Source: Methanoregulaceae archaeon
GTDB lineage: Archaea > Halobacteriota > Methanomicrobia > Methanomicrobiales > Methanospirillaceae
Reading direction: 5' to 3'
DNA: 51,401 nucleotides
Assembly (NCBI GenBank): GCA_015660965.1
Contig: JACTVG010000010.1
Location: 1 to 51,401, forward strand
The notes beneath the pieces are model-generated. The model was not told the DNA's origin and searched no databases. It saw only the letters and a list, made by a program, of their open reading frames with translations. Positions 1 to 51,401 of this stretch are shown here, piece after piece (positions within the stretch are counted from its first letter, which is position 1; every line of letters starts with the position of its first letter). A program made the translations under genes and the position numbers.

Positions 1-113
1 CACCGGCTCCGGCAGGCTCTACACCAACACCGGCTCCGGCAGGTTCTACCCCAACACCGGCTCCGGCAGGTTCTACACCAACACCGGCTCCGGCAGGTTC
101 TACCCCAACACCG
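1..113 (+). repeat. 27-bp tandem coding repeats (PAPAGSTPT units)
   Basis: About four tandem 27-bp units are visible, each coding PAPAGSTPT. A third-position difference (ACA versus ACC for Thr) alternates between units, so the real period is closer to 54 bp. That suggests expansion by copying two units at a time. The array enters from outside the window. Confidence 0.85.
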
Positions 114-191
114 GCTCCGAACCCATCTGTTGTTCAGGATATATTTGCTTCAATTGCCGGATTCTTCCGGTCGCTGTTCGGCATTCATTAG
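3..191 (+). CDS. C-terminal end of a Pro/Ala/Thr-rich surface protein (partial)
   Basis: The frame is open at the left edge and stops with TAG at 189-191. It encodes several copies of a nine-residue unit PAPAGSTPT, then a short tail ending FFRSLFGIH. Low-complexity Pro/Thr/Ser stalks of this type usually hold exported domains away from the archaeal envelope, and an amphipathic or hydrophobic end is common in them. Only the stalk and tail are visible, so the functional domain is unknown. The gene converges on the PKD gene that ends at 254. Confidence 0.7.
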   Translation, partial: PAPAGSTPTPAPAGSTPTPAPAGSTPTPAPAGSTPTPAPNPSVVQDIFASIAGFFRSLFGIH

Positions 192-253
192 GCAAGCAGC
201 TCAACCTCCCCTAACCTTTTTAATCGCCCCCGCCCCCAGTGTCAGCACTGCAT

Positions 254-2353
254 TCATTTATATCTGATCTGGCGCTTCCACCGTTGGAAGTATGCAACAA
301 GACCAACGATAGTGATTACAATAACAATAACGATTGGATTCTTCAATATAACGCTCCATAAATAAACAAACATTCCAATATCTACCAGGAGCGCCGGTTG
401 TGTTGAAGGCGGTATTGTAACACTTGGTTCTGCCTGCTGTTTTGCCGTTGTTGCTTTTGCAGTTATTATACCAAAAATTGATGTACCGTTTGGTGAATCA
501 CCACGAAAGACCATATTTCCTTTCTGGTCAAGTCCAACATAGAACGTTTGGACTATTTCCGATAACCCAGTCTCATGATTGATCCGTGCAATCCACACTA
601 CATCTCTGCCCCCATGCTGCTTCACCCATGAAACCGGTACCGATAGTGACACGTTTGCTGCCCCGGTTGTCGTAAAGTTTTTCTTCTGCACGTCAAACGT
701 GAATGCTATACTATCAAACTTGAGGTTGTTTCTTTCTGCAGCCGAATTAAACCGGTTGGTCAAGTCCACGGTCACAATCTCTAGAATCGTGGTGGTAACC
801 TCTGCATCTTTTGGCAGTGAAAACATTTCAGCACCGATTGCCCCATCAACGACACCATACGTCGTGGTTGTCTCCAGATGGTCAGTCAGAAAAGTCGCTC
901 GCGTTACCTTACCATAAATCTCGCCGCCATTCGATGTGAAGTGCTCACCGATAAACGTGAGCAAGACACCGGCAGAATGGTGGTACACAATTACGTACGT
1001 ATCATGGAATAAAATTATAGCTCCCGCTTCATGTGCGATAGTATAATTGATCCTTAGCATCTTCACACCCATCGCGTCCTGCTGGAAGCTGAGACCGTTC
1101 ACCCCAATCCGATAGGTCTGTGTTGCTCTTCCAGTAGTATTGTATGTGGTTGAGACTGGAGGAGGAATGGGATTATTGTTCAATAAGAATGAGAGGTAAT
1201 ACGAACTATTTTTAAATCCGTTATTGATCATCGAAAACACAGGAGTTTCTATAAAATTATTCTCTAGAATTTGGTTAAACGATCCAGAGTCGCCAGTTCT
1301 GTAATTATTGGCGTAAATATTTTGGTCTTGTGGAGGTGTTTGACCGTAAGTACCATTATTAAATTCAATTTTGCCTTCGCTCTCGTTCATTGTGAAATGG
1401 CGGTCTCCACCGTTATTGACAGGAGCTGCAATGGGTGACCAGACTGTAATCTGAGTTGTTGCAGGCGTTGAGGACAACTCGTTATTATCTGTAACCACCA
1501 GCGACGCTGTATACGTTCCCGGTGTGGAATATTGGTGTTGGGCGACGTAGCCATTACCGGATGATCCGTCACCGAAATTCCATGTGTAGGTTCTGATGCT
1601 TCCACCGGGTGCGTATGATTTCCGTGCGTCAAAGTTGATGGTCAACCCCGCGTTACCTGCATACTTGTCAACAGATATAACTGCAACCGGTGGTTGGTTG
1701 ACTGCTTGCTGCTGTGGTTGATAAACCGGAGGTTGGTTAACCTGAGGTTGATAAACAATAGGTTGTACTGCAGGTTGATTTTCCTGGGGTTGATTAACCG
1801 GAGGTTGATACGCCACAGGTGTGGGTGTTGTTGACACGTATATTACCCGTTCCTGCAGTTTGGCTTGTTCCTGTTGCGGGATGTCCACTGATCCTTCAGC
1901 TGAAGTTACTGTACATTGTTGATTTGGAGCTGCTGAAACTCCGCCGCAATATAGATCGGATGCTTGCGCCTGTACATGAATAACGCCAGACGTTGAAGAG
2001 ATCGTAGTAAGTGTCGCATAAAATGACCCCGAACTGTCAGTTCCTCGTGAATGGGGTGTAATTGTGATCCGCGAATCTGATGCCGAAATCTGTACCGGAA
2101 TACTTGTCGGATATGGGTTTTGGTTTAATGTTACAACAACCTGAATCGTACAGGAGCTGCCTGGAGTATAGGTTGCAGGATCTGACGTCACCGTTACGAG
2201 CATCTGGTTGGTCTGAGCTGATTGAACGCTATGTATTTGCCTTGATACAACAGTATAATCCGCCGCACTGCACGGATAAATACACGCAATACCGAACAGA
2301 ATGATTCCTGCAAGAACAACCGTACGATTAATTGTGATTTGATTTATAATCAT
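254..2353 (-). CDS. PKD-domain surface protein with C-terminal membrane anchor
   Basis: I chose the ATG at 2353 because GGGGA lies eight bases upstream and a signal peptide follows directly (hydrophobic about residues 11-28, ending CSAAD). The 699-residue product has an Ig-like/invasin-like domain (about 45-150), a Gln/Pro-rich linker (about 180-222) and one PKD domain (about 222-304, with WNFGDG). A long region follows whose end (about 560-640, SVPVSWVKQHGG to FGIITA) resembles the archaeal PGF-pre-PGF domain. A membrane segment (about 668-690) is followed by a basic tail. It is probably an envelope-anchored binding or adhesion protein. Its first ~310 residues are nearly the same as those of the gene at 3682-6720, after which the two differ completely. 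Confidence 0.85.
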   Translation of the reverse strand: MIINQITINRTVVLAGIILFGIACIYPCSAADYTVVSRQIHSVQSAQTNQMLVTVTSDPATYTPGSSCTIQVVVTLNQNPYPTSIPVQISASDSRITITPHSRGTDSSGSFYATLTTISSTSGVIHVQAQASDLYCGGVSAAPNQQCTVTSAEGSVDIPQQEQAKLQERVIYVSTTPTPVAYQPPVNQPQENQPAVQPIVYQPQVNQPPVYQPQQQAVNQPPVAVISVDKYAGNAGLTINFDARKSYAPGGSIRTYTWNFGDGSSGNGYVAQHQYSTPGTYTASLVVTDNNELSSTPATTQITVWSPIAAPVNNGGDRHFTMNESEGKIEFNNGTYGQTPPQDQNIYANNYRTGDSGSFNQILENNFIETPVFSMINNGFKNSSYYLSFLLNNNPIPPPVSTTYNTTGRATQTYRIGVNGLSFQQDAMGVKMLRINYTIAHEAGAIILFHDTYVIVYHHSAGVLLTFIGEHFTSNGGEIYGKVTRATFLTDHLETTTTYGVVDGAIGAEMFSLPKDAEVTTTILEIVTVDLTNRFNSAAERNNLKFDSIAFTFDVQKKNFTTTGAANVSLSVPVSWVKQHGGRDVVWIARINHETGLSEIVQTFYVGLDQKGNMVFRGDSPNGTSIFGIITAKATTAKQQAEPSVTIPPSTQPALLVDIGMFVYLWSVILKNPIVIVIVITIVGLVAYFQRWKRQIRYK

Positions 2354-2382
2354 ACAAGTTCCCCGTCTTTTAACCAAGCAAC

Positions 2383-2472
2383 TTATTCCTCTTTCCCGAA
2401 TAGCAACCAAAATACAATCGGCACAATGATTGAAAATACGGGAATCACCGCTCCGAATCCCACCGTTTTTAC
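2383..2472 (-). pseudogene. Remnant of a PGF-CTERM-type C-terminal anchor
   Basis: Just upstream of the PKD gene, a reading frame ending in TAA at 2383 encodes a hydrophobic segment with GFGAVIPVFSII and ends FGKEE. It aligns without gaps to the end of the intact five-PEGA protein at 6750-8147 (GFEAILAVFSII to RREE). The following spacer is also shared (AATAAGTTGCTTGGTTAAA-like, then the GGGGA site and the PKD start). No gene body lies in frame upstream. I infer it was carried along when the PKD locus was duplicated. Confidence 0.65.
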
Positions 2473-2552
2473 AGTACTTCTTGTGAATATCCTATTATCA
2501 TAAGTTGTCTTAACTTGGAATTGTGAATAAAGCGATGTAAAAAGATGAGTAC

Positions 2553-3674
2553 TTAGGGACATGGGGGTAGGGGACAGGTGCATACTCCTTTGATACAATT
2601 TAATCCTTGCCTGCACACATTCCCACATGACCCGCAGTTATTGTTATCATTTTGCGTATCCACGCAAGATGTACCACAAACTTTTCCCGATGGACAATAG
2701 ATACTATGTCCACTAAATGATATGCACTGTCCGCTAACGCAGGTTTGCCCTGTATTGCAGGCATGTCCACACGACCCACAGTTATTAGTATCGGTGCTGA
2801 TATCTGCACACGAACTACCGCATCTTGCTTGACCATTCCCACATACAAGGGTACACTGTCCACCCGAGCATAATTGTCCAGATGGACATACGTGTCCGCA
2901 GTATCCGCAATTGGAAGGATCATACTGTAGGTTAACACAGGCACCGTTGCAATTGTTCAAACCGATACTGCATCCTGTATTACTCTGATATGTACACTGT
3001 CCATTCGAGCATGTCGTTCCCGGTGCACAGGCAACTCCACATGATCCACAGTTGTTATTGTCACTGTACAGGTTTCGGCAATACCCGTTACAATATGTCA
3101 GTCCGGACATACAACTTTGACCACACTGTCCGTTTTGGCACGTTGTTCCCGGTGCACAGGCAACTCCACATGATCCACAGTTGTTATTGTCAGTGTACAA
3201 GTATCGGCAATATCCGTTACAATATGTCAGTCCGGACATACAACCTTGAGTACACTGTCCATTTTGGCACGTCGTTCCCGGTGCACAGGTAATCCCACAC
3301 GATCCACAGTTATTTACATCCGAGTACGGGTCTATGCAAAATCCATTACAGAATATTAGTCCACCTTTACACGTACATCGTCCATTGACACAGGATTGTC
3401 CTTGTGAACAGGTAACACCACATGCACCGCAACTCCCAATATCGGCACTTAGATCCCGGCAGAATCCCGCACAATTAGTCAGACCTTCCCGACATGATCC
3501 TCCTTGTGGCGTCGGTGTTTGCATTGATGGTACCGGAGAATATGGAGTCGGCGTTTCTGTAATCACGGGTGACGAGGAAGGTCCAAAATTTTGCGGAACC
3601 ATGCATCCAGATATGGCAACAAAACAGACCATGAAACTGAAGAATAAAATAAAGAATATAAAGTTTTTATTCAT
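2553..3674 (-). CDS. Cys-rich Stig1-like repeat lipoprotein
   Basis: The product has 373 residues and starts at ATG 3674 with GGTGAT upstream. A hydrophobic signal ends in a lipobox (VAISGC), so it should be lipid-anchored outside the membrane. After a short Thr/Pro linker there are seven units of about 40-43 residues, each with the pattern C...CNG.C......D..NCG.CG..C..G..C..G.C. This is the Cys framework of the stigma-specific Stig1-like family, also found in bacterial secreted proteins. The many Cys pairs suggest a disulfide-stabilised rod. The neighbouring gene at 3682-6720 ends with two copies of the same unit, so the pair may be related by domain exchange. Function is unknown; binding or a structural surface role is inferred. 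Confidence 0.8.
   Translation of the reverse strand: MNKNFIFFILFFSFMVCFVAISGCMVPQNFGPSSSPVITETPTPYSPVPSMQTPTPQGGSCREGLTNCAGFCRDLSADIGSCGACGVTCSQGQSCVNGRCTCKGGLIFCNGFCIDPYSDVNNCGSCGITCAPGTTCQNGQCTQGCMSGLTYCNGYCRYLYTDNNNCGSCGVACAPGTTCQNGQCGQSCMSGLTYCNGYCRNLYSDNNNCGSCGVACAPGTTCSNGQCTYQSNTGCSIGLNNCNGACVNLQYDPSNCGYCGHVCPSGQLCSGGQCTLVCGNGQARCGSSCADISTDTNNCGSCGHACNTGQTCVSGQCISFSGHSIYCPSGKVCGTSCVDTQNDNNNCGSCGNVCRQGLNCIKGVCTCPLPPCP
3014..3330 (-). repeat. 129-bp tandem repeats inside the Cys-rich gene
   Basis: The units around 3014, 3143 and 3272 are nearly identical at nucleotide level and spaced 129 bp (43 codons). This shows recent internal duplication of the Cys-rich repeat. The flanking units of the same gene are more diverged. 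Confidence 0.8.
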
Positions 3675-3681
3675 CTGAATA

Positions 3682-6600
3682 TCACCTTCTCAGTTCCCCC
3701 TCGGGAATACATACACCATTCGAACATGGTTGACCCGTTAGGCAGGAATTACCGCACGTACCGCAGTTGGTGGGATCGGATTTCAGGTTTACACAGATAC
3801 CGTTACAATTGGTAAGTCCATATTTGCAGTCCTCTAAGCTACGTACCTGGTAACTACATGCACCGTTCGAACACGGTTGGCCTCGGGGGCAGGTCACCCC
3901 ACACGCCCCGCAGTTGGCATTGTCATTGTTGAGGTCCGTGCACATACAGTTGCAGATCTGGTTTTTACAGCTCAGGTTTCTCGTGCAGTTGGAAGCCGGA
4001 GGGATTGTCGGCGAAATTGTTGCTTCAGGCAAACCTGATACGGGATTGCCGGGATTGGAATTAGCAACCGGTTTGAGACAGCCGTTACCAGCACAAATAA
4101 CAGGAAGAGGACGACCACCTTGCTCTACGGGCTTCGCAGTTGTCTGACTCTCCTGTGATCCGGCACTCGGGCCGATCAATCCCTGAATTGTTCGGGACGG
4201 GAAGTTTATGATACCAGCAACGATACCCTCATTCTGGTTTTCCGCTCCCTGAACCACCATTTTTTCCTGTTGTGTACCGCCATTACTGGAAGGTGTTGGT
4301 TGGGCTGATGGGTGAACCCCAAAGATCGTAAAAACTCTGGTCCAATCACTTCCGCATTGCCCAGTAAAAAACCCTATTATTGTGCAATGAACTTGTGATT
4401 CGGCTATCATTAAGGGTGCTTGAGATACGACCTCACAGGTCTTTACCGGATTTTCAGTATAACCAGCAGAAGGATTTTTATAATATTTGTCTGTGTCTGT
4501 GTTATCAGTCATTGTATTTGCAAAAATATTATTGGCGGTTGAATCTAAACCGAGGTAAATGCTGTGATAATTATGCGAGATCGAATTTGATATTATTTCA
4601 TTATTTTTAGAACTATCAAGAAAAATTCCAGATGGTTCAGTGTAATGTGTTCCGTCCCAACTACCGGTAATCGTGTTTCCGATTATATGATTATTATCCG
4701 AACTTGAGATCCATATACCATACCAGTGGTTATCTAAAATCTCATTCTTATACGATTGAGGTGGTGCCGCCCCAGAATTGTCCTGTTGTACTTCAATACT
4801 CGGACATGGGGGTAGCTTCCCGATATTGATCTGACCGTGGGAAGATTCAACGATAATTCCTATATCATTATTTCTGATGATATTTTTTATAATTTCAATA
4901 TTTTGCGATGTTGCAATCATGACACCACGGGCTCTTTCTCCAGCGCCACTAAATTGAGTTTCACTTCCAATAACTACATTACCGTCTAGTATACAATTGC
5001 TAATACTTCCTCCATTTGTATTCTCGAAGCTGATACCAGCCCACCACCCCGACATATGGACATTTTCAATAGCAACATTGGAAATTGTTGTCGACCCGCT
5101 GACAGAGATCCCTTTTAATTGAGGTATATGCTGACCAGTAATACTCTTGCCGTTCCCATCAAATGTTACACCCGACGAGACGATCTCGATACACGCCTCT
5201 TTATCTGAAGCTAGATTTGCAGCGATATCATTCTGGAGAATATAATGCCCAGGTTTTGTGATTTTCCAGCACTGTGTGACTGAAGATGTCGGAACGGGAG
5301 TGGGGGCCGCTGTTGGCTGGGCAGCAGGATTTTCCGGCGGAACCGGAGTTATCGGGGTATGGACGCATCCGGTTGCAGGATATCCCGTGGCAACAGCGGG
5401 ACCCGATGCAACCTGGAACGCAACAACATTGGTGGAGCCCTGATACCACGTACCGGTGTACCCGGTGAATACATTAGGAGCGACATAAAAATTGGTTAAT
5501 AATGGGGTGATTTCAAGGATATAATGAGGATTGCTAACACCAGGGACTGAGTTGGGATCATACCATGAAATTCTGGATGCACCACCCACGGCATTTACGA
5601 TATTCAGACCATATTCCCCAATATAGACCGTATCTCCCTGATTGACGACTCTTCCCGCAGTGATTGGCTGGGCTGCCGGATTACAGGAATCTACAGTGTT
5701 CGGGTTATTATCATCGCAGTTAAGCGGTTGGCCAGCAACACAGTTTCCGGCGTTGTCGTAATAGTCGTTCACGGTACATAGGTTGCCGTCATCACAGGGC
5801 CCTCCAACATTATAGACAGGAGCTGCAAAGGACGACCAGATTGTAATCTGAGTAGTTGCAGGTGTTGAGGACAACTCGTTATTATCCGTAACCACCAGCG
5901 ACGCTGTATACGTTCCCGGTATGGAATATTGGTGCTGGGCGACGTATCCATTACCGGACGATCCGTCGCCGAAATTCCATGAATAGGTTCTGATGCTTCC
6001 ACCGGGTGCGTATGATTTCCGTGCATCAAAGTTGACGGTCAACCCCGCGTTACCTGCATACTTGTCAACGGATATGACTGCAACGGGTGGTTGGTTTCCT
6101 GCCTGCTGCTGCGGTTGGTTAACCTGAGGTTGTACTGGAGGTTGATAAACTGCAGGTTGATTTTCCGGGGGTTGATACGCCACAGGTGTGGGTGTTGTCG
6201 ACACGTATATTACCCGTGCCTGCAGTTTGGTTTGTTCCTGTTGCGGGATGTCAACTGATCCTACAGCTGAAGTTACTGTACATTGTTGATTTGGAGCTGC
6301 TGAAACTCCGCCGCAATATAGATCAGACGCTTGCGCCTGTACATGAATAACGCCCGATGTTGAAGAGGTTGTAGTAAGTGTCGCATAGAATGACCCTGAA
6401 CTGTCGGTTGCCCGTGAATGGGGCGTAATTGTGATTTGTGAATCTGACGCCGAAATCTGTACCGGAATACTTGTCGGATATGGGTTTTGGTTTAATGTTA
6501 CAATAACGTGAATTGTTAAGGAGCTGCCCGGGGTATAGGTTGCAGGATCTGCCGTCACCGTCACGAGCATCTGGTTGGTCTGAGCTGATTGAACGCTTTG

Positions 6601-6720
6601 CATTTGCCTTGATACAACAGCATAATCCGCCGCACTGCACGGATAGATACACGCCATACTGAACAGAATAATTCCTGCAAGAATTATTGCACGATTGATT
6701 GTGAGTTGGTTTATACTCAT
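3682..6720 (-). CDS. PKD / DUF3821 / beta-helix / Cys-repeat surface protein
   Basis: The start at ATG 6720 is supported by GGGGGA nine bases upstream and an immediate signal peptide (ending CSAAD). The 1012-residue product has an Ig-like domain, a Gln/Pro linker and a PKD domain nearly identical to the gene at 254-2353. It then has a DGNLCT/DDNNP Cys-containing segment and a DUF3821-like domain (GDTVYIGEYGLNI, SRISWYD) known mainly from Methanomicrobiales. A right-handed beta-helix of the NosD/PbH1 type follows (GHYILQNDI, IENVHMSGW, NEIISNSISHN). Two Stig1-like Cys units (about 910-1012) end the protein. No C-terminal membrane helix is visible, so retention may rely on binding to other surface proteins. 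A role in carbohydrate binding or surface layering is inferred from the folds. Confidence 0.85.
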   Translation of the reverse strand: MSINQLTINRAIILAGIILFSMACIYPCSAADYAVVSRQMQSVQSAQTNQMLVTVTADPATYTPGSSLTIHVIVTLNQNPYPTSIPVQISASDSQITITPHSRATDSSGSFYATLTTTSSTSGVIHVQAQASDLYCGGVSAAPNQQCTVTSAVGSVDIPQQEQTKLQARVIYVSTTPTPVAYQPPENQPAVYQPPVQPQVNQPQQQAGNQPPVAVISVDKYAGNAGLTVNFDARKSYAPGGSIRTYSWNFGDGSSGNGYVAQHQYSIPGTYTASLVVTDNNELSSTPATTQITIWSSFAAPVYNVGGPCDDGNLCTVNDYYDNAGNCVAGQPLNCDDNNPNTVDSCNPAAQPITAGRVVNQGDTVYIGEYGLNIVNAVGGASRISWYDPNSVPGVSNPHYILEITPLLTNFYVAPNVFTGYTGTWYQGSTNVVAFQVASGPAVATGYPATGCVHTPITPVPPENPAAQPTAAPTPVPTSSVTQCWKITKPGHYILQNDIAANLASDKEACIEIVSSGVTFDGNGKSITGQHIPQLKGISVSGSTTISNVAIENVHMSGWWAGISFENTNGGSISNCILDGNVVIGSETQFSGAGERARGVMIATSQNIEIIKNIIRNNDIGIIVESSHGQINIGKLPPCPSIEVQQDNSGAAPPQSYKNEILDNHWYGIWISSSDNNHIIGNTITGSWDGTHYTEPSGIFLDSSKNNEIISNSISHNYHSIYLGLDSTANNIFANTMTDNTDTDKYYKNPSAGYTENPVKTCEVVSQAPLMIAESQVHCTIIGFFTGQCGSDWTRVFTIFGVHPSAQPTPSSNGGTQQEKMVVQGAENQNEGIVAGIINFPSRTIQGLIGPSAGSQESQTTAKPVEQGGRPLPVICAGNGCLKPVANSNPGNPVSGLPEATISPTIPPASNCTRNLSCKNQICNCMCTDLNNDNANCGACGVTCPRGQPCSNGACSYQVRSLEDCKYGLTNCNGICVNLKSDPTNCGTCGNSCLTGQPCSNGVCIPEGELRR

Positions 6721-6749
6721 ACAAGTCCCCCGTTCTTTAACCAAGCAAT

Positions 6750-8147
6750 TTATTCCTCTCTCCTACGCAGCATCCTGCACAGGACCAATCCAATAATTGA
6801 GAATACTGCGAGAATAGCTTCAAATCCGGGCACCTTTGACCTGCTCTGTAAATCAACGGAAATTTGGTTTTGGGAGCCAGTGGCAACATCAACCGTTCTT
6901 GAGGTGTCATTATAGCCTTGTAGGGTAAGGAGAATTGTGTGTGTGCCCGGGTTCACGCTCGGGATCGTGAGCGGGGTCGTTCCCGAGGGCTGCCCATCAA
7001 GATAGACGTTGGCATTCGATGGATTTGACTGGATGGCAATCGACCCATACCCGCCCACACCTCCGCCTTGCTGGTTCTGGATTAGCGTGACACTAACCGG
7101 GTTCGTCTGTCCTCCAATTACCTCAATTGAACTCGACCAATCGGTATATCCGGCAAGTTTGAGAGTGAGGGTGTGGGTGCCGACTTTTATATTGGATAGG
7201 GTCTGAGGTGTATTTCCTTTATCCCAGCCATCAATGTTGATAGATGCACCGGTAGGTTGTGAGGTAATGCTCAGGTCACCTGTGGTGGATGTTGACCCTC
7301 CTTGACCTTGGACAAGCTGGACGTCAAGGGGTGTGGTCTGTCCGCCAGTAACAAAACTCGTTGTGGAATAATCCACGTACCCGTTCTTAGTCAGTTTAAC
7401 GGTGTGTGAACCTGCACTCAAACCAGAAATGGTTGCTGGTGTCGTGCCCTGACTCATCCCATCAATATAAATTGTTGCCCCGCTAGGAGTTGAAGAGATT
7501 TGGAGAGCCCCTCCAAGACCGGAAGGATTGGATGGGTTTGAAGACAATGGAATAAGATTTACAAAAAGTGGTGTTGTTGTTTGGGAATAGATCGTGACTG
7601 TAGGAGTTGAATCTTGATACCCTGACAATTTAAGCACCACAGTGTGTGGACCGGTAGTCAGTGCTTGAACAGTGAGGGGTGTTGGCCCCATGTAAGCATT
7701 ATCAACATACGCAGATGCACCACTAGGAATTGTAGAAATTTGGAGAGCCCCTCCAAGACCGGAAGGATTGGATGGGTTTGAAGACAATGGAATAAGATTT
7801 ACAAAAAGTGGTGTTGTTTGTCCGGAATAGATTGTTACTGGTGAGGTTGAATCTTGATACCCTGACAATTTGAGGACCACCGAGTGTGGACCGGTATTCA
7901 GTGGTAGGTCATGGTAAGTCTTTGGTGTTATTCCTTCATCCACATTATCGACCCAAATTTCAGCACCAGTAGGAAAGGAGTCGATAGTCAAGTAGCCATA
8001 TTCTGATTGCAATTGCTGGATATCCTGCATTTTAGTATTTAAGTATTGACGTCCAAGAGCAGTAACCGGCACGACCATCATTACCATCACAAGCGCCACA
8101 ACTAGAGCAGCACACAAAATACATCGGTTTAAACCTTTCCATTTCAC
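6750..8147 (-). CDS. Five-PEGA-domain surface protein with PGF-CTERM anchor
   Basis: The start is GTG at 8147, preceded by an AGAGGGAAGAG purine run and followed by a signal peptide (residues about 8-30, ending VTALG). The 465-residue product contains five PEGA repeats of ~70 residues (about 50-430), each with a P.GA..(I/V)DG....TP..(L/I) core and a GYxD near the end. The C-terminus has the PGF motif (VPGFEA), a hydrophobic helix and a basic RRREE end. That is the PGF-CTERM sorting signal, which archaeosortase processes for lipid attachment. The gene is 29 bp upstream of the PKD/beta-helix gene on the same strand and the two are probably co-transcribed. Confidence 0.88.
   Translation of the reverse strand: MKWKGLNRCILCAALVVALVMVMMVVPVTALGRQYLNTKMQDIQQLQSEYGYLTIDSFPTGAEIWVDNVDEGITPKTYHDLPLNTGPHSVVLKLSGYQDSTSPVTIYSGQTTPLFVNLIPLSSNPSNPSGLGGALQISTIPSGASAYVDNAYMGPTPLTVQALTTGPHTVVLKLSGYQDSTPTVTIYSQTTTPLFVNLIPLSSNPSNPSGLGGALQISSTPSGATIYIDGMSQGTTPATISGLSAGSHTVKLTKNGYVDYSTTSFVTGGQTTPLDVQLVQGQGGSTSTTGDLSITSQPTGASINIDGWDKGNTPQTLSNIKVGTHTLTLKLAGYTDWSSSIEVIGGQTNPVSVTLIQNQQGGGVGGYGSIAIQSNPSNANVYLDGQPSGTTPLTIPSVNPGTHTILLTLQGYNDTSRTVDVATGSQNQISVDLQSRSKVPGFEAILAVFSIIGLVLCRMLRRREE
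7501..7818 (-). repeat. 240-bp duplicated PEGA segment
   Basis: Bases 7501-7578 and 7741-7818 are identical over 78 nt and lie 240 bp apart, one PEGA unit. Flanking sequence of the two units is also very similar. This indicates recent unit duplication or gene conversion inside the PEGA array. Confidence 0.85.
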
Positions 8148-8518
8148 GACTCTTCCCTCTTTCCTCTGAATAATAATAGCATTCCTGAATAGACATCCCG
8201 GAGGAAGAGGGGGCTGGTTGCTGGTGTGGTCTGGTAGGTGCTCTTTAATACAGGAAATTCAATCGAACATTGGTCAACGGGTACCCTCATGCATCCGGTA
8301 TGGGATACTAATGTTGACAAATGGCAATTTCAGTTAATATGTATTACGATATTAATTGCGTTCAATAGTTCTGCTACATTAAAATAAAGTTGCATAAAAA
8401 TATCTCAACTCTATGCTTGGTAAAATTCCAGGTTTGTCCCAATTAACTTAAGGATGTGGCTGGATTAGAGCAATAATTGTCAATAGAGAGGCACGACTAA
8501 TTTTTTTAATACAATAAT
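8148..8518. other. Intergenic region between divergent genes
   Basis: AT-rich spacer separating the leftward PEGA gene from the rightward lipoprotein gene. I see no ORF with a ribosome site and no convincing RNA gene. It must hold the leftward promoter of the surface cluster, but no TATA box stands out. Its right end leads into the shared promoter element at 8519-8560. Confidence 0.5.
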
Positions 8519-8560
8519 TTCGAAAATTATATTATACCCTCAGTTAATATCCCCGTTTTG
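8519..8560 (+). promoter_or_regulatory. Shared lipoprotein promoter element, copy A
   Basis: The sequence begins TTCGA, continues AAATTATATTATA (TATA box), and ends with a CTCAGTTAATATCCCC-like block. It lies 51 bases from its TTCGA to the ATG at 8570. The same string at the same distance is found before the genes at 12573, 13938 and 48303. Confidence 0.75.
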
Positions 8561-8569
8561 AGGAAGAGA

Positions 8570-9607
8570 ATGAAAAAAAGGATAACAATTCTTGTGATCA
8601 TACTTTTAATCTGCATTCTGTTATCAAGTGGGTGCGCCAGTTCAACACCAACAACTGAACACCCTGCACCGTCAACAATCAAACAACAATCCTCTTCAAG
8701 CAGTTCCACAACCTGTGAATCGTGTAACGTTGCACCTCCTTCACAACCAGTCAAGCTCATCTTTATCCACCACTCAACTGGGGAGAATTGGTTAAAAGAT
8801 GAAAATGGTGGACTGGGCAACGCATTGCGTGACAACAATTACTTTGTAAGTGATACCAACTACGGGTGGGGACCGGCTCCAGAATCCGGGTCTGACCCGA
8901 TTGGTTCACTAACTGATATCGGACAATATTGGCTCTGGTTCCGCGGTCCGAAATCCTCGGAGATTATGAACGATGTTTATGCTGAAAGTGGCCAGCACGC
9001 ATCCTATTCTCGACTGAGTAATGATCCCGGGGGGAAAAACCAGGTTGTGATGTTCAAGTCCTGTTTCCCGAATTCGCAACTCAAAGGTTCTCTCAATGAT
9101 CCAATACCTTCGATTGAAACAAACCCGCTCAAAGGACAGGGTTCCGGATCCGAGGATCACACAATAGCGAACGCCAAGGGAATATACCTCGATTTGTTAC
9201 CCTATTTCCAGCAGCATCAGGATACCCTGTTTGTGTTGGTTACCGCTCCGCCAGTTAGCGATTCAACATACGCAAGTAATGCAAGGGCGTTCAACCAGTG
9301 GCTAGTGAATGATTGGTTGAAAGACTACCCCTACAACAATGTAGCGGTATTTGACTTCTACAATGTCTTGACCACAAACGGTGGAAGTTCAGATGTAAAT
9401 GATCTCGGTAAGGAATCGGGAAACCATCACCGCTGGTGGCAGAATAGTATCCAACACCAAGTAGACACAAGGGGAGGATCTCATGATACCGCAGCTTATG
9501 CACAGGCACAAGGTGACGACCACCCGAGCAAAGCAGGGAATGAGAAAGCTACGGCGGAGTTCATTCCCTTACTCAACCTCGCTTATCATCGCTGGCAAGG
9601 AAGGTAA
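8570..9607 (+). CDS. SGNH/GDSL-like hydrolase lipoprotein
   Basis: The ATG at 8570 follows GAGG (8560-8563); an in-frame TTG at 8558 is upstream but overlaps that site. The protein has 345 residues, a hydrophobic signal and a lipobox (LLSSGC), then a Ser/Thr-rich linker. The mature part starts with FIHHSTGENW, has a block with FKSCFPNS, and near the end DDHPSKAG. The last has the spacing of the Asp-x-x-His pair of SGNH-type hydrolases. An esterase-like activity on envelope or external polymers is possible, but the nucleophile is not certain because the first block is HSTG rather than GDSL. The next gene, a propeller lipoprotein, follows 70 bp downstream. Confidence 0.65.
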   Translation: MKKRITILVIILLICILLSSGCASSTPTTEHPAPSTIKQQSSSSSSTTCESCNVAPPSQPVKLIFIHHSTGENWLKDENGGLGNALRDNNYFVSDTNYGWGPAPESGSDPIGSLTDIGQYWLWFRGPKSSEIMNDVYAESGQHASYSRLSNDPGGKNQVVMFKSCFPNSQLKGSLNDPIPSIETNPLKGQGSGSEDHTIANAKGIYLDLLPYFQQHQDTLFVLVTAPPVSDSTYASNARAFNQWLVNDWLKDYPYNNVAVFDFYNVLTTNGGSSDVNDLGKESGNHHRWWQNSIQHQVDTRGGSHDTAAYAQAQGDDHPSKAGNEKATAEFIPLLNLAYHRWQGR

Positions 9608-9677
9608 TAAAAATCAATATCTTTTATCTGTTCGATGAATATGCAAATTATAATAAAGATGATCAGATGAATCCTGC

Positions 9678-11081
9678 ATGATGCGAACTGGATTTTTATC
9701 TATTGTAATCCTCCTTTGCCTGACTATTATTGTAACGAGTGGATGTATCTCCCCATCTCATCAGGATACATCCTCTACAGGAGATTCGGGTGCAGGTCTC
9801 AAATCGGTTATCACATACCCAACAATCGCAAGTGGATCGCCAATAACCTGCCCTGGAAACCAGCCGGCGTTTATCACTGATAAAAACGTGTACCAGACAC
9901 CAGAAATAGCAGAACCCGCTCCACGTGTTCCATTCCGGGACCCGGTGTTTGGCACCTGTATCGTGCGTGTGACGGACCGGACAAAGGATATCTCACCGGA
10001 TGACAATTCCAAGGGGTTGAAAAACGAATACTCCCGCATTGAATCTTTCAATGCCGATGGGAGCCGTATAATTGTGCGGGGAACCGCTGCAACGTGGTAC
10101 CTGTATGATGCCCAAACGCTTGAAAAAATCGCTAAAATTCCAATTGGAATGGATCCCCGCTGGGATCCGTTCAACCCCAATCTGATTTATTATATCGCTG
10201 GGCCCGTCCTTATATCTTATAATACCCTAACACAGGAACAGAAAGTTATCCACGACTTTACGACGGATTTTCCCAATGATAAACTCACATTTGTCTGGAC
10301 TCGGTATGAAGGTGGTCCATCCCGCGACGGACGGTACTGGGGGCTCATGGTCGAGGACGAAACCTATCACACTATCGCTATACTCACATATGATCAACAG
10401 ATAGACAAAATCATCGCTAGACGCGATTTGAAAGGTGTTCCGAATGCCGATGCCGATAGTGTCATCATCAGCCCGCTCGGGACCTATGTGGTTGCCCAGA
10501 ATGATTACTGCGAACGCGGAACACTGGGAACCTACGATAAACCCTGCGGGCTCATGGTTTACGATCGTGACTTACAACATGCACGGGGGATCCTGCGAAT
10601 CATCGGGCACTCTGACTTTGCGTTTGATGCGGAAGGCAGGGAGATCATGATTTACCAGGACATTGATACAGATTACATATCGATTGTCGATCTGGGAACT
10701 GGGAAGATCACTCCTCTCGAGCCAATTGATTTCTCTCATACGGCAATCGGCCTGCATTTCTCCGGGCTGGCATTCGATCGTCCTGGCTGGGCACTTGTCT
10801 CCACGCACAATGGTGGACATCCCACAGCGTATACGTGGATGGACGATGATATATTTGCCCTTGAATTGAAACCACAGGGACGGATCGTGCGTCTGGCTCA
10901 TACGCATTCGCTAGTGAGTTCAGGAGTTGAACACGACTATTGGGCGGAACCACAGGCAAATGTCAATCGAGATTTTACCCGAGTGCTGTTTACCACCAAC
11001 TGGGGAAGATCAGGTACTGATGAAGTTGAAATGTATATGATCGAGCTCCCGAAGAACTGGATGGAGCAACTGCCGAAGTAA
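9678..11081 (+). CDS. Beta-propeller lipoprotein (TolB/oligogalacturonate-lyase-like)
   Basis: This 467-residue protein begins with a signal peptide and lipobox (IIVTSGC). The mature part has repeated propeller-type blades, for example FNADGSRIIVRG...WYLYD, DPRWDPFNPNLIYYI, GRYWGLM, and VISPLGTYVV. The blades resemble TolB or oligogalacturonate-lyase-type seven-bladed propellers. Late His-containing stretches (SHTAIGLHFSG, STHNGGHP, EHDYWAEP) could bind metal or ligand. There is no strong ribosome site; two adjacent ATG codons (9678, 9681) are both possible. It likely forms a unit with the preceding SGNH-like lipoprotein. Substrate is not deducible. Confidence 0.65.
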   Translation: MMRTGFLSIVILLCLTIIVTSGCISPSHQDTSSTGDSGAGLKSVITYPTIASGSPITCPGNQPAFITDKNVYQTPEIAEPAPRVPFRDPVFGTCIVRVTDRTKDISPDDNSKGLKNEYSRIESFNADGSRIIVRGTAATWYLYDAQTLEKIAKIPIGMDPRWDPFNPNLIYYIAGPVLISYNTLTQEQKVIHDFTTDFPNDKLTFVWTRYEGGPSRDGRYWGLMVEDETYHTIAILTYDQQIDKIIARRDLKGVPNADADSVIISPLGTYVVAQNDYCERGTLGTYDKPCGLMVYDRDLQHARGILRIIGHSDFAFDAEGREIMIYQDIDTDYISIVDLGTGKITPLEPIDFSHTAIGLHFSGLAFDRPGWALVSTHNGGHPTAYTWMDDDIFALELKPQGRIVRLAHTHSLVSSGVEHDYWAEPQANVNRDFTRVLFTTNWGRSGTDEVEMYMIELPKNWMEQLPK

Positions 11082-11173
11082 TAGATGTTTTTCTATGAAA
11101 TAATTCATCATACTTTTTTTACATTTCCTGTCAATGAACCAGCTCCTTTTTTAAAAATGGAAAATAGCCGCGT

Positions 11174-11716
11174 TCACTCCTCCATCTTCCAGTAACTGAA
11201 CCCGCCCTTGATATGGGGGGCGAGAAATCCTCGTGTCTTGTCGAACGCCGTGGTAGCTTTGAAGTCACGGTAGAGGACAAAAAAGTAAAAATTGACCCAA
11301 AAGATGATGGCGTCGTCAAAGGTCACGTCCCGTGACGGACCGATGACAAATTCCGGTAGCGTCTGCTGAATGAACGGGCCGCTGAAGTCTGACTTTCCCA
11401 GTTCGCAGGCGGATAACGTGATACACTGTCCCTCGAAGCACCCTTTGGGAAACTCCTGCGGTAACACATCCCCGTACGGCAACTCGAATACTCCCACATG
11501 TTTATGGATTGAACCGTGTCCCGACAGATGGACAAATTGGAATCGATTAAGGTAACTCTTGTTCGATAAAAACTTCAAAAACTCCGTTTTTGTCCGGAAC
11601 TCAACCAACTTGACGTCGATATCCGTCCCTACGGGCATCTTCAGGAAATGGTAGAGTGCCAACCCTTCCCGGGCCTTCCATTTCTTCGGTACACATTCCA
11701 AGATGAGGAGGCTCAT
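11174..11716 (-). CDS. Stand-alone CHAT/caspase-like protein
   Basis: The product has 180 residues and no signal peptide, so it should be cytoplasmic. A beta strand leads into HLSGHG (His67), and the next strand ends in TLSACELG (Cys104). This matches the His/Cys dyad layout of CHAT-type caspase-fold peptidases. Further on, FDDAIIFWVNFYF and a helix with KTRGF fit the rest of the small p20-like fold. Most CHAT domains are fused to TPR or other sensor regions; this one has only ~60 residues before the core. No partner gene overlaps it, though an unknown gene lies at 13993-14487. The start is ATG 11716 with only a weak GGA upstream. Confidence 0.65.
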   Translation of the reverse strand: MSLLILECVPKKWKAREGLALYHFLKMPVGTDIDVKLVEFRTKTEFLKFLSNKSYLNRFQFVHLSGHGSIHKHVGVFELPYGDVLPQEFPKGCFEGQCITLSACELGKSDFSGPFIQQTLPEFVIGPSRDVTFDDAIIFWVNFYFFVLYRDFKATTAFDKTRGFLAPHIKGGFSYWKMEE

Positions 11717-11958
11717 ATGGTCGTTCCGTCTAGGTATTTGACTGGTCTGTCAGTTTCATTCACTAGGTATTTTCCAGAGATAAAGGTAACGCTGCCTAGA
11801 AAAAAAGGGGTCTGCGAATCATACACATAACCGGAAATTATATGAGGAGTAAATGACTGACCACAAAAAACTATATTGGCTATATAATCTCGGTGCCGGA
11901 AAAAATTGGTATTTGTTCTGTTCTTTCAATAAGTTCAATTAATATTTTTTTCTTGGTT

Positions 11959-12573
11959 CTAGAAACGTGTTATATCGGTATTAATTCCAAGATTATGAAT
12001 ATAATCATAATATTTCGGAGCCGTCTCGAAATTTATTCTATACGACTCTCTCCCATTCGTATCAATAATAATGTACATTTTACTGTTTGACGTGTATATG
12101 GTTTTATACATGCTACCTCGGTGAAGCAACTCTCCTCCATCAATAAACGTACCGTTTGACGCGTAGAAAAGTCCGATCTGGAACCACACTTCCGTTTGGT
12201 TGACGTTTGGCATTACAGAAATATTCATCGTCCATAGTGGATACGGCACATTAAATTCCTGTGTTGTTCCCCCAGCCGAACCTTCTATATATGCAAATGT
12301 CACAGTAGGTTGACCTTTAATTAGTGAACTAGATCCATATAAGTCCAATCTGGGAGGTAACTGTTGGACTGGAAATTCGCTTGGACTACTACTAAAATAG
12401 ATTCTCTGTGGTTCAGGATTTTGTATAGAAATCGTGGTTGGCGTAACCGTCGTTGGAAGTATGGTCTGTATTGTTGATGATTGATTTGTTATTGGGGTAG
12501 TATTAACGCATCCACTTGTCCACATTAGGAAGATTACAATAATTATTACAAAAATGGGAAATATCTTCCTCAT
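11959..12573 (-). CDS. Lipoprotein of unknown function
   Basis: The 204-residue product has the signal and lipobox MRKIFPIF... WTSGC followed by a Thr/Ile linker. Its first ~40 residues are close to those of the proteins starting at 13938 and 48303. The remaining ~150 residues look like a beta-rich extracellular domain (WTMNISVMPNVNQTEVWFQIG, SKMYIIIDTNGRES) with no family I recognise. ATG 12573 is chosen because the shared promoter and a TGGAT stretch sit at the expected distance. Its expression should follow the same regulation as the other cassette genes. Confidence 0.7.
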   Translation of the reverse strand: MRKIFPIFVIIIVIFLMWTSGCVNTTPITNQSSTIQTILPTTVTPTTISIQNPEPQRIYFSSSPSEFPVQQLPPRLDLYGSSSLIKGQPTVTFAYIEGSAGGTTQEFNVPYPLWTMNISVMPNVNQTEVWFQIGLFYASNGTFIDGGELLHRGSMYKTIYTSNSKMYIIIDTNGRESYRINFETAPKYYDYIHNLGINTDITRF

Positions 12574-12580
12574 AACGAAT

Positions 12581-12625
12581 CCACAATGCTGGAATGTTAG
12601 TTGATATTATAATATAATTATCGAA
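12581..12625 (-). promoter_or_regulatory. Shared lipoprotein promoter element, copy B
   Basis: Read on the minus strand it starts TTCGATAATTATATTATA, then CAACTAACATTCC and a TGTGGATT stretch just before the ATG at 12573. TTCGA lies 52 bases from the start codon. Confidence 0.75.
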
Positions 12626-12783
12626 TTAATTTAGTAAGTTACGGAAGACCAAATCCAGCCCTCACGTCACATACATCCAACTATAAAATCATCAAAACAG
12701 GGCTTTTTTAAAAATGGGCAATAGTCGGTTTCAATAACACGTAAAGGGAACAATTTGGAATAAATTGAACAATTTGATAGATA

Positions 12784-13938
12784 TCAGGCAGGAATCCTGA
12801 TTGCCTTGTAGAACCCCCGGGATTGCGCATCATTGGTACTAGCAAATTGTATATCTTTCAGCCTGAACTGCCAGACAATCTCTCCCTGCAGTGTCACCTC
12901 TATGATCCGGTTTGCTGCGGCAAGTAACGTATTACCGTTCAGCAACCGGTCGGCATCCCGGGTTTGAGAAGAGAAAGCAATGTCTTTCGGGATAGTATAG
13001 CTCCACACGACCTTACCCGTGGGGTCGATTTCGAGCGCCTTGGACGGCCATGCTGGGTTTGCAAAAAGGATATTCCCGTTTGGCTCAACTTCAGGATCAT
13101 GTTGCCATTCCATGGAACCCTCTCCAATGGCCCGCACAACCTTGCCATCCCTGTCAACTTCGACGGTGAGATTAAAATTCCTCAAGCTGATGAGGATATC
13201 ACCATTCTGCAACTGGCTTGCAGCATTGGTGTGTGTCCACCCCTGATTGTTGATAGTGTTATATGGTGCTTGATTAAACCCGTGATCTTTTGCATACCAT
13301 GACCAGACAACCTGTCCCTGTGGGTTGATCTCTCGTACTTGGGCATCCTGTATCGTATCACGCCCGTACCCACCATCCACCACAAGCGTATTTCCATTCC
13401 CGAGCCGCTCGGCGTCATGGGAGGCTTGTGGATCAATAAATTTCCACACAACGTCCTTGCGGGTACGGTTGATCTCATAGACTCCGTTGCGTGAGAATAC
13501 CGCAAGGATATTGCCATTTTGCAGTGGCACAACGGAAAACCCAGGATTTATGTAATCTTTCAACTCTTCCGGGACATCGTATTTCCACACGATTTCGCCC
13601 AACATGTTCACTTCGACGATTCTAGGGTGGGTCAGATCATGAAGATCACCCAACAGTGTTGTGCCTGGAGCAATCTTCTCTGGAATCATGACATCTACAT
13701 TAAAGGCTGGGTCTACAATCCCACGGGGCTGCACGACAATCTCTTGGGAACTGGTTGTTACCCCGGGCTGGGCAGCGGCGGTGGATACCGTGGCAGAACC
13801 TAAGGCCGGTGTAACTGCAAGAGAAGGAGTCTGTATTGTTGATGGTTGATTTGTTATTGGTGTTGTATTTGTGCATCCGCTTGCCCACACTAGGAAAATT
13901 ACAATAATAATTACTAAAATTGGGACTATTTTTCTCAT
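12784..13938 (-). CDS. Arylsulfotransferase-like propeller lipoprotein
   Basis: The start is ATG 13938; an in-frame TTG six bases upstream is less likely because the shared promoter spacing fits the ATG. The 384-residue protein has a cassette-type signal and lipobox (WASGCTN). The mature region repeats units of the form G.(I/V)VW.Y....... H(D/P)...L.NGN(I/T)L, for example SHDAERLGNGNTL, HTNAASQLQNGDIL and QHDPEVEPNGNIL. This is the blade pattern of the arylsulfotransferase (ASST) family. The conserved His residues are in place, but ASST-family propellers also include non-enzymatic members, so catalytic activity is not shown. Confidence 0.75.
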   Translation of the reverse strand: MRKIVPILVIIIVIFLVWASGCTNTTPITNQPSTIQTPSLAVTPALGSATVSTAAAQPGVTTSSQEIVVQPRGIVDPAFNVDVMIPEKIAPGTTLLGDLHDLTHPRIVEVNMLGEIVWKYDVPEELKDYINPGFSVVPLQNGNILAVFSRNGVYEINRTRKDVVWKFIDPQASHDAERLGNGNTLVVDGGYGRDTIQDAQVREINPQGQVVWSWYAKDHGFNQAPYNTINNQGWTHTNAASQLQNGDILISLRNFNLTVEVDRDGKVVRAIGEGSMEWQHDPEVEPNGNILFANPAWPSKALEIDPTGKVVWSYTIPKDIAFSSQTRDADRLLNGNTLLAAANRIIEVTLQGEIVWQFRLKDIQFASTNDAQSRGFYKAIRIPA

Positions 13939-13945
13939 AACCAAT

Positions 13946-13990
13946 CCACAATTCGGGAGTATTAGTTAAGAGTATAATATAATTATCGAA
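13946..13990 (-). promoter_or_regulatory. Shared lipoprotein promoter element, copy C
   Basis: On the minus strand: TTCGATAATTATATTATA, then CTTAACTAATACTCCC and TGTGGATT before ATG 13938. TTCGA is 52 bases from the ATG. The element begins three bases after the stop codon of the upstream gene (13993), so an abrupt boundary is visible. Confidence 0.78.
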
Positions 13991-13992
13991 TT

Positions 13993-14487
13993 CTAATTCG
14001 TATCCAATGTTTTTTGGCCATCAAATGACGAAGTACACGGTCGTGATTTTTTATTCCATGACTCAAAAACAAACACCCGATCCGCATTACGGGTTAAAAA
14101 AGACAATGAGAAATCCATTTTCGGGGCGTATAGAACCACGATTTTGTCGTGTGAAATTTCCTTTAAGGCGTGAGGGATCATCGTTTTGACATCTCCCGCA
14201 TCGTCATAAATTGAAGGATCGTGTTCTAAAAACACGATGGTGTGATATGTTTCCTGAAGAATTGTTAATAATTGGTGACAGGTGAATGCCCGTCGAATGT
14301 CAAAATGACCGGAGTTCCGATCAATTTGTGTCAATAGACGCGAAAAGTTGCCGGAAATGAAGAGTGTTGTAAACTGTTTTAGAATGGGGTTGCCGTTTAG
14401 TCCTCCCAAAATCATGTGTTCGGGCGCAATAATTACATTATACGTGCCTTGTTGCAGGATGATATCCGGGAGAATTGGGAGATCCAT
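13993..14487 (-). CDS. Unknown cytoplasmic alpha/beta protein
   Basis: The 164-residue product has no signal or membrane helix. The alternation of hydrophobic strands and helices (TLFISGNFSRLL, TIVFLEHDPSIYDD, KIVVLYAPKMD, DRVFVFE) suggests an alpha/beta fold, faintly like the core of RecA-like signalling ATPases. No Walker A motif is present, so nucleotide hydrolysis is unlikely. No ribosome site precedes ATG 14487, but an ATTATAA box lies about 30 bases upstream, which would fit a leaderless transcript. I do not recognise the family. Confidence 0.5.
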   Translation of the reverse strand: MDLPILPDIILQQGTYNVIIAPEHMILGGLNGNPILKQFTTLFISGNFSRLLTQIDRNSGHFDIRRAFTCHQLLTILQETYHTIVFLEHDPSIYDDAGDVKTMIPHALKEISHDKIVVLYAPKMDFSLSFLTRNADRVFVFESWNKKSRPCTSSFDGQKTLDTN

Positions 14488-14661
14488 GCGTCAAAGCGTA
14501 GTATTGTACGGTTATAATCGCATAGTTGGAGGGGTGTGAAAGTAAAATCAGAGGAGGGATAGGAATACCAGAACAAATCTTTTTTATCTCCCTTCAGGAC
14601 AATGATCCAAGATAGCAATGGTTGATCATTCAAGACCGGATCAAGAATCCGGAGGAACCGT

Positions 14662-15741
14662 ATGAGTATATTCTCTCCCTATAAAATGGACGATCTTTCG
14701 CTCTCAAACCGGATGGTGATGGCGCCGATGACCCGGGGTCGTGCGATTGAAGGTAATGTCCCAGGACCGTTATCCGTCACCTATTATATGCAGAGAGCCT
14801 CGGCAGGGTTAATTATTACCGAAGGTTCGCAGGTGAGTTCTCAAGGGGTTGGCTTTTACCGGACTCCCGGGATTTACACACCGGAACAGGTTTCCGGCTG
14901 GAAGGAGGTGACCGGTGCGGTTCATCGTGCTGGCGGGAAGATTTTCCTTCAGCTCTGGCACGTGGGACGAATGTCGCATCCCGATTTTCTCGGAGGGGAC
15001 CTCCCGGTCGCCCCATCGGCACTTCCGGTCGACGAAGAAATTCATACTCCGGTGGGCAAAAAGATGATACCGGTTCCTAGGGCTCTCAAACTTAGTGAGA
15101 TCCCGGAAATCGTACGACAATTCAGGAATGGGGCGAAGAATGCAAAGACGGCAGGTTTCGATGGCGTTGAAATCCATGGGGCGAACGGTTACCTGCTGGA
15201 CCAGTTCCTGCGGGACGGTTCGAACCGGCGAACCGATAAATACGGCGGAAGCCTGGAGAACCATGCACGCCTCCCCCTCAAAGTGACCGAAGCAGTGGCC
15301 AAGGTATGGGGGGCAAAAAAGGTAGGGTACAGGATGTCACCGCATTTCTCACTCCATGCGATGTCCGATTCAAATCCAAGGGAAACCTTTGCCTATATGG
15401 CATCGGAACTGAGCAGGATAGGCATCGGCTACATTCACCTGGTGGAGCCGGTCGGGGGTAAGCTGGGAGCAATACAACCGGATATGCAGATGGCCTCGCT
15501 CATTCGCACAAAATTCGACGGAACGCTCATACTGAACGGGGGCTACGATGCCCGGATGGCAAACGATGCGATTGAAGACGGTCTGGCAGATCTGATCTCA
15601 TTTGGAGTTTTGTTCCTGGCCAATCCGGATCTCCCTGAGCGGTTCAAGAGGGATGCCCCGTTGAATCATGAGGATGTGGCGACGTTTTATACCGGTGAAG
15701 AACGGGGATACACGGATTATCCATCGCTGGAGCGATCATGA
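14662..15741 (+). CDS. Old Yellow Enzyme family NADH:flavin oxidoreductase
   Basis: ATG 14662 has a strong GGAGGAAC site. The 359-residue TIM-barrel protein shows the family hallmarks: an N-terminal FSPYKMDDLSLSNRMVMAPM, an FMN/substrate pair in EIHGANGYLLDQF (His and Asn of the HxxN motif, plus the following Tyr), then DGSNRRTDKYGG. These are classic OYE residues. The enzyme should reduce activated C=C bonds or nitro compounds with NAD(P)H via FMN. The stop overlaps the start of msrB by four bases (ATGA), so the two are translationally coupled and probably serve electrophile/oxidant defence. Confidence 0.92.
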   Translation: MSIFSPYKMDDLSLSNRMVMAPMTRGRAIEGNVPGPLSVTYYMQRASAGLIITEGSQVSSQGVGFYRTPGIYTPEQVSGWKEVTGAVHRAGGKIFLQLWHVGRMSHPDFLGGDLPVAPSALPVDEEIHTPVGKKMIPVPRALKLSEIPEIVRQFRNGAKNAKTAGFDGVEIHGANGYLLDQFLRDGSNRRTDKYGGSLENHARLPLKVTEAVAKVWGAKKVGYRMSPHFSLHAMSDSNPRETFAYMASELSRIGIGYIHLVEPVGGKLGAIQPDMQMASLIRTKFDGTLILNGGYDARMANDAIEDGLADLISFGVLFLANPDLPERFKRDAPLNHEDVATFYTGEERGYTDYPSLERS

Positions 15742-16193
15742 CAACCGGAAAGATTCCCATCTACTCAGCAGCGACTGGAAAGATCGAACTTGTGGCGCCC
15801 ATTGAAAAGACCGAAGCGGAGTGGAGATTGATACTCCCTGCCCAGACATTCGAAGTCGCACGCAGGAAAGGTACAGAACCCGCGTTCACCGGTGCGTATC
15901 ACAATATCCACGATAACGGCATCTACCAGTGTGCCTGCTGCGGAACCGACCTCTTCGATTCAAAGGACAAGTTCGAGTCCGGGACAGGCTGGCCGAGTTT
16001 CTCTTTACCTATAGCCAAAGAGAATGTCAAAAACGCAGAAGACCGGAGCGACGGGATGATCCGCGTCGAGGTCCTATGTGCCCGGTGCGGTGCACACCTC
16101 GGCCATGTCTTCAACGACGGTCCTCCGCCAACTCATCAGAGATACTGCATGAACTCTGCTTCGCTCAGCCTTGTGAAGCGGGAAACAGGATGA
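15738..16193 (+). CDS. msrB: Peptide methionine-(R)-S-oxide reductase MsrB
   Basis: The 151-residue product matches a full-length MsrB. It reduces the R epimer of methionine sulfoxide in proteins. Two CxxC pairs (CACC and CARC) form the structural zinc site, the substrate pocket FESGTGWPSF is intact, and the catalytic Cys sits in RYCMNSASL near the C-terminus. It overlaps the upstream OYE gene by four bases. An interspersed repeat begins 12 bp after the stop. The nearby MarR gene suggests, but does not prove, oxidant-responsive control of the region. Confidence 0.95.
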   Translation: MTTGKIPIYSAATGKIELVAPIEKTEAEWRLILPAQTFEVARRKGTEPAFTGAYHNIHDNGIYQCACCGTDLFDSKDKFESGTGWPSFSLPIAKENVKNAEDRSDGMIRVEVLCARCGAHLGHVFNDGPPPTHQRYCMNSASLSLVKRETG

Positions 16194-16204
16194 AACGTTC
16201 CGTT

Positions 16205-16280
16205 GCATCTGGGGACGTTTAAATACTCGACATTGAAGTGTTCCGACGATATCATTTTTGTTGAGTCCCATTAACGCAAT
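16205..16280 (-). repeat. Interspersed ~80-bp element, copy 1 (reverse orientation)
   Basis: The reverse complement reads GTTAATGGGACTCAAC at one end and TTTAAACGTCCCC at the other, with GGAACACTTCAATGTCGAG in the centre. The same order occurs at 21761, 23961 and 49889. The ends form an imperfect inverted repeat (GGGAC...GTCCC). Confidence 0.85.
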
Positions 16281-16303
16281 AGATCTGATCAGTATATTTA
16301 AGA

Positions 16304-16322
16304 TTAGGTAAAACCTAACTAA
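16304..16322. promoter_or_regulatory. Candidate MarR operator 1 (upstream of marR)
   Basis: TTAGGTAAAACCTAACTAA contains a perfect inverted repeat TTAGGT-AAA-ACCTAA. It ends 14 bases before the MarR start. A closely related sequence precedes lon (16778-16796). Confidence 0.7.
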
Positions 16323-16336
16323 CGAAGGATCGGGGT

Positions 16337-16756
16337 ATGGTGGAGAGAGGAGAGTATCTTTTCGAAGTGTTTGAAAACTTACTCAGGATCAGAAACGAAT
16401 GCTCCAGCGCCATCTTCTCCGAATGCGGACTATCGGATATGACGGTGAAACAGATCACCTATCTGAAAGTCATCAATGAACAGGGAGATGTCACCTTCAG
16501 CAGGCTTGCTGAGATCACGAGGAACTCAAAACCCACAATCACCGAGATGATCAACAAATTTGTCCGGATGGGGTGCGTATACCGGGATCCTTGCCCCGAT
16601 GATGGTAGGATCCTGTACATTCGCCTCACCGATAAAGGACAGAAGATTGCCCAAGCCGAACAGGCCGCCCTGCGCCGGGTGATTGAAAGGATGATAGATT
16701 CACTGGACAAACACGAGACAGATCTTCTAGTAGAGATCCTGCAGAAAGTCAGGTAA
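16337..16756 (+). CDS. MarR-family transcriptional regulator
   Basis: The 139-residue product has the winged-helix layout of MarR: an N-terminal dimerisation helix, a recognition region (TFSRLAEITRNSKPTITEMINKFVRMGCVYR), and a wing with DGRILYIRLTDKGQ, followed by C-terminal helices. No sensor Cys stands out in the core apart from Cys residues near the wing and N-terminus. The gene is flanked on both sides by similar palindromes, one before its own start and one between it and lon. I infer autoregulation and control of lon. The ATG at 16337 follows a GATCGGGGT stretch. Confidence 0.88.
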   Translation: MVERGEYLFEVFENLLRIRNECSSAIFSECGLSDMTVKQITYLKVINEQGDVTFSRLAEITRNSKPTITEMINKFVRMGCVYRDPCPDDGRILYIRLTDKGQKIAQAEQAALRRVIERMIDSLDKHETDLLVEILQKVR

Positions 16757-16773
16757 TTTTTTTGTCCTGCACT

Positions 16774-16796
16774 TTAGTTAGGTAAAGTCGAACTAA
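16774..16796. promoter_or_regulatory. Candidate MarR operator 2 (upstream of lon)
   Basis: TTAGTT and AACTAA form an inverted repeat around GGTAAAGTC. Aligned with operator 1 the common string is TTAGGTAAAnnCnAACTAA. It ends 15 bases before the preferred lon start. Confidence 0.7.
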
Positions 16797-16811
16797 ATGA
16801 ATGAGGAAACC

Positions 16812-19196
16812 ATGCAATCAGAAAAAAATCAGTATACACAGCAAAACAATGTCATACCTCTGTTTGAGGTTGTTGTCTATCCGGACAGCCGGACAAAACT
16901 TCAGGTTGACCGGGCCACCGCAGAGCTCCTGCTAGCTGCGATGGAGCATGGAGACGCTGCAAATGCAATCGGGCTGACTGTCAAAAGCGGCACTCCCCCC
17001 TCAGAAGTAACCGCCGAGTCGCTGTATAAGATTGGCAACCTGTTTCGGATCTCTCATGTGCAGCCTGCTGATGATGGGTATCTAATATATGCGCAGGTCG
17101 TGAAGAGGGTGAAGGTTCTCTCTCTCTCTGAAAAGGACGGGCGGTTCTATGCTGCATACGAGACGGTTCCGGACATCCATGATCTCGATGAAGAACTGCA
17201 AGCCCGGATCCTCGCGGACATAAAACTCACCATCCACGAGATCAGCAGCCGCTTCACGGGCTCTGAACAGTTCACTCGACCGATCGACCGGATGGACTCT
17301 GTCAACCAGATCATGGGACTTGTGATGCCCTTCCTGCAGGTCCATCTTGCCGAGAAGCAGGCGCTCCTTGAGATTGACTCTATCCGGCAAAGGTACATCA
17401 CGTTCTTGGAACTCCTCGTTAAAGCAAGAGAGAACGTCAACATCCGGATCGAAATGGCAAAAAAAGTCTCCGACCGGGTAAGCAAGTCGAACCGAGAGGC
17501 GATGCTGCGGGAGCATCTCAGGATGATCCAAGAAGAGTTGAACGAGGGTGAAGGTGCTTCCGGTGACGGGGGATATCGGGAACGGATTGAGACCGCAAAG
17601 ATGCCGGATGAAGTGCGTAAAAAGGCATTGGCGGAGCTCAAAAAACTCGAGACCGGGGGCAGCCAGAACCATGAAAGTTCTGTGATCCGGAACTACCTTG
17701 ATCTCATGCTTGACCTTCCTTGGGTAACAGAAGAGAAGAAAAGCATCGATATAGAGCAGGCCCGCCGGGTGCTCGAGAGCCACCACAACGGCCTTGAAAA
17801 GGTCAAGGAACGGATCATCCAACACCTCGCTGTCATGAAACTCAAACAGGAAAAACAAGGATCGATCCTCCTCCTTACGGGTCCGCCCGGCACGGGCAAG
17901 ACGAGTCTTGGCAAGAGCATCGCCGAGGCGCTCGGGCGTAAATACGTGAGGGTCAGTCTGGGTGGCGTCAGGGACGAGGCCGAGATCCGTGGACACCGGA
18001 GAACCTATGTCGGTGCCCTGCCCGGTAGGATTATCCAAGGCATACAAAAAGCCGGCACGAAAAATCCTGTCTTCATTCTCGATGAGATCGACAAGCTGGC
18101 AATGTCGTACGCAGGAGACCCAGCGAGCGCCCTGCTCGAAGTCCTCGACCCTGAGCAGAACAATACCTTCTCGGACCATTACCTGGAAGTCCCCTACGAC
18201 CTTTCCGATGTGCTGTTCGTTGCCACTGCCAACTCCCTTGCAACGATCCCGCCACCTCTCCTCGACCGGATGGAGTTGATCGAGATCTCAGGCTACACGA
18301 AGAATGAGAAGTTCGCCATTGCAAAAGACCACTTAATTCCAGAGACCTTAAAAGAGCACGGCCTCGATGCGGACAAGCTCCGAATCGAAGATGAGGCCTT
18401 AAAGGTGATCATCGAAAAGTACACCCGCGAGGCAGGCGTCCGGTGGCTCAAAAAACAGCTTGCGAAGATAGCACGGTACGTATCTGAAAAGATTGTCTCC
18501 GGAAGAGCCGATCTGCCATTCGTGGTGACAAAGGATATGCTTGCCGGGATTTTAGGTAAGGAGGTGATCCGGCAGGAAGTGGCGCGGAAGGAGCCTATCT
18601 CTGGCGTAGTCACCGGTCTTGCATGGACACCGGTTGGCGGGGAGATCCTCTTCATCGAAGGTACGTTCATGCCCGGGACCGGCAAGCTCACCCTCACTGG
18701 CCAGCTCGGAGACGTGATGAAGGAGTCAGCGACGATATCGTTAAGCCTAATCCGCTCACGGCTCGCAGACACGCAGGGCGGGTTCAACTTTATCACAAGT
18801 GACATCCATATCCACGTGCCCTCAGGAGCTACCCCAAAGGACGGTCCTTCGGCAGGCGTGACGATCTTCTCGGCTCTCGCGTCTTTGATCACCGGAAAAA
18901 CTGTAGACTCAACCCTTGCCATGACCGGTGAGATTACCCTGAGCGGCGCTGTATTGCCTGTGGGGGGAATCAAGGAGAAGATCCTTGCCGCACACCGGGC
19001 GGGAATAAAAAAAGTGATCCTGCCAAAAGAGAACGAGCGTGATCTCCAAGATGTGCCCGACGATGTCCGGAGCGACCTTGCATTCGTGCCGGTAGAGACC
19101 GTTGAGGAGGTCTTAAAAGAGGCACTTGGTATCGAGCTGCCAAGGACCGTTGTGCTGCACGCCGGGAACAGTGTGGTACCGGCACAGAACCTCTGA
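16812..19196 (+). CDS. lon: Bacterial-type Lon protease (LonA)
   Basis: I prefer ATG 16812 (GAGG five bases upstream) to the in-frame ATG 16797, which abuts the operator palindrome. The 794-residue product carries an N-terminal LON substrate-recognition domain (PLFEVVVYPD), an AAA+ module with Walker A GPPGTGKT (about 357), Walker B VFILDEIDK and sensor TANSLATIPPPLLDRM, and a C-terminal protease with the Ser of KDGPSAG (about 680) and Lys of GGIKEKIL (about 722). No membrane helices interrupt the AAA+ domain, so this is soluble LonA rather than the membrane-bound LonB usual in archaea. It degrades damaged or regulatory proteins with ATP. Acquisition from bacteria is the likely origin. Confidence 0.95.
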   Translation: MQSEKNQYTQQNNVIPLFEVVVYPDSRTKLQVDRATAELLLAAMEHGDAANAIGLTVKSGTPPSEVTAESLYKIGNLFRISHVQPADDGYLIYAQVVKRVKVLSLSEKDGRFYAAYETVPDIHDLDEELQARILADIKLTIHEISSRFTGSEQFTRPIDRMDSVNQIMGLVMPFLQVHLAEKQALLEIDSIRQRYITFLELLVKARENVNIRIEMAKKVSDRVSKSNREAMLREHLRMIQEELNEGEGASGDGGYRERIETAKMPDEVRKKALAELKKLETGGSQNHESSVIRNYLDLMLDLPWVTEEKKSIDIEQARRVLESHHNGLEKVKERIIQHLAVMKLKQEKQGSILLLTGPPGTGKTSLGKSIAEALGRKYVRVSLGGVRDEAEIRGHRRTYVGALPGRIIQGIQKAGTKNPVFILDEIDKLAMSYAGDPASALLEVLDPEQNNTFSDHYLEVPYDLSDVLFVATANSLATIPPPLLDRMELIEISGYTKNEKFAIAKDHLIPETLKEHGLDADKLRIEDEALKVIIEKYTREAGVRWLKKQLAKIARYVSEKIVSGRADLPFVVTKDMLAGILGKEVIRQEVARKEPISGVVTGLAWTPVGGEILFIEGTFMPGTGKLTLTGQLGDVMKESATISLSLIRSRLADTQGGFNFITSDIHIHVPSGATPKDGPSAGVTIFSALASLITGKTVDSTLAMTGEITLSGAVLPVGGIKEKILAAHRAGIKKVILPKENERDLQDVPDDVRSDLAFVPVETVEEVLKEALGIELPRTVVLHAGNSVVPAQNL

Positions 19197-19269
19197 ATAC
19201 ATAGGAATCTAGAGTAACCGTCAAGACCTCACAAAATGTGGCGGGTGTATATAAGGAGGGATCGACGGT

Positions 19270-19446
19270 TCATTCCTCCACTTTCACAAATTGATCTTTC
19301 CCTGCCCCGCACGTCGGGCAGACCCAGTCATCCGGTAATGCATCGAATTCGACGCCGGGTGCAATTCCTGACGTTGGATCACCTATCTTCGGGTCGTAAA
19401 TATATTCGCACACCACGCACTTGTAAGGAACCATCTGGGCTGCCAT
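19270..19446 (-). CDS. Rubredoxin
   Basis: The 58-residue product starts at ATG 19446, chosen because GGTGA lies six bases upstream; an in-frame Met four codons later is possible. The two iron-binding knuckles are CVVC and CPTCG, and the fold-specific PDDWVCP is intact. It carries single electrons on a mononuclear Fe(Cys)4 site. Its start is 20 bp after the flavoprotein stop, so it is likely the redox partner of the upstream Fe-S flavoprotein(s). Confidence 0.93.
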
Positions 19447-19466
19447 TTCTGTCACCGGGTCCCAGA

Positions 19467-20117
19467 TTACTGGCCCTTTCCGAACCGTGCTCCCAGTTCG
19501 AACGCTTTTTCGCAATCTTTCGGGAATACCGTCCTGCGCCGTTCCTTCCGCATCTCGGGATCGGCATAGCCGAAGACCACCTTTGTATAGTCCTCGAACT
19601 GGAGCGTCTCGAAGGAGAAGAGTGATTCGGCGTGCCCGAACGTGCGGGCGAGGATGTTTTCAATCGCACCGGTGTGCACGGAGTACTGGTAATCCTTCAT
19701 CTGCTGTTCCGAGACGTTCATCGTGTAAATGAACGCGGTTCGGATCTTCCTCCCAAAGAGGGAAGACGGGGGGTTTGTGTACGCAAGGTACGGGAAGAGA
19801 AGTCGCTCCATAAAACTCCGCATCTCCCCGGTCACGGTGCCGAAATAGATCGGCGAGCCGAGGATGAGCGCATCGGTGCCCTCTATCCGGTCGAGGACAT
19901 CGGTCAGATCATCCTGGACCGCACATTTCCCGTAACTCTTGCCGTCCTTGAGCTTGCACGCAAAGCAGCTCGTGCATCCCTTGAAGTCAAGGTCATAGAG
20001 GTGGATGAGTTCTGTATCTGCGCCCTGCGATTCGGCGCCTTCGAGTGCTTTTCCGAGGAGCATCGCGGTGTTCCACGTCTTCCGCGGGCTCCCATTGATT
20101 GCAATTACGTTTGTCAT
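19467..20117 (-). CDS. Iron-sulfur flavoprotein (ISF family)
   Basis: The 216-residue product has the flavodoxin-like N-terminus [16 protein letters not shown] that binds FMN and a compact Cys cluster [18 protein letters not shown] that fits the [4Fe-4S] site of the methanogen iron-sulfur flavoproteins. [16 protein letters not shown] is the second FMN loop. Family members accept electrons from ferredoxin and reduce O2, peroxide or organic acceptors. The start has a GAGGG site. It lies 58 bp after another member and 20 bp before rubredoxin, on the same strand, so an operon is likely. Confidence 0.88.
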
Positions 20118-20175
20118 GGTTTCCCTCGATTCTTTTTAGTATACTCGTTCGTAAGATTTTCGGATCTCAAACCCA

Positions 20176-20772
20176 TCAGAGATGTTGGGACCCTTTTGCC
20201 TTCTCCATCATCTTCAGGAGCCATGCCATATTCTTCCCGGCATCCCGTGCACGTGCAAGGCCTTCCTCATCCTTGTTGACGTCCCCGATCTCCCTCCCAA
20301 CCCCAAGGACAGGGAAACCCGGAACAATCATCCCGGTGGCGAGCAGGAAGTGGAGCATGGAATCGAGGGTTCGTACTCCCCCGGCCCTTCGCACTGCGGT
20401 AACGGCAGTCCCCACTTTGCGACGGTAGAGACCGCCACCATTTGCCATGGAGACAAAACCCGCCCGTTCGATCAGCCCCTTCATCTCAGCGGTGACGTCC
20501 AGGAAGTACACCGGCGAACCGAGGATGACACCATCGGCTTCCACCATCGCATCGATGCAGTGGTTAACGATGTCGTCGTCGAGGATACAGTGCCCGTCCT
20601 TGTTCTCAAAACACTCCATACAGGCAGTGCATCCCCGAACATTCTTCCCGCCGACCTGTATCAGCTCGGTTTCTATCCCCTCGTTCTCAAGTTCTTCGAA
20701 CATATGCCCGATAAGGATGGACGTGTTCCCATCTTTCCGGGGACTTCCGTTGAATGCAATAACTTTTACCAT
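20176..20772 (-). CDS. Iron-sulfur flavoprotein, second member
   Basis: The 198-residue flavodoxin-fold protein begins VIAFNGSPRKDGNTS (FMN phosphate loop), contains CTACMECFENKDGHC as the probable [4Fe-4S] ligand set and GVILGSPVYFLDVTAEM as the isoalloxazine loop. ATG 20772 has GGGAGGT seven bases upstream. The sequence differs clearly from the next gene (19467-20117), so the two are not a recent duplication. It is the first gene of the ISF-ISF-rubredoxin unit. Electron transfer to O2-derived or xenobiotic acceptors is inferred from the family. Confidence 0.87.
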   Translation of the reverse strand: MVKVIAFNGSPRKDGNTSILIGHMFEELENEGIETELIQVGGKNVRGCTACMECFENKDGHCILDDDIVNHCIDAMVEADGVILGSPVYFLDVTAEMKGLIERAGFVSMANGGGLYRRKVGTAVTAVRRAGGVRTLDSMLHFLLATGMIVPGFPVLGVGREIGDVNKDEEGLARARDAGKNMAWLLKMMEKAKGSQHL

Positions 20773-20930
20773 GTCAGATACCTCCCAGCTGTTATCTCCA
20801 CGTGACTTTAAGCGGGTTCCGCTGGGGGATCAGGTTTGGAGTGTGCCGGGGGTGTGTGTGTGTTCCCGGCAGATAATGTCCGAGCCGCGTTCCATAGATT
20901 TTTATTCCTCGCGTCTCAGACCCGCTGATC

Positions 20931-21641
20931 ATGTTCGGGGTCTCCAGTTACTGTCTCATGGATAAACCACTTCCAGAGACGTTCGACACCCTCGCCGGCA
21001 TTACCGGTCTCATCGAGGTTATGGACGAGGGCCTCCATTTCATCTCCGACACTGCGATCTTTGAGAGCTACTCACAGGACTTCATCATCCATGCACCCTA
21101 CCATGGAATGAACATCGCGAGCCTCTTCGAGTCCATCCGCCGGGCAAGCGTCGAAGTCATGACCGACTGTTTTGCGGTGGCGGTAGAGATCGGCGCCCCC
21201 GTTGTCGTCCACCCGGGTTACCACGCGTGGGAACAGGATCGGGAGGAGGCCGACCGCCAGTTCAAAAAATCCCTGCAGGAACTTCGATTTGCCGCAGACG
21301 AGCTCTCGCTCACGTTTTACTTCGAGAACATGGGGGGCATGCACTTCTTTAATCTCAGAACCCCCGAAGACCTCGGGCTGATCGAGGGCAACGGGTTTGT
21401 CCTCGATGTCGGGCATGCCCATATCAACCACTGTCTCCCCGGGTTCCTTGAATCGGGGTTCTCCCACATGCACATCCACGACAACAATGGGGGGAATGAT
21501 GCTCATAATGCCGTGGGGGAAGGGACGATCGATTTTGTCCCGGTGATGGCGGCGCTCCGGCGCAACCAGGCAACATCGGTCATCGAAGTGAAGTCATTCG
21601 ACGGTGTCAAATCAAGCATCGCGGCGCTGGAATCGCTCTGA
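20931..21641 (+). CDS. TIM-barrel sugar isomerase / endonuclease IV-like protein
   Basis: The 236-residue product has the AP-endonuclease-2/xylose-isomerase-like barrel. Candidate metal ligands sit at strand ends: IIHAPYHG, VVHPGYH, FYFENMGG, FVLDVGHAH, HMHIHDNNG and VIEVKS. That set (His, His, Glu, Asp/His, His, Glu) is the usual divalent-metal cluster. Members epimerise or isomerise sugars, or cut abasic sites; the short length and sequence favour the isomerase/epimerase group. It faces the flavoprotein operon from which it diverges. No strong ribosome site is visible at ATG 20931. Confidence 0.75.
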   Translation: MFGVSSYCLMDKPLPETFDTLAGITGLIEVMDEGLHFISDTAIFESYSQDFIIHAPYHGMNIASLFESIRRASVEVMTDCFAVAVEIGAPVVVHPGYHAWEQDREEADRQFKKSLQELRFAADELSLTFYFENMGGMHFFNLRTPEDLGLIEGNGFVLDVGHAHINHCLPGFLESGFSHMHIHDNNGGNDAHNAVGEGTIDFVPVMAALRRNQATSVIEVKSFDGVKSSIAALESL

Positions 21642-22208
21642 CCTGAACCTTGCTGTTGTGTAGATATCGCCCCCATTGTGCTTTTAGAGATTACCTAAAC
21701 TATCGTTGCATTCTGTCATGATTATGTTCTATCCTTCTTTGGGAAGCTGATTTCCACCGTGCTGTTACGTTCACGGTACGTAACAAAAATGAAATCGTCG
21801 GAACACTTCAATGTCGAGTAGGTAAACGTCCCGCAGATGCTATATGATCTGTTCTTAAGAAACCTGCAAATGGTTAAACTGTTCAACCAATTTTAAACGA
21901 GGTCATGGATATCGAACCTGCAACAGGTTTATCGTTAAAATAGGTGAGGGCCTCGTTTTCTTGGAGCCTTCTCGAATGATGATTCTTCCCTGAGACTCGC
22001 GATCTCCATTTTTATCGATACCAATGAGGAATTGGTGACCGGTAGAAGGTATTTATCAATAGATGAGGAATGATTGATTGCGAATACACGGTGTGTTCGA
22101 ATTTTCAGAAACATCGTCACACTACCATTGGGTGTATTGTATAGGTGTAATCATGCACAACTCACTTCATGCTGCATATCCAAATCAGCCACGTTCGGGA
22201 GGAGAATC
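21642..22208. other. Long intergenic region with an interspersed element
   Basis: Contains element copy 2 (21761-21840) and a 15-nt perfect inverted repeat AACCTG-CAA-CAGGTT (21915-21929). I see no coding frame with a start signal; an open frame from 22074 is the upstream extension of the PKD gene and lacks a ribosome site. The palindrome could be an operator for the PKD gene, but it is ~280 bp away. Confidence 0.5.
21761..21840 (+). repeat. Interspersed ~80-bp element, copy 2
   Basis: Begins GCTGTTACGTT, has GGAACACTTCAATGTCGAG and ends AAACGTCCCGCAGATGC. It matches copies 1, 3 and 4 in order and spacing; its left arm is the most diverged. Confidence 0.85.
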
Positions 22209-23789
22209 ATGAAGAAGATCCCGCTGCGGGTCTGTTTTTCCATTCTCCTTGCCAGTATGTTGGTCATCTTGCCGGCATCTGCGGTATCAACACCGGTGGC
22301 AGCTTTCGTATCGAATGCAATGGCCGGGACAGCGCCATTAACCGTACTCTTCATCGATCAATCCACGAACGCCCCGACATTGTGGTTGTGGTCATTTGGT
22401 GATGGGAATACTTCAACAATAGAGAGTCCTTCACATACGTATACGGTCGCTGGTACCTATACTGTTACCCTTACTGCGACCAATTCAGCTGGCAGTAACA
22501 CGCTTACCCGGAGCGGGTACATCACGGTCAGCAAATTGAGTTCCACTCCCACCGCAGCTTTTGTTGCGAATGTGACATCCGGAACCGAACCTCTATCAGT
22601 CCAGTTTGTAGACTCCTCCACGAACTCCCCGGCATTGTGGTTGTGGTCATTTGGTGACGGGGGTTCATCAACCACCCAGAACCCGTCCCACACGTATACG
22701 AGTGCCGGTAACTATACGGTAACACTTACGGTAACCAATGCAGCCGGCAGTAACACGATCTCTCAGTCCGGGTATATTATCGTCAGCAAGGTGGCCACGA
22801 CACCGGTGGCATCATTCGTAGCAACGGAAACCTCTGGACCTGCACCACTTACGATCCAGTTTGTGGACTCTTCTACAAACTTCCCAACATTGTGGTTGTG
22901 GTCATTTGGTGATGGGGGTTCATCAACTACCCAGAACCCGTCCCACACGTACACGAGTTCTGGTACCTATACCGTGACACTTACAGCGACCAATGAAGCA
23001 GGCAGTAACACCGTGACCCAAACTAATTATATTACCGTCAATCCCTCCAGCCCTATTGCGTCCTTCACAGCGAGTATCACCAACGGGACTGCGCCGCTTA
23101 CGGTCAACTTCACGGATACTTCAACCAATTCTCCAACGGGGTGGTCCTGGTACTTTGGTGATGGTGGGACCTCGATAAACCAGACCGAGACACATACCTA
23201 CACAGGCATCGGTACGTATACGGTCGAACTGACGGTTTATAATTCCGTGGGGAGCAACGCGACAACCGTTCCAGACTACATCACGGTGACCAAGGGACCG
23301 ACCCTCCCGGATGCGTCGTTTACTGCGGATGTTGCGCAAGGAAGTGTCCCGCTTACCGTCCAGTTCACCGATACGTCCAGTAATTCCCCAACTTCTTGGG
23401 CATGGTCGTTCGGCGACGGGATCACATCCACCCTCCAAAACCCGTCCCACACGTATACGAGTGCCGGTACCTATACCGTTGTGCTTACTGCGACCAATTC
23501 AATAGGCAGTAACACGGATACCCGGAACAAGTTCATCACGGCATCTGTAGCGGTGATGACAACCACGGTTCCGGCGACGACATATACGATCACGACCACG
23601 ACACCAGCTCCCATGGCATCGGAAACTTCTGCCGTAACCGGGCTCCCGACCGGATCTGCGGCAGGGGGATCTTCCTGGATACCCGTTGTGGTTGTGATAA
23701 TTGCCCTGATCGGGATCAGTATTGCCTCGCTTATCTTCTTCAAGAAACAACGCCGGGGCCTCCGTCGGCCAGGAAATAGGGAAATATGA
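22209..23789 (+). CDS. Five-PKD-domain surface protein with C-terminal anchor
   Basis: ATG 22209 is chosen over the upstream in-frame start because GGAGG (five to ten bases upstream) and the signal peptide (ending PASAV) begin there. The 526-residue protein has five consecutive PKD domains of about 82 residues. Each has PLTVxF(I/V/T)D.S and W.W.FGDG, and ends SxTYTVxLTATNxxGSN. A Thr-rich stalk and a single membrane helix (about 490-512) with a basic KKQRRGLRR tail follow. PKD domains are rigid spacers or ligand-binding modules in archaeal surface layers. Repeats share nucleotide sequence as well, indicating unit duplication. Confidence 0.9.
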   Translation: MKKIPLRVCFSILLASMLVILPASAVSTPVAAFVSNAMAGTAPLTVLFIDQSTNAPTLWLWSFGDGNTSTIESPSHTYTVAGTYTVTLTATNSAGSNTLTRSGYITVSKLSSTPTAAFVANVTSGTEPLSVQFVDSSTNSPALWLWSFGDGGSSTTQNPSHTYTSAGNYTVTLTVTNAAGSNTISQSGYIIVSKVATTPVASFVATETSGPAPLTIQFVDSSTNFPTLWLWSFGDGGSSTTQNPSHTYTSSGTYTVTLTATNEAGSNTVTQTNYITVNPSSPIASFTASITNGTAPLTVNFTDTSTNSPTGWSWYFGDGGTSINQTETHTYTGIGTYTVELTVYNSVGSNATTVPDYITVTKGPTLPDASFTADVAQGSVPLTVQFTDTSSNSPTSWAWSFGDGITSTLQNPSHTYTSAGTYTVVLTATNSIGSNTDTRNKFITASVAVMTTTVPATTYTITTTTPAPMASETSAVTGLPTGSAAGGSSWIPVVVVIIALIGISIASLIFFKKQRRGLRRPGNREI

Positions 23790-23960
23790 AGCGGAACAAG
23801 GGATGAAGAAACTAATATTAATGCGATAAAAGGTATCCCGGAAAATCTCTAGGAATTATTGATGCAAAATTTCAATCCAAAAAAATTAATCTTATATTTC
23901 GATAATTCCCCACTTTTTAAGCTCGAAAAACCATTGTGATGTGGAACTATTTCGAAAAAA

Positions 23961-24051
23961 GGTGCCGTTGAGTTAACGGGACTTAACCAAAATAATATCG
24001 TCGGAACATTTCAATATCGAGTGTTTAAACGTCCCACAGATGGAACAGAAC
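23961..24051 (+). repeat. Interspersed ~90-bp element, copy 3
   Basis: Contains GTTAACGGGACTTAAC, then CGTCGGAACATTTCAATATC and TTTAAACGTCCCACAGATG, ending in CAGAAC. Its ends can pair (GGGACTTAAC with GTTTAAACGTCCC). It ends about 100 bp before the DUF4013 start. Confidence 0.87.
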
Positions 24052-24153
24052 GAATAAACGAGATAAATTTATATTCTGCGAAGTTGTTTGCTATTTAAAT
24101 CGTTTGTGGCTGAAACAGTCATAAATTGTTTAGACCAACGATTGGTGAATGTA

Positions 24154-24822
24154 ATGGATTACGGTAGTATGGTTGGAGACTCCTTTGCTTATGCAAAGGA
24201 TGCCGTGTGGGGAAAGTGGACGAAGTGGTTGATGTTGATTATCGCCACTATAATACTCGGTATTCCACTTATGGGATACATGATGAAAATACTTCGAGGT
24301 GAAAAACCAGCTCCTGAAGTAACTGATTGGGGAACACTGTTTGTTGACGGTATAAAATACCTTATTGTTGCTATTATCTATGCGATCCCAATTTTCATAC
24401 TTGGATTCCTGATTCTGGGCGCAACGTGGATGTCAATGTTGTCGGGAAAGCTAACGGGCAACATTACCGCAATAACAGGAGCCATCGCAGGTATGCTTGT
24501 CGGTTTTCTTGTCATCTTTATTGTCGCAATCATAATTGCATTGTTTGAAGCGATTGGTGTTATTCGTTTGGCAAGAACCGGCAGTATTGGTGAAGCCTTC
24601 AACTTTAATGCTATCCTTGCAACGATAGGCAAAATCGGATGGGTTTCATATATCATTGCTCTAATTGTCTTACTAATTGTGGGAGCAATATTTGGAATTG
24701 TTATGTCCATCATTATGATGATCCCAATCCTTGGATGGATCATTTATTTCTGTCTAATACCTCCATTTGCCCTATTTGGAGCTCGGTACTATTGTCTTGT
24801 CTACGACAGTGCCGGAGCCTAA
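24154..24822 (+). CDS. DUF4013-type integral membrane protein
   Basis: The start at ATG 24154 is supported by GGTGA (24144-24148); an in-frame upstream extension to 24088 has no site. The 222-residue product contains about five to six hydrophobic helices and the family-like WGKWTKWLML and GYMMKILRGEKPAPEVTDWGTLFVDGIKYL. DUF4013 proteins are archaeal polytopic membrane proteins of unknown function. An interspersed element lies in its upstream region, and a second repeat family follows its stop. Confidence 0.8.
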   Translation: MDYGSMVGDSFAYAKDAVWGKWTKWLMLIIATIILGIPLMGYMMKILRGEKPAPEVTDWGTLFVDGIKYLIVAIIYAIPIFILGFLILGATWMSMLSGKLTGNITAITGAIAGMLVGFLVIFIVAIIIALFEAIGVIRLARTGSIGEAFNFNAILATIGKIGWVSYIIALIVLLIVGAIFGIVMSIIMMIPILGWIIYFCLIPPFALFGARYYCLVYDSAGA

Positions 24823-24881
24823 TCCAAATCAATTTTTTTTCGTTTTCGTTCTTATCTTAACGTATTCACTTATGATATTAT

Positions 24882-24967
24882 CAGGGAAAGAGGAACCGCG
24901 AGAAATCACGAGAACAGACGGGTTGAAAGTTGCGCAACCGAACGCGAGGCTTTCACTGGTGTAATTT
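24882..24967. repeat. Second interspersed element, copy 1
   Basis: Shares CGAGAAATC, TTGCGCAACCGA-like and CTTTCACTGGTGTAATTTTT in the same order with 38235-38321. It lies between two converging genes and runs into a T8-A6 stretch that could terminate transcription both ways. Confidence 0.65.
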
Positions 24968-24979
24968 TTTTTAAAAAAT

Positions 24980-25450
24980 TTATATCGTATCCTGGACGTA
25001 CACCGTGTAATTCCCGTCCCAGCGTAAGGTGACGGTAGAGGTTCCCAAAACCGTACCGGATCTGAGGTCCTCTGCCACAACCGTTACGGTTACGGGATCC
25101 TTTGTGGACGAGGGGTTTTCCGTAAATCCCCAGTAGATCGTTTGACCGTTGTTTAGGACCGGGTTTCCAAGCTCATTGATACGGAAATCCGGTGCATTCC
25201 ATGAAAAGAAGTGCCCATAGTCCGCAGACCACCGGAATTGCGCATCCGAAGGGGTAAAGCCGGTGGTATTGACGGAGAGTCTGACGCCAGGTGTTGAGGA
25301 CATGACCAAGGAGTACCGCTCCGGAGAAGCTTCGAGTTTTACCGAGGTCGTCTGTGCTGGCTGATCTTTTACCTGAGAGCCGGAAGTACACCCTGCGACT
25401 GCAATCGTTGCCAAGTAGATTAGGAGGAGGGCAAGTACCTTTGCGTTCAT
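24980..25450 (-). CDS. Small lipoprotein, unknown beta-rich domain
   Basis: Using ATG 25450 the product has 156 residues; a TTG five codons upstream is possible but has no ribosome site. A hydrophobic signal ends with the lipobox VAGC. The mature part (FRWSADYGHFFSWN, VTVTVVAEDL) looks like a compact beta-sandwich, seen in several methanogen extracellular proteins, but I do not recognise a named family. It should be anchored on the outer face of the membrane. Confidence 0.6.
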   Translation of the reverse strand: MNAKVLALLLIYLATIAVAGCTSGSQVKDQPAQTTSVKLEASPERYSLVMSSTPGVRLSVNTTGFTPSDAQFRWSADYGHFFSWNAPDFRINELGNPVLNNGQTIYWGFTENPSSTKDPVTVTVVAEDLRSGTVLGTSTVTLRWDGNYTVYVQDTI

Positions 25451-25507
25451 CCACTTAATGATCAATTCAGGAAATATTAAACCCGGCGAAAGTGTCGGGG
25501 CACGCTC

Positions 25508-25547
25508 GTGTAATGCCGTGGGATTATTGACAAAAGTCTTCGTGGCC
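25508..25547 (-). pseudogene. 40-bp fragment matching the stomatin/SPFH gene
   Basis: Thirty-eight of 40 bases match 34562-34601 inside the SPFH gene, in the same orientation, and would code KTFVNNPTALH versus KTYVNNPTALH. No further SPFH sequence is visible on either side. It lies in the gap between two unrelated minus-strand genes. Confidence 0.55.
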
Positions 25548-25606
25548 GCTCGCGGTAGGAGGGTATGGCTCGTACCACAACAGAACGAGGGAGATTGCGA
25601 TTCATA

Positions 25607-26122
25607 TCAGGTCGCAGCGTCCAGCTCCCGTTTCAGGGGGGGCAGAAGACTCACCGACATGTTCACTTCGCTGGCGGCACTCTGGGTCAGGATCTGCTGT
25701 CGTCTCCGCTCTGCGGAGGTGAGTTCCCGCATATCTCCCAGCCGCTGGATCTCGAAGATCAGGCTCCGGTCCCGCTCCGCCAACAACAGGTGATTATAGA
25801 ACGTGAACGTATCCTGTGCAATCTTCCGGTCCATCTTGGGGATGTCTCGCAGGTAGGCGAAGTACAGGCCGTTGTCCGGGTAGAGCGGGGTGGCCTGGAC
25901 GAAGATATACTTGTCATCGGGGTTTGCGAGGAATTCCCGGTCTGCGGTGGCGAGGTAGTTCTCGATCGACGAGACGTCGAGATAGAGACCTTCGGCGATT
26001 TCGCTCTTGTCCTTGTTCACAGATGTGTTCCAGAGGATAAGCGAGTTGGCAAGGTACAGGCTCCCACCGATGAGGATTCCGATGATGAGAATGAAGATCT
26101 GGTCCTTAGTTTTTTCGTCCAT
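25607..26122 (-). CDS. Membrane-anchored protein of unknown function
   Basis: The 171-residue product (ATG 26122; GGAG ten bases upstream) has one N-terminal membrane helix (ILIIGILIGGSLYL) and then a mostly helical soluble part with RDIPKMDRKIAQDTFTFY and RSLIFEIQRLGDMRELTSAERRR. This resembles membrane-tethered coiled-coil/periplasmic-facing proteins, but I do not recognise a family. It has no lipobox. Nothing in the neighbourhood fixes its role. Confidence 0.55.
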   Translation of the reverse strand: MDEKTKDQIFILIIGILIGGSLYLANSLILWNTSVNKDKSEIAEGLYLDVSSIENYLATADREFLANPDDKYIFVQATPLYPDNGLYFAYLRDIPKMDRKIAQDTFTFYNHLLLAERDRSLIFEIQRLGDMRELTSAERRRQQILTQSAASEVNMSVSLLPPLKRELDAAT

Positions 26123-26236
26123 CGGCTTCACACTCCATGTTGTTAGCTCTGCACATGGGGAATATACAGAAATCTCCCACCGGTTCCTCTAAAAACGATG
26201 GTGAATAAAAAAGGTAGTGAACAGGAACATCCCCGG

Positions 26237-26923
26237 TCAACCAAGTTTCCAAGCTACCTGATTCTTAGAGTCGAGGTTGCACACTACATAGGTGGTGGCA
26301 GGAGAGAACGGGGCAGGTATCTCATAGATGAGGTATCCATCTGCACTGTTGCTCTCGCCCGGTAGGATATACCCGACTTTTCCGCCAGCCCCGATCGCGT
26401 AATCATATTGTGTCCCAAAAACTTTGTCAATAATCACATCAGGATTGTAGATGGATGTATAATTGTACACCTTCCCGTCACTGAACACTACGAACTGTTT
26501 TGCTGAAGGAACATATACGTTATTTTTACCAGTATTCGTGACACGGACGTATATGAACAGGAAGGTGTTACCTACCTGTGGTTTCTGAATATTGTGGCCA
26601 CGCTCGACATTAAGCAGTCCGGATTCCGTTGGCTGTTGTTGGGGGCTATTCCATTCCGGTGACGTCCAGTTGTAGTTCGGTTTCACCGCGTACCGGTACA
26701 CGGTTGCCTTGCCCTGTTCATTCCCACTCCCGAAGGTGGCGTACTCATTCAGGGCCATAGCATTCGGATATGGTACTGCAGTTGGGGTTGGCGATAGAAT
26801 CACTACTGCCGTGGTAGGAACAGATGTCTGTGTCTGGACTGGCGGGGATGTACTGGTGCATCCCGAGGATAGGAGTACAAAGAACAGTACTCCAAAAACT
26901 GCGATTGTGAAAATGAATTTCAT
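26237..26923 (-). CDS. DUF4352-like lipoprotein
   Basis: ATG 26923 has GGAG eight bases upstream. The 228-residue product has a signal and lipobox (LLSSGCTS) and a Thr/Pro linker. The mature domain contains GNTFLFIYVRVTNTGKNNVYVPSAKQFVV and later PGESNSADGYLIYEIP, the pattern of DUF4352-type extracellular beta-sandwiches. The protein at 48303-49031 has the same domain (KFLFIFLNLENLGQKRMWIP, SSNAVDGYLIYEVP), so they are paralogues. It begins 13 bp after the preceding minus-strand gene and is probably co-transcribed. Function is unknown. Confidence 0.7.
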   Translation of the reverse strand: MKFIFTIAVFGVLFFVLLSSGCTSTSPPVQTQTSVPTTAVVILSPTPTAVPYPNAMALNEYATFGSGNEQGKATVYRYAVKPNYNWTSPEWNSPQQQPTESGLLNVERGHNIQKPQVGNTFLFIYVRVTNTGKNNVYVPSAKQFVVFSDGKVYNYTSIYNPDVIIDKVFGTQYDYAIGAGGKVGYILPGESNSADGYLIYEIPAPFSPATTYVVCNLDSKNQVAWKLG

Positions 26924-26936
26924 ACAATTTCTCCGC

Positions 26937-27512
26937 TCATATGGGTCGTGCATCTATCTCACGTGGAAGCAGCTGTCTGAGAAGCATATCCGGTACCTGT
27001 CGTGAGGTATGTACCGCCATATCAAAGTATGCCCGGTTATCCCGATCACCTTTGTACTTAAGGTTTATCTGGAAGTTGGTATCCATAAGCGTGATTGCAC
27101 CGAGTGTAGTGATCACTGCACGCCGTTCTAACATACTCCTATCATCTCCCACCACAAGTTTCTCCCGGTTGCCATCAATATCCGAGATTAACTCGTTCTG
27201 GTACGAGAGAACATTGATGTGCGTGTTCCCGATTGTTATTGTCTGGCCTTCTGGGAACGAAACACCATACGTGGTAGTGAAGGGTAACGAGTCAGTTGGT
27301 GATACATTCGTGACCGATACAGATATCATCAGAAAAGCTACCCCAGCTACAATGATGACAAGAACAACAAGGGAGATGACGATCTTTATCCTTGTTCCCA
27401 AACTACCCTTTCGCTTTTCCCGTGCACGTTCCTCTTCCTGTCCCTCTTTCCGTCCCTTTTCCCGCGCCAGTTCCCGGCCTTTTTCATCATCCCGTGAAGT
27501 TATATCATCCAT
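26937..27512 (-). CDS. Charged-tail, single-helix membrane protein
   Basis: The 191-residue product starts at ATG 27512 with GGGGTG six bases upstream. It has a very charged cytosolic tail (GRELAREKGRKEGQEEERAREKRK), one membrane helix (about 48-68), then an extracellular domain with TTYGVSFPEGQTITIGNTHINVLSYQNEL and QINLKYKGDRDNRAYF. The Lys/Glu/Arg-rich tail may be helical and bind a cytosolic partner. It leads the two-gene unit with the DUF4352-like lipoprotein. No family is recognised. Confidence 0.55.
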   Translation of the reverse strand: MDDITSRDDEKGRELAREKGRKEGQEEERAREKRKGSLGTRIKIVISLVVLVIIVAGVAFLMISVSVTNVSPTDSLPFTTTYGVSFPEGQTITIGNTHINVLSYQNELISDIDGNREKLVVGDDRSMLERRAVITTLGAITLMDTNFQINLKYKGDRDNRAYFDMAVHTSRQVPDMLLRQLLPREIDARPI

Positions 27513-27682
27513 GTAAAACACCCCAGTTTCCCTGAAATACGTTCATCATTCTTGCAAATCCAGTTCTTTGTTTCCCTAATATGATCTTTTTAAAAATAGT
27601 ATAATCACATATAATAAATTTTTTATATCGATACGAGAGTAACCCAGCATCAGCGGGACAATAAATAAATATTACCTTTAAT

Positions 27683-27723
27683 GGTGCTGTTACGTTAACA
27701 GGACTTATCAAAAATGATCTCGT
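27683..27723 (+). repeat. Partial copy of the interspersed ~80-bp element
   Basis: Matches the left arm of the element (GTGCTGTTACGTTAACAGG, then CTTATCAAAAATGAT) but lacks the central and right parts. It lies upstream of the 27790 gene. Confidence 0.6.
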
Positions 27724-27789
27724 GAACGGCGTGGGAACAACCGCATCCTTAATACTCTCATGACTAATACACGAATCGAGGGATTACAT

Positions 27790-28062
27790 ATGCCCATTTT
27801 GAAGAGTGTTGACCTAATGTCACTGGCAAAGATCAACACACTGTTTGGTGTGGTTTTTGGACTTGTGGGGGCAATTATTGCGGCTGTAATAGGTTTTCAC
27901 CGTGGTTTTGTTACCGTAGGTGCATTTGCGGGAATTGCCCTTATTATCCTCATCCCGTTTCTTGGTGCGGTGTGTGGATTTATCTCGGCGGTTGTCTATG
28001 GATTCCTGTATAATGTGTTTGCCAAATGGGTTGGCGGTATCAACTTCGAGTTTCAACAGTGA
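27790..28062 (+). CDS. Small membrane protein (DUF3566-like)
   Basis: ATG 27790 is chosen because GAGGG lies eight bases upstream; the frame extends ten codons further without a site. The 90-residue product begins LKSVDLMSLAKINTLFG and has two hydrophobic helices (about 20-42 and 48-72) before AKWVGGINFEF. This pattern matches small two-helix proteins of the DUF3566 type found in many archaea. It is transcribed alone. A partial interspersed element sits 67 bp upstream. Confidence 0.6.
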   Translation: MPILKSVDLMSLAKINTLFGVVFGLVGAIIAAVIGFHRGFVTVGAFAGIALIILIPFLGAVCGFISAVVYGFLYNVFAKWVGGINFEFQQ

Positions 28063-28089
28063 GGATTGTCGAATAGATTGAGAAAATTA

Positions 28090-28126
28090 GGGGTTAAACC
28101 GGTAGTTTACCCCGGTTATTATATAA
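28090..28126. promoter_or_regulatory. Inverted repeat next to a TATA box
   Basis: GGGGTTAAAC (28090-28099) can pair with GTTTACCCC (28105-28113) with one extra base, and an AT-rich TATTATATAAT box follows at about 28117-28126. The arrangement suits an operator at the promoter of the isochorismatase-like gene, or alternatively the terminator of the small membrane-protein gene. Confidence 0.5.
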
Positions 28127-28170
28127 TGATGTTCTGGACTATATTCAATTAAAAACGGTGGGTGACAAAA

Positions 28171-28776
28171 ATGATAAAAGACGGAAAACTAGAATTGTTG
28201 ACTGATAAGAACAGCGTATTGGTTCTGGTAGATTACCAATCCGCGATGTTTAAAGGCGTAGCTTCGGGTGATAAAACGATCATCAAGAATGCAGCAGTCT
28301 GTGCGGCAAAAGCTGCAAGCATCTTGGGAATTCCGGTGGTTTTGTCAGCAATTAATCCCCAGAATCTTGGGGCATTTATACCTGAAATTACCAAGTTATT
28401 CTCGAATCAGGAAGCTATTGCCCGAACGATACCGAGTTTTGACGCGTTTGAAGATGAACGAACGTGGAATGCGTTCAAGAAGACCGGCAGGAAAAAACTC
28501 GTTGTTTCTGGATTGTGGACAAGTATGTGCTTTGCCTATACCGCGATCCATGCATTGAGAGAGGGGTATGAAGTGTATGGATTAATGGATGCTGCCGGTG
28601 ATTCCACGGTGGACGCTCATAAATTCGGCATCAAACGAATGCTTCAGGTCGGGGTAATTCCTATTACGCTTGAGTCGCTTGTATCGGAATGGATGCACGA
28701 CTGGAGTAACCCGAAGGCCGGGGAGCTCGTTAAGGAAGTGTATACAAAGTATGGCGCGATGATCGGGATGGAATGA
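28171..28776 (+). CDS. Isochorismatase-like cysteine hydrolase
   Basis: ATG 28171 is preferred (GGTGGGTGA ends seven bases upstream); a GTG at 28162 is in frame. The 201-residue protein has the alpha/beta fold of isochorismatase-like hydrolases. The Asp is in VLVDYQSAM and the nucleophile Cys in LWTSMCFAYTA, with a Lys-containing turn (KKLVVSG) between. YcaC-type members of this family are amidases of unknown substrate. The enzyme is cytosolic. A stem-loop near its promoter suggests regulated expression. Confidence 0.82.
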   Translation: MIKDGKLELLTDKNSVLVLVDYQSAMFKGVASGDKTIIKNAAVCAAKAASILGIPVVLSAINPQNLGAFIPEITKLFSNQEAIARTIPSFDAFEDERTWNAFKKTGRKKLVVSGLWTSMCFAYTAIHALREGYEVYGLMDAAGDSTVDAHKFGIKRMLQVGVIPITLESLVSEWMHDWSNPKAGELVKEVYTKYGAMIGME

Positions 28777-28907
28777 ATAGACTTCGGATAATTCGGGTTC
28801 TTATAAGAAATGGCTTGGCAACTAATCAGGGGTCTCCAACCTGCACCTGTTCGTCCTTTCCCTATATATTGATTGCAGATCCATAGAGGTTGGAAGAGGA
28901 AAAGGGG

Positions 28908-29609
28908 ATGGCTGATCAGGAAACATTTCCCTGCCAGATTTGCGGGGACCACAAGAGAGAAAACGACCTTGTGCCTGCGGAGTTGATTCGTGCATCGATC
29001 GTGGATGTAATCGTGAAGGAACATCCGGCGTGGTCACCCGAAGGGTACATCTGTCATGCTGACCTCAACCGGTTCAGGATGGATTATCTCCGGGATGTTC
29101 TGGAGAAGGAGAAAAATGAGTATGCCTCACTCGAAGAGCCTGACAAACACGGCGTGAAAGAAGAGGATCATCTCCCCGGAAATATCAATGTCGAATTTGA
29201 GAAGGAGCTGACCTTTGGCGAACATCTGGCCGACAAAATCGCCGATTTTGCCGGTAGCTGGTCATTTATCGCGGTGTTTACAGTCGTAATTTTCTTGTGG
29301 GTCGCCCTGAACACCTTTATTTTACTATTCAGGCCATTCGACCCGTATCCCTATATCCTGCTCAATCTTCTCCTTTCGGCCCTTGCCGCTGTTCAGGCTC
29401 CAGTCATTATCATGAGCCAGAACCGGCAGGAAATGAGAGACCGTCTCCATGCCGAACGTGATTATCAGGTGAGCATCCATACGGAACTTGAAATTCACCG
29501 GCTCCATAAGAAAATTGATCATCTTCTGACGGGCCAAGGGCAAAGACTCCTGGAAATTCAGAATATCCAGGTGGAACTGATGGAGGAGCTGGCCCGCAAA
29601 ACACCGTAA
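28908..29609 (+). CDS. DUF1003 membrane protein
   Basis: The 233-residue product (ATG 28908; purine-rich GAGGAAAAGGGG upstream) starts with a zinc-type CQICGDHK and a YICHAD region, followed by two membrane helices in the DUF1003 core (GSWSFIAVFTVVIFLWVALN and YPYILLNLLLSALAAVQAPVI). The family-typical MSQNRQEMRDRLHAERDYQVS and HTELEIHRLHKKID follow. DUF1003 proteins are widespread inner-membrane proteins without an assigned function. After its stop the reading frame continues with a hydrophobic stretch to 29687 (see finding). Confidence 0.85.
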   Translation: MADQETFPCQICGDHKRENDLVPAELIRASIVDVIVKEHPAWSPEGYICHADLNRFRMDYLRDVLEKEKNEYASLEEPDKHGVKEEDHLPGNINVEFEKELTFGEHLADKIADFAGSWSFIAVFTVVIFLWVALNTFILLFRPFDPYPYILLNLLLSALAAVQAPVIIMSQNRQEMRDRLHAERDYQVSIHTELEIHRLHKKIDHLLTGQGQRLLEIQNIQVELMEELARKTP

Positions 29610-29709
29610 GGCTGCCACTATCTCATACCAGTCTTTGCGCTGGTAATTGTCATGATTCTTACTTTTGTTATAACGAACAAGTCCTGACAGCGGAGAAAAT
29701 AAATCTCTA

Positions 29710-29829
29710 ATGGTGAGGTGGATGTGCCCGGACTGCGGGATGATACAAAAGGTTGTATCTGACAATTTTTTACATTACTTCATGGTCAACACTGTATTAT
29801 TAATAAAAAAGAATTTTGGCCGACCGTAA
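29710..29829 (+). CDS. Possible small Zn-knuckle ORF
   Basis: A 39-codon frame (MVRWMCPDCGMIQKVVSD...) with one CxxC knuckle; a GTGAGG run precedes the internal ATG at 29722. It stops five bases before the convergent kinase-like gene. A single knuckle gives no proof of function. It may be noise. Confidence 0.2.
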   Translation: MVRWMCPDCGMIQKVVSDNFLHYFMVNTVLLIKKNFGRP

Positions 29830-29833
29830 AAAA

Positions 29834-30736
29834 TCAGATGCGCCGGTACGCTCCCTTGGGGATATGGATCTCAAACTTGGCCCCTCTGCCCGGAATACCG
29901 ATCTCTCTGATACTGATACCGGTAACCCCAAGGGTCTCTTTCACCAGCATCAGCCCGTAACCGGTATGATGCCCGTATTCCTTGGGAAACAAATGTCCTT
30001 TCATATCGTAAGGTATTCCCATACCATCGTCCTCGTAGATAAGGACAAAATCGTTCTCTGCCTTCCGGTCGTAGAACCGAATCCTGGTCAATTTCTCCCC
30101 GCCATGCCGAAGCGCGTTATCAATCATGTAATACATGGCCTTCTCCAGGAGCCGGTCGGCGTAAATTTCCACATTGCGGACATCGATGTCCAGTGCCACT
30201 TTACCAAGATCCACCCCGACTCTTGCCCTCGTTATGGTGTCTGCCACATTCTGCCATTCGGGTTTATTGACTCCGATATCTTGGTACTCTTTAACGAATT
30301 TTATCTGCCTGCGGATACGGTTAATTGCCGCTTTTACCTTGGTGATAAGTGGTCTCTGTTCGGTACGATCAAGATCTCCGGATATTTCAGTCAGTTCGTT
30401 GAGGACATCCTGCCGAGTGATACTGTTTAAAAGGAGGAGTTTTGTGTTTGCATTCTCAAGCGCATTTTCAATACTGTTACATTCCTGTGTACGGTGCTTC
30501 AGTTCCTTCCATAACCGGACTGCAAAGATCGCAAGACAGACCACAAGAAAAATGGCAACAATGAAGAGTTCATCCAGCTGCATGGTTTCATATTTCTGAA
30601 CATACTGGAATGCTGATTCTGCCAGATTCATTCTGGAGGCAATGACATAGACAACAAATGAAAGGATGATAATAATCGCGAGGTCACGAAGTACCTTAAA
30701 ATATGGCATGGGATACTTTTTTTGACCATCTGTCAT
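29834..30736 (-). CDS. Membrane histidine-kinase-like protein lacking the phospho-acceptor His
   Basis: ATG 30736 follows GAGG eight bases upstream. The 300-residue product has two N-terminal membrane helices, then a coiled-coil dimerisation segment. The H-box position reads LNSITRQDVLNEL, where methanogen kinases of this type have LNSITRHDILNQ; the codon is CAG (Gln). The ATP-binding parts are intact: DNALRHGG (N box), YEDDGMGIP (G1), and HTGYGLML (G2). It could bind ATP without classical autophosphorylation, phosphorylate a partner, or regulate allosterically. No response regulator is adjacent. Confidence 0.75.
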   Translation of the reverse strand: MTDGQKKYPMPYFKVLRDLAIIIILSFVVYVIASRMNLAESAFQYVQKYETMQLDELFIVAIFLVVCLAIFAVRLWKELKHRTQECNSIENALENANTKLLLLNSITRQDVLNELTEISGDLDRTEQRPLITKVKAAINRIRRQIKFVKEYQDIGVNKPEWQNVADTITRARVGVDLGKVALDIDVRNVEIYADRLLEKAMYYMIDNALRHGGEKLTRIRFYDRKAENDFVLIYEDDGMGIPYDMKGHLFPKEYGHHTGYGLMLVKETLGVTGISIREIGIPGRGAKFEIHIPKGAYRRI

Positions 30737-30887
30737 GTCCATTTCCTCAATACTATTTATTTTTCATTGTTTCAATAATTTTGTGGCAAATTATCTGAGT
30801 ATTTATTGTTTAATGACCTATAAATGCATTTTATGCCGATTTATACATAAAAATGACGCATGAGCGAGAAATCTCTTTAAATGAACT

Positions 30888-31487
30888 CTATTTTTTGCCG
30901 AAACCATAATATTTTCGTAAAAATTTCCTGACCTTTTCAGACTCTAAATACTCCTCATCAAGCGTGTCGAGAATTTTTTCGATCGTTTTCACCTGTTCTG
31001 AGACAAGAGCCTTTACTTTATCATCAACCGTATCGGTATCCAGCATAATGGCCTGCAGAGGATTTCTGATCTGGTCTTCGAGGACTGCAAATTGTTCCAT
31101 GTTGAGTTCAATTTGCCGGAATGCTTCCTTCTTTAGTTGTTCGACCTGATTTTTGCTTATCTTGGAACTTTGAGCATAGTGCGAGATCACAATACCAAGA
31201 GAGACAAAGATGAAAAACCAGGCGGTGTGAACTGCGATGACTTGGCCAGAAAATGTTCCGAAAACGTACACCAAGACAATATAAATCCAGCCAAGAGTGA
31301 TCGTAACCATTACCCCCCTCTGAGGAAAGGCATATGCCACCAAGAGCACCGGAACAAAGAAAAAATAGGGGAATATTTCATTGATGCCATGGGACAGGCT
31401 GAACACGGCAGTCAATATCACTGTAACTGAGGATGCGATGATGAGGTATATCCAGATGATATTTTCGTCGATGAATTCATTGAGCAT
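30888..31487 (-). CDS. Membrane sensor fragment with a kinase-dimerisation-like tail
   Basis: The 199-residue protein has about four N-terminal helices (IIWIYLIIASSVTVILTAVF to TAWFFIFVSLGIVIS). A coiled coil and a segment NMEQFAVLEDQIRNPLQAIM follow, then a C-terminal part ending DEEYLESEKVRKFLRKYYG. Larger Methanomicrobiales PAS sensor kinases have a related ...DHIRNPL... element and the same ESEKVREFL end. Here the acidic/His position reads DQ instead of having a His, and there is no ATPase domain. It may act as a sensory scaffold or regulator with the adjacent kinase-like protein. Confidence 0.6.
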   Translation of the reverse strand: MLNEFIDENIIWIYLIIASSVTVILTAVFSLSHGINEIFPYFFFVPVLLVAYAFPQRGVMVTITLGWIYIVLVYVFGTFSGQVIAVHTAWFFIFVSLGIVISHYAQSSKISKNQVEQLKKEAFRQIELNMEQFAVLEDQIRNPLQAIMLDTDTVDDKVKALVSEQVKTIEKILDTLDEEYLESEKVRKFLRKYYGFGKK

Positions 31488-31644
31488 TTCTGCCGTTCAC
31501 CCTGTGTCGTGGCTTGATACTCTATCATCACTTGTATGTACATAATAAACTTCCCCGGTGGGTACTGTTGCGTTAACGGATAGTATATACCGGGAAATGA
31601 CGTTTGCAGGATCATCTTCGAATCCAATGCCTGCCATCCTCATT

Positions 31645-31836
31645 CTATCTCCGGCGAAGCCTGAGCCAGTACCACGACGCGTTGAAAATGAGCGTACCGA
31701 TGCACAGCCCGATGAACCAGAGGAAGATCGTCGCGTTCAGCGAAAGGTCGGGGAAGACGGCGCTGATCACTGCGTCGAAGGCGAACGAGAAGACGATCCA
31801 GAACCCGATATTGAGGAAAATCCTGCTGCTATCCAT
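31645..31836 (-). CDS. Small two-helix membrane protein
   Basis: A 63-residue product with two hydrophobic helices (IFLNIGFWIVFSFAFDAVISAVF and ATIFLWFIGLCIGTLIFN) and an Arg-rich end (WLRLRRR). I chose ATG 31836 (GGGATGATG upstream); an earlier GTG at 31854 is possible. It is 24 bp after the PEGA gene on the same strand, so it is probably its operon partner. No assigned function. Confidence 0.55.
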   Translation of the reverse strand: MDSSRIFLNIGFWIVFSFAFDAVISAVFPDLSLNATIFLWFIGLCIGTLIFNASWYWLRLRRR

Positions 31837-31860
31837 TGCTGCATCATCCCGCACTCCCAG

Positions 31861-32829
31861 TTAATGGTGACGTGACCGGTACATCCCTACAAGCAGAACC
31901 ACAATCACACCTGCAAGCAGGGTTGCCGGTACCAGTCCTGCTGCCCGGATTCCGAAAAAGGGAGACACCGGACCGAGCATGAGGTTGACCGCTCGAGTCT
32001 GATTCACGATCACGGTCACCGGTTGCTCCTGTGAGATATAGCCTGCATAGGAAACGTTAAGCGTGTGATTGCCTACTGGGAGGTTGGTAATGATGAACGG
32101 CGAGATGCCGGCATCCGCACCGTCAATCATGACACGGGCACCGACTGGACTCGTGTTGATCGCAAGCCCGCCGGTCTCCTGTACAAGGCTCGCAGTGACT
32201 TCTGAAACCGATCCGGATTCCACTTTCACCGGTGTGGAAAATTTATAGTACCCGAACCGCGAGAACGTCACGTTATACATGCCGGGGGCAAGTCCTTCAA
32301 GCGTCATTGGTGTTTTCCCCTTGTATTCATCGTTGACGACCACAGAGGATACATTCGGGAATGAAGAAAGGACCATGCTCCCCGGCATCATGGGCGTACT
32401 GGGTGTATTGATAGTGAGTCCGGGTGAGCCGAGACTGACGGTGATTGTGCTGTACTCGGCCTCGCTCAAGTGGGAAAGGTCATTTGGCCCGTTCACGACC
32501 CAGATCGTATACATCCCGTCATCAAGCCGGCCACCCATCGAGTTCGTGCCCCATTTGTATACCCAGTGACTGTTGCTGTCAACGTCAACCTGGGTGAAGT
32601 GCCCCTGATCCGCACGGGCGGTGATATCGTTCAGCGCAACGCCATTTACCGGAAGATTGGGTCCGGTTAAAAAGAGATAGACCGTCGAGCTCTCGTACGA
32701 ATAGCCTTGAAGGGTGATGGTATCACCCATGTATGACTGAATACTTACCGCAGCAGCGGCGCTACTTGCCAAAAGAAGGTACCCGATCAGAATGATGCCA
32801 GCGAGTCTAACGGTGTGAATGGTTTTCAA
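31861..32829 (-). CDS. PEGA-domain surface protein
   Basis: The start is TTG at 32829, with GGTGAT five bases upstream. The 322-residue product has a signal peptide ending SSAAAAV, a beta-rich domain (GDTITLQGYSYESSTVYLFLTGPNL, WVYKWGTNS), two PEGA repeats (about 145-285, the second with VGARVMIDGADAGISP) and a C-terminal helix with RSRHH after it. The N-terminal domain resembles extracellular domains paired with DUF3821-type proteins of Methanomicrobiales. It is probably anchored to the cell envelope. A small membrane protein follows closely. Confidence 0.78.
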   Translation of the reverse strand: MKTIHTVRLAGIILIGYLLLASSAAAAVSIQSYMGDTITLQGYSYESSTVYLFLTGPNLPVNGVALNDITARADQGHFTQVDVDSNSHWVYKWGTNSMGGRLDDGMYTIWVVNGPNDLSHLSEAEYSTITVSLGSPGLTINTPSTPMMPGSMVLSSFPNVSSVVVNDEYKGKTPMTLEGLAPGMYNVTFSRFGYYKFSTPVKVESGSVSEVTASLVQETGGLAINTSPVGARVMIDGADAGISPFIITNLPVGNHTLNVSYAGYISQEQPVTVIVNQTRAVNLMLGPVSPFFGIRAAGLVPATLLAGVIVVLLVGMYRSRHH

Positions 32830-32885
32830 CTACAATCACCTTGATGTTTTATTTTGAACGATTTGGGTTTTTGTATTTGCTCGTT

Positions 32886-32932
32886 TTTTAAAGTAATACA
32901 GTCTTGACTGTGAAGTAATGTAAAAAAGATCG
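32886..32932. repeat. Short AT-rich repeat with palindrome ACAGTC-TT-GACTGT
   Basis: TAATACAG..TTGAC and GTAAAAAAGA recur at 38316-38361, and TTTTTAATCAATAATACA there recurs at 44043. All lie in 3' flanks. Here the palindrome (32898-32911) is perfect. Confidence 0.45.
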
Positions 32933-32955
32933 GTTTTTCCGAGAAAAAACCCGAC

Positions 32956-33516
32956 TTACTTCTTTCGGTACTTCTTGCCAACCGAGAATGCCTTCTCTAC
33001 CTGTTTTCCCACGTTGAAATAGGTTAATTGAGCATATACAATCGGGTTGATCTTTGTAACATCCGGTTTCCCGTCCGTCACACATTCCTTATCGGCATGG
33101 ATCTCCACGACTTCACCAATGTACAACAGGTGGCTCCCGCAGTCAACGGCTTTGAAGAGTTTGCACTCAATATTGACCGGGCACTCCTCCGCGAGGGGAG
33201 CGGTTTTCAGTTTCCCGTAAAACGACCGGAAGACCGTGGACTTATCCTCCTGCGAACCGGAGACGAGACCGCAGTGGTCGGTCTCGACCACCTGTTTGGC
33301 GGACGGGATGTTCAGGCTGAAAGTTTTGTTTTCCTCGATACCCTTTGCAGTGTACCGCGCCTTGTTGATCGCGACGCAGACCATCGGCGGCACCATGCAA
33401 GCATCCGTGGCCCACGCAGCGGTCATGTAGGTCGGCTTTCCCTTTACGTTTGCGCCCACGAGCACTGTGGGCATGACACTCATGTACGGCATCGGGCCGA
33501 GCGTGATCTTTTCCAT
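32956..33516 (-). CDS. Flavin reductase family protein (flavoredoxin-like)
   Basis: ATG 33516 has GGTGA eight bases upstream; an in-frame start six codons earlier lacks one. The 186-residue split-barrel protein has PTVLVGANVKGKPTYMTAAWAT, VCVAINKARYTAKGIEENKTFSLNIPS and HCGLVSG, the FMN-binding core of the flavin-reductase/flavoredoxin family. Cys residues in the flavin region (TDHCGLVSG) are typical of members that reduce disulfides or flavins with ferredoxin or NAD(P)H. It stands alone. A short AT-rich repeat follows it on the same strand. Confidence 0.85.
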   Translation of the reverse strand: MEKITLGPMPYMSVMPTVLVGANVKGKPTYMTAAWATDACMVPPMVCVAINKARYTAKGIEENKTFSLNIPSAKQVVETDHCGLVSGSQEDKSTVFRSFYGKLKTAPLAEECPVNIECKLFKAVDCGSHLLYIGEVVEIHADKECVTDGKPDVTKINPIVYAQLTYFNVGKQVEKAFSVGKKYRKK

Positions 33517-33651
33517 AGTCTTTTTCACCGGCATGAGATTTGTGGGGGAGGAGTTTAAGAGTATCTTTGAGAGTACTCCAAAAATGTGCGAGGTCCCGAC
33601 TAATAGCCGAGCGACTCCGAAATGATGGAGGGAATCGCGATATACGTATAT

Positions 33652-33675
33652 CTTTAAAAATTATATCTCTTTATC
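33652..33675 (+). promoter_or_regulatory. TATA box for a leaderless transcript
   Basis: TTTAAAAATTATAT is centred about 20 bases before the ATG at 33676, which has no ribosome site. In archaea transcription starts ~25 bases after the TATA box, so the mRNA would begin at or next to the start codon. Confidence 0.55.
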
Positions 33676-34296
33676 ATGGGACTTTTTGATAAATTGATGG
33701 AAACTTTTTCAGATTCCCCCATCATAAAAAAAGATAATGTTTCCGATACAATAAAAACCAGAAAAAAAAGAAAGGTCTCAAAAATTTTTCTCTTACTTAG
33801 CATTTCAATAATAATCGTGGCAGCGATTCTCATTTCTATTGTTCTTATCGAGACAATCGGAAATACTTCAAACACAATATCCAATTCTAATCAACCCGTC
33901 ATCCAAACAGTTATACCGACATCATCACCGATAACATCGTCAAAAAAACCTGTCGATTTTACCCTAGATCCGGGAACCCCAACAAATTGTGGATTAACCT
34001 GTCGCCAAACGACCGCTACTGTTACTAATACCGGTGATGAGACGGCACATAATGTGTGTGTGGTGCTTACGGTCAATAATAGTCAAGGAGAACAGATTTC
34101 TCTGAATAATGAGCCGAATATTCAGCTTTGTATCGGAGATCTTACCGGAGGTCAATCGAAAAGTGAACCAATCACCATCAATGCGGATTGTGGTGCGTTT
34201 GAAACTAAATGCATTGGGCAAACCTTAACATTGAAATGTCAGGCAACATCAAACGAAAAAACGGTTCAGTTTCCAGACCAAGTGATTTCGGAATAA
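33676..34296 (+). CDS. Single-helix membrane protein with exported CARDB-like domain
   Basis: The 206-residue product has a basic cytosolic tail (KTRKKRKVSK), one membrane helix (about 37-60), a Ser/Thr linker and an exported domain with TATVTNTGDETAHNVCVVLTVNNSQGEQ. The TNTG core and paired Cys residues (CGLTC, CIGDL, CGAFETKC) resemble CARDB-like adhesion folds with disulfides. Its mRNA is probably leaderless. Function is unknown; adhesion or sensing is inferred. Confidence 0.65.
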   Translation: MGLFDKLMETFSDSPIIKKDNVSDTIKTRKKRKVSKIFLLLSISIIIVAAILISIVLIETIGNTSNTISNSNQPVIQTVIPTSSPITSSKKPVDFTLDPGTPTNCGLTCRQTTATVTNTGDETAHNVCVVLTVNNSQGEQISLNNEPNIQLCIGDLTGGQSKSEPITINADCGAFETKCIGQTLTLKCQATSNEKTVQFPDQVISE

Positions 34297-34381
34297 AAGT
34301 TCAAGAAACACGATAACCGTGGGTTTTCCACCATGTTTATCTGAGTCTGCGACACAGGTGCGTTTCTACAGAGCCGAAAAA

Positions 34382-35221
34382 TTACGATTGTGGTTTTTGT
34401 TCGGTATCCGTTTTTGCTTCCTGCTCTTTTGCTATCGTTTTTGCAAGTGCGATGGTGCCAGTCATGTCCCCGAGCGTCATAGTCTGGAGAACAGTTGACG
34501 GGACCATGACGATCGTCGCGTTCCCCTTCAATCCCTCATAGAGCATGTTCATCGCCCGCAGGTGTAATGCCGTGGGATTATTGACATAAGTCTTCGCGGC
34601 CTCCTCAAACTTCTCCGCGATCTGCCGCTCGGAATCTCCGAGAATGACACGGGCCTGTCTCTCGCGTTCCGCCTGAGCCTGCATGGACATCGCGTCCTGG
34701 AGAGCGCTCGGGATGACTACATCTCGGATCTCGACAGAGATGACCTTGATGCCCCAGCCTTTTATCCTACCTTCGATCATTCTCTGGAGCTCGACATCGA
34801 TCGCTTCTCGTCCGGTGAGCATCTCGGAAAGGATCGTCTTGCCGATAACGTCGCGAAGAGCTGTCTGCGATGCGAGGAATACTGCTTCCTTGTAATTCAT
34901 GACTTCAAGTGCGGCTTTCTCTACGTCTGTCACCTGCCAGAACAGGACCGCATCGACGTTGACGGGAACTGTATCCTTTGTCAGGGTCTGTTCGGCATTG
35001 AACGATGTCGTAATAACTCGGATATCGATCAGGTACGCGACCCGGTTCAGGAACGGGATAATAAAGAACAACCCGGGACCCCGGATCCCAACAAATCTCC
35101 CGAGGAACAGGAGCACTACCCGTTCCCACTGGTTGGCAATCCGTATCGACATGGCGAGAAGCACAATAACAACAATCAAAATTATTGTAATATTCACGAA
35201 GCTAAAGGGATCGATCTCCAT
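34382..35221 (-). CDS. Stomatin/prohibitin-like SPFH protein (slipin)
   Basis: ATG 35221 follows a strong AGGAGG. The 279-residue product has an N-terminal membrane helix (ITIILIVVIVLLAM), then the SPFH domain (ERVVLLFLGRFVGIRGPGLFFIIPFLN, FNAEQTLTKDTVPVNVDAVLFW) and a helical tail with QDAMSMQAQAERERQARVI. SPFH proteins form membrane-bound oligomers that organise domains and control proteases. The usual NfeD partner is not adjacent. Direct repeats lie in its 5' leader, and a 40-bp piece of this gene recurs at 25508. Confidence 0.9.
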   Translation of the reverse strand: MEIDPFSFVNITIILIVVIVLLAMSIRIANQWERVVLLFLGRFVGIRGPGLFFIIPFLNRVAYLIDIRVITTSFNAEQTLTKDTVPVNVDAVLFWQVTDVEKAALEVMNYKEAVFLASQTALRDVIGKTILSEMLTGREAIDVELQRMIEGRIKGWGIKVISVEIRDVVIPSALQDAMSMQAQAERERQARVILGDSERQIAEKFEEAAKTYVNNPTALHLRAMNMLYEGLKGNATIVMVPSTVLQTMTLGDMTGTIALAKTIAKEQEAKTDTEQKPQS

Positions 35222-35661
35222 TGTTAATTCCTCCTGAAACCGTTCATCCGATGATAGTCATCCGATGGGCACAAGAGGGTAACTGCCGAAAGTATATATT
35301 TGTGGTGATGGTTCCGTGCGGGCCTGACTGATAGATACCCCGCCATGTAATGGCGCCCGGGGGTCTGGTGCGTCTTAGTGACTTTGTGGCTTTTTTCGTG
35401 GTGCAATATACTGAAAACAAGTTTGAACTAACCAGCCGACAATATTAGTTTTTCAGAAGAGAATTCCAGTGGAAATACAGGGGTGGGAATCTTATTTCCA
35501 TTCAATATTTAAAAAAAATATCCTGAAGTCCAGCACAAATGGCAAATATCCCGATCAATCTGATGGGGAACAGATGGGAAACGATGATCAGGCTGGCTGT
35601 TACAAAATAACTTAAATGGGTGAATAAAACGTAATACCATTTTTGAATTATAACCCTTACA
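35222..35661. other. Intergenic region upstream of the SPFH gene
   Basis: On the minus strand a TATA-like AAATATATAC lies at about 35296-35306, some 75 bases before the SPFH start. Two direct repeats TCATCCGAT (35244-35252 and 35258-35266; reverse complement ATCGGATGA) lie in the leader and could bind a regulator. A stretch at 35375-35400 reads, on the minus strand, AAAAAGCCACAAAGTCAC, similar to a short string recurrent in many prokaryote intergenic regions. No ORF is supported. Confidence 0.5.
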
Positions 35662-36024
35662 TTAAATTTTCAGTTCATCCTTTGCAATGTATTCAAGGTC
35701 AAACTTGTAAAAATGGGTGAACTTGCAGTTCCGGCACCTGATAGTGAAATGTCGGCAGCCAATTACGATATCATGAGGGCCGGTTGTATGGCAGTTCCTG
35801 CACTCGGTGACACTAACCAAATTCCAAACATCGTAGCACTCAACTTTCGTATATTCGCCAAGATTGCTCACATCTTCAATCCGTGGAATAAAAACACGAG
35901 TAGCACCGCAATTATCGCATGCTACCTCAGCCTTGTTAGGCATAGCTTTGATGATCTGATCTGCCATCTGTTTGCAGTGGTAGCAATCAGTGCGATGAGT
36001 CATGAAGATGAACTGGTCTCTCAT
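35662..36024 (-). CDS. Zinc-ribbon protein of unknown function
   Basis: The 120-residue product has at least four CxxC knuckles (CYHCKQ, CDNCGA, CRNCHT, CRNCKF), so it probably binds two zinc ions. There is no membrane segment or signal, and no known catalytic motif. No ribosome site precedes ATG 36024; a CTATAAATTC box about 45 bases upstream suggests a short leader. DNA-, RNA- or protein-binding are all possible. Confidence 0.6.
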   Translation of the reverse strand: MRDQFIFMTHRTDCYHCKQMADQIIKAMPNKAEVACDNCGATRVFIPRIEDVSNLGEYTKVECYDVWNLVSVTECRNCHTTGPHDIVIGCRHFTIRCRNCKFTHFYKFDLEYIAKDELKI

Positions 36025-36191
36025 AATTGATACGTGAACGTTGGAGTTTATGAATTTATAGCACTAGATAAATTCGATAATTTTTTTTGGGGCTCTCTAT
36101 AAAACTTAATCCAAAACATGGAACTACCGGCAACGACGAAGATAGACGGCACCTTTGAATAGATTCATAATAAAATGATTATCGGAACTAC

Positions 36192-37340
36192 ATGCTATCT
36201 ACTCTTCAGAGTCTCGACATTTTTAAGGACTCATATGAGCTCCGTATCGCCGAGCTGAAAGAAGAGAGAGAAAAAGGAATAAAGGTCGTCGGGACCTTCT
36301 GCCTCTATGTTCCGGATGAGATAATCTTTGCCGCGGGTGCCGATCGGATCGTGCTCTGTGGTGGGAGAACTGATACGATCCCCGTGGCAGAGCAGTCGCT
36401 TCCTAGGAACATATGTCCGCTGATCAAGTCCTCGTTCGGGGCGGTGGTTGACGCATGCTGCGGGGGAAACCTGGCGTGCTCTCATGTCCCTCTGGTCGAC
36501 GTGGTGGTCGCAGAGGCGACATGCGACGGAAAGAAGAAGATGTACGAGATCCTCCATGATTACATACCAACCTATGTCCTGGACCTCCCGCAGAAACCCG
36601 GCAGCCATGAGGCCCTGAATTACTTCCTTTCTGAGCTCCGGAAGTTCGGGAAGTTCATGGAGGACCTAACGGGTAACGTCGTGAGCAACAATGCACTAAG
36701 GCGGGAGATCCGGTCGGCAAATGAGACAAAGCGACTCCTCCACCGGCTTTTCGAACTGAGGAGGCGCGACCCGCCACCAATCAGGGGATCCGAAGTCCTC
36801 CGAGTGATGCAGAAGCAGTTCTTCCTCTCTCCAGACCAGTTCAGGCAGGGTATCAGCCAGCTCTGCGACGAGATGGAGCACACCACACCGGACGCCCGGA
36901 CAGGACCGCGGATCATGATCTCGGGGTGCCCGATGGCGGCAGGGAATACGAAAGTGCCGGACATTATCGAGCAGAAGGGTGGGGTGATTGTTGTTGAGGA
37001 GAGTTGTACCGGAACGAGGTCTTTCTGGGACCTCGTAGACGAGGATAAAGACCCCTGGAAGGCCCTCGCAGAGCGATACCTGGAAATCCCCTGTGCATGC
37101 ATGACACCTAATGACCAGCGGGTCGCCCGTATCGTTGATCTTGCGAAACAGTACAATGTCCAGGGTGTGGTGTATTACACCCTGCAGTTCTGTCACGCCT
37201 ACAATATCGAACGCCTCCGGGTACAGAGAGCCCTGAAAAAGGAGAAAATCCCACTGCTCGCGATTGAGTCCGACTATGGAGACTCAGACATGGAACAGAT
37301 CGGGATCCGGGTCGATGCATTCCTGGAGATGATCGCATGA
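36192..37340 (+). CDS. Double-cubane-cluster-type protein (HgdB/DCCP family)
   Basis: The 382-residue product belongs to the 2-hydroxyacyl-CoA dehydratase subunit family. It has GTFCLYVPDEIIFAAGA near the start, a Cys set in NICPLIKSSFGAVVDACCGGNLACSH, and later SGCPMAAGNTKV, ESCTGTRSFW, PCACMTPND and TLQFCHAYNIE. The spread of Cys positions with an ASKHA activator next to it and no second dehydratase subunit fits the single-subunit double-cubane cluster proteins that reduce small molecules at very low potential. The substrate is unknown. Its stop overlaps the activator start (ATGA). Confidence 0.8.
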   Translation: MLSTLQSLDIFKDSYELRIAELKEEREKGIKVVGTFCLYVPDEIIFAAGADRIVLCGGRTDTIPVAEQSLPRNICPLIKSSFGAVVDACCGGNLACSHVPLVDVVVAEATCDGKKKMYEILHDYIPTYVLDLPQKPGSHEALNYFLSELRKFGKFMEDLTGNVVSNNALRREIRSANETKRLLHRLFELRRRDPPPIRGSEVLRVMQKQFFLSPDQFRQGISQLCDEMEHTTPDARTGPRIMISGCPMAAGNTKVPDIIEQKGGVIVVEESCTGTRSFWDLVDEDKDPWKALAERYLEIPCACMTPNDQRVARIVDLAKQYNVQGVVYYTLQFCHAYNIERLRVQRALKKEKIPLLAIESDYGDSDMEQIGIRVDAFLEMIA

Positions 37341-38125
37341 TTACCGCGGGGATTGATGCGGGTGCCGCCACGACAAAGGTGCTACTGCTCCAGGACCGGG
37401 AGATCATAGGGTACCGGATCGCCGGCACCGCGTTTGATTTTCTCACTGCTGCCCGGAATATGTTCGACGAGCTCCTCGCGAGCTGTGATATCGGGAGAGA
37501 GGAGGTTGGGAAAGTGTATGCCACGGGGTATGGCCGGAATGCCATTTCGTTTGCAGATAAATCGATAAGCGAGATTACGGCGCACGCGAAGGGAGTATTA
37601 TTTCTCTTTCCAGAGGTGCGGGGGATCATCGATGTGGGAGGGCAGGACTCTAAGGTTATCGTGGTAGAGGACGGGAGAGTCGCGGACTTCCTCATGAACG
37701 ACAAGTGCGCTGCAGGGACCGGGAAATTCTTAGAGGTCACGGCAAAGGCGCTGGAGGTCACGATCAACGATCTCGGTGGCCTCGCACTCGCGTCCAACCA
37801 CCCGGCCGACATCACCAGTATGTGCACGGTATTTGCAGAGTCCGAGGTGATCTCGCTCCGGGCGAGGGGCATCACAAAGGAGGACATCGCGGCAGGTCTG
37901 ATCACGAGCATTGCGCAGCGAGTGGTGGTGATGGCGAAGCGGATGGGGTTGAAGAAGCGTATCGCGTTCGTCGGTGGGGTGGCAAAGAATGCCGGGATGA
38001 TCGCTACACTCGAGAAGGAACTGGGTGTCACCATTTATGTCCCTTTCGAACCTCAGATCACCGGGGCCCTTGGTGCTGCAATTGCCGCACAGGGGGAACA
38101 TGTAACACCCCCTATTGACTCGTGA
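37337..38125 (+). CDS. ATP-dependent activator (BadF/HgdC-type ASKHA ATPase)
   Basis: The 262-residue protein has the ASKHA phosphate loops GIDAGAATTKVLLL and DVGGQDSKVIVV, adenosine motif FVGGVAKNAGM, and the [4Fe-4S] ligand region KCAAGTGKFLEV (with a second Cys in TSMCTVFAESEV). It binds a cluster between two subunits and uses ATP hydrolysis to push an electron to the partner dehydratase-like protein. It overlaps the 36192 gene by four bases, so the two are made together. No classic CoA dehydratase genes are nearby. Confidence 0.88.
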   Translation: MITAGIDAGAATTKVLLLQDREIIGYRIAGTAFDFLTAARNMFDELLASCDIGREEVGKVYATGYGRNAISFADKSISEITAHAKGVLFLFPEVRGIIDVGGQDSKVIVVEDGRVADFLMNDKCAAGTGKFLEVTAKALEVTINDLGGLALASNHPADITSMCTVFAESEVISLRARGITKEDIAAGLITSIAQRVVVMAKRMGLKKRIAFVGGVAKNAGMIATLEKELGVTIYVPFEPQITGALGAAIAAQGEHVTPPIDS

Positions 38126-38234
38126 TTATTGGATCCGGTTGATATCGTACCCTGCGGTGGATAGGCCCATGCCATCTCCACACAGAATACGTTTATGCAA
38201 ACTGCATGCAGTATTGGGGGTTTGGTGCACTTGT

Positions 38235-38361
38235 TGGGGAATGAGATACCCAGAGAAATCGCGAGAATAAATGGTGTAAAACTTCGCAACCGAGAACGAG
38301 CTTTCACTGGTGTAATTTTTAATCAATAATACAGTTTTGACAATGAATTAACGTAAAAAAG
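38235..38361. repeat. Second interspersed element, copy 2, with adjoining AT-rich repeat
   Basis: 38235-38321 matches 24882-24967 (CGAGAA, CGCAACCGA and CTTTCACTGGTGTAATTTTT in the same order). The adjoining 38316-38361 matches 32886-32932. Like copy 1 it lies between converging genes. Confidence 0.6.
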
Positions 38362-38422
38362 AAAATTTTCGATATTTTTTTTAAAAGTCAGCCTAATTGA
38401 CAGATGGAATCATACGGCACAC

Positions 38423-39073
38423 TCATTTAATCTCGATCCGTTCTCCAGTAACCATGTAGTGGACGTTCTCGGCCATCTTGCAGGCATGGTCGCCTGATCG
38501 CTCCAGGTACCGGGCGACCATGATGAAATACGTCGAGCGTGTGATCGTCTTCGGGTTCTCCATCATGAACGTGAGCGTCTCCCGGAAGATGGAGTGCCAG
38601 AGGGAGTCGACTGCATCGTCCCGGAATGAGAGCCCGGCGATCCTGTCAAGGTTCTCCACCTCGTATGCAGCTAATGTGTCGTCGATCATTGCAATAACCT
38701 GATTGGCCATGTGCATGAGGGGTACCGGTTGACCAAAGTCCGGCTGTCCCTTGATGTGCTTGACCATATTTGCGATGTCCTTACCGTACCGTCCGATTCG
38801 TTCTGCCGAGGTGATGATCTTCAGGGTGCAGGCGATCACCCGCATGTCTTTTGCCATCGGCTGGTTCATCGCGATCAGCTGGTACGTCCGCTCCTCGAGT
38901 GCGATCGTCGTATCGCGGACTTGTTTTTTGCGGGAGGCGATCTCCTTAGCCTTCTCGGTATCCTGTTCAATCAGTGCCTGCAGGGCGTCGTGGAGCATGT
39001 CGCGGGAAAACCGTGCCATCACCAGCGTGTCCTGTTTGAGCTGTGATAATTCCATGTGAAATTTTTCTGCCAT
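38423..39073 (-). CDS. phoU: Phosphate signalling protein PhoU
   Basis: The 216-residue all-helical product has the PhoU duplicated three-helix arrangement with FRDDAVDSLWHSIFRE and a YIMVARYLERSGDHACKMAENV; the R(Y/L)LERxGDHA motif recurs as AERIGRYGKDIA in the first half. PhoU limits Pst activity and passes phosphate status to regulators. ATG 39073 has GGTGAT, ten bases after the pstB stop, so it is the last gene of the pst operon. A second PhoU-fold regulator is encoded divergently at 42982. Confidence 0.93.
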   Translation of the reverse strand: MAEKFHMELSQLKQDTLVMARFSRDMLHDALQALIEQDTEKAKEIASRKKQVRDTTIALEERTYQLIAMNQPMAKDMRVIACTLKIITSAERIGRYGKDIANMVKHIKGQPDFGQPVPLMHMANQVIAMIDDTLAAYEVENLDRIAGLSFRDDAVDSLWHSIFRETLTFMMENPKTITRSTYFIMVARYLERSGDHACKMAENVHYMVTGERIEIK

Positions 39074-39083
39074 AACCGATCAC

Positions 39084-39845
39084 CTACCCGAACCGCCCGG
39101 TAATGTAATTCTCCGTGAGTTCTTCTTTTGGGTGTTCGAAGATCTGCACGGTCTTTCCACATTCAATCAATTTACCAAGATACATAAACCCGGTAAAATC
39201 ACTCACCCGTGCCGCCTGCTGCATATTGTGGGTGACGATGATAACAGTATATTGCTGTTTGAGCATGTCAATCAGGTTTTCGATCTTTGCCGTGGCAATC
39301 GGGTCGAGCGCAGAGCAGGGCTCGTCCATCAGGATGACCTCTGGTTCAACGGCCAGCGTCCGGGCGATGCAGAGCCGCTGCTGTTGGCCGCCCGACAGCC
39401 CAAGGGCAGAATCGTGCAGCCGGTCCTTGACCTCGTCCCAGAGAGCGGCACGTCGCAGGCTCCGTTCCACGATGGCGTCAAGCTCGCTCTTCTCCTTTAC
39501 GCCGTGAACTCGGGGGCCGTAAGCGATGTTTTCATAGATCGATTTCGGGAATGGGTTAGGTTTCTGGAAGACCATCCCGACCTTCTTCCGGAGCATGACC
39601 ACATCGGTGGCTGAACACTGGATATCCTCATTGTCCAGCAGAATTGTCCCTGTAATCTTCACATGGTCGATCAGGTCGTTCAACCGGTTGAAGCAGCGTA
39701 AAAGCGTTGACTTACCGCAGCCGGAAGGGCCGATCAGGGCCGTGACACGGTTCTTAGGGATTCCCATGCTCACGGTCTGGAGTGCGTGGGACTCCCCGTA
39801 CCAGAGATTGAGATTTTCGGTTTGGATAATCGTTTCAGTTGTCAT
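39084..39845 (-). CDS. pstB: Phosphate ABC transporter ATPase PstB
   Basis: The 253-residue protein has the ABC motifs: Walker [10 protein letters not shown], the signature [13 protein letters not shown], Walker [14 protein letters not shown] and the H-loop VTHNMQQ. It powers phosphate import. The start codon overlaps the end of pstCA by a few bases (stop TAA then ATG), which implies translational coupling. Length is typical of PstB. Confidence 0.96.
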
Positions 39846-39846
39846 T

Positions 39847-41829
39847 TTAACCCCGCAGTTTTCTGGTGAAATGGTTTCTCACATAGATTGCGACCGAATA
39901 GATCCCGATAACAAGGATGAGCAGGACAAGTGCAGTCCCGTACTTGTTGGTCGAAGAACCCGGCACATTTGTGGCAAGGATGAAGAGGTGATACGGCAGC
40001 GCCATCACCGGTTCGAAGACGGATGACGGGAGGTATCGCTGGGAGAAGACGACTGCCGTGAACATGATGGGTGCTGTCTCTCCCGCAGCCCTGCCAATGG
40101 ACAGGATTGTCCCGGTAACAATACCTGGAATTGCTGGCGGTAGGACAACCCGGTAGATCGTCTGCCACTGTGTCGCCCCCAGAGCAAGACTCCCCTCCCG
40201 TACTGATTGCGGGATGTTCTTCAACGACTCCTCGGTGGCCCGGATCATCGTGGGCAGGACCATGAGTGCGAGCGTCACTTGGCCAGCGATCATTGAAACG
40301 CCAAAGTTCAAGAAATAGACAAGGAATGCAAGCCCGAAAAGCCCGAAGACGATCGATGGGGTGCCGTTCAACAGGTCAACCGCCGTGCGGATAAACCGGG
40401 TAACCCCGCTCTCTTTGGTATATTCGATGAGGTAGATCGCTGTACCCACGCCGAGCGGCAGTGCGATGAGTATCGCCCCGATCACGAGGTAGAATGTCCC
40501 GACAATGGCCGGGAAGATCCCCCCCGCACGCCCCAGGTCCTTGGGTGATTGTGTTAAAAATTCCCACGAAAGTGCAGGAAGGCCGTGGATAACAATATCC
40601 TGGAGGAGTATGATCAGGATAAGTACGACAATGGCAGCCGACGTGACAATGAGGCCGAACGCCACCTTCTCCACCTGTTTTGGATTGAGATGATCCTTGA
40701 GGAAGTAACCGGCACCGAGACAGGCAAGAACAGAAACTCCTAGATAGAATGGAAGAATGAGGAAGAGAGCAAGGACGAAAAGTAACAGTCCTCCAAAGGC
40801 GAGCGGTTGCCTTATCCAGGCCATCATCTCCTGTAATATAACGTTCTTCCTGCGTGCCCCGCCACCCATATGGCGCTTTCGGAGATTGTTCAGGATCATA
40901 ACTGCAACAGAGTTTACGATGAGGCTGATTGCGAGCAGGATCACTGCGATACCGAAGAGTGCCGCATAGTGATCACTGCCAACTGCCACTTCTCCCATCT
41001 CGATGCCCAGTGTTCCGGTAAGGGTTCTGACCGGAGAGAGAACATTCCAGATTGGATCTGGGATGATGGCCGCATTTCCGGTAACCATTAACACTGCCAT
41101 GGTTTCCCCAATTGCCCGCCCGAATCCAAGAATTACTGCTGCAGTGATTCCCGAAAGTGCACCCGGCACAATAACCCGGCTGATTGTCTGCCAGCGGGTG
41201 GCGCCGATGGCAAGCGAACCTTCCTTGTATTCCCGCGGTACCATGCTGATGGCATCCTCTGAGATGCTAATAATTGTCGGAAGCGCCATGATGCCAAGAA
41301 GGATGGATCCGGCAAGCCACGTCGAACCGGTAGGGATATAAAAAAACTTCCTGATAAAATCAGTGAGTACGAGCAGCCCGAAAAATCCATAGACGACCGA
41401 AGGTATTCCCGCGAGAAGTTCAATTGCCGGTTTGAGGATATTCTTTGCCCAAAGCGGTGCGAGCTCTGAAATGTAAATTGCACAGCCGATTGAAAGTGGG
41501 ACAGCAAAGACCATTGCGCCGAGCGTGACCAGTACCGTGCCAACAATCAGGACAAGTATGCCGTATTCTGGTGGGTTACCTGTTGGATACCAGGTCGTGC
41601 CGGTCAGGAACGGGATAATTCCGGTGTTTTCAAATATCGGGATGCTGTCACGGAGAAGGAATATCAGGATGAAAAAGATGGCAACGATGGCAGATAACGC
41701 AATCAGGAACCAGATTGTCTTTATTGCCTTTTCCTTTCGCTCCCGGCTTCGGGATTCTGGATGTTGCCAAACGGCACAACGGCTGTCAGGTGATTTAATA
41801 CCGCCTGACAAACTGGTTGTGGTTGCCAT
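39847..41829 (-). CDS. Phosphate transporter permease, PstC-PstA fusion
   Basis: A single 660-residue polypeptide (ATG 41829; an in-frame TTG at 41853 is possible) holds two complete permease units. The N half has PstC-type features (RDSIPIF, GTTWYPT) and [22 protein letters not shown]; the C half has PstA features (SWEFLTQSP, GPFxY-like [14 protein letters not shown]) and [22 protein letters not shown]. The two coupling loops are the EAA-type contacts to PstB. A linker with [10 protein letters not shown] joins them at about residue 325. Normally pstC and pstA are separate genes; no frame shift is evident, so this is a fusion. Confidence 0.92.
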
Positions 41830-41862
41830 AAAAAAGAGAAAAGGGAAGGTCAATCAGTCTCT

Positions 41863-42855
41863 TTACGTGAGTGACACGTACCCTTGTGCATCGACAATCT
41901 TCTGGCCGTCAGGACTCAGGATGAAATTAAGGTAGTCTTTTGCAAGCCCGGTGGGCTGGCCATTCGTGAACATGAACAGTTCACGGTTGATCGGGTAGGT
42001 TTTGTCGAGCACAGTTGCTTTTGTCGGAGGAATAGCCTTGGTGGGATCATTCCACCAGATGGGGAGGGCTTTTACACTCTTGTCGACAAACCCGATAGAA
42101 ATGTAGCCAATTGCGCCGGGTGTCTGGGCGACGCTCTGAGTGACTGCCCCGTTGGAGTTCATCTCGAGCATGGACTTGGTCGGTGCTGCACCGTGGAGGA
42201 TACCGGTCGGGTCGGTGTCAAAGAATGTACGGGTTCCGGATGCGCTGTCACGCCCGATAACAACAATCTGGTTGTTGGTGTTGGGGACATTAGCGCCTAA
42301 GACCTGAGACCACTTGGTAATCTTACCGGTATAGATATCTGCAGCAGTGGCAGCCGAAATCACCTTGATCTCATTCGTCGGGTTGACAATGATTGCAATC
42401 CCGTCTTTTGCGACAACGGTCTTGAAGAGGTTTGGGTACTTGGTTTTCTCAGTTGGACTCAGTTCACGGGAGGACATACCGATGTCAACGGATTTTTCAC
42501 CGATCTGCTGGACGCCAACTCCTGATCCACCACCGGTGATCTGGATATCAGCATTCGGATGGGTGGCCATAAAGGCATCAGCAGCAGCTTGTGCAATAGG
42601 TAAAACCGTAGTCGAACCGCTGACTTTAAGCGTCTGTTTTGGTCCGGAGGCAGCCGGGGCAGTTGTTAGGGATGCCGCGTTTGTCTGTTGTGCCACAGAT
42701 GCCTGCGGCGTGGTGATTACAGTAATAGCCGGAACTGATGTTAACGTACTGGTTTTGTTTGCATTATTAGTACAGCCTGCCACCACCATTGCAAGGATAA
42801 GAAGCGTGGTCAGACTCAATGTTGCCAAAACACTGGCATATGTTCGCTTATTCAT
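41863..42855 (-). CDS. pstS: Phosphate-binding lipoprotein PstS
   Basis: The start at ATG 42855 follows GGATGA at five bases; an ATG three codons earlier is also in frame. The 330-residue product has a signal and lipobox (VVAGCTN), then LKVSGSTTVLPIAQAAADAF, ITGGGSGVGVQQI, and GRDSASGTRTFF, phosphate-contact segments of PstS-like proteins. It delivers phosphate to the PstCA permease. It is the first gene of the pst operon and faces the AbrB-PhoU regulator across a short promoter region. Confidence 0.94.
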   Translation of the reverse strand: MNKRTYASVLATLSLTTLLILAMVVAGCTNNANKTSTLTSVPAITVITTPQASVAQQTNAASLTTAPAASGPKQTLKVSGSTTVLPIAQAAADAFMATHPNADIQITGGGSGVGVQQIGEKSVDIGMSSRELSPTEKTKYPNLFKTVVAKDGIAIIVNPTNEIKVISAATAADIYTGKITKWSQVLGANVPNTNNQIVVIGRDSASGTRTFFDTDPTGILHGAAPTKSMLEMNSNGAVTQSVAQTPGAIGYISIGFVDKSVKALPIWWNDPTKAIPPTKATVLDKTYPINRELFMFTNGQPTGLAKDYLNFILSPDGQKIVDAQGYVSLT

Positions 42856-42981
42856 AGTGTTCATCCATGAGATGGTTGGGAGTGAATATACCTTTTTTCG
42901 ACAGAGAATATAGGTTTATATATTGTAGATAGAGAACAATAGAGTAATACAGATTATCTGCTGAAGAATGGTGTGAGTACT
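42856..42981. promoter_or_regulatory. Divergent promoter region of pstS and the AbrB-PhoU gene
   Basis: A near-palindromic TATA stretch (GGTTTATATATTG, about 42911-42923) is suitable in both directions; a second ATA-rich box (GAATATACC) lies nearer pstS. Spacing gives leaders of roughly 30-40 bases on both sides. Regulators of phosphate uptake would be expected to act here. Confidence 0.5.
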
Positions 42982-44016
42982 ATGGAGATCCGGAGAGTCC
43001 AATTTACAGGAGGTTCATCGTATGTGATGACGCTGCCCAAAGAATGGGTTGAAGCGGAGAAGATCAAGAAGAATGATCCGATCGGTGTGGAAGTCCAGCC
43101 GGACGGGACACTGCTCGTGACCAAAGCGACCGAACGGGAACCGTTACAACGGACCAAGGAGTTTGATCTTGCCGGTATTTCTGAATCTGCGTACCTGTTC
43201 CGTCTGCTGATTGGAGCGTACATTTCAGGGTTCACCACGATCATCATCCGCTCGAAGGAACGTTTCCCCCCATTCGTCCGGATGGTTGTGCGGGATTTCA
43301 CCCAGATGACAATCGGCCAGGAAGTAATTGAGGAGACCGACACTGCTATCATTATAAAAGACCTCCTCAACCCCACGGAAATGCCGTTTGCAAATACGAT
43401 CAAGCGGATGTTTGTGATTGCGAAAGCGATGCATGAGGACGCAATTACCGCGATAAAAACCCGCAATATCGCACTCGCAGCAGATGTGACCGCACGCGAC
43501 AACGATGTGGACCGGCTCCACTGGCTCATAGCACGTCAGACTCATATGATCCTGTCCAATGTTGCACTCTCCAAAAAAATGGGTGTGTCACCGAACATGG
43601 CAGTACATTATTACAATATCAGCCGAATCATCGAGCGAATCGGGGACCATGCAGAGCGGATGGTGGATAATGCGAACGTAGTTCTCACGAAAGAGATTGA
43701 CCCAGTTATCATCAGTAAAATCTCAAGGGCAAGTGAGCTCTCGGTCAGCCTCTTTGACAGGAGTATTGTCTCGTTTTTCGCGAACGATATGAAAAAGTCA
43801 CACAAGAATATTGAATCAGTACAGGTGCTCGAATCCCTTTGCGGTGAGATCAACAATCTCGTTCTCCAGCAGGAGACATCCGATGCTATTGCGCTGGGGT
43901 ATATCACCGAACGCGTGAGGAGGGTAGGGGAATATGCAGCCGATATCTCGGAAAATGTGATCAATTATCTGGTAGAAGAAGGACAATTTCAGAAGAAGGG
44001 AAAACCTGCCAGCTGA
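42982..44016 (+). CDS. AbrB-PhoU phosphate regulator
   Basis: ATG 42982 has GGTG eight bases upstream; a GTG at 42973 is the alternative. The 344-residue product starts with an AbrB/SpoVT-type DNA-binding domain (IRRVQFTGGSSYVMTLPKEWV, DPIGVEVQPDGTLLVTKA) fused to a PhoU domain with ARDNDVDRLHWLIARQTHMI and SRIIERIGDHAERMVDNAN. Fusions like this are known archaeal regulators of phosphate uptake. It lies head-to-head with pstS and most likely controls that operon. Confidence 0.85.
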   Translation: MEIRRVQFTGGSSYVMTLPKEWVEAEKIKKNDPIGVEVQPDGTLLVTKATEREPLQRTKEFDLAGISESAYLFRLLIGAYISGFTTIIIRSKERFPPFVRMVVRDFTQMTIGQEVIEETDTAIIIKDLLNPTEMPFANTIKRMFVIAKAMHEDAITAIKTRNIALAADVTARDNDVDRLHWLIARQTHMILSNVALSKKMGVSPNMAVHYYNISRIIERIGDHAERMVDNANVVLTKEIDPVIISKISRASELSVSLFDRSIVSFFANDMKKSHKNIESVQVLESLCGEINNLVLQQETSDAIALGYITERVRRVGEYAADISENVINYLVEEGQFQKKGKPAS

Positions 44017-44042
44017 TTCAGCATGGTGAATTTCATTTATCT

Positions 44043-44080
44043 TTTTTAATCAATAATACACTGTTGATTGTGTTTTTTTC
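44043..44080. terminator. AT-rich 3' flank with repeat motif
   Basis: T6 followed by TAATCAATAATACA, shared with 38316-38361, then a second T7 run. It lies just after the regulator gene and could terminate its transcript. Confidence 0.35.
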
Positions 44081-44249
44081 ACGTCCATCTCACCGGACAA
44101 TCCATGACCCTCATATCAGATTGGTGCAAAAATGAACCATGTGGAACAAAATTTAACCAATGAAATTGTCGCGCTCCTCCTCCAGGAAAATCTCCATACC
44201 CGGGCCAAATTGAAAAAAAGAATCTTCTCATTTTTTCCTTCTCTTTGGA

Positions 44250-45332
44250 ATGCATATGCTCCACCCTGATGGTGGACAGCAATTAATATACCAGAGCATC
44301 CCCAGTCTTTTTAGAGGAAGAGATAGCATCACCCGCCCCACGAATCCGAAGCGAGTGCCTGCACGGGCGACAGACCGGCTGCATGAAGGAGCGGGTAGTG
44401 TTGTCACCTGGTATCTCCTGCTCATTATCCTCACAGTCGCTCTCATCGTGGTCCCGGCATCTGCTGAAAACCAGGTGAACGCTTCTGCCCTCCGCCATGA
44501 ACCTAGAGTCGTGCATATTGGGGTCTTTGTTGTGGATTTCAGCCGGTTCAGTGTAGCGGAGGGGACGGTTGAAACAAATTTTTACGTAAATCTCCGCTCC
44601 GACTCACCCGTGTCGATCAGTGACTTCGAGATCATGAACGGGCATACAACGTCTATAGATACTATCCTTAATACCCCCAATGAAAAGAATTACCGGGTCT
44701 TTGCCGTAATGGATGCCGATCTCGACCTCAGCCATTACCCCTTCGACAATCATACGATCCCCATCGTCATTGAACCAAAACTCCTTTCCGAGCAATCTCT
44801 TGTTATGGTGATTGACAAAGGCAAAACTGGTATTGGGACGGAAGCCAATCTCCCGGGCTGGGAGTTTACCGGCAACAGTTATACGATAACAAATCAGTCC
44901 TACGTGACGGATGAGAACCCGTATTCCCGGGCGGTCTTCAGTTATGGCATCAGGAGAGACACAGCGTCAACCATCCTGAAATTCTTCCTGCCGATGATGC
45001 TCATCATCATCGTCTCCCTCTCCTCCCTCATGATGAAGGTCTCATCTCGACTGGGACTAAATGCCTCTATGTTCCTTGCCGCCGTGCTTATCCACTGGCG
45101 GATCTCCGATGCGATCCCGCTTGTTGCCTATGCAACCTTCCTGGATTTCTTTATGATCATCACCTATGCGACGCTGGTCATGGTTTTGGTATCCGGAATC
45201 CTGATCATAATGTTCACGGAATCCAAGGATACGGGACGGGTTGACTTGGTGTACCACTGGTCGATCCGCATCATCCCGGTGCTCTCGATCGGACTATATT
45301 TCCTGCTGTTCCTGACCCTCATGACGACATGA
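44250..45332 (+). CDS. Pentameric ligand-gated ion channel homologue (Cys-loop family)
   Basis: From ATG 44250 the product has 360 residues, but the N-terminus before the signal-like helix (about 50-72, ending PASAEN) is long and a later start is possible. The extracellular part has DADLDLSHYPFDNHTIPIVIEP, the YPFD motif of the ligand-binding domain that follows the Cys-loop position. Four membrane helices follow, with ILKFFLPMMLIIIVSLSSLM as M1, GLNASMFLAAVLIHWRISDAIP as the pore-lining M2, then M3 and M4. The LP..LI and Y.TF.D patterns match bacterial ELIC and GLIC. The loop Cys residues of animal receptors are absent, as in other prokaryotic members. It should gate ions on binding an unknown ligand. 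Confidence 0.8.
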   Translation: MHMLHPDGGQQLIYQSIPSLFRGRDSITRPTNPKRVPARATDRLHEGAGSVVTWYLLLIILTVALIVVPASAENQVNASALRHEPRVVHIGVFVVDFSRFSVAEGTVETNFYVNLRSDSPVSISDFEIMNGHTTSIDTILNTPNEKNYRVFAVMDADLDLSHYPFDNHTIPIVIEPKLLSEQSLVMVIDKGKTGIGTEANLPGWEFTGNSYTITNQSYVTDENPYSRAVFSYGIRRDTASTILKFFLPMMLIIIVSLSSLMMKVSSRLGLNASMFLAAVLIHWRISDAIPLVAYATFLDFFMIITYATLVMVLVSGILIIMFTESKDTGRVDLVYHWSIRIIPVLSIGLYFLLFLTLMTT

Positions 45333-45940
45333 GGGAGAGAGAGGTAATCGATACCAGCACTTTTAACCGCGAATGCGAACCGTTGCCGGGATTGTGTCCG
45401 GATCGTGGATGTCCTCACGATCGAGCAGGCGTATAAGAAGTAAAAGCGGTTCTGAGAAAATCAGAAATCGGGATCAGTAACTTTTTTTAAAATATTATTG
45501 GGGACATTTACTTTTGGGTGTTGTGTTTATTTGCTACACAGAATTTTGTATGTATTGCAAGCGCGGTTAGATTACTACAAAGAACCTTACAGTAATAACA
45601 TCGATATTCATTGACTTTCTCTATGTTTTTTTTATGTTTGGTCATTTAAGAGCGTTCGATACGACAACCTTTGAATGTTTTAAGCATTCACAACATCCAT
45701 ATGCTCGTCGTCTTTTTAGATCCGTAGGTGTTCGAATAACAGAGTGATTCACACACCCACATTGGTATGTCCATTGAAAAACATACCCTTTTACGCCCGG
45801 ATTTGAGGCAGTTGCAATAGGATATTGTGACAAAGGGTTTCTACTGAGCTGAGATACGATTTGTAGATCCCTTACTTCAAAAATTTTCGCAGTTAACGCC
45901 AAGTTGATGATTGCATCTGACAATAGTCTCGTTACAAACT
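45333..45940. other. Long intergenic region without a supported gene
   Basis: A stop-free stretch reading RIVDVLTIEQAYKK ends at TAA near 45440 and may be a fragment of a lost gene. A minus-strand frame at 45642-45923 encodes a 93-residue Cys-containing peptide with no ribosome site or clear family. The middle is AT-rich. I see no RNA gene. Confidence 0.4.
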
Positions 45941-48136
45941 ATGTCACACAAAAAATACATCCTCATACTCTGTGTCTCGCTCATCCTTATCGCAATCCTT
46001 GCGACTGGGTGCGTGAGCACTCCTGCGACTACACTGCCCGTAACGTCTGAACTGAAAAAGTTCAGTTCGACGGCCGAGATCGAGCAGTATATCAGGAATT
46101 CAACAGCAATGGAGCAGCAGAACGGATACGTATCCAACCTGGTCCCCACGGCAGGGATCAGCACCGGTGTGAATGTTCCGCAACGGGCAGACCTGGAGAA
46201 GGGGGGTATAGCCAACCCGGCATCTGCCTTGGGGGGAACTGTCGGGTACTCACAGACCAACGTACAAGTTGCCGGGGTCGATGAGCCCGATATCGTAAAA
46301 AACGATGATACGTATATCTACACGATATCTGGGTCGACTCTCGTTATTATCGATGCCTATCCAGCAGCAGGTGCATCGGTCATTTCAAAAACCGATATTT
46401 CCGATACGCCAAAAGACCTCTTTGTCATCGGAGACCGTCTTGTGCTCTTCACCACAGGCACGGGAACACCGGAAAACAGTGCACAACCGGCGAGTGCTGA
46501 AGCAGCTGTCGGGCAGGTAATGCCGATGCCCCCTATACGCTACTATACACCGGTCACGCATGCAATTGTGTATGATATCAGTGACCGGAAAAATCCCAAA
46601 GTGATGAAGGACTACACGATCGATGGCGATTATATCGATGCCCGAATGATTGGCTCACTCGTGTACATGGTCACTCAGGAGCAGATCTACCTCTACGCCA
46701 ATGACCATGTGGTCGTCCCCGCTGTCCGCGAAGGGACAATGACCGTGGTCCAACCGGATGTCTGGTATTTCAACAACCGCGAATCTCAGTATACGTTCAC
46801 CACCATTACCTCCCTTGATGCAATGAGCGGAAACGAAAAAGATGCCCAGACATACCTTCTTGGCAGTGGGAACATCCTCTATGTATCGCCAAATGCGATG
46901 TACGTGAGCTACCAGAAATACCCCCCGGTAATCTATACGGTGCAGGGTGGAAAGGAAATTATCCCGCCCCAGCCTGCTGCAGTCAATGGGGGTCTAGGTT
47001 CCAGCGGATCTGCCGGGGTTTCAACCTCGGTTGACACCGGCTCATCATCCGCAAAAATTGCAGTTCCACCTGCTGCACTCCCTGCTGACTTCAACTCCCT
47101 GACCGACGCCCAGAGGCAGTCGATCCTCAATAATCTCCGGAACGCCGAACAGGACTTGATCCGGCGGCAGGAAGCAGATCAAACTACCACTGTTGTCCAC
47201 AAGATCGCCATAAAGGACGGCACAATCACCTACATCGCAAAAGGTGAGGTACCGGGTACCCTGGACAACCAGTTCTCGATGGATGAATACAACAACAATC
47301 TCCGCCTCGCGACCACGTCCAGTATCTACACCCAATCCGGGCAATATACCTACAACAACGTCTATGTCCTGGACGGGACGATGACCACCATCGGTTCTTT
47401 AACCCATATTGCCGAACAGGAATCGATCTATTCGACCCGGTTCATCGGTGACCGGCTCTATATGGTGACCTTCAAGCGGATCGATCCCTTCTTTGTAATC
47501 GACCTCTCGACACCGGAGAACCCGACGATCCTCGGAAAACTGAAGATCCCCGGATACTCCGATTACCTGCACCCGTATGACGCGACGCATATCATCGGCA
47601 TCGGCAAGGAGACGACGACAAATGACTGGGGTGGTGTCTCTACAAGCGGGATCAAGCTCGCCCTCTTTGATGTCTCTGACGTGTCCAACCCAAAACAACT
47701 CGACAAGGTGCAGATTGGTGATGCAGGCTCTGACTCGGCAGCCCTCACGGACCACCACGCGTTCCTTTTCGATAAGGCAAAGAACCTCCTCGTAATCCCG
47801 GTCCGGGCGGTATCTGCATCCCAGGTCACCAAAGGCGACTATTACAACTACCAGCAGCAGGTTTGGTACGGGGCGTATGTGTTCGGCCTCACCCCGCAGA
47901 CCGGGTTTACCCTCCGGGGGACTGTCCAGCATGGGACCGGCGATAACGGTTACTATTATTACGGGAGCTCGACATCTGATGTGAAACGTTCCCTCTATAT
48001 TGACAATGTCCTCTACACGATGTCAGCAAAACAGATCAAGGCAAATTCGCTCGACGATATAAACACGACGATCGCAACGATACCCCTTCCCGGCACGGGA
48101 GATGTCTATTACCCTGTTCCGATGGGGATAAAGTAG
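45941..48136 (+). CDS. Secreted beta-propeller lipoprotein
   Basis: ATG 45941 is the preferred start (a TTG ten codons upstream is the alternative), followed by a signal and lipobox (ILATGC). The 731-residue product contains VQVAGVDEPDIVKNDDTYIYTI and the propeller blades typical of the Beta_propel (COG4880) secreted family, with HAIVYDISDRKNPKVMKDYTIDGDYIDARMIGS and later FVIDLSTPENPTILGKLKIPGYSDYLHP. A Gly/Ser and Ala/Pro-rich insertion (about 360-400) separates two halves. Such proteins are predicted proteases or binding scaffolds. No partner is evident. Confidence 0.85.
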   Translation: MSHKKYILILCVSLILIAILATGCVSTPATTLPVTSELKKFSSTAEIEQYIRNSTAMEQQNGYVSNLVPTAGISTGVNVPQRADLEKGGIANPASALGGTVGYSQTNVQVAGVDEPDIVKNDDTYIYTISGSTLVIIDAYPAAGASVISKTDISDTPKDLFVIGDRLVLFTTGTGTPENSAQPASAEAAVGQVMPMPPIRYYTPVTHAIVYDISDRKNPKVMKDYTIDGDYIDARMIGSLVYMVTQEQIYLYANDHVVVPAVREGTMTVVQPDVWYFNNRESQYTFTTITSLDAMSGNEKDAQTYLLGSGNILYVSPNAMYVSYQKYPPVIYTVQGGKEIIPPQPAAVNGGLGSSGSAGVSTSVDTGSSSAKIAVPPAALPADFNSLTDAQRQSILNNLRNAEQDLIRRQEADQTTTVVHKIAIKDGTITYIAKGEVPGTLDNQFSMDEYNNNLRLATTSSIYTQSGQYTYNNVYVLDGTMTTIGSLTHIAEQESIYSTRFIGDRLYMVTFKRIDPFFVIDLSTPENPTILGKLKIPGYSDYLHPYDATHIIGIGKETTTNDWGGVSTSGIKLALFDVSDVSNPKQLDKVQIGDAGSDSAALTDHHAFLFDKAKNLLVIPVRAVSASQVTKGDYYNYQQQVWYGAYVFGLTPQTGFTLRGTVQHGTGDNGYYYYGSSTSDVKRSLYIDNVLYTMSAKQIKANSLDDINTTIATIPLPGTGDVYYPVPMGIK

Positions 48137-48250
48137 ATACGATGCTGGCCGGAATTCCAGTTCCCTTTTTTAAGAACTGTGCTTCCCAACCGGATCACGT
48201 GTTTTTTACAAGCCTTCACTTCTGATATCCCATTTTGATTTAAATTAAAA

Positions 48251-48293
48251 TTCGAAAATTATTTTATATTCTCAACTAATACTCCCACTTTAT
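48251..48293 (+). promoter_or_regulatory. Shared lipoprotein promoter element, copy D
   Basis: Begins TTCGAAAATTATTTTATA, continues CTCAACTAATACTCCC, and lies 52 bases from its TTCGA to ATG 48303. It is over 34 kb from copy C, so it is not a local duplicate. Confidence 0.75.
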
Positions 48294-48302
48294 GAGTTGT
48301 GT

Positions 48303-49031
48303 ATGAGAAAGATATTTCCCATTTTTGCAATTATTGTTTTAATCTTCCTAGTGTTAACGAGCGGATGCGCAAATAACCCTCCAATAACAAATCATCCATC
48401 AACAACGCAGACCGTTCTTCCAGCAACGACAATAACCACAGCCACACCGACGGAAGTACAAACGTCAATAGAACCAACACCTTCTACTCCATCCCTTAAA
48501 TTAGGTCAGGCATTCTCCTATAACAATCAAAATATTAATTTTACTATGGTCTTGTATGATGTCAAGATCTATCCTAACTATTCCTGGAGGTCGGTTGACG
48601 GTAAATTTTACGACACAGAACCTTCTCCCGGAAATAAATTTTTGTTTATATTCTTAAATTTAGAGAATTTGGGTCAAAAAAGAATGTGGATACCAACGGA
48701 AACCTCTTTGACATTAACCTCAAATGGCGTTCAGTATTACCCCCTCTTAACTCATACAAAAGGTTTGACGATAGATATGGTCCAGTACCATCCTGATTAC
48801 CAGAAGTTGGTATATACAACTGATTGGAATTGGGTGAAGACTCCACCAAAAAGGGATGAATCTGGTAGTAGTTACGTATACGGGTATAACATGAGTTATG
48901 TTTATCCGGGCTCTTCAAACGCAGTTGATGGATACTTGATCTACGAGGTCCCTCAATCCATCAATTTAGATAGGACGTATCTCTCTGCCAATGTGAACGG
49001 TTTTGCATCTCCTGTCTGGTCCTTACATTAA
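48303..49031 (+). CDS. DUF4352-like lipoprotein with cassette-type signal
   Basis: ATG 48303 follows TTGTGT-; a TTG two codons upstream is less likely. The 242-residue product begins MRKIFPIFAIIVLIFLV and ends its signal with a lipobox (LTSGC), nearly the same as the proteins starting at 12573 and 13938. The mature domain (KFLFIFLNLENLGQKRMWIP, SSNAVDGYLIYEVP) resembles the DUF4352-like lipoprotein at 26237-26923. The signal is therefore from one family and the domain from another. Its regulator and ligand are unknown. Confidence 0.75.
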   Translation: MRKIFPIFAIIVLIFLVLTSGCANNPPITNHPSTTQTVLPATTITTATPTEVQTSIEPTPSTPSLKLGQAFSYNNQNINFTMVLYDVKIYPNYSWRSVDGKFYDTEPSPGNKFLFIFLNLENLGQKRMWIPTETSLTLTSNGVQYYPLLTHTKGLTIDMVQYHPDYQKLVYTTDWNWVKTPPKRDESGSSYVYGYNMSYVYPGSSNAVDGYLIYEVPQSINLDRTYLSANVNGFASPVWSLH

Positions 49032-49117
49032 GGTTCTCGCGATAAACCGGCGGAAGGTGCGAACGACGATCTGCCCCCATCCAATCCTTAATTATCCGAT
49101 GTAACCATTTCAAATGC

Positions 49118-49816
49118 ATGAATACTAGGGCAGCAATACTGGCCATTGCGCTGGTCATTATCGTTGCGATCATCCTCATATTCGTTGTCTTCAAAGTCCC
49201 GGTTACCAGAACCGGTTCTGAGGCTGGTGGTCCGACCCCGCTTGCCCAAGTTGAAGTTCGGTCGTACCAGGGAAAGGACCTCTCGTCGGTCAACGATTTC
49301 CATGAGAACTCGATTAAAGGCCCTCAGCATATCAACATCTCCGACTACCAGCTGATCGTTACGGGACTGACCAACCGGACTCTCGTGTACTCGTATGATC
49401 AAATCCTTGCGAAGTTCCCGCATTATTCAAAGGTTGTTACCCTTTTCTGTGTCGAAGGTTGGGACGCGACCATCCTCTGGGAGGGGGTATTGGTGCGGGA
49501 TATCATCGCAGATGCAGGGGCCGATCCCCGGGCAAACACGGTAATCCTAACCGCCCATGACGGATATACCACCTCGTTCCCGCTTACGTATTTCACCCAG
49601 CGGGACATCATCATGGCGTACCGTATGAATAATATCACACTCCCTGCGGAACGGGGATATCCCTTCGAGCTGGTGGCGGAGGATAAGTGGGGGTACAAGT
49701 GGATTAAATGGGTTGAAAAAATTGAACTTTCCGACAATCCAACGTACCGCGGCTACTGGGAGCAGCGGGGCTACTCAAACACCGGAGACCTAAATAAAAG
49801 TTTTAGCCAAGATTAA
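49118..49816 (+). CDS. Sulfite-oxidase-fold molybdopterin oxidoreductase
   Basis: The 232-residue protein has one N-terminal hydrophobic helix (about 5-26) and then the Oxidored_molyb core. It has KVVTLFCVEGWDATILWEGV, where Cys is the Mo ligand of the sulfite oxidase/MsrP family, then TAHDGYTTSFPL and VAEDKWGYKWIKWVEKIEL. There is no twin-arginine motif in the signal, although this fold usually crosses the membrane already loaded with cofactor by the Tat route. It may repair oxidised methionines or oxidise sulfur compounds outside the cell. No partner membrane subunit is adjacent. Confidence 0.75.
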   Translation: MNTRAAILAIALVIIVAIILIFVVFKVPVTRTGSEAGGPTPLAQVEVRSYQGKDLSSVNDFHENSIKGPQHINISDYQLIVTGLTNRTLVYSYDQILAKFPHYSKVVTLFCVEGWDATILWEGVLVRDIIADAGADPRANTVILTAHDGYTTSFPLTYFTQRDIIMAYRMNNITLPAERGYPFELVAEDKWGYKWIKWVEKIELSDNPTYRGYWEQRGYSNTGDLNKSFSQD

Positions 49817-49888
49817 TACCTTTTTTTCCCGGCAGGTGTTGAGCGGTGGCCAATCGGTGCTAACCAAGATGTATTTTACCATCGTTTA

Positions 49889-49979
49889 GGTGATGTTGCG
49901 TTAACGGGACTTAACGGAAATGATATCCTCGGAGCACTTCAATGTCGAGTAGTTAAACGTCCCGCAGATGCAGCAGAAC
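49889..49979 (+). repeat. Interspersed ~90-bp element, copy 4
   Basis: Contains GTTGCGTTAACGGGACTTAAC, then GGAGCACTTCAATGTCGAG and GTTAAACGTCCCGCAGATG, ending in CAGCAGAAC. It is the most complete copy together with copy 3 and ends 41 bp before the flavodoxin start. Confidence 0.88.
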
Positions 49980-50019
49980 CTTTTTTACTGAATGGTAACA
50001 TTGGTAGATGGGAATTTTC

Positions 50020-50493
50020 ATGGCAATCAGAGTTGTATATTTCTCGTGGAAAGGGCACACGGAGAAGGTTGCGATTGCTCTTGCGAAACTGCTGGATGCG
50101 GAACTGATCCAGATAGAGCCGGTCCGTGACTGTGGCATGGCGGGAAAAGCGATGAAGGCGCTCTTTAGGATGAAATCGCCCATCAAACCAATCAAGACCG
50201 ATCTCACTGGCGTGGACACGCTCGTCATCGCAAGCCCAGTCTGGGCTGGGAGAGTGCCTGCATACGTAAACAAGTACCTCGATTCGGTTACGGGCGGCAG
50301 CGGGAAACCGTTCCACGTGATCGTCGAGATGGGGGGCCGCGGCGACCAGTCCGCCATCGCTGTCGTGAGAAAGGCGCTTGAGCACAAGGGAATGAAGTTT
50401 GTCTCGTCTGCGTCGACCATCGAAAAGGACGTTGACAGCGGATCGTTCATGGGGACTATAGAAAAGTTTGCAGCCGGCATCCGGAAACAATAA
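50020..50493 (+). CDS. Flavodoxin
   Basis: The 157-residue protein (ATG 50020; GGGA seven bases upstream, with an in-frame ATG at 50008) begins IRVVYFSWKGHTEKVA. The SWKGHTEK stretch binds FMN phosphate, and LVIASPVWAGRVPAYV is the isoalloxazine loop. It is likely a cytosolic low-potential electron carrier. Interspersed element copy 4 lies just upstream. Confidence 0.82.
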   Translation: MAIRVVYFSWKGHTEKVAIALAKLLDAELIQIEPVRDCGMAGKAMKALFRMKSPIKPIKTDLTGVDTLVIASPVWAGRVPAYVNKYLDSVTGGSGKPFHVIVEMGGRGDQSAIAVVRKALEHKGMKFVSSASTIEKDVDSGSFMGTIEKFAAGIRKQ

Positions 50494-50547
50494 CCCAAGG
50501 GTTCTGGTGCGACGAGAAGTCTCATATCAGATAAGTAATGTTTTTTT

Positions 50548-51126
50548 ATGGATTTCTTTGACTCGGCGTACAGGGGCACACCTCCCTGGGACATCGGCCG
50601 GCCCCAGAAGGTGTTCGTTGAGCTGGTCCAGAGAGGAGAGATAACAGGATCTGTTCTGGACATAGGATGCGGGACAGGGGAGCATGCTCTCTTCTTTGCA
50701 GGGGAAGGGTATGAAGTGTGGGGGGTCGACTCCGCCCCCTTGGCGATCCAGAAGGCAAAGGAGAAGGTTGCCGAAAGAGGACTCCAGGTGCAGTTTCTTG
50801 TCCTGAACGCACTGGACCTCTCCAAGCTCAACAGGAAGTTTGATACCGCTATCGATTCAGGGCTCTTCCATACCCTGTCCGATGAAGACCGCCCGGTCTT
50901 CGTGGATAACCTTGCAGCCATCCTGTCTCCAGCCGGGAAATACTTCATGCTCTGCTTCAGCGACCTGGAGCCCGCCGGATACGGTCCGAGGAGGATAACA
51001 GAAAGAGAGATACAGGATAGCTTCCGGGATGGGTGGTCCATCAATTACATCAGGCCGGCGGTCTTTGAGAGCCGCACTCGGGCCGAAGGACCCCGTGCTT
51101 GGCTCTCGTCGATATCAAAAAAATGA
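50548..51126 (+). CDS. Class I SAM-dependent methyltransferase
   Basis: The 192-residue product has motif I LDIGCGTGEHALFF, then EVWGVDSAPLAIQKAKEK (acidic ribose contact), VLNALDL (motif II) and FDTAIDSGLFHTL. The overall form suggests thiopurine- or TehB-like methyltransferases that act on small molecules; substrate is not deducible. It follows the flavodoxin by 54 bp and could be co-transcribed. No strong ribosome site is seen at ATG 50548. Confidence 0.8.
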   Translation: MDFFDSAYRGTPPWDIGRPQKVFVELVQRGEITGSVLDIGCGTGEHALFFAGEGYEVWGVDSAPLAIQKAKEKVAERGLQVQFLVLNALDLSKLNRKFDTAIDSGLFHTLSDEDRPVFVDNLAAILSPAGKYFMLCFSDLEPAGYGPRRITEREIQDSFRDGWSINYIRPAVFESRTRAEGPRAWLSSISKK

Positions 51127-51138
51127 CGAATACTAAAT

Positions 51139-51401
51139 TCAATGGATGTAATCACGTAACTTCTGAATCATTTGGAGCTGATAGTTCGCTTCCTTTTTCT
51201 TCCCTTTTTCAATACCGTCCATAATTTCGGTGATCGGCTTTGCTAACTCGTATATTTTAACCGGACGTCCTTTACTCTTGGCTTTACTCTCCCTACTCTT
51301 GATCCAACCCTGTTCCATGAGATATCTCATTGCAATGCTCACTTCAGGCTGGCGCAGGTCAGTACCTCTCTCAATCGCACGGGAAGTTGCTTCTGGGGTA
51401 T
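51139..51401 (-). CDS. Winged-helix transcriptional regulator (partial)
   Basis: The minus-strand frame stops at 51139 and remains open to the window edge, so the N-terminus is missing. The visible ~87 residues have TSRAIERGTDLRQPEVSIAMRYLMEQGWI (helix-turn-helix) and then SKGRPVKIYELAKP (wing), followed by a helical tail (KKKEANYQLQMIQKLRDYI). This matches a small regulator family common in methanogens. Target genes are unknown; it faces the methyltransferase gene. Confidence 0.7.
   Translation of the reverse strand, partial: TPEATSRAIERGTDLRQPEVSIAMRYLMEQGWIKSRESKAKSKGRPVKIYELAKPITEIMDGIEKGKKKEANYQLQMIQKLRDYIH

Follow-up and report, generated by a model that had tools for sequence, protein, structure and literature searches.

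A compact archaeal homologue of pentameric ligand-gated ion channels with a conserved putative AUU/AUC start context

INTRODUCTION

GLIC is a cation channel with a glutamate at position −2′ of its pore helix (E-2′, as read from our alignment). In ELIC, the selectivity filter is E-1′, and the hydrophobic gates are L9′ and F16′ (PMC12637682). Both belong to the pentameric ligand-gated ion channels (pLGICs), or Pro-loop superfamily. A 2016 inventory of 561 pLGICs included 24 archaeal sequences, listed seven superfamily-conserved residues in its Table 1, and stated that no pLGIC from a unicellular organism had a known biological role (PMC4795631). The genus Methanoregula is absent from that inventory, and our search of the literature yielded no study of a characterised archaeal pLGIC.

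Non-AUG initiation that limits protein yield has been described in bacteria. E. coli infC and pcnB start with AUU, which lowers yield (PMC9410913), and Staphylococcus cvfC1 (AUU) and ccpN (AUA) have extended Shine-Dalgarno (SD) motifs, with reporter yield cut to roughly a tenth (PMC13009471). The start codons named in a review of archaea are AUG, GUG, and UUG only (PMC7531240).

Here we describe a methanogen gene that probably encodes a Pro-loop channel subunit behind a conserved putative non-AUG start. The protein would be a small relative of the nerve-cell ion channels that receive chemical signals. The superfamily is a known one; the features that set this protein apart are the compact extracellular domain, the nonacidic pore, and the putative start codon.

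RESULTS AND DISCUSSION

Identity and predicted fold

The window (the whole stretch of DNA analysed, 51,401 nucleotides of a Methanoregulaceae contig) carries an open reading frame at 44250-45332 on the + strand that contains YPFD and four transmembrane helices in the right order, the second of which (M2) carries GLNASMFLAAVLIHW. When the window protein was searched against the PDB with phmmer, the GLIC-GABA-A chimera 5osa (E = 1.4e-14), DeCLIC (6v4a; 1.2e-10), and GLIC (~1e-9) were matched; a profile of 25 orthologues gave 2e-24 for 5osa, ~1e-19 to 1e-20 for GLIC, and 3e-19 for DeCLIC. The resemblance to solved pLGICs is far beyond chance, and GLIC and DeCLIC score best among the solved relatives. 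The NCBIfam models TIGR00860 and NF033918 (LIC and LGIC_1) match all 25 orthologues, with the window protein itself scoring below their curated cutoffs. It has no match to Pfam Neur_chan_LBD or Neur_chan_memb at E ≤ 1, and a PF02931 search of its own genome found nothing. The Pfam ligand-binding domain model matches just 13 of the 37 members of alignment A2, and, given the other evidence, we read the Pfam misses as a limit of these models and not as the absence of a channel.

All seven marker residues of the 2016 inventory are present: Y113, P114, D116, W154, R186, P198, and P240 (310-amino-acid numbering from 44400). Apart from the Y/F position, they are invariant in the 25 orthologues (alignment A1). 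They comprise the [F/Y]PxD Pro loop with P114 and D116, the β9 aromatic W154, the pre-M1 arginine R186, the M1 kink proline P198, and the M2-M3 loop proline P240. M2 also has the basic 0′ residue (R217, invariant) and the 9′ leucine (L226, near-invariant) of the superfamily. The window protein has no cysteine around YPFD and thus lacks the two flanking cysteines of metazoan Cys-loop receptors. YPFD had been taken for a ligand-binding motif in the first-pass annotation; it is instead the β6-β7 Pro loop, which couples the two domains (PMC4795631).

An AlphaFold2 (AF2) single-chain model of the mature form (mean pLDDT, 87; pTM, 0.74) consists of strands followed by four helices, M1 to M4, in order. 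All 50 PDB matches listed by Foldseek for this model were pLGIC chains (TM score, 0.79 to 0.85), among them GLIC, GlyR, and GABA-A chains (~0.84). We used the mature-form run; when the signal peptide was included, the membrane part was modelled poorly and the TM score was ~0.5. The first-pass call of a pLGIC homologue with four helices in the right order, which had been made to depend on a β-sandwich followed by four helices, is thus borne out by sequence, profile, marker residues, and predicted fold. Judged from sequence and model together, the open reading frame is predicted to encode an archaeal subunit of the Pro-loop superfamily. Its parts are as follows.

44328..45332, + strand: proposed coding sequence, 334 amino acids plus stop; open frame, with the leader frame open in 20/21 sequences
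44328..44465, + strand: predicted leader and signal peptide (Arg-rich n-region, hydrophobic core, and VVPASA cleavage site, assigned by eye)
44466..44960, + strand: compact extracellular β-sandwich domain (AF2 strands, pLDDT ~90)
44736..44747, + strand: Pro loop YPFD (β6-β7), domain-coupling motif (PMC4795631, Table 1); P and D invariant in 25 orthologues
44961..45026, + strand: M1 helix (AF2 helix 161-182) with invariant kink proline P198
45039..45113, + strand: M2 pore helix (AF2 helix 187-211; gapless alignment with GLIC), R0′ at 45048-45050, L9′, invariant H15′ and W16′
45138..45221, + strand: M3 helix (AF2 helix 220-247)
45231..45326, + strand: M4 helix (AF2 helix 251-282)

The hydrophobic core and the A/S-x-A site of the signal peptide are conserved in orthologues. 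By prediction, the M3-M4 loop is a few residues only.

Comparison with solved channels

GLIC and 5osa, the top PDB matches in sequence and among the top ones in fold, share with the window protein the overall architecture, the Pro loop, the β9 Trp, the pre-M1 Arg, the M1 and M2-M3 prolines, and an M2 that aligns without gaps. The profile-GLIC alignment falls into two blocks separated by 24 residues here versus ~50 in GLIC, so that the β2-to-β6 part is contracted by ~26 residues. Unlike GLIC, the window protein lacks E-2′ and H11′. DeCLIC and the long (620- to 690-amino-acid) methanogen pLGICs resemble it in the Pro loop, an SR at β10, and the M2-M3 proline, and the long archaeal proteins also have R0′. 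The long pLGICs differ in their large N-terminal domains, absent from the window protein, and in M2 (RADVASANLLLFIAFNF). In the ELIC numbering that we assume, S-2′, R0′, and L1′ are as in the window protein. The general plan and L9′ are further common to ELIC, as is a ring of aromatic residues at position 16′ (F16′; PMC12637682), whereas its selectivity residue E-1′ is a serine here and the listed top-scoring PDB chains do not include ELIC.

Pore and candidate gating mechanism

In the gapless alignment with GLIC, M2 reads S-2′, S-1′, R0′, L1′, G2′, L3′, N4′, A5′, S6′, M7′, F8′, L9′, A10′, A11′, V12′, L13′, I14′, H15′, W16′, and R17′, with a proline at 23′. The G2′, L9′, L13′, H15′, W16′, and R17′ of the window protein stand against T2′, I9′, A13′, N15′, I16′, and L17′ in GLIC. 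H15′ and W16′ are invariant and R17′ nearly so among the 25 orthologues. The GLNASMFLAAVLIHW stretch reported by the first-pass annotation is there, but the description of it as unusual does not hold for this family, since it is nearly invariant in the orthologues.

The acidic residue at −2′ or −1′ that marks cation-selective pLGICs of the GLIC/ELIC kind is found in none of the 25 orthologues. Given this absence and the presence of R0′, K-4′, and R17′, strong cation selectivity of that kind is less likely. Our preferred guess is that the pore would be anion permeable or weakly selective; we give this somewhat less than an even chance because residues before 0′ are, by the warning of the inventory's authors, not predictive of selectivity in prokaryotes (PMC4795631). 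By the same warning, cation selectivity of the GLIC and ELIC kind, even with no acidic ring, is a credible reading that we do not favor: D20′ (D237, near-invariant) lies at the outer mouth, while the E-1′ of ELIC (PMC12637682) and the E-2′ of GLIC are replaced by uncharged residues in 25/25 orthologues. With its compact extracellular domain and its pore without an acidic cation filter, the family should offer a minimal natural channel in which to test ion selectivity. GLIC, the closest solved relative, being a cation channel also speaks for cation selectivity.

By homology, five copies of the subunit, each with four helices and an extracellular N-terminal domain, would form a homopentameric ligand-gated channel. 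The β-sandwich domain would respond to a stimulus from outside the cell, and the signal would reach the M2 bundle through the Pro loop (where D116 is presumed to form a salt bridge to R186) and P240, the M2-M3 proline. A hydrophobic gate of L9′, L13′, and W16′ would then open, letting ions flow passively down their gradient. Two histidines, H118 (near-invariant and immediately C-terminal to the Pro loop) and H15′ (invariant), make pH a candidate stimulus. Gating by protons and not by a solute is conceivable, though we lean against it: loops A and B have no conserved aromatic residue in the alignment and GLIC, the closest relative, is proton gated, but the M2 histidine of GLIC sits at 11′ and not 15′, and titration does not follow from conservation alone. 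A nonconducting receptor, or a degenerating gene that retains the fold, is very improbable; the distribution is patchy (matches in 30/108 genomes of the family) and one genome (G113) has the gene only as broken pieces, yet M2 is among the most conserved parts and the frames are intact in the remaining orthologues.

A conserved putative AUU/AUC start

The first-pass annotation gave the frame as 44250-45332 and left its start for resolution. The frame is real; its first ATG is not the start, and ATC at 44328 is the best candidate. The elements of the start region are listed here.

44281..44290, + strand: TATA box AATTAATATA of the gene's own putative promoter; conserved, with a spacing of 43 to 49 nt
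44312..44319, + strand: predicted transcript 5′ end (placed by TATA spacing) and SD-like stretch AGAGGAA
44328..44330, + strand: proposed noncanonical start codon ATC; ATT/ATC at the aligned position in 18/26 sequences

A match of at least 8/10 to the AATTAATATA box is found in 16 of the in-frame orthologues, always 43 to 49 nt ahead of the start site; a score of at least 8/10 arises in 3.7% of shuffles. A GGAG-type purine run before the start site is also conserved. Duplex energies with the anti-SD AUCACCUCCU are −5.8 kcal/mol before ATC 44328, −0.8 before GTG 44355, and −2.4 before ATG 44250. At the aligned start position of the 26 sequences, which share ancestry and so do not count independently, we found ATT in 12, ATC in 6, and ATG in 1; three in-frame orthologues carry AAT, GGT, and GTT, and four are not aligned there in frame. 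Six orthologues (L017, L034, L046, L056, L057, and L060) have no ATG, GTG, or TTG between 30 nt before the aligned site and the signal peptide core. The leader is open in the channel frame in 20/21 sequences versus 10/21 in each other frame.

Two natural controls bear on the site. One orthologue has ATG exactly at the aligned position, and three (L048 to L050), in which an ATG lies five codons further upstream, no longer have the SD, consistent with a leaderless start at the upstream ATG. A downstream ATG preceded by a good SD is present in some others (L051, L054, and L058). The leader lacks an excess at third codon positions (permutation P = 0.21), and its translation is thus argued from the open frame and the start context. 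In a control for homology upstream of the first canonical start, the signal was dominated by close pairs and antisense frames. Rfam gave no match in 43900-46100 of the window.

Initiation at ATG 44250, as an open reading frame finder gives it, is scarcely credible. It is the first ATG of the frame, but it precedes the conserved TATA box by 31 nt and has a weak SD; L001, a close relative, has the frame broken by a stop codon downstream of the corresponding point. Initiation at GTG 44355, with ATT/ATC as part of a 5′ leader or a shared promoter-proximal element, is unlikely. This GTG is in frame, its position is common to L001 and L013/L052 (one genome), an in-frame TAA stands directly before it in L013/L052, and the lack of codon periodicity in the leader fits a start here. 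It has no SD before it and is missing from the other orthologues, and the six without any canonical start and the bias in open leader frames also speak against it.

The start thus seems to be ATC 44328, with AUU/AUC in sister species. The order TATA box, SD, AUU/AUC suggests a single-gene transcript, inefficient non-AUG translation, and a low channel copy number. We consider it rather probable, from comparison of the orthologous sequences, that this archaeal channel family conserves a true AUU/AUC start behind a dedicated TATA box and SD, which would set dosage as AUU does in infC and pcnB. Like these two genes, cvfC1, and ccpN, the channel gene would have an AUU-type start behind an SD (PMC9410913, PMC13009471); unlike them, it is a membrane channel gene for an archaeal ribosome, AUU and AUC interchange, and the start is read from sequence. 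A scan of ~315 kb for SD-preceded ATT/ATC starts showed no clear excess, with small peaks at the expected spacing for ATG, and the feature may therefore be specific to the channel gene. If the AUU/AUC start is real, archaea too would use non-AUG codons to control dosage, and gene callers that disallow such starts would misannotate the protein.

Distribution and gene neighborhood

Matches were found in 48/199 genomes sampled from the order, 30/108 from the family, and, at a stricter cutoff, 13/393 across the phylum. With 24 archaeal sequences already in PMC4795631, the first-pass statement that few archaeal members have been described understates the group. Two of the relatives come from named Methanoregula metagenome-assembled genomes (MAGs). 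The window's family has mostly the short type, and the other families of the order have mostly the DeCLIC-like 620- to 690-amino-acid type with large N-terminal domains.

L024 to L032 and other order-level matches are of this long type. A few of the family's genomes have a second, divergent short paralogue (24 to 28% identity) whose M2 contains SMFISAV (L061 in G017, L023 in G196, L039 in G211, and G173:C17:163653-164513). L070 (G504) and L072 (G410) are short pLGICs from other families of the phylum with ~25% identity to the window protein. At G113:C1:1544203-1545009 (L022 and L071), the channel gene is in several pieces with an internal stop codon and is apparently being lost.

Across the 21 loci compared, no neighbor gene is conserved; neighbors are common only to the closest pairs (here pst/PhoU) and give no operon clue. 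In the window, 42973-44016 encodes a PhoU-domain protein with an AbrB/MazE-type N-terminal domain and adjoins a divergently transcribed substrate-binding protein and a permease open reading frame that are pst-like by look. The region 45911-48136 encodes a large secreted β-propeller protein (PF09826, E = 1e-162).
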